Shown one piece after another: positions 1-35,572 of a stretch of 35,572 bases of DNA (its first letter is position 1; the number at the start of each line of letters is the position of its first letter). This DNA comes from Gulosibacter hominis (GTDB lineage Bacteria > Actinomycetota > Actinomycetes > Actinomycetales > Microbacteriaceae): contig NZ_CAJGWQ010000019.1 in the NCBI RefSeq assembly GCF_904842695.1, positions 1 through 35,572 on the forward strand, given 5' to 3'. The position numbers and the translations under genes are program-made. The notes beneath the pieces were generated by a model. That model saw nothing but the letters and a program-made list of their open reading frames with translations. It was not told the DNA's origin and ran no database searches.

Positions 1-7
1 GAGCAGG

Positions 8-36
8 TGAGGCGGGGCGAGGGGTGAGGCGGGGCG
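8..36. repeat. short G-rich direct repeat
   Basis: The 12-mer tgaggcggggcg occurs at 8-19 and again at 25-36, a 17-bp period, in the gene-free strip downstream of clpC. It is probably slippage-type low-complexity DNA. No function is implied. Confidence 0.6.
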
Positions 37-57
37 CAGGAGGTGGCGCACAGCAAA

Positions 58-82
58 GGGGCGAGACCAAAGGCCCCGCCCC
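58..82 (-). terminator. probable terminator of clpC
   Basis: Read on the minus strand, GGGGCG and CGCCCC (77-82 and 58-63) pair. Inside them GGCC/GGTC can pair around a TTT loop, giving a stem of about ten pairs with one mismatch. The downstream arm is followed by TTTG, a weak T-run. It lies about 40-65 nt past the clpC stop. Just before it, the 10-mer cgccgctaaa is repeated in tandem at 95-104 and 105-114. Confidence 0.5.
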
Positions 83-121
83 CACTTGCTTAAGCGCCGC
101 TAAACGCCGCTAAACGCTCGG

Positions 122-2659
<2,538 letters not shown>

Positions 2660-2716
2660 GCCATTTCCTCCAATTCCAGCACCACTGCGACGCAGCGGTA
2701 GCAGGGGTTCGATTCG

Positions 2717-2722
2717 AGAGTA
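2717..2722 (-). promoter_or_regulatory. possible -10 box of clpC
   Basis: On the minus strand TACTCT (TANNNT type) lies about 58 nt before the clpC start codon and about 30 nt downstream of the ClgR-like dyad. No good -35 is visible, as expected if an activator is needed. This is weak evidence. Confidence 0.3.
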
Positions 2723-2750
2723 GTTGGCGGGTGCCCTGTTTCTCACCCCT

Positions 2751-2768
2751 GTTCGCCGTCGGCGTGAC
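2751..2768 (-). promoter_or_regulatory. ClgR-like operator upstream of clpC
   Basis: On the minus strand the core reads CGC-CGACG-GCG followed by AAC, i.e. the CGC-N5-GCG dyad typical of ClgR sites. ClgR is the actinobacterial activator of clp genes. The site is about 90-110 bp upstream of the clpC start codon and ends just before the stop codon of the upstream lipoprotein gene. Assignment is by motif and position only; no clgR gene is in the window. Confidence 0.5.
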
Positions 2769-2781
2769 GGCTTCGGTGGCA

Positions 2782-3942
2782 CTAGTGGCCGGGCACAGGC
2801 TCGCCGTTCACCAGGCAGGTTTTGGATGCATCCTGAAATCGCGACGGATGCGCGTGCTGCAGCCAGGTGTCACCGTAGTGGTCGCGCAGCGCATCCCACT
2901 CTTCGCCGCTGGTGAAGTGGCAGTCATCGACGTCAACAACGAGGCTAAAGTTTTCGCCGTTTGACATCGGGCTCGACACGATTTGCAGCGTGTAGTTGTC
3001 GACGCTGAACTTTTCGAGCAGCCGGATGGTGTCGTCGATCATCCCGGATGCGGTTGATTCGGCAAATGCCTGCTGTGCGGCTTCGGGTTGCAGCGCATCC
3101 ATATCGGGATCGAATGCAAACACCTGCAGCTCGGTTTTTGCTACCGGTTCGCCGGTGTGTCGCAGCTGGATGCTGGCCAGTCCCGGTGCGTCGGCAAAAA
3201 GCTTGCCGATCCGCGCGTCGGTCGCCAGCGCATCCGCGCCCGGAAATTCGGGCGTGACATAGTCGACACGCATTTGTGGTGCGAGCCCGACAACGCCCCA
3301 CTGCCCTTTTTGTACACCGGGGTCGCGCGTGCGCTCAATCGCACGGATCGCATCCTGTTGCTGCCCGTTTTCTGGGCTCGGAAGTTTGACGCCGATATAG
3401 CGAGGCGGCTGGGGTACGCGCGCCCGCCGCTGAGCATTGTCGGCGCTCGGTGCCGCGTCGGCGTGCTGCTGGGCGCCGACGGTGGTTTCGGTCGGTTCGC
3501 CTCCGCGCGCCCGGTAGGTGCTGAAGTTGACCCGCACTGCGCCGCTATTGCACAGTTCGCGCCAGTATTCGAGCTGTTCGCGCAGTTCTTCGGGCGCGAG
3601 ACCTTCAAAATATGAGTAGGTCGAGTTGCCGAGATGGATTTGTGGCGGCGATGCCGCGAGGTTTTGGTGCTGTGCCTCGTCGTTGAACGCGAGCGCCCGG
3701 CTACCGAGCTCGCTCAACTCGGTGGCGCCAATCTGCGCGGATACGGTCACACTCAGGTGGGCGCGCCCCTGCTGTCGCGATGCGTCCACCGTCACTTTTT
3801 CGACACCCGATATCGAGCGGATGCTCTCGGTGTAGGTGTCGAACGCACCCAGGGCCGCGGGCGAAGCGGGTTCGACTTGGGCGCAGCCTCCAACGGTGGC
3901 GGCAAGCAGCAGCGAGGCAGCGAGTGTGACGATTCGTCGCAT
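2782..3942 (-). CDS. unknown secreted lipoprotein
   Basis: This is a 386-aa protein with a typical lipoprotein signal: MRR, a hydrophobic stretch, then the lipobox VGGC with the acceptor Cys at position 20. It should be diacylated and anchored on the outer face of the cytoplasmic membrane. The ATG at 3942 is preceded by GGAGGGAAG at good spacing. The mature part looks like two or three alpha/beta modules (about residues 30-130, 215-285 and 290-370) without recognisable catalytic motifs. A middle Pro/Gln/Arg-rich linker sits near 160-205. Two late cysteines (one in VDDCHF, one in KTCLV) could form a disulfide. Its stop lies 122 nt upstream of the clpC start, and the clpC operator falls in that gap, so the two genes are probably separate units. 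I do not recognise the family. Confidence 0.85.
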   Translation of the reverse strand: MRRIVTLAASLLLAATVGGCAQVEPASPAALGAFDTYTESIRSISGVEKVTVDASRQQGRAHLSVTVSAQIGATELSELGSRALAFNDEAQHQNLAASPPQIHLGNSTYSYFEGLAPEELREQLEYWRELCNSGAVRVNFSTYRARGGEPTETTVGAQQHADAAPSADNAQRRARVPQPPRYIGVKLPSPENGQQQDAIRAIERTRDPGVQKGQWGVVGLAPQMRVDYVTPEFPGADALATDARIGKLFADAPGLASIQLRHTGEPVAKTELQVFAFDPDMDALQPEAAQQAFAESTASGMIDDTIRLLEKFSVDNYTLQIVSSPMSNGENFSLVVDVDDCHFTSGEEWDALRDHYGDTWLQHAHPSRFQDASKTCLVNGEPVPGH

Positions 3943-4034
3943 CCGCTTCCCTCCCCGGCCGTGCTCTGAACTGAGACTCGATCAGGCTAGGAAAGTTGTT
4001 GGAGTATCCGCTGAGTTTTTGGTCAATGCATCCC

Positions 4035-4080
4035 GAGCGTCACGCGCGGCCCGGCAAGAGCGTCACGCGCGGCCCGGCAA
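4035..4080. repeat. perfect 23-bp tandem duplication
   Basis: The 23-mer starting gagcgtcacgcgcggcc occurs at 4035-4057 and again, identical and directly adjacent, at 4058-4080. It ends three bases before the stop codon of the UDP-glucose dehydrogenase gene on the minus strand. It may be a recent slippage duplication or a pair of binding sites. Confidence 0.9.
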
Positions 4081-4083
4081 ACA

Positions 4084-5250
4084 CTAGTCGCGGCCAAAAA
4101 TATCGCGCGAATAGACCTTGTCGAGGTGGGGTTTGAGTTCGTCGTCGATGCGGTTGGTGACAATCACATCCGATTCGGCAACGAAGCGATCAAAATCGGG
4201 TTCGAGCAGGTGCGCAAACGGCTCGTTACCGGATGCGGTGGGTTCGTAAATCTTGACGGTGGCGCCTGCGGCGACCAGCGCATCCACCACTGCCAGCACG
4301 GCCGAGCTGCGGAAGTTGTCGCTGCCGGCTTTCATCGCCAGGCGGCACACGCCCACCTGCTTGGGTTGCAGGCGCAAAATATCGTCGGCGATGAACTGGA
4401 TGCGTTCGGCATTCGATTCGACGATGGCGGTCATCATGCGCTGCGGGATGCCGCGGTAGTTGGCGAGCAGCTGTTTGGTGTCTTTTGGCAGGCAGTAGCC
4501 GCCGTAACCGAAGCTCGGGTTGTTGTAGTGGTCGCCGATGCGCGGGTCGAGGCCGACGCCGTCGATGATTTCGCGGGTGTCGAGGTTGTTGCGTCGCGCA
4601 AAGGTGTCGAGCTCGTTGAAATAGGCGACGCGCATGGCGAGGTAGGTGTTCGAGAAAAGCTTGATGGCTTCGGCTTCGGTGGTGCCGGTGATGAGCACGC
4701 GGGTGTTCGGCTCGAGCGATTCGGCGTGCAGCAGCTGGGCAAATTCGGCTGCTTTTTCGCGGTCGCCGGCAACGACGATGCGGCTGGGGTGCAGGTTGTC
4801 GTAGAGGGCTTTGCCCTCGCGCAAAAACTCGGGGCTAAACAGAATGTTGAGCTCGGGGTGGCGGGCGGCCATTTTGGCGGTGAAGCCGATCGGAATGGTC
4901 GATTTGATCACCACGACGGGGTTTTGTTTCGAGTCGGCCACCTGTTGCAGCACGGTTTCGACGGTCGAGGTGTTGAACGAGTCGGTGACATCGTCGTAGT
5001 CGGTGGGGGTGGCGATTACGACGTAGTCGGCGCCGGTGATTGCCTCGGTGAAATCAACAGTGCCGCGCAGGTTGAGCTCGGCCTCGGTGAGATATTTGGT
5101 GACCAGCTCGTCAACGACCGGTGCGCGACGCTCGTTTACCGCATCCACTCGCGACTGTTGCACATCAACCGCGATCACTTCGTGCGATTGTGCGAGCAGC
5201 ACCGCGTTGGCGGCGCCCACGTACCCAAGGCCAATAACGGCGATCTTCAT
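4084..5250 (-). CDS. UDP-glucose/GDP-mannose-type 6-dehydrogenase
   Basis: This 388-aa cytoplasmic NAD-dependent enzyme most likely oxidises UDP-glucose to UDP-glucuronate (Ugd/UdgH class), a precursor for extracellular polysaccharide. The Rossmann motif GLGYVG is at 7-12, SPEFLREG at 139-146, and the active-site segment GYGGYCLPKD carries the catalytic Cys at 253. The C-terminal UDP-binding domain follows. The length is normal for the short form of the family. The ATG at 5250 is preceded by GAGGGAAAAAC. The small membrane-protein gene immediately upstream is only about 27 bp away and may be cotranscribed. The substrate could also be another nucleotide sugar such as UDP-ManNAc, but the short length and the SPEFLREG block favour UDP-glucose. 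No glycosyltransferase genes are adjacent, so its polysaccharide is unknown. Confidence 0.93.
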   Translation of the reverse strand: MKIAVIGLGYVGAANAVLLAQSHEVIAVDVQQSRVDAVNERRAPVVDELVTKYLTEAELNLRGTVDFTEAITGADYVVIATPTDYDDVTDSFNTSTVETVLQQVADSKQNPVVVIKSTIPIGFTAKMAARHPELNILFSPEFLREGKALYDNLHPSRIVVAGDREKAAEFAQLLHAESLEPNTRVLITGTTEAEAIKLFSNTYLAMRVAYFNELDTFARRNNLDTREIIDGVGLDPRIGDHYNNPSFGYGGYCLPKDTKQLLANYRGIPQRMMTAIVESNAERIQFIADDILRLQPKQVGVCRLAMKAGSDNFRSSAVLAVVDALVAAGATVKIYEPTASGNEPFAHLLEPDFDRFVAESDVIVTNRIDDELKPHLDKVYSRDIFGRD

Positions 5251-5277
5251 GTTTTTCCCTCGTGTTCGACGCGCTGG

Positions 5278-5511
5278 CTAGTTGCGGTTTGGATCGGTTG
5301 CGGTGTCGTCCGCGTTGGATTCGGGGTGTTGCGTTTTTGCTGCGCGCTCGGCTACGAACCTGGCGCGTTCTTCGGCTTCGACCCTGCCACGCTCGAGGCG
5401 GGCCTTGCGGTCGGCGTTCAGCGCGGCATAAATAATGAGCCCGAAAAGGGCACCAATAATGATGGTCGGGGTCACCGACCACAGTGCGTTCAGCCACCAG
5501 TTTTCGATCAT
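5278..5511 (-). CDS. small single-span membrane protein
   Basis: This is a 77-aa protein. A short N-terminal MIENWW segment leads into one membrane helix (about residues 11-32). A strongly charged cytoplasmic helix rich in Arg, Glu and Ala follows (about 35-60), with an acidic, low-complexity tail. The frame extends upstream to a TTG, but the ATG at 5511 fits better: TACACT, a -10-like hexamer, lies ten bases before it, implying a very short leader. It lies between lysS and the UDP-glucose dehydrogenase gene on the same strand, with the hairpin array between it and lysS. I do not recognise the family and no function can be given. Small membrane proteins at this position could act as scaffolds, but that is speculation. 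Confidence 0.65.
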   Translation of the reverse strand: MIENWWLNALWSVTPTIIIGALFGLIIYAALNADRKARLERGRVEAEERARFVAERAAKTQHPESNADDTATDPNRN

Positions 5512-5592
5512 TGTGAGTCTCAGTGTACGCGGCAAGCCGTTTCACGTCAGGATGCAAGCTGGCTTCCCCACCAGCGGACCCTGCCAGTTCGT

Positions 5593-5699
5593 CCCGCTGG
5601 TTATTTAACGAGCGGGCTGTGCCAGTCTGTCCCGTTGGTGACTACTTCACCAACGGACTGCGCCATCTTGTCCCTCTGGTGATTACTTCACCAGAGGGA
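5593..5699 (-). repeat. tandem array of three related hairpins overlapping the lysS stop
   Basis: There are three consecutive inverted repeats of similar sequence. First: a 12-bp perfect stem (5671-5682 with 5688-5699), whose 5-nt loop begins with the lysS stop codon. Second: a 10-bp perfect stem (5632-5641 with 5647-5656), loop ctact. Third: a 10-bp stem with one mismatch (5593-5602 with 5607-5616). On the minus strand the linkers are related (GGGACAAGATGGCGCAG, GGGACAGACTGGCACAG and a shorter GGGACGAACTGGCAG), so the unit of about 40 bp has been duplicated. A degraded fourth copy may extend to about 5561. The first hairpin may act in termination or mRNA protection for lysS, although no T-run follows. 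Confidence 0.85.
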
Positions 5700-7194
5700 A
5701 AAGCACCGTCTCGCGGATACCGAGGCCGGTGAGGCCCATCAGCAGGCGGTCGATACCCATGCCCATACCGCCGGCCGGGGGCATCCCGTGCTCGAGCGCA
5801 GCGAGGAAGTCTTCGTCGAGACGCATCGCCTCAGCATCCCCGCGCGCGGCCTCCTTGGCCTGCTCAACGAAGCGTTCGCGCTGGTCAACCGGGTCGATCA
5901 GCTCCGAATAGCCGGTGGCCAGCTCGAACCCGCGCACATACAGGTCCCACTTTTCCACCACGCCCGGCTTCGAGCGGTGCGCGGCGGTCAGCGGCGAAGT
6001 TTCAACCGGGAAGTCGATCACGAAGGTGGGGCGATCCAGCCCGTCCTTCACGAAGTGCTCCCACAGCTCCTCCACGAGCTTGCCGTGGTTCGGCAGGTGC
6101 ACCTCAACGCCCTCCGCATCCGCGAGCGCCACGAGCTCGTCAACCGAGGTTTCGGGGGTGATTTCGCGGCCGGCTGCTGCAGAGAGCGACTCGTACATCG
6201 AGATGCGCTGCCACTCACCACCGAAGTCATACTCGGTGCCATCGGCCCACACCACGCGGTGCGAACCGTCGGGCGATACCGCGGCGGCCGCATTTTGCAC
6301 GAGCTCTTGGGTGAGGTCGGCGATGGTGTTGTAGTCGCCGTATGCCTGGTAGGCCTCGAGCATCGCAAACTCGGGCGAGTGGGTCGAGTCGGCCCCCTCG
6401 TTGCGGAAGTTGCGGTTAATTTCAAACACGCGGTCGAGGCCACCCACGAGGGCCCGCTTGAGATACAGCTCGGGCGCGATGCGCAGGTAGAGCTCGGTGT
6501 CGAACGCGTTTGAGTGGGTGACGAACGGGCGCGCTGCGGCACCACCGTGCATCACCTGCAGCATCGGCGTTTCGACCTCAATGAAGTCGTGGGCCGCGAA
6601 GGTGGCGCGCAGCGAGGCGTTCATCTTGGCGCGGGTGCGCACCATCTGGCGTGCCGCATCCCGGGTGATGAGGTCGAGGTAACGCTGTCGCACGCGGGTT
6701 TCTTCGTTGAGGTCGCTGTGCAGGTTCGGCAGCGGCCGTAGCGCCTTCGACGCCATTCGCCATTCTTCGGCCATGATCGACAGCTCGCCGCGGCGCGAGG
6801 TGATCACCTCACCCTTGACGAACACTTGGTCGCCGAGGTCAACAAATTCTTTCCACTTGGCGAGCGCTTCTTCACCCACCTTCGCGAGCGAAATCATCGC
6901 CTGGATGCGCGACCCGTCACCGGCCTGCAGCGCGGCGAAGCAGAGTTTTCCCGTGTTGCGCAGGTGCACGATGCGGCCAGCCACACCCACAACCTCACCG
7001 GATGCAAAATCGATACCGAGGTCTTGGTCGCCATATTTGGCAACCAGGTCGGCGATATTGGCGGTGATGGGCAGGGCCAGCGGGTAGGGAGCGAGCCCCT
7101 CGGTGAGCATCCGCTCACGCTTATCGAGTCGCACCTGCTTCTGCTCCGAAACTTCGGCGGCACTCAGGGTTGCGTTCTCGGGGGTTTCGGCCAT
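5683..7194 (-). CDS. lysS: lysyl-tRNA synthetase, class II
   Basis: This 503-aa cytoplasmic enzyme charges tRNA-Lys with lysine. An N-terminal OB-fold anticodon-binding domain (about residues 60-150) is followed by the class II catalytic core: motif 1 around FIEVETPML (204-212), motif 2 RNFRNEG (261-267) with the SPEFAMLE block, and motif 3 GMGMGIDRL (476-484). Length and architecture are normal for a bacterial LysRS-II. The ATG at 7194 is preceded by AAGGAGA. It is divergent from panC across about 170 bp. Its last codons and stop lie inside the first stem-loop of the hairpin array described separately, so the 3' end of the mRNA is highly structured. I see no missing motif residues. Confidence 0.97.
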
Positions 7195-7354
7195 TGCCGG
7201 TCTCCTTGCTCGTGTGGTGATGGCGGGTTAAAGCTCTCGTCGCGGCAAATTGGGATTGCGGGTAGCAAGCCCGCCGCGCCGCGTCACTCGATCTATCGTA
7301 GGCGAGGCCGACGGTTGCCGCTTGGCCGGGCCGCGCGCCGGCGAGCGTGCGGCG

Positions 7355-7360
7355 TACGAT
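7355..7360 (+). promoter_or_regulatory. -10 box of a leaderless panC promoter
   Basis: TACGAT ends seven bases before the GTG at 7368. If transcription starts at that G, the mRNA has no leader. This decides between the GTG at 7347, the ATG at 7359 (inside the -10) and the GTG at 7368. Confidence 0.55.
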
Positions 7361-7367
7361 GCTTTGC

Positions 7368-8213
7368 GTGACCACTGTGCTGCAGACCATTGCCGAAACC
7401 CGATCGGCGCTCGCTCGCGACGGCCGTGCCGGGCAAACCGTTGCGCTCGTACCGACTATGGGGGCGCTGCATGACGGACACCTTTCGCTCATGCGACTCG
7501 CACGCCAACACGCTGATCGCGTGGTCGTCTCGATTTTTGTGAATCCGCTGCAGTTCGGGCCCGGCGAAGACTACGACGCCTACCCGCGGCAGCTCGACGC
7601 CGATGTGCGGCTGCTCGAACGGGCCGGCGTCGACTGGGTGTTCGCGCCGAGCGTCGAACAGATGTACCCGAATTGGCCGACGACCACGATGGTGACGGCG
7701 GGCGATGCCGGCCGCATCCTCGAGGGCGAGTTCCGCCCCACCCACTTTGATGGCGTGCTCACGGTGGTGGCAAAACTGTTTGCGATCGCGCAGCCCGATA
7801 TTGCGATTTTTGGGCAGAAGGATGCGCAGCAGCTCGCGTTGGTGCGCCGAATGGTTGCCGATCTCAACCTGCCGCTGCGGATTGTTGCCGCACCGATCGC
7901 CCGCGAGCCTGACGGTCTTGCGCGCTCGAGCCGCAATGCCTACCTGGTGGGCGCCGACCGCGAGCGGGCGACGGTGCTTTCGCGAGCGCTGGCGGCGGTG
8001 GCGGATGCGGCGGGCAACGGGGTTTCGGCCGCGCTCGACGCCGGCCGCGCGGTGTATGCATCCGAACCGACCGTGACCGTTGACTATTTGGTGGCGGTGG
8101 ATGCGGCCACCTTCACCCCCGCTGGCCCGGACTTTCACGGGGATGCGCTGGTGCTGACGGCCGCGCGCGTTGGCATCACGCGGCTGATCGACAACCGCGA
8201 AGTGCGGTTTTGA
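7368..8213 (+). CDS. panC: pantothenate synthetase (pantoate-beta-alanine ligase)
   Basis: This is a 281-aa cytoplasmic enzyme that joins pantoate and beta-alanine with ATP to make pantothenate, the precursor of coenzyme A. The nucleotidyltransferase fold is marked by PTMGALHDGHLSLM near the N-terminus (the HIGH-like motif), the block FGQKDAQQLALVRRMV in the middle, and SSRNAYL (the KMSKS-equivalent region). The length matches the family. The frame is open from 7347; the GTG at 7368 is chosen because a TACGAT box sits seven bases before it and no Shine-Dalgarno is present. The gene runs convergently towards the DUF2520-type gene. panB and panD are not in the window. Confidence 0.95.
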   Translation: MTTVLQTIAETRSALARDGRAGQTVALVPTMGALHDGHLSLMRLARQHADRVVVSIFVNPLQFGPGEDYDAYPRQLDADVRLLERAGVDWVFAPSVEQMYPNWPTTTMVTAGDAGRILEGEFRPTHFDGVLTVVAKLFAIAQPDIAIFGQKDAQQLALVRRMVADLNLPLRIVAAPIAREPDGLARSSRNAYLVGADRERATVLSRALAAVADAAGNGVSAALDAGRAVYASEPTVTVDYLVAVDAATFTPAGPDFHGDALVLTAARVGITRLIDNREVRF

Positions 8214-8255
8214 GCGGGCGGCTCGGCCGCTCAGCAGCTGCGCAACGCAATCCTT

Positions 8256-8272
8256 CCGCGCTATTCGCGCGG
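8256..8272. terminator. possible bidirectional terminator between convergent genes
   Basis: A ccgcgc/gcgcgg stem with a 5-nt loop sits midway between the panC stop and the DUF2520-type gene stop. It is followed by ggaaaa on the plus strand and GAAGG on the minus strand. There is no T-run, so the call is tentative. Confidence 0.35.
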
Positions 8273-8290
8273 GAAAACAGCCCTCCCCCG

Positions 8291-9001
8291 CTACTCGTTC
8301 GGCGGTTCGATCGGTTCTTGCGCTGCGATTAGCGCGTTGTCGGCGGCCGATCGCACGAGGCTCGAAAGCACGAAGCCGGGCGATTCCACCCCGATCGACG
8401 CGAGCAGCCCGGTGGCCTGCTGCACGATCGAGCGGGTGAACGAGGTGGCGGTGGCAATGGCCTCGGCATAGGTGGCGCGGTCGCCCTCATCGATCACCAC
8501 CGGCTCGGCGCCAAGCTCTACCACCAGGGCCTGCGCGATCGGCAGCACCGGCCGCGGTGCGGTCACCCCACACCAACCCTCTTTGAGTCGAACCAGGTCG
8601 ATTGAGGTGCCGGTGACATCAATTGCGGGATGGATGGCCAGCGGAATCACGCCGCGGTTGAGCGCCTCACCCAGCAGCGCCGTGCCAAATTGCGCGGCGG
8701 TGTGCACCACGAGCTGCCCCGGCACCCACACGCCGGCCTCGGTGAGCTCAGCCACCCGAGACTCGAGCGTTTCGACCGGCTCGGCGAGCACCACGAGCTC
8801 GCTGCGTTCAATCACCTGTTCGGCACTCAGCTGCGGCGCCCCCGGCAGCAGCGCCTCGACGCGATCGGTGGCGGCCTCATCCGTTACCGCCACACCGATC
8901 AGCGAGTGGCCGGCGGCCGCCAAGCCCGCTGCCAGCACCGGGCCGAACAGGTCGTTTCCGACCACACCAACGCCGAGTCGACCGTCTCGATTTGCACTCA
9001 T
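8291..9001 (-). CDS. Rossmann-fold protein of the DUF2520 type
   Basis: This 236-aa protein has an N-terminal NAD(P)-binding-like segment (GVVGNDLFGPVLAAGLAAAG, about residues 13-32). The middle resembles prephenate- or ketopantoate-reductase-like folds (the IHPAIDVTGT block), and a helical C-terminal half resembles the DUF2520 region. The glycine motif is GxxGNxxFG rather than GxGxxG, so cofactor binding is uncertain. The ATG at 9001 overlaps the stop of the upstream PH-domain gene by four bases (ATGA), so translation is probably coupled. In related actinobacteria such proteins sit beside panC, and a role in pantothenate synthesis is sometimes suggested. Here it is the last gene of the luxS-mtnN-PH operon and faces panC. 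The substrate is unknown. Confidence 0.8.
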   Translation of the reverse strand: MSANRDGRLGVGVVGNDLFGPVLAAGLAAAGHSLIGVAVTDEAATDRVEALLPGAPQLSAEQVIERSELVVLAEPVETLESRVAELTEAGVWVPGQLVVHTAAQFGTALLGEALNRGVIPLAIHPAIDVTGTSIDLVRLKEGWCGVTAPRPVLPIAQALVVELGAEPVVIDEGDRATYAEAIATATSFTRSIVQQATGLLASIGVESPGFVLSSLVRSAADNALIAAQEPIEPPNE

Positions 9002-10962
9002 CGCTGCCCCTCTTGCCGCTGATATTCATCTGCGGCGTGGGCAATCGCCACCGCCCGCGGATCGGGTGCCGCACCGGCGGCGCGCGCATCCTGCAATTGC
9101 AGCTGCGCCACCTGCACGAGCATCCGGGCACCGGCCTCGGCCCAGCGGTGCGAGCGGTCAACCTGCGCCGCCTGAATAGCGAGCTGCGCAAGCTGCTCAA
9201 AAAGCTGCAGCGCCTGCGACCTGGCCACAAGCCGCTGCCCCATCAGCACCGGCCCGAGCACCGTGCCGATCTGCAGGCTCGCGGTGCCCGCAAGCCGACG
9301 CCACGGGCCGTCCGAAATGGTGAGCCCCTGCATCCGCTCGGCCGGGATCATCGACACGCGCCGCTCCAGGCGGCCGCGGCGCAGGTACACCACGCCGCGG
9401 TCAACCAGCACGGCATTGCGCTTCCATCCAAACGGCGCCAAAAACCAGGCGCGAGCCGGCGTCACGCGCAGCTGCTTGGGCGGTTTGGCCGCGAGCAGAT
9501 CACGCATCAGGTGCGGGGTGTGCGGCCCAAACTGCATCGGCATCGCCACCGACAGCACCCGAATCACATCGTCAAATTTGCCCACCGGCAGCAGCACCGT
9601 GCGCGAAATCTGGTTGGAATCACTGTCATCGCTCGACACGATCGCCACGTCGGCGCGGTTAATCCTCACTCGATACCAGCCGAACATCCGCCACCAAAAC
9701 GGCTGCTGAATTTCAGCGGCGTGGATGCGTCCCGGCGCGATGGTGTCGCTATTGGTGGTGAGGAGCCCCTTCCCCACGCGCAAACCGTCCGGTGTGCCGG
9801 CAATGTTGTACTGCATATTTCCCGGCAGCGAAACCAGCACCGCAAACGCACCCATTATGAGAACTAGCAGCGGCATACCGATAGTTGCGATCGCACCGAT
9901 GATGTTGACTGTTAGCGCGTCGTGCTCGAGATCATCCAAAAATGCCGCCTGGGATGACGCGAGAACCCCAAAAACGATCCAAAGGATGCCCGCGGTGACG
10001 AGCATGATCAGCGCGGCACCAACGAATTTGAGCATCTCGACACCGGCCAACCGTTTGGCAGGTACGGTGACGATGGTCGGGCTGTCGGCCTCGCCCAGCG
10101 AGGCGAACGAGCCGCTGAAATCATCCACCACGGCGTCGACGAAGTCGGAGAGCGTGCGGCGCTGCGGGGCCGGTTTGGCCGCACCGGTGGCGTTCTGCGG
10201 CGCGACGCCGGGAGCCTGTCCATTACCGGGTAGCGGGCCGGCACCTGACTGCGAGGGTGTGCGCTGCTCGCCATGCCGAGCTGCCTGGTGGGCCGCCGAC
10301 TGTTCGGCGCGTTTGCGGCGTTTGGCACCGGATGCTCGCCGCAGCACCTCATCGCGCAGCGCATCGGCGTCTGCGTGCCCGAGGTATTTCAGTTCAACCT
10401 CACTCGAATCGGATGCGCCAGAGGTTGAAACATGCGAGAGCCCGAGCATCCGCGCGCCGAGCGGCCGGTTGATGTTGACCGATTGCAGCCGGTCGAGACG
10501 CGCCTGTAAAAAATTGCGCGCGAACACACCGCTGCGCATTTCGAGCACCTCGTCAGTCACCCGGAACTCGGTGGCGCGGTAGCCCAGCACAACACCAACT
10601 GTGCCGAGCGCAAAAATCACCAGCGCGATGATCGCGACCAGCAAAAAATACGTGCCCACGCTGATGTCCACGCGCGGCGAGTCGGGGTCGTCACCGAACA
10701 CTGCACCGACCAGCGGCACACCAATTATGAGCGCCATGAACAGCACGCCGCCCAGCAGGTTGAGCACACGCAGCCACGGGGTCAGCGGGTGCAGCCGGTG
10801 CCACTCGCCGTTGGCGAGTTCGGTCACGCGCGCCTGCAGATAGGGATTATGCTGCGGCTGGCCCGGATGCTGCCCGGGCTGAAACTGGCTCGGATGCTGC
10901 GGGCCCGGCTGCTGCCAGTGTTGCGGCTGCGGGCGCTGCTGCGGTGGCGGCGTCCAGCTCAT
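8998..10962 (-). CDS. large membrane protein with bacterial PH-like domains (YdbT type)
   Basis: This is a 654-aa membrane protein. Residues 1-42 are a Pro/Gln/His-rich low-complexity tail. Then come two membrane helices (about 70-95 and 105-130), a bPH_2-type domain (about 130-225, with the RLQSVNINRPLGARMLGL signature), a charged and low-complexity linker (230-290), two more helices (about 308-335 and 350-380), and a second and third PH-like part (about 385-600, signature IHAAEIQQPFWWRMFGWYRV). The pattern matches YdbT-type proteins of Firmicutes and Actinobacteria, which work in pairs with YdbS-type partners; envelope or antimicrobial-stress roles are suggested for these. The partner is the gene just upstream, overlapping by ATGA. 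The Pro/Gln-rich N-terminus and long linker are additions specific to this lineage. Confidence 0.85.
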   Translation of the reverse strand: MSWTPPPQQRPQPQHWQQPGPQHPSQFQPGQHPGQPQHNPYLQARVTELANGEWHRLHPLTPWLRVLNLLGGVLFMALIIGVPLVGAVFGDDPDSPRVDISVGTYFLLVAIIALVIFALGTVGVVLGYRATEFRVTDEVLEMRSGVFARNFLQARLDRLQSVNINRPLGARMLGLSHVSTSGASDSSEVELKYLGHADADALRDEVLRRASGAKRRKRAEQSAAHQAARHGEQRTPSQSGAGPLPGNGQAPGVAPQNATGAAKPAPQRRTLSDFVDAVVDDFSGSFASLGEADSPTIVTVPAKRLAGVEMLKFVGAALIMLVTAGILWIVFGVLASSQAAFLDDLEHDALTVNIIGAIATIGMPLLVLIMGAFAVLVSLPGNMQYNIAGTPDGLRVGKGLLTTNSDTIAPGRIHAAEIQQPFWWRMFGWYRVRINRADVAIVSSDDSDSNQISRTVLLPVGKFDDVIRVLSVAMPMQFGPHTPHLMRDLLAAKPPKQLRVTPARAWFLAPFGWKRNAVLVDRGVVYLRRGRLERRVSMIPAERMQGLTISDGPWRRLAGTASLQIGTVLGPVLMGQRLVARSQALQLFEQLAQLAIQAAQVDRSHRWAEAGARMLVQVAQLQLQDARAAGAAPDPRAVAIAHAADEYQRQEGQR

Positions 10963-11438
10963 AGACCCGCCCGCCGAGTTTCTGCCACCCGAATCAGGTG
11001 GTCCCGCAGCCGCTCCGCCTCTGCCAGCGGCAGCCCGGGAATCGAAACCGTAGCCGCAGCCGAAGCGGTCGACATCCGCAGGGTCGCAAGCCCAACCATC
11101 CGATCAATCGGACCGCGATGCATCGAAACTGTCTGCATCCGGCCGTAGGGAACCGCGGTCATGCTGTTGAACATCACGCCGCGACGCACCAGCAGATCAT
11201 CCTCGCGAACCGCATACCCGATTGCCCGGTTTCGGGGCACCACCAGCGAGACCTGCACGATACCGACCACGATCATCCAGGCCGTGGTCAACCACCACAG
11301 CCCTTGCGCCAGCACCGCAATCACGACCGTGGCGGCAATCCAAATCGACAGCCAGATGAGACCACTCACCAGCTCGACAGTGATGTGTCGCGGCGAGATG
11401 TGGTGCCACTGCACGCGCGGCAACTCAAACTTGGTCAC
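10959..11438 (-). CDS. small membrane protein with bacterial PH domain (YdbS type)
   Basis: This is a 159-aa protein. Two adjacent membrane helices (about residues 20-43 and 46-70) are followed by a bPH_2 domain (about 72-150) with the signature GRMQTVSMHRGPIDRMVGLATLRM. The GTG at 11438 is preceded by GAGGAG. The stop overlaps the start of the 654-aa YdbT-type gene by four bases, and the mtnN stop lies about 27 bp upstream. The two PH proteins therefore probably form a membrane complex and are expressed with luxS and mtnN. The biochemical function is unknown. Confidence 0.85.
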   Translation of the reverse strand: MTKFELPRVQWHHISPRHITVELVSGLIWLSIWIAATVVIAVLAQGLWWLTTAWMIVVGIVQVSLVVPRNRAIGYAVREDDLLVRRGVMFNSMTAVPYGRMQTVSMHRGPIDRMVGLATLRMSTASAAATVSIPGLPLAEAERLRDHLIRVAETRRAGL

Positions 11439-11465
11439 GAGACTCCTCTAATCGGGTTCGTTTCG

Positions 11466-12188
11466 CTAATTAATTTCAATTTTCCCGATGAACGCGAGCA
11501 CCGCATCCGCCGAACGTTGTGATGTCGCATCAACGCTGAGGCGATGATCAACCCCCGCCTCGGGTCCGCACAGATCACTCACCCCGCGCACCGACACAAA
11601 CGGCACCGCAAACGCTCGGCAGACCTGCGCGATCGCGCACGACTCCATATCGGTGGCCACCGCGTCGGCAAACGCCTCGCGAGTATCGGCCACATTTCGG
11701 GCGGTCACGAACGTATCGCCCGAAAGGATGCGGCCGTACAGCGTGCCGCTCCCGTCACGTTCTTCACGGCTACCGGGTTCGCGTCCCAGCGCACCCAGCG
11801 CGTCCAAAAGCACATCGGATGCGGGAAACCGCACCGGCTGGCCCGGAACCTGCCCGCGCTCATAGTCAAACTCGGTGGCATCCGCGGTGCCGTAGCTGTA
11901 GTCGAGCCCAACTGCCACATCCCCCACGCGACTCGCGGGCGCGAGGCCACCGGCCGTGCCCGCAGAAATTAGCGCGCGGGGCGCAAAAGTGAGCACCGCC
12001 CAGCTGGCAGCCGCAGCCGCGGCAACCAATCCGATGCCGCTGGTGACCAGCACCACGTCCTGCCCCGCAACTCGCATCCGCCGAGCATCAACCCCCGCCA
12101 GCGGGCATACAACGGGTTCGCTACTATCGGCTGCCGCAATGAACGGCGCAGCCTCGGCGGGCATCGCCACCTGGATGACAACCGTCAC
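11466..12188 (-). CDS. mtnN: 5'-methylthioadenosine/S-adenosylhomocysteine nucleosidase
   Basis: This 240-aa cytoplasmic enzyme cleaves S-adenosylhomocysteine to adenine and S-ribosylhomocysteine, and methylthioadenosine to adenine and methylthioribose. Phosphorylase/nucleosidase family signs are the SGIG segment near residue 55, the [10 protein letters not shown] block, VTDMES-like [11 protein letters not shown] with the ribose-binding Met-Glu, and [11 protein letters not shown] with the catalytic Asp near the end. The start is the GTG at 12188, because it overlaps the luxS stop as GTGA, a coupling arrangement; the longer frame to 12215 would intrude into luxS. Its product S-ribosylhomocysteine is the LuxS substrate, which fits the context exactly. 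Futalosine hydrolase is a relative, but the luxS coupling argues for Pfs activity. Confidence 0.92.
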
Positions 12189-12655
12189 GCGTGCTCTCCA
12201 AACACCTGCGACCACTCGCCGCGCGCATCCAAAAACTCACGCACCGCATCCTGCGCACCCTCGAGCGTGTGGTGCACACCCCAGCCGCACTGCACCTCGT
12301 TCGCTGCCGGCACCTCGGTGGCCTGCAGCACATCGCGCAGGGTGGTTTCGAGCAGCTGCTCAAACTCGTCTGGCTCAACCTCGAGCATCAGCGCATAAAA
12401 ACCGGTGCGGCAACCCATCGGCGAAAAATCGATGAGCCGATCGGTGTGGTTGCGCATGTGCTCGGCAACGAGGTGCTCAATCGAGTGGATCACCTCGGTG
12501 GGCAGATGCGCGAGATTCGGCTGTGTGAAGCGCACGTCGTATTTCACGAGCGTGTCGCCACCGGGGAGCGTTTTGCGGTCGGCAACCCGCACATACGGGG
12601 CCGCCACCATGCGGTGATCAAGGTTGAACGATTCGACATTCATACGACTGGGCAT
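12185..12655 (-). CDS. luxS: S-ribosylhomocysteine lyase, AI-2 synthase
   Basis: This is a 156-aa metalloenzyme that splits S-ribosylhomocysteine into homocysteine and DPD, the precursor of autoinducer-2. The metal-binding HSIEH motif gives His57, Glu60 and His61, and the third ligand is Cys123 in the VQCGWG block. Cys82 in [10 protein letters not shown] is the conserved catalytic region. The length is normal. The ATG at 12655 is chosen over the inner ATG at 12643 because a TAGGCT box ends six bases before it, indicating a leaderless mRNA. The stop overlaps the mtnN start (GTGA), so the two consecutive steps of homocysteine recycling are made together. luxS heads a five-gene run down to 8291. 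Confidence 0.95.
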
Positions 12656-12661
12656 GCCGCC

Positions 12662-12667
12662 AGCCTA
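12662..12667 (-). promoter_or_regulatory. -10 box of a leaderless luxS promoter
   Basis: On the minus strand TAGGCT is followed by six bases and then the luxS ATG. There is no Shine-Dalgarno in between. Confidence 0.5.
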
Positions 12668-12700
12668 CGTTGCCAAACTGCACGGCACCTGCCGCAGTGG

Positions 12701-14176
12701 CTAGGGTTCAACGCGCAAATCGACCAGGTCGCGCAGCAACAGCCGGTCGAGCGAGTTGCCATCGGTCACGAGCCAATCGCCCACCTCGCGCAGCATCGAC
12801 TCGACACTCGCCAGGCGCACGCGCGGCCAGGTGCGCGAATTATCAACCGCGAACTCGCCCGCCCGCTCGGGCACCAGCACCAGCCAGCCGCGCACCTCGG
12901 CCACATCGCCGAAATACTCGTGCAGTCGCTCCACCCGGTGCGGAAATTCCGTGCCCGTCGACGACGGTACGCCGTCACGGGTGATCGAGCCGCGCGCATC
13001 CAGCGCATAGTGCGCCGGCGCCCGCAGCTCGCTATCAATAAATGCGACGCGACGGCCAGCGACCACAGCGTGCGAAATCGTCGCGATCTGGTCGTCACCA
13101 CCGGGAATCCGCAGGCCGTGCACGATCCGCACACCCGGAAGCCGCTGCAGCGCTTCCAGTGCCTCACCCACAACCCGCTCGGCACACTGCCGACGCAGCG
13201 GATGCACACCCGGCTGCGAGCGGGTCATTGCGGTGGCACCGGGCTGTCCGTACACGCGCGTGGTGTCATCGGCTGCCGGCGCCGATTCGTCGGCGATGCG
13301 CATCAGCAGCCGCTCAAACTGCATCCGTTTCACGCGCGGCTGCAGCCCCCACCACGCAAGCACCGCGAGCGCCAGCACGGCCAGCGCGCTCACGCCGCGC
13401 ACAATCCGCGCGCCGGTGGGACTGTCGGGGCCGGTAAAAATGCCGAGCATCGCATCAAAAAACGATGCCGCGGCCGAAAGCGAAACCCCGGCCACAAAAA
13501 TCCAAAGCACCGTCGATACGAGCGGCTGGGGGCGCGCATCGCCGCGCAGCCACAACCATGTCGCCCCCAGCAGCACCAGCAATAGCGCGATCGGCCACCA
13601 CACGGTAAACAGCGGGGATGCGGGAATTGCCAGCGCCAGTACGACCAGCACCGATGCGAGCACGAAGGGGCCGACGGTGGCAAATTCGCGCAGCGTCACC
13701 GAGGGCGCAGCCGCCCGCGCCGCCGGCCACACTTCAACCGGGTGATCCCACGACTGGCGGTACCACGACATTTTGCGCAGCTGTGGCTCGGGTTTGGGGA
13801 TGCGGTCAAAAACCGGCACATCGGTGCCCGCGGCCGTGTGCCGTGCCGCCGGCTGGGCGGGGCTCGTTGGGGTTGCGGCCCGGCGCGGGCTGCGCTGCTG
13901 CTGGCGCAGTCGGGGTCCAGGAGCCCTGCTGGCCGGCATCACCTGCCCCGAGGTGGTTGCCAGCCAGGCATCGTGTGCGGCGCGACGCTGCGGATCGGTG
14001 AGCACCTCCACCGCCAACCGCACCCGCATGAAGGCTTCTGGGGTGCCGCCAAGGTCGGGGTGGGTTTCGCGCTGTTTGATGCGGCTGGCCCGGCGAATCT
14101 CGTCTTCGGATGCGCTCGGATCAACCCCGAGCACCCGGTAGAGGTTCTCGGGGTAATCGGTCGAGCGGAAGTTCAT
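12701..14176 (-). CDS. membrane J-domain protein with a NERD-like C-terminal part
   Basis: This is a 491-aa protein. An N-terminal DnaJ domain (about residues 8-75) has the obligatory HPD at 39-41, so it should be able to stimulate an Hsp70. A basic Ala/Pro/Gln-rich linker (75-125) follows, then three to four membrane helices (about 165-290). The C-terminal cytosolic domain (about 340-480) has the order VRIVHGLRIPGGDDQIATI, VVAGRRVAFIDS and a conserved W/V strand, which resembles the NERD nuclease-related fold. That assignment is mine, by eye. No Zn-finger or DnaJ C-terminal substrate domain is present, so this is a class III J-protein. It starts 42 bp after the proC stop on the same strand and is probably cotranscribed with it. 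Confidence 0.85.
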   Translation of the reverse strand: MNFRSTDYPENLYRVLGVDPSASEDEIRRASRIKQRETHPDLGGTPEAFMRVRLAVEVLTDPQRRAAHDAWLATTSGQVMPASRAPGPRLRQQQRSPRRAATPTSPAQPAARHTAAGTDVPVFDRIPKPEPQLRKMSWYRQSWDHPVEVWPAARAAAPSVTLREFATVGPFVLASVLVVLALAIPASPLFTVWWPIALLLVLLGATWLWLRGDARPQPLVSTVLWIFVAGVSLSAAASFFDAMLGIFTGPDSPTGARIVRGVSALAVLALAVLAWWGLQPRVKRMQFERLLMRIADESAPAADDTTRVYGQPGATAMTRSQPGVHPLRRQCAERVVGEALEALQRLPGVRIVHGLRIPGGDDQIATISHAVVAGRRVAFIDSELRAPAHYALDARGSITRDGVPSSTGTEFPHRVERLHEYFGDVAEVRGWLVLVPERAGEFAVDNSRTWPRVRLASVESMLREVGDWLVTDGNSLDRLLLRDLVDLRVEP

Positions 14177-14218
14177 GCGGTACCTGCTGGGGTTGGGTCG
14201 GGTTCGGGCGGGGATGCG

Positions 14219-15061
14219 TTAGCGCAGCTGTTCGGCAAGTTCGTTGCTGCGGCGCACATTCGCCGCAAACGCTGCGGCAAATAGCTCGGTGAGATTGGCG
14301 TCTTGCAGCACCGCAATCGACTGCTCGGTGGTGCCCTTCGGGCTCATCACCCGGCGACGGTGGGTTGCTACCTCGGTTTCAGGTTCGTTACGCAGCAGTG
14401 CAATTGAGCCTTCAAAGGTTTGTACCACCATCCGGGTGGCCGTTTCACGGTCGAAGCCGTAGTGCATCGCCGCGTCAATCATCTGTTCGACGAGCAAAAA
14501 AACGTGACCGGGGCCGCTACCGCTGATCGCGCCGATTGCGGGGATCTGCGATTCGGGCACCTCGACAACTTCACCCACCGCGGCGAACAACGTGCGGGTG
14601 ATTTCAAGCGCCTCCGCATCCGCACTGGCGCCCCCGGCAATCCCCGTGACTCCCAGCCCAACCGTGGCGGGCGTGTTTGGCATGGCGCGCACCACGCGCA
14701 CCCCGGCAGCCAGCCGCGATTCGATTGCGCGAGTTTCTACGCCAGCTGCCACCGAAATCACCACGGTGCCGGGCGCGATCGTGTCGCTCAGTTCTGCGAG
14801 TAGGTCGAGCAGCTGCTGCGGTTTTACCCCGAGCAGCACCACCGACGCATCGCGGCAAGCCTCGCGGTTCGCAGCCGGATTTGTGTCGAGCGCCTGCACC
14901 CGCACGCGCGAGTTGTGTTCGTATCGTGCGGCCGATACCTCCGAGCGGGTGGTCACCCGCACGGGCTCGTCTGGCGCTGCGGGGGATTCGAGCAGCCGAC
15001 TGAGCACGGCACCACTCATGTTTCCCACACCGATCATGGCGAGTTTCGCGAGTTTTTTCAC
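14219..15061 (-). CDS. proC: pyrroline-5-carboxylate reductase
   Basis: This 280-aa cytoplasmic enzyme reduces pyrroline-5-carboxylate to proline with NAD(P)H. The N-terminal dinucleotide motif is GVGNMSGAVL, followed by the RAMPNTPATVG segment and the helical C-terminal dimerisation domain with GSGPGHVFLLVEQM, all typical of the family. The frame is open to 15313, but that extension would overlap the divergent 99-aa gene. The GTG at 15061 fits the family N-terminus and is preceded by a TAGACT box at seven bases, so the mRNA is probably leaderless. The second genus of sites (the helical dimer core) is intact. The downstream neighbour is the membrane J-domain gene. Confidence 0.94.
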   Translation of the reverse strand: MKKLAKLAMIGVGNMSGAVLSRLLESPAAPDEPVRVTTRSEVSAARYEHNSRVRVQALDTNPAANREACRDASVVLLGVKPQQLLDLLAELSDTIAPGTVVISVAAGVETRAIESRLAAGVRVVRAMPNTPATVGLGVTGIAGGASADAEALEITRTLFAAVGEVVEVPESQIPAIGAISGSGPGHVFLLVEQMIDAAMHYGFDRETATRMVVQTFEGSIALLRNEPETEVATHRRRVMSPKGTTEQSIAVLQDANLTELFAAAFAANVRRSNELAEQLR

Positions 15062-15068
15062 GGCTCTG

Positions 15069-15074
15069 AGTCTA
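15069..15074 (-). promoter_or_regulatory. -10 box of a leaderless proC promoter
   Basis: On the minus strand TAGACT is followed by seven bases and then the proC GTG. Only 12 bases separate it from the divergent TATGCT box. Confidence 0.5.
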
Positions 15075-15086
15075 TGGTGTGCGTCG

Positions 15087-15092
15087 TATGCT
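15087..15092 (+). promoter_or_regulatory. -10 box for the 99-aa CDF-like gene
   Basis: TATGCT lies 35 bases before the ATG at 15128, so transcription would begin near 15099 and give a leader of about 28 nt with the GAGGAG ribosome site. The divergent proC box starts 12 bp away, so both promoters compete for one short region. Confidence 0.4.
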
Positions 15093-15127
15093 TGAGGGGA
15101 GCCATCCCCCGCGGCGAGGAGATCATC

Positions 15128-15427
15128 ATGACCAATTCCATTCTGGCGGAGGCAGTGCGCACCGCACTGCTCGAGAGCGTGCACGTTTCGGAAATCCTCG
15201 AAGTGCGCACCACCGAAATCGATGGCCAGGTTGATGTGGTGGGCGTGCGGGTGGCGCTCACCAATATTGCCGACGTGGATGCACTGCCGCCGGTTATTGC
15301 CGATGTGCGTCACCGGGTGCGCCGCGCCGCACCGGATGTTCGCGCGGTGTTTGTTGAGCCCGATGTCATCGGCCCCGATCGCTCGTCGGTTTCAACCGAG
15401 GCGATCGTTTTCCGCGGCTGGGATTAG
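15128..15427 (+). CDS. small protein like the cytoplasmic domain of cation-diffusion facilitators
   Basis: This is a 99-aa soluble protein. The pattern of a helix (residues 1-18), a strand around SEILEVRTTEIDGQVDVVGVRV, a second helix (about 45-68) and a strand ending in VRAVFVEPDV is the one I know from the C-terminal metal-sensing and dimerisation domain of CDF transporters such as YiiP. The membrane part is absent. The ATG is preceded by GAGGAG at eight bases. The gene is intact and has its own promoter, so it is not simply a leftover tail. Possible roles are a metal buffer or a regulatory partner of a full-length transporter encoded elsewhere; both are inference. It lies divergent to proC and convergent to tadA. 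Confidence 0.7.
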   Translation: MTNSILAEAVRTALLESVHVSEILEVRTTEIDGQVDVVGVRVALTNIADVDALPPVIADVRHRVRRAAPDVRAVFVEPDVIGPDRSSVSTEAIVFRGWD

Positions 15428-15471
15428 GCCCGCGCCGCCGCGTCTGGTTGCGACAGCGTCAGTAGTCCTGC

Positions 15472-15505
15472 CCCCAGTGGAATAGGCCACCCCAGTGGAA
15501 TAGGC
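15472..15505. repeat. short tandem repeat between convergent genes
   Basis: The 16-mer ccccagtggaataggc occurs at 15472-15487 and again at 15490-15505 (18-bp period). It lies between the CDF-like gene and tadA, which converge here. Confidence 0.85.
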
Positions 15506-15526
15506 AGCCCCGGCAGGTCAGGCAGC

Positions 15527-15985
15527 TCAGTCGCGGCCAAAAAATTCGCGCAGCGGCGCGGCGCATTCAGCGGCGAGCACCCCCGCAACCACCTCGGCAT
15601 GCTGCGGCAATCGGCGGTCGCGCACGACGTCATACTGCGAACCGACCGCACCGGCTTTCTCATCCCACGCCCCGAACACGATGCGCGACACCCGCGCGGT
15701 GAGCGCGGCACCCGCGCACATGACGCACGGTTCGAGGGTGACGATCAGTGTGCAGCCGTCGAGGCGTGAGGTGCCGAGCGTTTCGGCTGCCGTGCGCAGC
15801 GCCACAACTTCGGCGTGACCGGCGGGGTCGTGGTGCGCTTCTCGTACATTGTGCCCGCGACCGATGATCTGCCCGTCTGCATCGGTGACCACCGCACCAA
15901 TCGGCAGATCGCCCGTGGCCGTCGCTCTGTTGGCTTCGAGCAGCGCCTCACGCATCAGCCACTCATATTTTTGGGGCACGCGCAC
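15527..15985 (-). CDS. tadA: tRNA-specific adenosine deaminase
   Basis: This 152-aa zinc enzyme converts the wobble adenosine of tRNA-Arg(ACG) to inosine. The deaminase signature is complete: HAE at 57-59 with the proton-shuttling Glu59, and PCVMC with zinc ligands Cys87 and Cys90. The length fits TadA rather than cytosine deaminase, and the LPIGAVV block is TadA-like. The start is the GTG at 15985, preceded by GAGGTGAAAC, with a TACGCT box about 27 bases further up. It is divergent from upp, a common arrangement in actinobacteria. Guanine deaminases are relatives but usually differ around the PCxxC block. Confidence 0.92.
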   Translation of the reverse strand: MRVPQKYEWLMREALLEANRATATGDLPIGAVVTDADGQIIGRGHNVREAHHDPAGHAEVVALRTAAETLGTSRLDGCTLIVTLEPCVMCAGAALTARVSRIVFGAWDEKAGAVGSQYDVVRDRRLPQHAEVVAGVLAAECAAPLREFFGRD

Positions 15986-16011
15986 GTTTCACCTCGTTTC
16001 ACACTTCTTCG

Positions 16012-16017
16012 AGCGTA
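16012..16017 (-). promoter_or_regulatory. -10 box of tadA
   Basis: On the minus strand TACGCT lies 26 bases before the GTG start and leaves a short leader containing the GAGGTG ribosome site. Confidence 0.4.
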
Positions 16018-16053
16018 ATTGGTGGGTTTTGAGTATTGGCGAGATGAGTTCAG

Positions 16054-16109
16054 CGGAAGATTTACGACCCAGGATGCCGCTGAGCGCATCCTGCACCCAA
16101 AATCTTCCG
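16054..16109. repeat. nested inverted repeat between tadA and upp
   Basis: The outer arms cggaagattt (16054-16063) and aaatcttccg (16100-16109) are a perfect 10-bp dyad. The inner arms caggatgc (16070-16077) and gcatcctg (16086-16093) are a perfect 8-bp dyad around an 8-nt loop. The symmetric internal loops are 6 nt each. The element lies between the two divergent -10 boxes, so it would not be in either mRNA and may act as DNA, for example as a repressor site. Confidence 0.8.
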
Positions 16110-16153
16110 AAAAGCTCGCGCCGACCTCGCGGGTTGCGCCAGGCAGAAAAAGT

Positions 16154-16159
16154 TAAACT
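16154..16159 (+). promoter_or_regulatory. -10 box of a leaderless upp promoter
   Basis: TAAACT is followed by six bases and then the upp ATG at 16166. There is no Shine-Dalgarno sequence. Confidence 0.5.
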
Positions 16160-16165
16160 GCTGCC

Positions 16166-16801
16166 ATGGAGTTGCACGTCGCCGACCATCCGCTGATTGA
16201 CCACAAAATGACCCTGCTGCGCGACGAGCGCACCTCGTCACCGATGTTCCGCGAGCTGGTCGCCGAACTGGTCAATTTGCTCACCTACGAAGCAACCCGC
16301 TCGCTGCGCGTGATGCCGCAGGAAATCAACACCCCGGTGAGCGCAATGACCGGCGTCACGGTGGCTACGCCGCTGCCGCTCGCGGTGCCAATTATTCGCG
16401 CGGGGCTGGGGATGCTCGACGGCTTCCTCAAGCTCATGCCCTATTGCGAAGTGGGATTTGTGGGGATCCGCCGCAACGAAAAAACGCTGCAGCCCGAGAC
16501 CTACGCAAAACGACTGCCCGACAATCTTGCCGACCGACAGTGTTTCGTGCTCGACCCGATGCTCGCCACCGGAGGCTCGCTAGCGGCCACCGTGCAATTC
16601 TTGCTTGACGCGGGCGCCACCGAGGTCAATGCGATCTGCCTCGTTGCCGCGCCGCAGGGTGTTGAGCTGATGCGGCAGCGCTTCCCCGACGCGAACGTGC
16701 GCGTGCTGATCGCAGCGCTCGACGAGGGGCTCAACGAAGACGCTTTTATCGTGCCCGGCCTCGGGGATGCGGGCGACCGGCTCTACGGTGTGGTCGACTA
16801 A
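16166..16801 (+). CDS. upp: uracil phosphoribosyltransferase
   Basis: This 211-aa cytoplasmic enzyme makes UMP from uracil and PRPP in pyrimidine salvage. The N-terminal HPLIDHKMTLLRD block, the GLGMLDGF segment, and the PRPP-binding loop DPMLATGGS near residue 131 are typical. The C-terminal uracil-binding PGLGDAGDR is intact, and the length is normal. The ATG at 16166 is supported by the TAAACT box six bases upstream and by the family N-terminus. It is divergent from tadA, and a nested DNA dyad lies between the two promoters. Nothing odd is visible in the coding sequence. Confidence 0.97.
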   Translation: MELHVADHPLIDHKMTLLRDERTSSPMFRELVAELVNLLTYEATRSLRVMPQEINTPVSAMTGVTVATPLPLAVPIIRAGLGMLDGFLKLMPYCEVGFVGIRRNEKTLQPETYAKRLPDNLADRQCFVLDPMLATGGSLAATVQFLLDAGATEVNAICLVAAPQGVELMRQRFPDANVRVLIAALDEGLNEDAFIVPGLGDAGDRLYGVVD

Positions 16802-16856
16802 TACCTGCCACGGCTGGCGGCGCACCGAGTTGACGATCTGCGCCGCATCCTGAACA

Positions 16857-16964
16857 ATGAACTTCATGATCGCAACGAACGCACGCCCCTTGACCGCCCA
16901 CGAGGTGGCAGGACGCGCCGGCATGATGATGGCTGGCGTGTGCGCGTGTCGAATGTGTCACTAA
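16857..16964 (+). CDS. possible Cys-rich short ORF or leader peptide
   Basis: A 35-codon frame in the 368-bp gap after upp ends in VCACRMCH and stop, with three Cys codons in its last seven codons. ATGs at 16857, 16866 and 16923-16929 could all start it. Cys-rich uORFs are known in mycobacteria, where they tune downstream sulfur genes to cysteine supply; the resemblance is only at the level of composition and position. The next gene is the winged-helix regulator at 17170, about 205 bp downstream. A 9-bp inverted repeat (16985-17030) lies in between. No clear ribosome site or promoter was found, so expression is uncertain. Confidence 0.3.
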   Translation: MNFMIATNARPLTAHEVAGRAGMMMAGVCACRMCH

Positions 16965-16984
16965 CACGCGTCCCGTCTCGATCG

Positions 16985-17030
16985 GGCTGACGCTGGCATA
17001 ACAAAATGCACGATTCCATTCGCGTCAGCC
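16985..17030. repeat. 9-bp inverted repeat downstream of the short Cys ORF
   Basis: ggctgacgc (16985-16993) and gcgtcagcc (17022-17030) are perfect inverted arms with a 28-nt loop. The element is in the leader region of the winged-helix gene and 20 bp after the stop of the short Cys-rich frame. The rest of this 368-bp gap (16802-17169) holds nothing else I can call. Confidence 0.5.
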
Positions 17031-17169
17031 GACACGATCTCGTTGTTTCCGATCTCGCTGCACCCGCAGACGAGCTTTCTCGGCCACTATCCCGGCCACA
17101 CATTTTCGGCTGTTCCAGCCCGGCAATCGCCCGCTGCAGCCTCGCATCATCATCGAAAGCTGAATTTTC

Positions 17170-17883
17170 ATGTCGCTCACACAAAGCACCACAGTGATCC
17201 CTCACCACCGCCCCGACCAGCACCGCCTGCGCCCGACTGCAGCTGCCGCACCCGCAACCGGCTACACCGCAGCTGCCCGTCAACCCGCGCCCACCGCGCG
17301 CGGCTTCGCGCTCTATGTGGGGCTCGACACCCACGACGACCACGAACTCGCTGAGCTTGTCAATGCGCTGCGCGAGGTGCTCGCCGAACGCTCCCCCGGC
17401 GCCGAAAGCTATGCATCCGTGGCGCTGGCGCCAGCAGAAGCATCGGGGCGCCCGATCGACCTGGTGCGCCTGGCCCTACAAGAACCGAAGGCCGTCGCCG
17501 AAGCCCGCGCGGCCCGCAACCGCGGGGCAGACAACTCACCGCGGGTTTCTGCCAGGGTCGTGATCGACACCAGCCGCAAGCGCGTGCTGGTGCACGACGA
17601 CAATGCCGACCTCACCTACAAAGAGTTCGAGCTGCTGCAGGCGCTTGTGCTGCGCGAGGGTCGCACTGTCACCCGCGATGAACTCATCGATGTGCTGTGG
17701 ACCGACCGCAGCGAAGAGCAGCCGCACGAGCGCACCATCGACGTGCATGTGCGCCGCCTGCGCAAAAAACTTGGCGAATATGCCGATATCGTGCGCACCG
17801 TGCGCGGCAGCGGGTACCGCTTCGACCGTCACGCCGATGTGCGCGTGGTGCATCCGCTGGCGCCGTCGCCCGACCGCTTCTAA
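17170..17883 (+). CDS. winged-helix DNA-binding protein without receiver domain
   Basis: This 237-aa cytoplasmic transcription factor has an N-terminal low-complexity Pro/Ala/Thr-rich segment (1-45), then an alpha/beta segment (about 45-115), and a C-terminal OmpR/PhoB-type winged helix (about 130-228). The domain contains the LTYKEFELLQALVLREG, ERTIDVHVRRLRKKLG and VRGSGYRFDRHA blocks. No phospho-accepting Asp or receiver domain is present, so it is not a normal two-component regulator. I know this receiver-less type in actinobacteria; its signal is unknown. The ATG at 17170 is preceded only by a weak GAAAG. No histidine kinase is near. The target genes cannot be read from the window. Confidence 0.88.
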   Translation: MSLTQSTTVIPHHRPDQHRLRPTAAAAPATGYTAAARQPAPTARGFALYVGLDTHDDHELAELVNALREVLAERSPGAESYASVALAPAEASGRPIDLVRLALQEPKAVAEARAARNRGADNSPRVSARVVIDTSRKRVLVHDDNADLTYKEFELLQALVLREGRTVTRDELIDVLWTDRSEEQPHERTIDVHVRRLRKKLGEYADIVRTVRGSGYRFDRHADVRVVHPLAPSPDRF

Positions 17884-17900
17884 ATTAACGACCCGCTTTC

Positions 17901-17916
17901 AAACCCGGCCGGGTTT
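17901..17916 (+). terminator. perfect 16-bp palindrome after the winged-helix gene
   Basis: aaacccggccgggttt is a self-complementary 16-mer without spacer, 18 bp after the stop codon. As RNA it forms a 6-bp stem with a GGCC loop and ends in a short U-run, so a terminator is likely. As DNA it could equally be an operator about 100 bp upstream of marR. Confidence 0.55.
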
Positions 17917-17982
17917 GTGGCTGCAGACTCTGCCGGTCGATAACATCGACAGTGACTAGCAATCGCAGTTCTTGTGCACCGT

Positions 17983-17994
17983 GGCCGCGCGGCC
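17983..17994. promoter_or_regulatory. palindrome upstream of the MarR gene
   Basis: ggccgcgcggcc is a perfect 12-bp palindrome 24 bp before the MarR start. MarR proteins often repress themselves through short palindromes in this position, but in GC-rich DNA such a palindrome can also occur by chance. Confidence 0.3.
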
Positions 17995-18017
17995 GCGGGG
18001 GATGAAGCGGAGTGAGT

Positions 18018-18482
18018 ATGAGTTCAGCCTCGACATCAGCCAGTGATGCGTGGGAGTCGCTGTTTCGCACGCAGGTCGCGGTCATGCGCGTGCTGCGGCA
18101 AGATTTTGCCGGCGCCGGAATGTCGATTAACGAGTACGACGTGCTCTACAACATTGCCCGCTGCCCCGAGCGGCGTATCCGGCTGCGCGATCTGAACGAA
18201 TCGGTACTGATCACGCAATCATCGGTATCGCGGCTGATCGATCGGCTGGTTGCGCGCGGATTCGTCGAAAAATTCGAGGATGAATTTGATGCGCGCAGCA
18301 CTATCGTCGCCCTCACCGCGGCCGGCGTGAGTGAGTTCCGTCGGGTTGGGCGGATTCACGCCGACAGCATTGAACGTCACGTGGGCGGCGCGCTCGCCGA
18401 GGATGAACTCGCGACGCTGCAGGAGCTGTGCGAGCGGCTGCGCGAACCGTTCACGCCTGAAAGCAAGTCAGAGAAAAAATAG
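18018..18482 (+). CDS. MarR-family transcriptional regulator
   Basis: This 154-aa dimeric winged-helix regulator is mainly helical, with the recognition region ITQSSVSRLIDRLVARGFVEK (about residues 57-80) followed by the wing FEDEFDARSTIVALTAAG. Both are typical of MarR. The ATG at 18018 has AGCGGAG at short spacing; the GTG at 18012 is an alternative. The neighbours are the convergent M20 amidohydrolase gene and, upstream, the winged-helix gene. No obvious target is divergent to it, so self-regulation through the palindromes upstream is the simplest guess. The ligand is unknown. Confidence 0.9.
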   Translation: MSSASTSASDAWESLFRTQVAVMRVLRQDFAGAGMSINEYDVLYNIARCPERRIRLRDLNESVLITQSSVSRLIDRLVARGFVEKFEDEFDARSTIVALTAAGVSEFRRVGRIHADSIERHVGGALAEDELATLQELCERLREPFTPESKSEKK

Positions 18483-18523
18483 CGGCGGCACCTTGCGTCG
18501 CAGCCATCACGCGAGGCAACATC

Positions 18524-18563
18524 AAACGTTTCTGCAGTCACAGCGATAGCGACAGAAAGCGTT
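18524..18563. terminator. possible terminator between convergent marR and M20 genes
   Basis: aaacgtttctg (18524-18534) and cagaaagcgtt (18553-18563) can pair with one bulged base around an 18-nt loop. It lies midway between the two convergent stop codons. No T-run follows. Confidence 0.35.
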
Positions 18564-18579
18564 CACAGCACCACCCACT

Positions 18580-19749
18580 TCATCGCTCCTCATTGGAAGA
18601 CCGACATGCACTGCGACGCTGCGCGATGTCGAGAGCGGTGTAGGCAAGCCCAAGCGCACCGTCGTGAAGCGCTTGCTCGGCTATGGGGCCAATGCACGCA
18701 TCGGCAAACTCGGGCTGGTGGTTACTCGCGGTACCACCAACACCGATGTAGGGGTGGATGGCATTGACGACCTGAGACACATTGCCCATATCGGTTGAGG
18801 CCCGGGCCATCGTCGCGGCGAGTGGATCGACGTCGAAGTTACGACCCAGCGCAATGGCATTTCGCCGGTAGCACTCGAGCGCCTCTTGGTCGGTGCGCAT
18901 TTCTGAGTAGCGCCTACTCTCATGTGTGACCGTCAGTTTTGCGCCGGTTGCGAGTGCTCCCGCTTTGAAGCAGTTTTCGACCCGCTCTTCGAGTTTGAGC
19001 AGTTGCTCCATAGAGTCGGCACGAACGTACCAGCGCCCTTCGGTGCGTTCGGGGATGGCGTTCGGGGCCTCTCCGCCGCGGGTTTGAATGCCGTGCACCC
19101 GCACTCCGGCAGGCAGCTGTTGCCGCAGCGCGGCCAGCGCCACCTGCGCCACAAGAAACGCGTCGTTGGCATTCACCCCGCGATCGGGATAGGCGGCCGC
19201 ATGTGCCGCGGTGCCTTCGTAGGCAATGTGCCAGTGGGTCACCGCATATGGTCGGGCTTCGGCAACATCTACCGGTGCGGGGTGCGCCATACAAGCGAAA
19301 TCGAGGTTGGTGAACGCGCCGCGCTCGAGCAGCTCAATTTTGCCGCCACCGCCCTCTTCTGCAGGCGTGCCGATCACTTCAATGGCAATGCCGGATGCAC
19401 CGGCCACCTCAGCGAGCGCCAGCCCGGCACCGACCGACATGGCCGCGATGAGATTGTGTCCGCAGGCGTGCCCGAGGCCGGGGAGTGCATCGTACTCGGC
19501 GAGAAATCCCACGGTGAAGCGTTTTCCGGTGCCGTAGCGGGCACGAAATGCGGTGGGCAGTGCGCAATAGGGCTGCTCAACGGTAAACCCGCGCCGCCGC
19601 AATAGTTCGGCGACTGCGACTGACGACCGGGTCTCTTCCCAGGCGGTTTCGGGATGCGCATGAAGGTCGCGTGAGAGCGCCACAACTTCGTCGCGAACGC
19701 GTTCAAAACGGTTCGCGATGCGGCGCTTATCGCTGTCGATGTCAGTCAT
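18580..19749 (-). CDS. M20-family amidohydrolase
   Basis: This is a 389-aa metal-dependent hydrolase of the M20D group (hippurate hydrolase, N-acyl-amino-acid amidohydrolase, aminobenzoyl-glutamate hydrolase, IAA-amino-acid hydrolase). The family blocks are LHAHPETAWEE near residue 30, LAEYDALPGLGHACGHN with the metal-binding His and Asp, GTPAEEGGGGK with the catalytic Glu pair, and a lid domain with HAAAYPDRGVNANDA. The ATG at 19749 overlaps the DUF1028 stop by eight bases (ATGACTGA), so the genes are translationally coupled. It is the third gene of ridA-DUF1028-M20. The acyl group removed cannot be read from the sequence; it probably frees an amino acid or amine from an amide. Confidence 0.9.
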   Translation of the reverse strand: MTDIDSDKRRIANRFERVRDEVVALSRDLHAHPETAWEETRSSVAVAELLRRRGFTVEQPYCALPTAFRARYGTGKRFTVGFLAEYDALPGLGHACGHNLIAAMSVGAGLALAEVAGASGIAIEVIGTPAEEGGGGKIELLERGAFTNLDFACMAHPAPVDVAEARPYAVTHWHIAYEGTAAHAAAYPDRGVNANDAFLVAQVALAALRQQLPAGVRVHGIQTRGGEAPNAIPERTEGRWYVRADSMEQLLKLEERVENCFKAGALATGAKLTVTHESRRYSEMRTDQEALECYRRNAIALGRNFDVDPLAATMARASTDMGNVSQVVNAIHPYIGVGGTASNHQPEFADACIGPIAEQALHDGALGLAYTALDIAQRRSACRSSNEER

Positions 19750-20422
19750 CGCCGGGCACCCCATACGACGGTGCTGAGCGGGGGTCGCGCCCTCGAGTGA
19801 CGTAGTCGTCGCGCTGCGGAAGCCAGAGTTCAGTCAGCTCGGCAAGCGCCTCGACCGGATCGTCGTCCGCCCAATCGACACGCAGGTCGGTGACGCGCCA
19901 GCCGGCATCCCCCACCACTGCGAGCCCTGCCGAGTGAAGCGGCCCCTCTTCCCCGCCAGCAGCGACCGCTGCTCGCATCCCGGCGATCAGACGCCGCTCG
20001 ATTGGCCCTGTAGCCGCGAGCGCGGCATCAACCAGTGCTTCAAGCACCTCGAGTGACGCAAGCATATTGCCAGCCGCAACCGCATTTTTCCGTTGCGATG
20101 CGCCGAAGGTGCCGAGCGCTCGCGGGCCCGAGTAGACGGCGGTTTCGCCGGCGGCGTCGATTGTCAGAAGCTGCCGGAATTGGATGGTTTCTGGGTCGGC
20201 CGATTCGGTGACCGCGGCTATTGCTGCCGAAGCAGAATGACCCGCTTTGAGTTTGTCGAGCAGCATCACACCGAGCCGTGGATCGGTGACGTTTTGCGAG
20301 TGCGCGCCGCCCACGCCGTCGGCAAGGTTGACGCAGCGTGCCGCAACTGCGGGCGACGATGATGAGATTGCCGAACCAAACTCACCGGTTTCTGGGTCAC
20401 GTAGCAGCAGCGAGAAGGTCAT
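19742..20422 (-). CDS. DUF1028-type predicted Ntn hydrolase
   Basis: This 226-aa protein starts MTFSLLLRDPETGEFGSAISSSSPAVAARC, with the segment GVGGAHSQNVTDPRLG following, which is the DUF1028 pattern. The family is predicted to belong to the N-terminal-nucleophile hydrolase fold, although activity is not established. The long upstream extension of the frame is rejected: the ATG at 20422 overlaps the ridA stop by four bases (ATGA) and gives the family N-terminus. Genes of this family often sit next to amidohydrolases and Rid proteins, as here. It is located in the cytoplasm; no signal peptide is seen. Its substrate is probably related to that of the M20 enzyme, but that is inference. Confidence 0.85.
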   Translation of the reverse strand: MTFSLLLRDPETGEFGSAISSSSPAVAARCVNLADGVGGAHSQNVTDPRLGVMLLDKLKAGHSASAAIAAVTESADPETIQFRQLLTIDAAGETAVYSGPRALGTFGASQRKNAVAAGNMLASLEVLEALVDAALAATGPIERRLIAGMRAAVAAGGEEGPLHSAGLAVVGDAGWRVTDLRVDWADDDPVEALAELTELWLPQRDDYVTRGRDPRSAPSYGVPGDD

Positions 20423-20844
20423 GACTCGGCCCCCTGACTGATCACCGCGGTCGCATCGATTTCCACGAGCCATTCGGGGCGGGCGAGTGCCTGCACGACG
20501 AGGCCGGTCGAGACGGGATACACGCCGCGGAGCCATTTGCCCATGGTTCGGTACACGTCCTCGCGATACCGGGGGTCGGTGATGTAGACGGTTACTTTGA
20601 CGATGTCTTCGAGTCGGCTGCCAGCTTCTTCGAGCAACAGCTTGATGTTTGCCATTGCCTGCTCGGTTTGCGCGACCGGATCTCCAATGCCAACGGACTC
20701 GCGGGTTTCGAGGTCCTGCCCGATTTGACCTCGCAGGTATACGACCCCGTTCGCCACTACGGCCTGGCAGAGATCGTTATCCAGGTTCTGTTCCGGGTAG
20801 GTGTCTTTCGTGTTGAACGTGCGGATTCGGGTGTGTGTTGGCAT
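20419..20844 (-). CDS. Rid-family protein (RidA/YjgF-like)
   Basis: This 141-aa cytoplasmic protein is of the Rid superfamily, whose members hydrolyse reactive enamine/imine intermediates from amino-acid and pyrimidine catabolism. Conserved blocks are VANGVVYLRGQIG, TEQAMANIKLLLEEAG and ITDPRYREDVYRTMGKWLRGVYP. The usual final arginine motif (RVEIEA) appears as LVEIDATAVI, where the Arg that binds the carboxylate is not clearly present, so this may be one of the atypical Rid groups. The start is set at the ATG at 20844, six bases after AGGAGG; the ATG just before it is too close. It leads the ridA-DUF1028-M20 operon and is divergent from the LysR gene. Confidence 0.87.
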   Translation of the reverse strand: MPTHTRIRTFNTKDTYPEQNLDNDLCQAVVANGVVYLRGQIGQDLETRESVGIGDPVAQTEQAMANIKLLLEEAGSRLEDIVKVTVYITDPRYREDVYRTMGKWLRGVYPVSTGLVVQALARPEWLVEIDATAVISQGAES

Positions 20845-20947
20845 CATCGCCCTCCTGGGTATCCATGTGTGCCTGGCGGCCGCGACTGTCAGCGTTGAGA
20901 GCGCGGGAGTGTGTGTCCATTCAACGAACCGGCAATGCATCTGTAAA

Positions 20948-20962
20948 ATAGAAAACTGCTAT
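20948..20962. promoter_or_regulatory. possible LysR operator in the ridA-lysR intergenic region
   Basis: The dyad ATAG-N7-CTAT contains the T-N11-A core typical of LysR-type sites and lies in a strongly AT-rich stretch (about 20937-20985) between two divergent genes. A further CTATCTGATTAG dyad follows at 20968-20979. The call is by sequence shape only. Confidence 0.35.
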
Positions 20963-20993
20963 AAACACTATCTGATTAGAAGATGGAGGCAGC

Positions 20994-21911
20994 GTGGCCC
21001 GGTTTTCAATCACCCTCGCACAGCTCGGCTATTTTGCTACCTGCGCCCGCACGTTGAACATGACCGCAGCCAGCCAGGAGCTGCACGTCGCCCAGTCAGC
21101 AGTTTCGAGTTCCATCACGCAGCTTGAACGAGCACTCGGCACGTCACTGTTTATTCGGCGCCATGCCAAGGGACTGGTGCTCACTCCCGCGGGTGAGCGG
21201 CTACAACAAGAAACAGCCCTGCTGTTTGATCAGCTCGACTCGATGATCGATGCCATCCAGGCCGATGCCGCCGCGCTTCGCGGCACTCTGCGCGTGGCAG
21301 TATTTGACACGCTTACCCCCACCATCCTGCCGCAGGTAATGAGCCATATCGCACGCGAGCATCCCGAACTGAGTCTGGAAGTATTTGGTGGCGATCACGA
21401 ACAGAATCTGGCCGACCTACGCACCGGTCGCGCGGAAGTTGCCATCACCTACGAATTCAGCGCGGCAGACGACATCGTGACAGCACCACTTGGCGCAATT
21501 CGTCCCTACATCATCGTTGCCGACACAAGCCGCTTCGCGAAGCGAAAACGCGTCCACCTCTCTGAACTGGTGGATGAGCCGCTTGTGTTGCTCGACCTGC
21601 CCGACAGCCGTGAGTACTTTCTTACACTCATCCGCACCGCTGGCGGCACTCCACAGATCCGCTACAAAACACCCAATTTTGAGGCGTTACGCTCCATGGT
21701 CGCCTCTGGCATGGGATATTCCATCCTCAACCAGCAGCCGGCCTTCGACACCACCTATGCTGGCCCGCGGGCTATCGCACTCGAAATCGCCGACGAGGTT
21801 CCCTCGCTTCGACTCGTAATTGCCCAGCTGCGCCAGACCCGTCCGACTGCACGCAGTCGTGCCTTCGTCGAAATTGTTCAACAGGTGCTCGAAGAATCAA
21901 ACGCTAGCTAG
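20994..21911 (+). CDS. LysR-type transcriptional regulator
   Basis: This 305-aa regulator has an N-terminal winged helix (residues 1-65; the block LNMTAASQELHVAQSAVSSSITQLERALG is the LysR signature) and a periplasmic-binding-like effector domain (about 92-295). It probably controls the divergent ridA-DUF1028-M20 operon from the shared intergenic region, where a T-N11-A dyad is visible. The start is a GTG at 20994 with GGAGG seven bases upstream. The effector pocket shows no recognisable ligand motif. It is convergent with the flavin monooxygenase gene, and the last 15 bases of the two coding regions overlap on opposite strands. Confidence 0.93.
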   Translation: MARFSITLAQLGYFATCARTLNMTAASQELHVAQSAVSSSITQLERALGTSLFIRRHAKGLVLTPAGERLQQETALLFDQLDSMIDAIQADAAALRGTLRVAVFDTLTPTILPQVMSHIAREHPELSLEVFGGDHEQNLADLRTGRAEVAITYEFSAADDIVTAPLGAIRPYIIVADTSRFAKRKRVHLSELVDEPLVLLDLPDSREYFLTLIRTAGGTPQIRYKTPNFEALRSMVASGMGYSILNQQPAFDTTYAGPRAIALEIADEVPSLRLVIAQLRQTRPTARSRAFVEIVQQVLEESNAS

Positions 21912-23168
21912 TTTGTGGGGCGAGGGCCGATAGCTCGCATATCCGCGCTGGATGGTGATCTGATCGGCAATATATTTGGCATCGTGCCAGCATCCCCAGA
22001 TGAAGCTTGAACCGCGACGCGACTGCCAGGGCAGGCCGACGAAATAGATTCCCGGCTCGACCGACACGCCACGCTGCTGGAGTGGCCGCCCCTCTGCATC
22101 CACCGCGCGAGCTGGTAGCCACGAATAGTCGACCCGGAATCCGGTAGCCCAGATGATGGTAGAAATCCCGACTTTGTCGAGATCGAGCTCAAGAAATGGA
22201 TGCGTAACGCAATCGGGGTCGGGCAGTATCTCGCGAGCCGATGGTTCTTCGGGGAAATCAAGACCGTTTTCGGCGATATAGGCATCAGCCTCGTCGAGCA
22301 GACTCAGGTAGTTGGCATCACCGTTGCGGATGTTGCGCGCAAGATCATTAGCGAAGTGCATGACACTCCCCGCACACGATTCGGCACGGCCCAGCAGCGT
22401 GATGCCGTCATAAGCGAGCTGGCGAAAATCAACGGTGTGCCCGCCAGCTGCACCGCTCACGGCGATAGTGACATGTTCGGCACCCACTGCGGGGGTGGCC
22501 ATCTCCCACTTCCCCAGCACACCGAGCCAGTACACAAAGTCGTGGTCTCGGTAGCGACGGGGCGGACGATCGTGCGGACCCACGGCAAGATAGGTGTCGC
22601 GGCCGGCCGCATTGAGTTCGGCAGCAATCTGCACGCCCGAACTGCCGGCTCCGACAACGAGCACTGGCCCGGGCGGGAGCTGTTCGGGATTGCGGTATTG
22701 ATTTGAGTGCAGCTGCAGGATGTGATCGCTCTGCGGCACGATCGGCGGGATCACCGGCTGCTGAAACGGACCGGTCGCGGCAACCACAAAATTGGCTTCA
22801 ATGGTGCCGTCGGTGGTTTCGACCCGAAATCCACGCGCATGTTCACGCTTGGCGACGCGCGTCACCTCAACCCGCTCGCGCACTGGCGCGTGAATCTGCT
22901 GCGCAAACGCCTCGAGATAGTCTGCCACTTGATCTTTAGTGGCAAACTCATCGGGGTCGACGCTCGTGAACTCACGGGTTGGAAAGCGGTCGTGCCATAC
23001 CGGCCCATTGGTCACGAGCGAATCCCACCGCACATTGCGCCAGCAGTGCGCGATCGTGTTTTTTTCAAGAACCAGATGCGGGATACCGGCGTTAGTGAGA
23101 TGTTCACTCATCGCGAGGCCAGACTGTCCCGCCCCCACCACAACGACTTCGGTGCTTTCGTGCGGCAT
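21897..23168 (-). CDS. flavin-dependent monooxygenase (CzcO/FMO type)
   Basis: This is a 423-aa FAD- and NADPH-dependent oxidoreductase. The FAD-binding motif VVVVGAGQSGLAMSEHL is at the N-terminus (residues 8-24), and a second dinucleotide motif LVVGAGSSGVQIAAEL lies near 165-180. Between them ILQLHSNQYRNP corresponds to the FMO/Baeyer-Villiger fingerprint region; the full FxGxxxHxxxW is not perfectly kept. The start at 23168 is chosen because VVGAG must lie near the N-terminus. The upstream extension to 23390 would run through the 15-bp dyad. It ends inside the end of the LysR gene (15-bp overlap). Association with ridA-DUF1028-M20 suggests N- or S-oxidation of a related substrate. Confidence 0.9.
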   Translation of the reverse strand: MPHESTEVVVVGAGQSGLAMSEHLTNAGIPHLVLEKNTIAHCWRNVRWDSLVTNGPVWHDRFPTREFTSVDPDEFATKDQVADYLEAFAQQIHAPVRERVEVTRVAKREHARGFRVETTDGTIEANFVVAATGPFQQPVIPPIVPQSDHILQLHSNQYRNPEQLPPGPVLVVGAGSSGVQIAAELNAAGRDTYLAVGPHDRPPRRYRDHDFVYWLGVLGKWEMATPAVGAEHVTIAVSGAAGGHTVDFRQLAYDGITLLGRAESCAGSVMHFANDLARNIRNGDANYLSLLDEADAYIAENGLDFPEEPSAREILPDPDCVTHPFLELDLDKVGISTIIWATGFRVDYSWLPARAVDAEGRPLQQRGVSVEPGIYFVGLPWQSRRGSSFIWGCWHDAKYIADQITIQRGYASYRPSPHKLASV

Positions 23169-23298
23169 AGATGATCTCCGTTCTCTCGCTGCCGCAGCTT
23201 GCGCTGGCTTCATTGCACAGCGCGTTATGTGTGGCGGCAGCCGTCTACGTGCAAGATCAGCCAACCGCAACACAAATGCATCTAGCAAATAGTTGTTT

Positions 23299-23337
23299 GC
23301 GCACCACTGCATCCAATTTGGTGATGCAGTGGTGCGC
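23299..23337. repeat. perfect 15-bp inverted repeat
   Basis: gcgcaccactgcatc (23299-23313) and gatgcagtggtgcgc (23323-23337) are exact complements with a 9-nt loop. It lies in the 352-bp gene-free stretch (23169-23520), about 130-170 bp upstream of the monooxygenase start on the minus strand and about 185 bp upstream of the 182-aa gene on the plus strand. No T-run follows on either strand, so it is not a standard terminator. The rest of the gap holds the half-sites at 23406-23459 and no gene. Confidence 0.85.
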
Positions 23338-23405
23338 TCGCGAGTAGGAGCTGGCGGAGCTGCAGCAGCCGTGCAAACGTCTGCGCGCACCGTTCACGCC
23401 GGGCA

Positions 23406-23459
23406 CTAACCTGCCAACGCGGCGCTCCCGTTTACCTGCTTGGCGGAGTCTTAGGTTAG
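23406..23459 (+). promoter_or_regulatory. two inverted half-sites like a DtxR/IdeR box, upstream of the 182-aa gene
   Basis: TTAGGTTAG at 23451-23459 equals one half of the DtxR/IdeR iron-box consensus. The inverted CTAACCT lies at 23406-23412. The two halves are too far apart to make one standard 19-bp box. TAGGTT at 23452-23457 can also be read as a -10 hexamer for the gene at 23521. Confidence 0.25.
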
Positions 23460-23520
23460 CGGCAGAACACAGGGTCTCGGCCAGGCACCCGCTGCCGACC
23501 ACGTCGAAAGGCAATCACAC

Positions 23521-24069
23521 ATGAACACTTCCGTAACGTTGCTGCCCAACATCGGAGCAGAGTTCCGTGCACCGCTCGGCAACGGAACAATCCGATTTGG
23601 TGATGACCGGTCAGCGGTCTGTGCGGTACTTGGCGACCCTGAGCCACAGGTTGAGGAACACCGCCTGACGTTCGCTGATGCATCAGTACAGGTGCATCTC
23701 GGACGCACGGGGGTTGAGTTCATTGAGTTTCACACGAATCCGCATAGCAACGGCGTCGAAGTAGAGCTCAACGGCAAGAACCTGTCCCAACTGGGCGTGG
23801 CTGACTGCACCGAATACCTGCGGGCTTGCAACAAGCTCGCACCCGTTGACGACAGTGAAGCTCCCGCTGCGTGGGTTTTTAAAGGCATCGGCCTTACCGT
23901 CTGGCAACCGTACGCGTTTGAGGATGCACAAGAAGACCTCAACCACGCTACTCAGGCTGGCCAGATCGACCCAGAAGAGCTGCAATATTTGCAAGACGAA
24001 GTCGCCCGCGCAGCTCACTTTGAGTCAATTGGCATCGGCTCACCCGAGTATATGGAGAACTACTTCTAG
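23521..24069 (+). CDS. unknown 182-aa soluble protein
   Basis: This is an acidic cytoplasmic protein with no signal peptide or membrane helix. The N-terminal part has the pattern GNGTIRFGDDRSAVCAVLG followed by beta strands (DASVQVHLGRTGVEFIEFH, EVELNGKNL). The second half is mainly helical with an acidic tail (EEL, DEVARAAHFE, PEYMENYF). It reminds me loosely of small standalone proteins found beside contact-toxin loci, which act as immunity factors, but I have no motif to prove this. The ATG at 23521 is the only sensible start; a short AAAGG lies upstream. It stands alone between two structured gene-free regions, unlike its densely packed neighbours, which hints at a transferred or accessory gene. 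Confidence 0.75.
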   Translation: MNTSVTLLPNIGAEFRAPLGNGTIRFGDDRSAVCAVLGDPEPQVEEHRLTFADASVQVHLGRTGVEFIEFHTNPHSNGVEVELNGKNLSQLGVADCTEYLRACNKLAPVDDSEAPAAWVFKGIGLTVWQPYAFEDAQEDLNHATQAGQIDPEELQYLQDEVARAAHFESIGIGSPEYMENYF

Positions 24070-24127
24070 GCTGGCCCGTTTCTAGGCTGACCCACTATTG
24101 CGCCCAGCCCTGCAGCCCAGCGCCAGC

Positions 24128-24168
24128 CGCCAACCCCGCGCCAACCCCGCGCCAGCCCTGCGCCAGCC
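24128..24168. repeat. degenerate 11-bp tandem repeat
   Basis: The unit cgccaaccccg occurs exactly at 24128-24138 and 24139-24149, then as variants at 24150-24160 and 24161-24168. On the other side of the AT-rich core (24397-24440), ggcagccgg-type units repeat at irregular spacing. Both flank the structured element at 24222-24342. Confidence 0.7.
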
Positions 24169-24221
24169 GGCCCAGCAGCAACAGCATCCGGCCCACCTGC
24201 CTGCCCGTCTGTCTGCGGATT

Positions 24222-24342
24222 TTTGTTTCCTGCGATCAGAATTTTGGCTGCAAAAACGGCTTTGAGAGCCGGAAACAGGCCTGAAACCGCGGTTTTGCAG
24301 CCAGGAAACAAATCTCCTTCCTGAATTGAAGTCAGGAAACAA
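24222..24342. repeat. AT-richer structured element with nested inverted repeats
   Basis: In the 443-bp gap 24070-24512 the following dyads are seen: tttgtttcctg (24222-24232) with caggaaacaaa (24302-24312); ggctgcaaaa (24246-24255) with ttttgcagcc (24293-24302); a perfect 12-bp palindrome aaaccgcggttt (24284-24295); and ttcctga (24318-24324) with tcaggaa (24332-24338). The motif caggaaacaa occurs twice (24302 and 24333). The element is lower in GC than its surroundings and looks like a dispersed repeat, small non-autonomous element or regulatory RNA. It contains no gene I can support. Confidence 0.7.
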
Positions 24343-24512
24343 TTTTCCTTACGCAGGAGCGGAGGTGTCCCAGCCGGGCGGATGCAGTCCAAGCGGGGCA
24401 GCCGGAGCAGAGCGAGGGCAGCCGGAGCGGGGGCAGCCGGGCGGAGGCAGCCCACACCGGGCAGAGGTCCCTACCCGAACACCGCCGCCGGCGCGATGAA
24501 CAGGGCGTGCAG

Positions 24513-24881
24513 CTACGGCCGCACGTACGCCCAGCCCTCGAACTGCCGCTGCGCGCACAGCGCGGTCGCGGTGGGCGCGAGCTTGATGTCACTGATCAGG
24601 TCATCCTTGGCGATCTCGCGAGCACGCACCGCGAGCGCACACAGGTAGATGTGCACATTCGAGTTATCGGCGAGGGCGTTTTCAAGCTCACTCGATCCGG
24701 CGTATGAATGGGTCGCACCGGTCACGCATCCGCCCTGCGCCACGATGTTCACCTGCACATCGTCGCCGAGCACCTTGATGGCGTTGGCACCCGACTGGTA
24801 CGCGCCGAACAACCGCGCCGGATCATCCGAGTTGATGTGGATCACAATGCCGCGAGTGGCGCCTGCTACCGATTCAGTCAT
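24513..24881 (-). CDS. DsrE/DsrF-like small protein
   Basis: This is a 122-aa cytoplasmic protein. The core IVIHINSDDPARLFGAYQSGANAIKVLGDDVQVNIVAQGG fits the alpha/beta DsrE fold of sulfur-transfer and sulfur-relay proteins. Three cysteines are seen (in AQGGCVTG, IYLCALA and TALCAQ); in this family one Cys usually carries persulfide, but which of these would do so is not clear. The start at 24881 is set by the TAGGAT box seven bases upstream, again a leaderless arrangement, although an AGGA overlaps the box and could act as Shine-Dalgarno. It is divergent from the short-chain dehydrogenase gene. Confidence 0.75.
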   Translation of the reverse strand: MTESVAGATRGIVIHINSDDPARLFGAYQSGANAIKVLGDDVQVNIVAQGGCVTGATHSYAGSSELENALADNSNVHIYLCALAVRAREIAKDDLISDIKLAPTATALCAQRQFEGWAYVRP

Positions 24882-24888
24882 ATGCACC

Positions 24889-24894
24889 ATCCTA
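24889..24894 (-). promoter_or_regulatory. -10 box of a leaderless DsrE-like gene
   Basis: On the minus strand TAGGAT is followed by seven bases and then the ATG at 24881. Confidence 0.45.
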
Positions 24895-24935
24895 CGCCCG
24901 CCGCACCTATCCAGCAGCCGCAAATCTCAGCAGCC

Positions 24936-24941
24936 TAGGCT
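24936..24941 (+). promoter_or_regulatory. -10 box of a leaderless short-chain dehydrogenase gene
   Basis: TAGGCT is followed by seven bases and then the ATG at 24949. The box lies inside the perfect 12-bp palindrome cagcctaggctg (24931-24942), so the same box reads as TAGGCT on the minus strand too. Confidence 0.5.
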
Positions 24942-24948
24942 GAGCATC

Positions 24949-25644
24949 ATGTCGAAACCCGTCGCACTTGTCACCGGCGCCAGCAGCGGCATCGGCCGCG
25001 CGATTGTGGCCGAACTCACCGCCACGCACGAGATCATCGGCCTGGGGCGCGACACCGAACGGCTCGAAAACTGCGGCGCCAACACCACACTTTCTGCCGA
25101 CCTCAGCGATGCCGCGGTATTTGCCGAGGGCGGGTCGGTCTGCGAGCTCGTGTCGCAGCTGCCGCGATTGGATGCGCTGGTGCATTCGGCCGCGGTGGGC
25201 ACGCCCGGCTGGTTCGCCGACACCGACACCGCCGAGTGGCAGCGCCAACTGGCCACCAATGTGATCGCGCCGGCGGCACTCACGCGCCTGGCGCTGCCGC
25301 TGTTGCGCGCATCCAAGGGCACCGTGGTGTTCATCGGCTCGGGAGTTTCAATTCGTCCCGCGCGACAAATGTCGGTGTATGTCGCCACCAAGCACGCGCT
25401 CAAGGGCATGGCCGATTCGCTGCGGCTCGAGGTTGAACCGGATGCGATTCGGGTGGCGACAATCTTGCCCGGCCAGGTGGCCACCCCGATGCAGGTGGAG
25501 TTACAGGACGGCATCGGCGGCGAATACACACCCGATCGCTATATCCAGCCGGCCACGGTTGCGAGCGCGGTGCGTTTCGCGGTGGATGCGCCACCAGAGG
25601 TGCAGATCAGCGATCTTGCGATTCGCCCGCGCGCGGTGCGGTAG
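24949..25644 (+). CDS. short-chain dehydrogenase/reductase
   Basis: This is a 231-aa NAD(P)-dependent cytoplasmic oxidoreductase of the classical SDR type. The cofactor motif TGASSGIGRA is at about residues 9-18. The usual NNAG is replaced by HSAAVG. The catalytic Ser lies in FIGSGVS, and Tyr-x-x-x-Lys appears as YVATK. The substrate is unknown; the short length suits a simple ketone or aldehyde reductase. The start at 24949 follows from the leaderless TAGGCT box; no Shine-Dalgarno is present. It is divergent from the DsrE-like gene and is followed by the convergent CHAT-locus membrane gene. Confidence 0.9.
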   Translation: MSKPVALVTGASSGIGRAIVAELTATHEIIGLGRDTERLENCGANTTLSADLSDAAVFAEGGSVCELVSQLPRLDALVHSAAVGTPGWFADTDTAEWQRQLATNVIAPAALTRLALPLLRASKGTVVFIGSGVSIRPARQMSVYVATKHALKGMADSLRLEVEPDAIRVATILPGQVATPMQVELQDGIGGEYTPDRYIQPATVASAVRFAVDAPPEVQISDLAIRPRAVR

Positions 25645-25703
25645 CAGCACACCGCCCATCAGCCTGCGGCACGGTAGCAACCAGGCAAAACCGCAGCCAG
25701 AGG

Positions 25704-26894
25704 TTAGCGACCGATCGGTTTCCCAGCCATCGTGTAGCTGAGATTGCAGTTCTCCCCGGTCGTGAGGTTTCCGCGGTATTCGAACTGCAGTTGATCGTTC
25801 TTGACCGAAATCAGCACCTGTTGAAAATCGAGGTCGGCCGGGTAGTCACGTTTACAAACCTCGCGCGCGTCGCTCACGACCTTGGGCAGGTTCTCCCAGC
25901 GCACATCGTCGATGCCGAAGGTGGTGCCGTCACTCAACTCGTTGTAGTTGGTGATGGTCATCTCGGTCCACGGTTCGAAGGTGCCGGGTAGGAACGCGCT
26001 ATCGCGACTGGTTCGCCAATCCTCAACTTTTCCGGCACGCTCGCTTGGCACATCAGCGCTGAGATTGTTGTCATTCAAGTACACCGCATAGAATTTGTCG
26101 CTGCCCGACCGGTCAAGAATGTCCTGTGCCCCCGCTCGAGCAATCACCGAAGATTCATACACGGTCGTGCTCAGCTCGCCCCGCTGCACGCGGTCAATCG
26201 TGTTGGCGATCGATCCCTGGCAGAGGAGTGCCATGATCGCGATCCCCGCGATGGCACCTACCCACAGCATGGGCCGCCTCAGCGGATGCGGTTTCGCTGC
26301 TTCCGGCACCTCCATCGACCGCCAGGACTTGCGCTTGACACCCGCCACCTTTGGCCCGTGGTAGGGAGCCGCATCGCCGTCGACATAGTCGCGTCGAACG
26401 GCCTCCCAAGCCTTCGGTTTGCGGTCGCTCTCGGGAATTGCTGCTGCATCCAGCTTGCCAGCATGGATCACACCGCCAGTCTCGGTATTCACCAGCTGCG
26501 CGCGAAACGCCATGCCACGCTGCCACACCCCGGCGTCCGTGATCGGGTCGAGTCTCTGATCGAACTGTGTGCGATACGGCGGCAGATCGGGCGGAAACAC
26601 CGTCGCGGTAATTCGATAGTTCCCGCGACCATCGTCTTCGGAATCGATGCGTTTCAGGCTATTCACGACGGCCGGGGCCACGAGCCGCTGTTCCCTGATC
26701 ATTCGGTATCGAACCAGGTCTTGGCCCCGCTGGGCGAGTGCCGCCAACCCGACAATCGCGGCGACCCCAGCAACAAAACCAATGCCGCCCATCAGCGCAG
26801 GGTCCCACTGCCCTTCGGCGATGGCAACCAGAGCGTAAGTGAGTGCAGCAGTACTCAAGCAGGACAGAATCAGCACGAGAATGATGCCAAGCAT
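25704..26894 (-). CDS. membrane protein with a DUF3592-like segment, CHAT-locus
   Basis: This is a 396-aa protein. Two N-terminal membrane helices (about residues 1-20 and 33-55) precede a cytoplasmic beta-rich segment (about 60-150) with the run RITATVFPPDLPPYRTQFDQ. I recognise that type of segment from actinobacterial DUF3592-like proteins. A third membrane helix lies near 205-230, followed by a soluble domain (about 235-396) that would be outside if the topology is in-out-in-out. The soluble domain has two cysteines (REVCKRDYP and GENCNLSY). The ATG at 26894 is preferred to the GTG at 26909 because AGAGG sits seven bases before it. It starts 36 bp after the CHAT gene stop on the same strand, so both are probably one transcript. 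Confidence 0.8.
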   Translation of the reverse strand: MLGIILVLILSCLSTAALTYALVAIAEGQWDPALMGGIGFVAGVAAIVGLAALAQRGQDLVRYRMIREQRLVAPAVVNSLKRIDSEDDGRGNYRITATVFPPDLPPYRTQFDQRLDPITDAGVWQRGMAFRAQLVNTETGGVIHAGKLDAAAIPESDRKPKAWEAVRRDYVDGDAAPYHGPKVAGVKRKSWRSMEVPEAAKPHPLRRPMLWVGAIAGIAIMALLCQGSIANTIDRVQRGELSTTVYESSVIARAGAQDILDRSGSDKFYAVYLNDNNLSADVPSERAGKVEDWRTSRDSAFLPGTFEPWTEMTITNYNELSDGTTFGIDDVRWENLPKVVSDAREVCKRDYPADLDFQQVLISVKNDQLQFEYRGNLTTGENCNLSYTMAGKPIGR

Positions 26895-26930
26895 GCGGCT
26901 ACCTCTCACAATCTTTCTTGTTGTTTGCGA

Positions 26931-28157
26931 TCAACACTGGCTGTCTGGCTCGGGGCCAGACAGGTCAAAACGGCGAGCGACGCCGCCTCCTCGGGTATAG
27001 GTAACCACTGATGCCCAAACCAGCGGTGAATCGCCACTATCGCCATGGGTATCCCAGGCCAGCAGCCGCTCGCGCTGCCAATCGCCCAGCGCAGTCACCG
27101 GATCACGGCTGTCGTGCGCGAGGTCTACCGCCAGCACGAGTTCGCGCAGGGGCTGACGGTCACTGGATGCACCGGCAAACAACGCCATCGCAGCGTTGGT
27201 TGGCAGCCGCCAGGAAGTTGCGGTGACGAGGTCAGCACCGCAGCTCAATGCCGCGAGCGTGAGCCCCATCGGCTCGAGGTCGCGCAGGTCACTCGCCGAG
27301 CCGCAGGCGATCAGTGCGCATCGCGCTGGGAATTGCCAGGCATCCCGCACGAGTTGCGCCGCGGTGACCGGCACGTGCGGCCCGGCACCGGCGAGATGGA
27401 GCGCCGCACCGGCGCCAGCATCCGCGTTTTCGCTGTTCGTGGCGTGACCTACATACAAGAACCGGGCCGCATCCGCCAGCTGCTCGCGCAACCAGCGCTC
27501 GTCAAGGTCTCGACGGCGCACCAGTTCCAAGTAGTTCTTGGCTTCGGGCCGCAACCGCACGCCGTGGCGCAGTAGCGCGGCGAGGGCGTCGTCTTGCTGC
27601 GGTCGGCCCAGCACTGAGCCGAGCGCCGAAGTTGGGGATGCGCCGGGCACCCGAGGATCGATAACGGCCACCACCGAGTCACCCCGATGGTTGATCGGTC
27701 GAGCTGAGGCGGCAAGGGATGCGGGTGGCGCAAACTCGAGGTCGGCCAGCTCGAGTAGCGGCTCGCGTTCAGGGCCGATTCGCAGCAGTGGCCAGGGCAC
27801 CCGCGCGGTGCTCGGTGAAACCTGGATGCGCAGCCGCGGCCGTGTGCCCCGCTCGCGTTCTGTGCGGAGCGCCCCCGCGATCTCGGCTGGGATGAGGCTG
27901 TCGCCGAGTCCGCCACCGAGCTGAAACGCGGTCTGGGGTTGCGCGAGCCAACCGGTGGTGAGTGCCCGCTCCAGTGCCGCGTCGCCGCTCTCGTCTGCCT
28001 GCGGTTCGGGCAGGCATTGTGTGAGGGCAGTCTGCACCTGTTCGAGGTATTGCGCATCAAGCTTGGCTGCTTCTGCTTGCGCCGGCACATCCTGCCAACG
28101 CCACGCCGAATACAGGGTGCCCGTCTCGGCGTATTTCAGCAGCAGCGTTCGCGCCAT
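26931..28157 (-). CDS. CHAT-domain (caspase-like) protease
   Basis: This is a 408-aa protein. The N-terminal half (1-155) has no known motif. The C-terminal part is a CHAT domain (about 160-390): the histidine lies in YVGHATNSE (His238), and the cysteine in LIACGSASD (Cys285), the canonical His/Cys dyad of clan CD peptidases. DLVTATSWRLPT follows as in the family. CHAT proteases act in the cytoplasm and are usually switched on by a partner; TPR-CHAT in type III-E CRISPR (craspase) and gasdermin-linked CHATs are the best-known cases. Here the TPR part is not fused but may be encoded by the divergent gene at 31394. The start has AGAGGA nine bases upstream. The substrate is unknown; neighbours may be substrates or partners. 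Confidence 0.9.
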   Translation of the reverse strand: MARTLLLKYAETGTLYSAWRWQDVPAQAEAAKLDAQYLEQVQTALTQCLPEPQADESGDAALERALTTGWLAQPQTAFQLGGGLGDSLIPAEIAGALRTERERGTRPRLRIQVSPSTARVPWPLLRIGPEREPLLELADLEFAPPASLAASARPINHRGDSVVAVIDPRVPGASPTSALGSVLGRPQQDDALAALLRHGVRLRPEAKNYLELVRRRDLDERWLREQLADAARFLYVGHATNSENADAGAGAALHLAGAGPHVPVTAAQLVRDAWQFPARCALIACGSASDLRDLEPMGLTLAALSCGADLVTATSWRLPTNAAMALFAGASSDRQPLRELVLAVDLAHDSRDPVTALGDWQRERLLAWDTHGDSGDSPLVWASVVTYTRGGGVARRFDLSGPEPDSQC

Positions 28158-28267
28158 GCCGGAATCCTCTCAAACAAAAGTGTCTTGCTACTGGAACTGG
28201 TGAGGGGCCCGCAGCACTTGCTCGGCCCCACACCTCCCCGTTCCCGTGGCTTTGCGCAGCCGGCCCG

Positions 28268-28813
28268 CTACGGGCAGGTGATGCTGAACTCGAATTCGGT
28301 CTCGGCCATCGAGGTCGGGTCGCTCATGTTTGCGGCCACGCCCTTACCGGTGATCGTGTAGGTGTTGCCGTCAACCTTCACCTCAGCCGAGCCCATCCCA
28401 GCACCTTCGGCATAGGCGATCGCGTTGCCCTCCGAGTCGACGACTCCCACTGAGACGACGGTCGGGTTGTCCTTGCCGCTCAGCACGGCGCCGAGACCAT
28501 CAGCGGTGGTCGCCGAGCCGCTGCCCGAGACGACGCCGAGTGCGTACTGGCCGCCCTGTTCTTGGCAGGCCACCACGGGGTCGTCGATGGTGATGTCGGT
28601 TCCCGAAACCTTGAGCGAGTACGAGCCGCCCGTCGAGCCCGAGCCGCTTGCTTCACCGCCGTCAGCTGCGGTGTCGGCGGAGGTGTCGGCCTGCGCGGTG
28701 TTTGCGGCTGCCTCGTCAGTGTCGGCGGCATTGTCGCCGGTCGCGCAGCCGGTAAGCGTGGCGATGCCGAGGAGTGCAACTGCGGTGAGCGAGAAAGTGG
28801 TCTTGCGGAACAT
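28268..28813 (-). CDS. LpqH-like lipoprotein
   Basis: This is a 181-aa lipoprotein. It has a basic N-region, a hydrophobic stretch and the lipobox LTGC with the acceptor Cys at 23. A long Asp/Ala/Thr/Gly/Ser-rich linker (about 25-65) is followed by a compact beta-rich domain (about 70-181) similar in outline to the LpqH (19-kDa antigen) family: V-D-G-type strands, CQEQGG, GNTYTITGKGVAAN and the terminal FEFSITCP. Two cysteines in the domain may form a disulfide. The start at 28813 is preceded by GGGAAG; the open frame upstream to 28867 has no signal peptide. It sits between the CHAT gene and the 353-aa gene, all on one strand, an unexpected place for a surface lipoprotein. Confidence 0.82.
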   Translation of the reverse strand: MFRKTTFSLTAVALLGIATLTGCATGDNAADTDEAAANTAQADTSADTAADGGEASGSGSTGGSYSLKVSGTDITIDDPVVACQEQGGQYALGVVSGSGSATTADGLGAVLSGKDNPTVVSVGVVDSEGNAIAYAEGAGMGSAEVKVDGNTYTITGKGVAANMSDPTSMAETEFEFSITCP

Positions 28814-28917
28814 TTTGGAGCTTCCCTTTCGTTGTTCAGAACCCCCGTTGAGTTCTGTTGCACTCAAGGTATGGCCCGGGTTTCCCTACCAATCACGAGT
28901 TTGACCGCAAGAAGTTT

Positions 28918-29979
28918 CTAGAAGTCTTCGGCGGCAGCTTGACGCTCAGCGGTAAGGGTGAGTTCGTCGTCTTGCACGAGCCGTGAGCGCGCATGGTCGC
29001 GCACCCGCTGGCGCAGCGCGGCATCTTCGTCGCCCTTGCCTACGGCACCCACCCGGATGCGCAGCTCGGCCCAGTCTTGGACCCAGATTTCCGCGGCACT
29101 CAAGTGCAGCGGCAGGTCGGCCCCGCCGCGGGCATCCAGGGTGCCGAGCACTTCCCCCGTGAGGTTAGTGCCGAGCTGCGCGGCCACCGGGATGCCGGTG
29201 GGATCGGCTCCAGGAAGGAGGTCGACAAGCACGTGCAGCACCGGATCGGGGCGCGCATCCACCGACCAGTGAATCGCCGATTCGCTGGCGTCGAATATGC
29301 CGGCGGGTACCCGCTGCCATTCCAAGGCTGCAGCCCCACTGGCAAGGACGTTGGCAGCCGTTTCTGCTTCAGCCGATGCCGCGAGCGCATAGTCAGCCCG
29401 CCGGCGCATCGCGGGTGCCGCCGCGGGGAACTCCCATTCGAGCGCCGCGAAGAGCCGCTCACCCAGCGTGCGCACCGACTCCTCGTCATCGTTGAGCAAC
29501 TGGGCAAATTCGTCGCGCGAGTGCGCCGCCAGCGCGATCTCGCGTTCACTGTCGAGTGCGTCACCGGCAAGTTCATCGAGGTCAATGCTCAGCGTCACGA
29601 TTTCAGCGGCAAGCACCGCATCATCGAGTGGGGCGATCCCCTCACGTTCACTTGTCGGCCACCAGGCCCGTGCCCACAGCGCGCGTCCGAGCCGTTGCAC
29701 TGCTGTGAGGGTCGCGTGATCAGGTGCCACCTCCAGCGATGTTTCGCCGTCGAGCAGCGCCAGGTGGGCAGCTTCACCAAAGAGCTGCCAGAACCAGTCG
29801 GCTTCAGCCGCATCCCGCACCGTGATCACCGGCAGCGCGCCGGCCTCGGCAGTCACCGGCCATTCAAGCAGGGCTCCGGGAAGCTCTACGCCCAGTCGTT
29901 CAGCTGCACCACCGAGCGGTGCCCCGTCAGCAGCGGCGAACTGCGCGAGGCCATCGAGTTCACGCCGCAACAATTGCAT
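28918..29979 (-). CDS. unknown 353-aa protein of the CHAT locus
   Basis: This soluble, strongly acidic protein has no signal peptide. It has two parts: an N-terminal part with alternating strands and helices (about 1-190) and a C-terminal part with WSVDARPDPVLHVLVDLLPGADP and further beta strands (about 215-330). It ends in an acidic helical tail. I see no catalytic motif. The ATG at 29979 lies inside the end of the 447-aa gene (20-bp overlap), so the two are translationally coupled and probably bind each other. It is followed by the lipoprotein and CHAT genes. It could be a substrate, regulator or effector of the CHAT protease; none of this is shown by the sequence. Confidence 0.78.
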   Translation of the reverse strand: MQLLRRELDGLAQFAAADGAPLGGAAERLGVELPGALLEWPVTAEAGALPVITVRDAAEADWFWQLFGEAAHLALLDGETSLEVAPDHATLTAVQRLGRALWARAWWPTSEREGIAPLDDAVLAAEIVTLSIDLDELAGDALDSEREIALAAHSRDEFAQLLNDDEESVRTLGERLFAALEWEFPAAAPAMRRRADYALAASAEAETAANVLASGAAALEWQRVPAGIFDASESAIHWSVDARPDPVLHVLVDLLPGADPTGIPVAAQLGTNLTGEVLGTLDARGGADLPLHLSAAEIWVQDWAELRIRVGAVGKGDEDAALRQRVRDHARSRLVQDDELTLTAERQAAAEDF

Positions 29980-31303
29980 CGTTCAGCTCCTCATCCTCAT
30001 CCCAGCTGCCGAATTGTTCGAGCGCCCGCCGCATCCGTTGGCGCTGATCGTGCAGGGTCGACCGCACGATGCCTTCCAGCAGGTCAGTGGCTTCATGTTC
30101 AAGGTCGAGACCGAGTTCCAACACATCCCGGCCGTGCAGCCGCGTCCACAATCGCCGCAGATAGTGCCGGGCAAAGTCCTGCAGATCGTCGACCACGGGT
30201 TCCTGTTCGGGATGCACGCCACGCCCCGAGTGCAGCGCGCGGCGCAGGTAGAGCACATAGGCCTCGTTGCGTGCCCGGGCAATGGTGTGGTGCAGGGCTT
30301 GTGGCGCTCCGGCATGCGTGGTCGACTCGAGCGGGCGCACCCAACCGGCCACGAGCATCCCGGCAACGAATGTGGCGGCGAGGTCGGTATCGCGCAGCCC
30401 GAAGGCTTCGCAGCTGCGTTCGAGTTCTTCATCGAGCAGCTCGCGATCCACTGGGAACCCGGAGGTCTGCAATCGTCGGATGGCAGCCCGTACGCGGCCC
30501 TCAATCGAGCGATCAAGCGCACCGGGATGCTCAACCTCAACCGTCAGCGCGGGTGCGGCGAGCGGTGATGTGCAGGTAACCGATTGCGCAGCCAAGTCGC
30601 TCTGGGCGGCGGCTGCGAACCGCTCGACAACCCGCGGCTGCACCCGCAGCGCGCCCCCGAGTTCCGCCGCGAGATGATCGCGCAGCATTGCCCAGCTTCG
30701 GCGAGCATCCCGGCTGCGTTCGGGTTCGCTCAGTACCGTTCGCGTTGCCGCAGCCAATTCGGTGAGCTGCTCGTCGGTCAGCGGAGCCGATTGTGCAATC
30801 GCCGCGTCCCATTCGCGCTGAAGTTCGGTTTCGAGCCGAGCCACCGTTTCGGAGGCATCGAACGCGGCCCGCAGCAGTTCTGCGTCGCCGCCAAGCGAAT
30901 GCACCTCGGCGAGCATTTCCCGGCAGTGTTCGGCCGCATCCACCCCTGGCTCGCCAAGCTGCGTGGCAAGTTCGAAGGCGCGGGGAAAGTACAGTTCCTG
31001 CGCGTTGCCTGCGGTGATGCGCTGGGCGCGACGCTGCGCCCGCAGCAGGTCGTACCATTGCGATGCCGACTCAAGTCGCTGCTGTGCCGCGGCGAGTAGC
31101 TCTCGGAGGCGCGCCATCTGCTCGGCATCGAGCACCGCACTACCAATTTCGGTGTTGATGCGTGGCTGCAACACGAGCGGATCGAGGAGACACTTCAGCG
31201 CACGGGCCAGCACTCGCCCCTCACGATTGGTGAAAGCAGGGGCGGCGATTTCGAGCTCGCGCCAGGCCAGGTTGATCGCCACACTGCGGGCGCACCGATC
31301 CAT
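29960..31303 (-). CDS. unknown 447-aa helical protein of the CHAT locus
   Basis: This soluble protein is almost entirely helical, with long Ala/Glu/Arg/Leu-rich runs (about 60-110 and 160-230) that look like coiled coils. A second helical region lies at 270-440. No known motif is present. The frame is open upstream to 32071, but that extension lies inside the oppositely oriented TPR gene; the ATG at 31303 is chosen because it has GGAGGAGGG eight bases upstream and a TAAGCT box before that. The stop overlaps the next start by 20 bases. The divergent gene at 31394 is the TPR protein, so the two transcripts start from one 90-bp region. A scaffold or partner role is likely from its shape only. 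Confidence 0.78.
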   Translation of the reverse strand: MDRCARSVAINLAWRELEIAAPAFTNREGRVLARALKCLLDPLVLQPRINTEIGSAVLDAEQMARLRELLAAAQQRLESASQWYDLLRAQRRAQRITAGNAQELYFPRAFELATQLGEPGVDAAEHCREMLAEVHSLGGDAELLRAAFDASETVARLETELQREWDAAIAQSAPLTDEQLTELAAATRTVLSEPERSRDARRSWAMLRDHLAAELGGALRVQPRVVERFAAAAQSDLAAQSVTCTSPLAAPALTVEVEHPGALDRSIEGRVRAAIRRLQTSGFPVDRELLDEELERSCEAFGLRDTDLAATFVAGMLVAGWVRPLESTTHAGAPQALHHTIARARNEAYVLYLRRALHSGRGVHPEQEPVVDDLQDFARHYLRRLWTRLHGRDVLELGLDLEHEATDLLEGIVRSTLHDQRQRMRRALEQFGSWDEDEELNDAIVAA

Positions 31304-31347
31304 GCGTGCCCTCCTCCGCGTCCTCGCACCTGTGGTCGTGACGAAAC

Positions 31348-31353
31348 AGCTTA
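31348..31353 (-). promoter_or_regulatory. -10 box of the 447-353-lipoprotein-CHAT transcript
   Basis: On the minus strand TAAGCT lies 44 bases before the ATG at 31303 and leaves room for the GGAGGAGGG ribosome site. On the plus strand the TPR gene has CAAACT ending seven bases before its ATG, a weak leaderless-type box. Confidence 0.35.
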
Positions 31354-31393
31354 GTCCAGGGAGTTTTCGTGGCGCTCTGCCAAACTGGTCGGC

Positions 31394-32935
31394 ATGTTGC
31401 GCTTTGATGCCGCCGCGAACCGAGCGCGCGAACAGCTCGAACTTGCCGCCACCCAATTGGCGGTGGGAAACCCGGCGTGGCAGACCGCCTTTGCTGGGGC
31501 CGTACAGGCTGCCAATAGCTGCACCGACGAGGCGTCCCGCGATGATGCAGCCATTCGCATCCATCAATTCGCACATCATCTTGACCTCAATGGTGGCGAT
31601 TCCGAAACGGCACTCGCTCGACTCAATGAGGCACTCCTGTTGATCGAGCGACAGCGCCAACGCGGCGACGACACGACGCGGAACAACGACCACCGCTGGT
31701 CGGCGCTGACCGCGCGCTGTCGAGTGCATCAGGTGCGCGGAGATCTCGACAGCGCTGCCACCGACGCCGCCGCGGCCCTGCAACTCGCCCCGGAAACCTG
31801 CGAACCCGAGCATCGTACCGCCGCCGGGATGCTCTCGCTCGGCGCCATCGAGATACTGCGGGGCAACTATGCGGACTCGGTGCAGCACTATCGGCGAGCG
31901 GTGGATGCGAGCCGCGCGGTACCGAGCCTGCTGCCCGAATCGGTGCTCGGGCTGGCGCAGGCACAGGCTCGTCTCGGCCAGCTCGACGAGGCGAGCCTGT
32001 CGCTCGACCGATTCGAAGCGCTGCTGGCTAACGCGGGCGAGAACATTGACCTGCGCGCCAAGCTGCTGCAATTGCGCAGCTTTATTGCGAATGCGCAGCA
32101 GCGCCGGGTGGGGTCGAGGCTAGCTCCGGCCGCGGCAAGCAGCCAGACTGCTCGTGATGCTCATCGTGAGTACTCCGATCATGTTGCTCGCTTTGGTGCG
32201 CATCTCGAGCAGGCGCATCGATCTGCTGCCGCAGCTGCGCGCGGCATGGCGTATCACTCCGAAACCGATCTCCGAGCTGCCCGACGTGAAGCCGAACAGG
32301 CGCTGCAACAGAGTGCGGCTGCGGGCGACCAGCCAGGTCAGGCCTATGCCCTGATGCAGCTCGCAGTGATCCAGCAAGACACCGCCAGATTCACGGGTGA
32401 CAAGCGTCACCACGATGCCGCACTCGCGCGGCTCGAGCAGGCAAGTGAGTTGGCGGTCCGCATCAACCAGCCGCTCTATGCCGCCGGTCTCGATACCGAA
32501 CATGCGCGCTATATCACCCAGTGGCACGGCACCAACAACTACCTCGAGTTGCCGCTGCTTTCTGCGGCGCTCCGCCGCGCGACTCGGGCAGCTGTCTACC
32601 TGCACCTACGCAGTTTCGATGGTTCGCTCGCATCCGAACGGCGTAGCTACGCCGCGCAGTATGCCGCCGATGCGTTCGAGGTTGCCGCGCAGCTTGCGTT
32701 CGGCACGGGCAATAAGCGCCTGGTGGCCGAGTTGGTTGAGCTGCGCGCGAGCGGGGCCGTGTTCAGCAGCGGCATCGTCATGCCGACGACACCCAATGCG
32801 GCGGAGTTGCTGGCCACGGAGCCGCCGCCGCTGCTGTTTGCCCCGGGTGAGGTTGCACTCGCCTCGGCCCTGGCAGATGCGAGTGCAACCTACGGGATGT
32901 CGACAGACGAACGCGCCCCCATCCCCACCTGGTAG
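31394..32935 (+). CDS. TPR-type helical protein, probable partner of the CHAT protease
   Basis: This is a 513-aa cytoplasmic protein built of helix pairs. Repeat-like blocks are seen at about 40-75 (AAIRIHQFAHHLDLNGGDSE), 105-140 (RCRVHQVRGDLDSAATDAAA), 145-180 (GAIEILRGNYADSVQHYRRA) and 185-215 (GLAQAQARLGQLDEASLSLD), typical of TPR spacing near 35-40. Blocks 295-360 (ALMQLAVIQQDT) and 370-445 continue the solenoid. The C-terminal stretch, with FGTGNKRLVAELVELRASG, matches the linker that joins TPR and CHAT halves in fused actinobacterial proteins I know. It has no CHAT of its own. The ATG is preceded by CAAACT at seven bases rather than by a Shine-Dalgarno. It may hold or sense for the CHAT protease encoded on the other strand. 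Confidence 0.85.
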   Translation: MLRFDAAANRAREQLELAATQLAVGNPAWQTAFAGAVQAANSCTDEASRDDAAIRIHQFAHHLDLNGGDSETALARLNEALLLIERQRQRGDDTTRNNDHRWSALTARCRVHQVRGDLDSAATDAAAALQLAPETCEPEHRTAAGMLSLGAIEILRGNYADSVQHYRRAVDASRAVPSLLPESVLGLAQAQARLGQLDEASLSLDRFEALLANAGENIDLRAKLLQLRSFIANAQQRRVGSRLAPAAASSQTARDAHREYSDHVARFGAHLEQAHRSAAAAARGMAYHSETDLRAARREAEQALQQSAAAGDQPGQAYALMQLAVIQQDTARFTGDKRHHDAALARLEQASELAVRINQPLYAAGLDTEHARYITQWHGTNNYLELPLLSAALRRATRAAVYLHLRSFDGSLASERRSYAAQYAADAFEVAAQLAFGTGNKRLVAELVELRASGAVFSSGIVMPTTPNAAELLATEPPPLLFAPGEVALASALADASATYGMSTDERAPIPTW

Positions 32936-32944
32936 CCGACCTCG

Positions 32945-34078
32945 CTACAGCACGGGCGGGCCCTTTGGCCCCCATTCGACGTCCTCATGTGCGTCTTCGG
33001 GAAGCGGATGCGCGCGTCGATACGACACTCGAATCGCGCGCCGGCGACGGAACTCGTATCCTTCCTCGGGTGTGGTGTAGCGCATCGACCAGCGTTGCTC
33101 GATACACACCGACTGCTGCTGCCGCATCACCGACAACGCTTCCTCATGCAGGCCCACGAGCGAGAGCCCGTAAGCGAACATGTCCCACAGAGAGATGGCA
33201 CGAATACCACCCTCGTATTTGCCTGCGAAACGTTCGAATGCGGTCCACACGACATGCACGCCGTGGTCGGTTTGCCACACCGCCTTGTCGGCGTCCGTCG
33301 TAGAAAGCTCGCCGAACGTCCACAGCGTGTTCCAGTGCTGATTGAGTGCATAGACGGCCTCAGCAAGCACCGGATGGCCCTCCGGTGCATTCTCGGCAAT
33401 ATACAGGGCGATCTGCGGAAGGATCGTCGTGTCACCCGACCACCGAGCATCCACTTGACGGATGAGGTTGTTCCACCCCATGGGGTTCCACGGGTCAATC
33501 GCCTGCCATTTCTTGGCGTGTTCAAGCGAGCTTTCAGTGCCGCCGCCCACAGTTGCGCCGTGGCCGAGGATGTAAGCGAATGGGTCGGTGTAGTTGCTGA
33601 GTTTCGCCGACTGCTCCATCAAGTCGCGCGCCCGTTCGTTCCAACTCGCAAAACCAAGTTTGCCGGCATCGGTTACCTGGTCTGCGGTGCCGCTGCCGCG
33701 CTCGTCAAAGGCGCAACTCAGAGCAATATTCGAAGCCAGCATGAGGCTCGCAGCGGAGTTATGCCGCAGACAGCGTTCGAGGAGTTCACGTCGGGCCTGC
33801 TCCCCAATATCGTCGACGTACCACGTCGCCGCATTCAGCCACATCACTCGTTCCTCGCTGCTGGCGAGTGCCTGATAGAGCGCGTCATAGGCGCCCAGGT
33901 CGCCATTGCTCAGTGCCTCGCGCATTGGCGGAGCAATCGATTTCGCGAGGTCCTCGATGCTGACCACTGTCGGTTCTGGCTCGGCCGCGGTGAGCCGATC
34001 CATCTCGGCTTCGCGCGCGAGGTACTCGGGTGATTCTTCTGGTTCTTGTTTGCGGTTGCGCCGCCCAAAGAAAGCCAT
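32945..34078 (-). CDS. unknown 377-aa helical-repeat protein of the CHAT locus
   Basis: This soluble protein has an acidic, charged N-terminus (RRNRKQEPEE) and then helical repeats from about residue 60 to 330. The spacing and small residues (RRELLERCLRHNSAASLMLA, HAKKWQAIDPWNPMGWNNL) suggest TPR-like pairs, and the C-terminal 50 residues are Arg-rich and acidic in turn. Good GTCAGGAGTC precedes the ATG at 34078. It is convergent with the TPR gene, nine bases apart, and divergent from the DUF3592 gene. It has two WNPMGWNNL-like aromatic patches unusual for plain TPR. I do not recognise the family and can only place it in the locus by position. Confidence 0.75.
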   Translation of the reverse strand: MAFFGRRNRKQEPEESPEYLAREAEMDRLTAAEPEPTVVSIEDLAKSIAPPMREALSNGDLGAYDALYQALASSEERVMWLNAATWYVDDIGEQARRELLERCLRHNSAASLMLASNIALSCAFDERGSGTADQVTDAGKLGFASWNERARDLMEQSAKLSNYTDPFAYILGHGATVGGGTESSLEHAKKWQAIDPWNPMGWNNLIRQVDARWSGDTTILPQIALYIAENAPEGHPVLAEAVYALNQHWNTLWTFGELSTTDADKAVWQTDHGVHVVWTAFERFAGKYEGGIRAISLWDMFAYGLSLVGLHEEALSVMRQQQSVCIEQRWSMRYTTPEEGYEFRRRRAIRVSYRRAHPLPEDAHEDVEWGPKGPPVL

Positions 34079-34244
34079 GGTGACTCCTGACTATTGATAA
34101 TTAAACTGTGACTCATTGCGCGTGAATCTGCCAGGATGCTAAACCGTGAAAGTTGACCTGTGATTGGTAGTGATTTTGGGTCAATATGCTGCCCGCAGTT
34201 GCGAGGGTGACGGTACGCCTGAGCACCAAGGAATTGAGGGTTTG

Positions 34245-34622
34245 ATGGACTGGTTGCTGATCGCACTGGGTGTGATGACGGTTGGGATGAGCGCCATTTT
34301 CGCGGTGGCGTTCTTCCGGTTCCGGCGGTGGCATCCGACCGTGGGCCGGGTGGTGGCGAACATCGAGGACGAGTCGGGCGACAGGAGCAGGGTCTGGCGC
34401 CCCGTATTCAAGCTCGTCGATGAGTTTGGGGCCACACATTTTGCCACGGCGAACTACGCCAAGGCGCCGCCACACGAGATCGGCGATGCGGTTCCGCTGC
34501 GCTACAACCCCAACAACTCGTCACAGATTTCCACCGGGCAGGTGTGGGTGTTTGCGGCGGCAGCCGTCGCCTGTCTCATCACTGCTGCCGTGTTGATTCT
34601 CATCGGCATTCGGATGGATTAG
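34245..34622 (+). CDS. DUF3592-like membrane protein
   Basis: This 125-aa protein has two membrane helices at about residues 4-22 and 102-121, with a beta-rich domain between them. The core runs PTVGRVVANIE, WRPVFKLVDEFG, ATHFATANYAK and GDAVPLRYNPNNSSQI, the DUF3592 pattern. The orientation places the domain on one side of the membrane with both termini on the other. The ATG at 34245 has TTGAGGG before it; the open frame to 34164 has no ribosome site. A TATGCT box at 34185-34190 can serve as -10. It pairs in type with the 396-aa gene at 25704 on the opposite side of the CHAT locus. The function of the family is unknown. Confidence 0.82.
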   Translation: MDWLLIALGVMTVGMSAIFAVAFFRFRRWHPTVGRVVANIEDESGDRSRVWRPVFKLVDEFGATHFATANYAKAPPHEIGDAVPLRYNPNNSSQISTGQVWVFAAAAVACLITAAVLILIGIRMD

Positions 34623-34735
34623 CAGCAGGCAGGTTCCACCCGCCCCCTCGCAACAGAGTTCGTCCCTCGCCTGCCGACATCTCAAATTGCTACGGTGCAG
34701 CCGTCCCCCACGATCAACGAAATCTAGGAGTGACG

Positions 34736-35497
34736 ATGACGGAACTACTTGCTGGACGCACGGCTCTGGTAACCGGAGGCACCACGGGAATCGGCCGTGG
34801 CATTGCCGAGGTGCTCGCATCCCACGGTGCTCGGGTCGCCGTTACTGGCGTGACCGAAACCGAGTGCGCCGAGGCCCGAGAAGCTGGATTCGACGCCCGG
34901 CTGCTGGACGTCCGCGATAAGGAAGCGTGTCTCCGGGTGGTGAATGAGGTAGTCGCCAACTTCGGTGGTCTCTCGGTTCTCGCTGCGAATGCCGGGGTAT
35001 ACCCGCAGACTCGGCTTGCCGAACTGGATGACGATGAAATTGACTTTATCTTCGATGTCAACGTCAAGGGCACGATGCACATGGTGCAAGCCGCGACTCC
35101 GGCACTGCGCGAATCGGGCCGCGGCCGCATCGTGGTGACTTCGTCAATCACCGGCAATTTCACCGGCTATCCGGGATGGTCGCACTACGGTGCCACGAAG
35201 GCTGCACAGATGGGGTTCATCCGCTCTGCCGCGATGGAACTGGCGGGCGACAAGATCACGATCAATGCGGTGCTGCCGGGCAATATTGTGACGCCTGGTT
35301 TGAAGGCGCTGGGTGACGATTATCTTGCCGAGATGGCGAAAGCAGTACCGCTGGGGATGCTCGGCGAACCGAAGGACATCGGTGAGGCTGTGGCGTTCCT
35401 CGCCTCTGATGGTGCCCGCTATGTGACCGGCCAGTCGATTGTGGTGGATGGCGGTCAGATTCTCCCCGAGGGGCCGGACGCGCTGGAAGCGATGTAG
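34736..35497 (+). CDS. short-chain dehydrogenase, FabG-like
   Basis: This is a 253-aa NAD(P)-dependent oxidoreductase. The cofactor motif TGGTTGIGRG is at about residues 13-22. NAGVY, the catalytic Ser in VVTSSITG, and Tyr-x-x-x-Lys as YGATK follow in the normal order, as does the NAVLPGNIVTPG block. The C-terminus has GQSIVVDGGQ as in sugar and acyl SDRs. The length fits 3-oxoacyl-ACP reductase-like enzymes, but with no fatty-acid genes nearby the substrate is open; polyol or acetoin-type dehydrogenases are alternatives. The ATG has AGGAG five bases upstream. A TACGGT box at 34691-34696 may be the -10. Confidence 0.92.
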   Translation: MTELLAGRTALVTGGTTGIGRGIAEVLASHGARVAVTGVTETECAEAREAGFDARLLDVRDKEACLRVVNEVVANFGGLSVLAANAGVYPQTRLAELDDDEIDFIFDVNVKGTMHMVQAATPALRESGRGRIVVTSSITGNFTGYPGWSHYGATKAAQMGFIRSAAMELAGDKITINAVLPGNIVTPGLKALGDDYLAEMAKAVPLGMLGEPKDIGEAVAFLASDGARYVTGQSIVVDGGQILPEGPDALEAM

Positions 35498-35572
35498 CCG
35501 CGCGCTCGTGCTGCCCGCGCACCGCGCCCCGCGTGCCCCGCTCTCTCCTCCCCCGCGCGCCCCGCTGCGCAC
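35498..35572. other. GC-rich window end, no gene
   Basis: The last 75 bp are almost pure C/G-rich low-complexity DNA with runs of cgcgc and ccccg. I see no gene, no clear terminator and no repeat of the start of the window. Confidence 0.6.

What the first reader, a model, noticed from the sequence alone, without database searches (positions are those of the whole stretch)
25704..34622. A split TPR/CHAT caspase-like protease locus with membrane and lipoprotein partners
The sequence shows a CHAT protease with His238 and Cys285, a TPR-type protein on the opposite strand whose C-terminus resembles the TPR-CHAT linker, two overlapping unknown genes, a lipoprotein, and DUF3592-like membrane proteins on both sides. 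Known CHAT systems (craspase, gasdermin-linked, separase-like) have other partners. The combination suggests a membrane-linked protease switch, possibly for stress or phage response. That function is inference.
Basis: partly seen in the sequence, partly recalled or inferred. Interest (0 to 1): 0.78.

Follow-up and report, generated by a model that had tools for sequence, protein, structure and literature searches.

The report
Five-gene CHAT protease module in actinobacteria
The window holds a compact block of five genes, built around a caspase-like protease split into two proteins, that stays together in many actinobacteria and includes two protein families with no recognised relatives; what it does is untested.

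Summary
The locus is real and not a chance cluster. Five genes (TPR protein, p447, p353, LpqH-family lipoprotein, CHAT protease; window 26931-32935) form a conserved unit. Of 80 related loci kept from 423 confirmed in public genomes, 75 carry all five; the other five run into contig ends. Gene order differs between lineages, yet the core stays together. Four distant relatives encode TPR and CHAT in one frame, so 'split TPR/CHAT' is right. In Gulosibacter macacae exactly these five genes separate two genes that are adjacent in 8 of 10 congeners, the window's genome included; that excludes the window's DUF3592-type flanks. p447 and p353 have no significant match in Pfam, NCBIfam, PADLOC or PDB sequences and no detectable relation to CATRA proteins. 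A distant variant pairs CHAT with p447-like and p353-like genes and a kinase-TPR gene. Best reading: a regulated protease switch, probably stress- or conflict-responsive, with p447/p353 as regulator or substrate. That mechanism is inferred; structure prediction never ran because its queue was full in all 32 tries.

The parts
31394..32935 (+). TPR protein, 513 aa, regulatory half of a split TPR-CHAT protease; ends ...PTW
   Evidence: TPR_12 E 3.7e-6; family profile aligns with mycobacterial TPR partners (hhalign E 7e-5, probability 63%), whose C-terminal region matches the pre-CHAT region of fused proteins; W-rich C-terminal tail in 71 of 78 homologues
31304..31393 (.). 90-nt gap between the divergent TPR and p447 genes, presumed control region
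   Evidence: coordinates; promoter not tested
29960..31303 (-). p447, 447 aa, family without recognised relatives; conserved motif RLWxRLHGRDV near the C-terminus
   Evidence: best Pfam E among 64 members 0.0035, one member; no PDB sequence match at E <= 1; relatives in 35 of 394 class-sample genomes
28918..29979 (-). p353, 353 aa, family without recognised relatives; overlaps p447 by 20 nt
   Evidence: best Pfam E among 64 members 0.019; best PDB E 0.56; found next to p447 in 80 of 80 loci
28268..28813 (-). LpqH-family lipoprotein with lipobox LTGC
   Evidence: PF05481 E 5.8e-22; PDB 7fds, 4zjm; in all 75 loci of the set that are not cut
26931..28157 (-). CHAT protease, 408 aa, catalytic His238 and Cys285
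   Evidence: PF12770 39.1 bits, cut-off 24; His and Cys in 79 of 79
25704..26909 (-). 401-aa membrane protein; NOT part of the conserved module
   Evidence: no Pfam match; no tblastn hit beside the module in L006, L007 or L004; no link to the recurrent DUF3592-like family
34164..34622 (+). 152-aa DUF3592 protein; NOT part of the conserved module
   Evidence: PF12158 27.2 bits, cut-off 25.3; only DUF3592 match in the genome; no tblastn hit beside the module in L006, L007 or L004
32945..34078 (-). 377-aa protein of unknown function, 9 nt from the TPR stop; NOT part of the module
   Evidence: no significant Pfam match; no tblastn hit in L006, L007 or L004

Best explanation
The five genes encode one proteolytic switch. 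Shown by comparative genomics: TPR, CHAT, p447 and p353 are kept together across actinobacteria, in mycobacteria and in the window's own layout together with an LpqH-family lipoprotein, and TPR and CHAT are two halves of what is one protein in some relatives. Inferred: the TPR protein docks on the CHAT enzyme and holds it inactive, as the TPR region controls the active site in Csx29. p447 and p353, whose genes overlap, form the partner that senses the trigger and/or is the substrate cut on activation. The lipoprotein links the switch to the cell envelope in lineages that have it. The switch most likely serves a facultative stress or conflict response rather than housekeeping, because it is missing from many close relatives.
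For: Unit: all five genes in 75 of 80 loci, the rest cut by contig ends. Three gene orders keep the core together. In one sample of 394 genomes p447 occurs in 35 and this CHAT subfamily (over 170 bits) in 35, with 33 shared; by genus 7 of 8 each way (hypergeometric P 3e-43 by genome, 4e-10 by genus, relatedness not removed, threshold set after seeing the gap in scores). Five-gene insertion in G. macacae at a site uninterrupted in 8 of 10 congeners. Split enzyme: single-frame TPR-CHAT in L137, L139, L143, L144; an ATG or GTG in the CHAT frame overlaps the TPR stop in 70 of 74 same-strand pairs (TGA stops favour this). Active protease: His and Cys kept in 79 of 79. p447-p353: the p353 start my script chose overlaps the p447 stop in 67 of 80. 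Facultative: 4 of 11 genus genomes, 2 of 100 family genomes, 98 of 148 genomes of the mycobacterial genus, several copies broken. Exchangeable input: CHAT, p447-like and p353-like beside a kinase-TPR gene in L164. Model for control: Csx29, passages read in PMC10028731.
Against: No structure, interaction or cleavage evidence; structure prediction never ran. p447 and p353 could be enzymes, not regulator or substrate. The lipoprotein is not universal: none was detected near the module in 12 loci of a third layout (L136-L144, L174-L176). It should sit outside the membrane, whereas the window's CHAT, TPR, p447 and p353 show no hydrophobic stretch, so how they meet is unclear. Within mycobacteria the flanks fall into three main groups and are shared inside each, more like vertical inheritance than a fast-moving defence gene. 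The p447-like match in L164 is only moderate (hhalign probability 92%, E 7e-7). In the class sample two genomes have p447 fragments without this CHAT and two have this CHAT without a p447 match at that sensitivity; one further CHAT-TPR pair of the subfamily (L165) has no p447 or p353 beside it.
Confidence: 0.5

Rival explanations
1. The module is an anti-phage (abortive-infection) system: phage infection activates the CHAT protease, which frees or activates a toxic partner and stops or kills the cell.
For: Accessory and gained or lost as a block. CHAT proteases serve immunity elsewhere (Craspase, passages in PMC10028731; CATRA, passage in PMC8195603). The L164 variant carries a 381-aa ORF that looks NYN-like by eye (no Pfam match), and its two signalling neighbours match PADLOC profiles: the kinase-TPR protein PD-T4-6 (1.3e-35) and mad6 (4.6e-32), the FHA/FtsK protein mad8 (6.6e-19, three short stretches). 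These may be only generic kinase and ATPase matches.
Against: No PADLOC match for CHAT, p447, p353 or the lipoprotein of the window, nor for the CHAT, p447-like, p353-like and 381-aa proteins of L164, the fused TPR-CHAT of L137 and one mycobacterial p447/p353 pair. No p447 relative in viral contigs. No recognisable toxin in the window module. Carried by 98 of 148 mycobacterial genomes with shared flanks inside groups. Enrichment in defence islands was not measured.
Confidence: 0.25
2. The protease acts on the envelope lipoprotein: the operon matures, sheds or turns over the LpqH-family protein, and the other genes assist.
For: The lipoprotein gene is in all 75 uncut loci of the set, in different positions.
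Against: No lipoprotein detected in 12 layout-C loci that keep the other four genes. No membrane stretch in the window's CHAT, TPR, p447 or p353 by hydropathy, so they and the mature lipoprotein should lie on opposite sides of the membrane.
Confidence: 0.12
3. The locus belongs to the CATRA ternary conflict systems.
For: CATRA is described as a caspase-dependent ternary system (passage in PMC8195603; the TPR part of its name is recalled); genes beside CATRA proteins match the CHAT profile weakly in 3 of 6 loci.
Against: No CATRA match among the families listed for p447 and p353, 64 members each, though CATRA-C (PF20270) is in the library. hhalign of CATRA proteins against p447 and p353: probability 0.5% and 0.2%. 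Six CATRA loci show no p447 and no lipoprotein match at E < 0.01; one 22-residue stretch in L160 matched p353 at 7e-4.
Confidence: 0.03
4. The genes are neighbours by chance.
For: The window's outer neighbours are indeed not conserved.
Against: All the conservation evidence above.
Confidence: 0.01

Closest known systems
Csx29 (TPR-CHAT) of type III-E CRISPR, Craspase
   Same: TPR region followed by a CHAT protease with a His/Cys pair; works with dedicated partner genes (passages of PMC10028731)
   Different: No Cas gene among the module genes; the partners p447, p353 and LpqH-type lipoprotein are different; TPR and CHAT are separate genes here; no PDB chain matches the 4-sequence CHAT profile (E <= 0.1) or the 3-sequence TPR profile (E <= 0.01)
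CATRA ternary conflict systems
   Same: A caspase-type peptidase with partner proteins; genes beside CATRA proteins match the CHAT profile weakly in 3 of 6 loci looked at
   Different: p447 and p353 show no relation to CATRA proteins; the one CATRA protein read out (L158) ends in long hydrophobic stretches by eye, the window's p447 and p353 have none
EACC1-caspase membrane-associated two-gene system (Kaur et al. 2020)
   Same: A constant caspase-type peptidase tied to a second small component, suggested to work near the membrane (passages of PMC7159879)
   Different: Two genes, with variable domains fused after the caspase; here four or five separate genes and no such fusion in the window. The words CHAT and TCAD9 do not occur in that text
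LpqH (19-kDa lipoprotein family)
   Same: The lipoprotein is a clear family member by sequence
   Different: None of my calls shows LpqH itself working with a protease; no paper in the library holds both 'CHAT domain' and Mycobacterium

Membership tests
CHAT protease family (PF12770) | Match to the CHAT profile over its curated cut-off | tested here: met
   39.1 bits against 24
CHAT protease family (PF12770) | Conserved catalytic His and Cys | tested here: met
   79 of 79 aligned copies
CHAT protease family (PF12770) | Proteolytic activity | not testable with these tools
   needs an assay
TPR-CHAT (Csx29-like) | TPR and CHAT in one chain | tested here: not met
   separate divergent genes in the window; one frame only in relatives such as L137, L139, L143, L144
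TPR-CHAT (Csx29-like) | Partnership with Cas7-11/gRAMP | tested here: not met
   no Cas gene among the module genes; one weak, partial gRAMP match of p447 (E 0.1, 10.4 bits against a cut-off of 800) taken as chance; the rest of the genome was not searched for CRISPR
CATRA system | CATRA-C domain (PF20270) or a detectable relative | tested here: not met
CATRA system | CATRA-N and CATRASP domains (names recalled) | tested here: inconclusive
   no such match, but the presence of these models in the library was not checked
LpqH / Myco_19_kDa (PF05481) | Profile match over cut-off and lipobox | tested here: met
   78.7 bits against 23; LTGC in the window protein; my lipobox pattern in 66 of 75 module lipoproteins; of the 9 misses 5 have a start chosen too late by my script, 2 have LMAC, outside my pattern, and 2 are wrong frames
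DUF3592 (PF12158) | Profile match over cut-off | tested here: inconclusive
   152-aa protein met (27.2 against 25.3 bits), 401-aa protein not met; recurrent protein beside p447 elsewhere: weak matches in 3 of 6 tested, none over cut-off
Known anti-phage systems (PADLOC 2.0.0) | Profile match of a module protein | tested here: not met
   window: a generic TPR match (2.4e-5) and nothing for CHAT, p447, p353 or lipoprotein. In the L164 variant the kinase-TPR and FHA/FtsK proteins do match (PD-T4-6, mad6, mad8), its CHAT, p447-like and p353-like do not

The most novel reading that the evidence does not exclude
This is an undescribed class of bacterial caspase-type signalling system. Its constant core is a TPR regulator, a CHAT protease and two new protein families (p447, p353). 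Its inputs and outputs are exchangeable: an LpqH-family lipoprotein and a DUF3592-like protein in mycobacteria and relatives, and a Ser/Thr kinase fused to the TPR region plus a nuclease-like gene in one Microbacteriaceae genome. It would tie envelope or phospho-signals to regulated proteolysis in what are probably hundreds of actinobacterial species, two thirds of the sampled mycobacteria among them.
Probability: 0.45. Interest if true: 0.85.

Novelty: new variant of a known kind. Interest (0 to 1): 0.72.

Why it matters
CHAT proteases are bacterial kin of caspases and separases, and most of their partners and substrates are unknown (recalled). This unit supplies a defined set of four or five genes, two of them without any recognised relative. 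It occurs in 98 of 148 sampled mycobacterial genomes, in Streptomyces and Nocardia plasmid records (p447) and in several other families, and includes a relative of LpqH, a much studied mycobacterial lipoprotein whose cellular role is (as recalled) unsettled. The natural one-frame forms, the empty site and the kinase variant make it directly testable. In the library searched, no paper holds 'CHAT domain' together with Mycobacterium, and the two that hold it with Streptomyces are about fungi and picocyanobacteria (listing only).

Tried and rejected
Structure prediction of p447 (A7, 64 sequences) and p353 (A8, 64) was asked for in 32 calls (47, 48, 58, 62, 65, 69, 72, 74, 77, 79, 81, 86, 90, 93, 95, 98, 100, 104, 106, 108, 111, 113, 115, 117, 120, 122, 124, 127, 129, 130, 132, 133; A8 in 48, 124 and 132); the machine was full each time, so no fold comparison was possible.

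A single-sequence scan with the CHAT protein in genome contigs gave no relative. A scan with the p447 alignment worked.

CATRA membership was tested and not supported. Homology of the window's 401-aa and 152-aa proteins to the recurrent DUF3592-like family was tested and not found; neither was that of a 279-aa antisense DUF3592-looking protein inside the Propionibacterium MAG module (L026, probability 0.8%). L177 was taken as a chance match: no CHAT and no p447 match at the place.

Plasmids: 6 of 72,556 records hold a p447 relative, five Streptomyces and one Nocardia; not followed up. Distance correlations between module proteins (Pearson 0.62-0.97) carry little weight, because relatedness of the species was not removed. 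The '79 of 80' is trivially high for TGA stops; I use the 67 of 80. My gene caller (GC3-based) is crude; start sites outside the window, the lengths of the one-frame TPR-CHAT proteins among them, are approximate. The 80 loci are the best-scoring of 423, and 72 of them are labelled mycobacterial, so they are not independent. The 97 loci include genomes fetched twice (L025 and L078 at least). Papers: searches returned long lists (20 of 111 and 25 of 7,063 shown) in which none of the papers shown holds a CHAT term, so they say little.
Full report
1. What is in the window. Five adjacent genes run from 26931 to 32935: a TPR protein on the + strand (31394-32935, 513 aa) and, divergent from it across a 90-nt gap, four genes on the - strand: p447 (31303-29960), p353 (29979-28918, overlapping p447 by 20 nt), a lipoprotein (28813-28268) and a CHAT protease (28157-26931). 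Pfam finds CHAT (39.1 bits, cut-off 24), the LpqH-type Myco_19_kDa domain (78.7 bits, cut-off 23) and TPR repeats just under cut-off; for p447 its best is E 0.09, for p353 nothing. NCBIfam gives nothing significant for the eight proteins asked, and PADLOC only a generic TPR match and one at E 0.04 for the 377-aa protein. This is the only CHAT match in the 2.34-Mb genome. Its surroundings look like ordinary chromosome (genes read by eye).

2. It is a unit. Of 11 genus genomes, 4 have this CHAT; of 100 family genomes, 2. Two of the three congeners that have it carry all five genes in the same order and orientation, at about 35-51% identity; in the third the contig is only 3.3 kb and shows lipoprotein and CHAT. 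The window's outer genes (401 aa, 377 aa, 152 aa) gave no hit there. In G. macacae the block lies between two genes that I read by eye as panE and truB, with gaps of about 35 and 70 nt. In 8 of the 10 other genus genomes, including the window's own, these two are neighbours. In the other two, a mutY-like gene lies next to truB and panE was not seen within the stretch held. So the five genes, and nothing else, were gained or lost as one block at that site.

3. It is widespread. A p447 profile scan of one genome per species gave 470 pattern matches, 423 confirmed relatives and 80 loci kept: 72 labelled Mycobacterium or Mycolicibacterium, two Gulosibacter, two Corynebacterium and one each of Propionibacterium (MAG), Williamsia, Nocardioides and Kitasatospora. 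Profiles of the five proteins found all five in 75 of 80; three lack only the lipoprotein, one lacks CHAT and lipoprotein, one lacks CHAT, TPR and lipoprotein. In all five of these the gene set runs into a contig end. Three orders occur: A, the window's; B, lipoprotein-TPR-CHAT-p447-p353 on one strand; C, p447-p353-TPR-CHAT. Of 78 loci with both TPR and CHAT, 74 have them on the same strand and 4 on opposite strands. Layout C was seen in nine fetched stretches from four families without a detected lipoprotein (L136-L144) and in two of genus g93 with a divergent lipoprotein (L022, L145). A search of 119 genomes of the genus of G703 with the p353-like protein of L164 added three more without a detected lipoprotein (L174-L176), besides G703 itself and one chance match.

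4. Specificity. In a class sample of 394 genomes, p447 was found in 35. The CHAT profile matched 52 of 394 at E <= 0.001; 35 of these score over 170 bits and the next genome 47 bits, so I take the 35 as this subfamily (a threshold set after seeing the gap). 33 genomes are shared. The two with only p447 (G527, G602) hold fragments with a stop. Of the two with only CHAT, one (G131) is a fragment of the profile's last part; the other (G703) proved to have diverged p447- and p353-like genes right after CHAT. By genus, 7 of 8 are shared each way. The chance probability is about 3e-43 by genome and 4e-10 by genus, with no correction for relatedness. One genome (G158) has, besides the full module, a second CHAT of this subfamily with a TPR gene but no p447 or p353 beside it (L165).

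5. Split enzyme. In L137, L139, L143 and L144, TPR and CHAT lie in one open frame (951-1202 aa by my start choice). The CHAT profile covers the C-terminal part and the TPR-partner profiles the part before it; in L137 and L139 the match of the TPR C-terminal region ends 8-10 residues before CHAT begins. Where the two are separate and co-directional, an ATG or GTG in the CHAT frame overlaps the TPR stop in 70 of 74. TPR partners end in a tryptophan-rich tail (mostly W-x-T-W-P) in 71 of 78; the window's ends PTW. This fits a TPR protein that works as a bound subunit of CHAT.

6. p447 and p353. Across 64 members each, Pfam shows only scattered matches in one to three members, best E 0.0035 and 0.019. 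NCBIfam shows none of significance in three further members of each. The PDB has no sequence match to p447 at E <= 1 and only marginal ones (E > 0.5) to p353. p447 keeps a run RLWxRLHGRDV near its C-terminus and many invariant arginines. The two are side by side in all 80 loci. Neither shows a hydrophobic stretch in the window.

7. A sixth, lineage-dependent gene. A protein family lies on the opposite strand beside the p447 start, or one gene away in L145, in 78 of 97 loci, some of them fetched twice. It has weak DUF3592 matches in 3 of 6 members tested, none over cut-off. It was not detected in layout A (window, L026-L028, L058, L095), nor in 13 others. The window's flanking proteins are not detectably related to it.

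8. A distant variant. In L164 (family of the window, genus of G703) a Ser/Thr kinase fused to TPR repeats (Pkinase E 1.7e-24) is divergent from CHAT, followed by p447-like (hhalign 92%, E 7e-7), p353-like (98%, E 1e-14) and a 381-aa ORF that looks NYN-like by eye but has no Pfam match. A 1449-aa FHA/FtsK protein lies beside them. PADLOC matches the kinase (PD-T4-6 1.3e-35, mad6 4.6e-32) and the FHA/FtsK protein (mad8 6.6e-19, in short stretches); these may be generic, but they lean towards a conflict role for that variant. The locus suggests exchangeable inputs and outputs around a constant core.

9. Distribution. In the mycobacterial genus, 98 of 148 genomes have p447, several only as pieces. 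Flanks of the layout-B loci (142 pieces) cluster into three main groups. So the module is dispensable, inherited within groups and at different places between them. No viral-contig relative was found; six plasmid records have p447 relatives.

10. How it most likely works. By analogy with Csx29, where partner binding acts through the TPR domain to align the CHAT active site and a partner protein is then cut (passages read, PMC10028731), I infer that TPR controls CHAT and that p447/p353 are sensor, inhibitor or substrate. The lipoprotein would connect the switch to the envelope where present. The unit and the split are shown; the control, the substrate and the purpose are inferred.

11. Known or new. 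It is not Craspase: no Cas partner is among its genes (one search's weak p447-gRAMP match, 10 bits against a cut-off of 800, is taken as noise). No tie to CATRA was found. Searches for 'CHAT domain' with Mycobacterium (0 papers), with Streptomyces (2 unrelated papers), 'CHAT domain-containing' with smegmatis (0) and pairs among LpqH, caspase-like, CHAT domain and DUF3592 (9 papers) show no description in the listings; two searches were too broad to tell. The paper that I recall as defining CATRA is not held, and subscription papers are mostly outside the library. The central enzyme is of a known kind and the partners are new families; I call it a new variant of a known kind.

Noticed in passing
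L164:1962-14511: A Microbacteriaceae variant puts a Ser/Thr kinase-TPR protein, CHAT, p447-like, p353-like and a NYN-looking ORF together, next to an FHA/FtsK protein; kinase and FHA/FtsK match PADLOC profiles (PD-T4-6, mad6, mad8).
   Followed up: partly
L165:8253-11876: In genus g93 a second TPR-CHAT pair, without p447 or p353 beside it, is followed by a phosphotransferase (APH) gene with a weak TCAD9 match.
   Followed up: partly
L020:10265-10699: A 144-aa ORF that looks like a PIN-domain (VapC-type) protein by eye lies between CHAT and p447 in one mycobacterial genome.
   Followed up: no
L026:5530-6366: An antisense membrane protein with a DUF3592-looking end (by eye) sits inside the module of a Propionibacterium MAG, between p353 and the lipoprotein; no profile link was found.
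   Followed up: partly
one search list (for example G883, G897, G893, G869, G946, G947): p447 is present only as pieces or remnants in several mycobacterial genomes, which suggests repeated loss of the module (some may be assembly breaks).
   Followed up: no
L046 and L062: The loci labelled Kitasatospora and Williamsia have nearly identical layout and matching flanks; one record may be contaminated or mislabelled.
   Followed up: no
window 32945-34078: A 377-aa protein of unknown function converges on the TPR gene 9 nt away and has no significant Pfam match.
   Followed up: no
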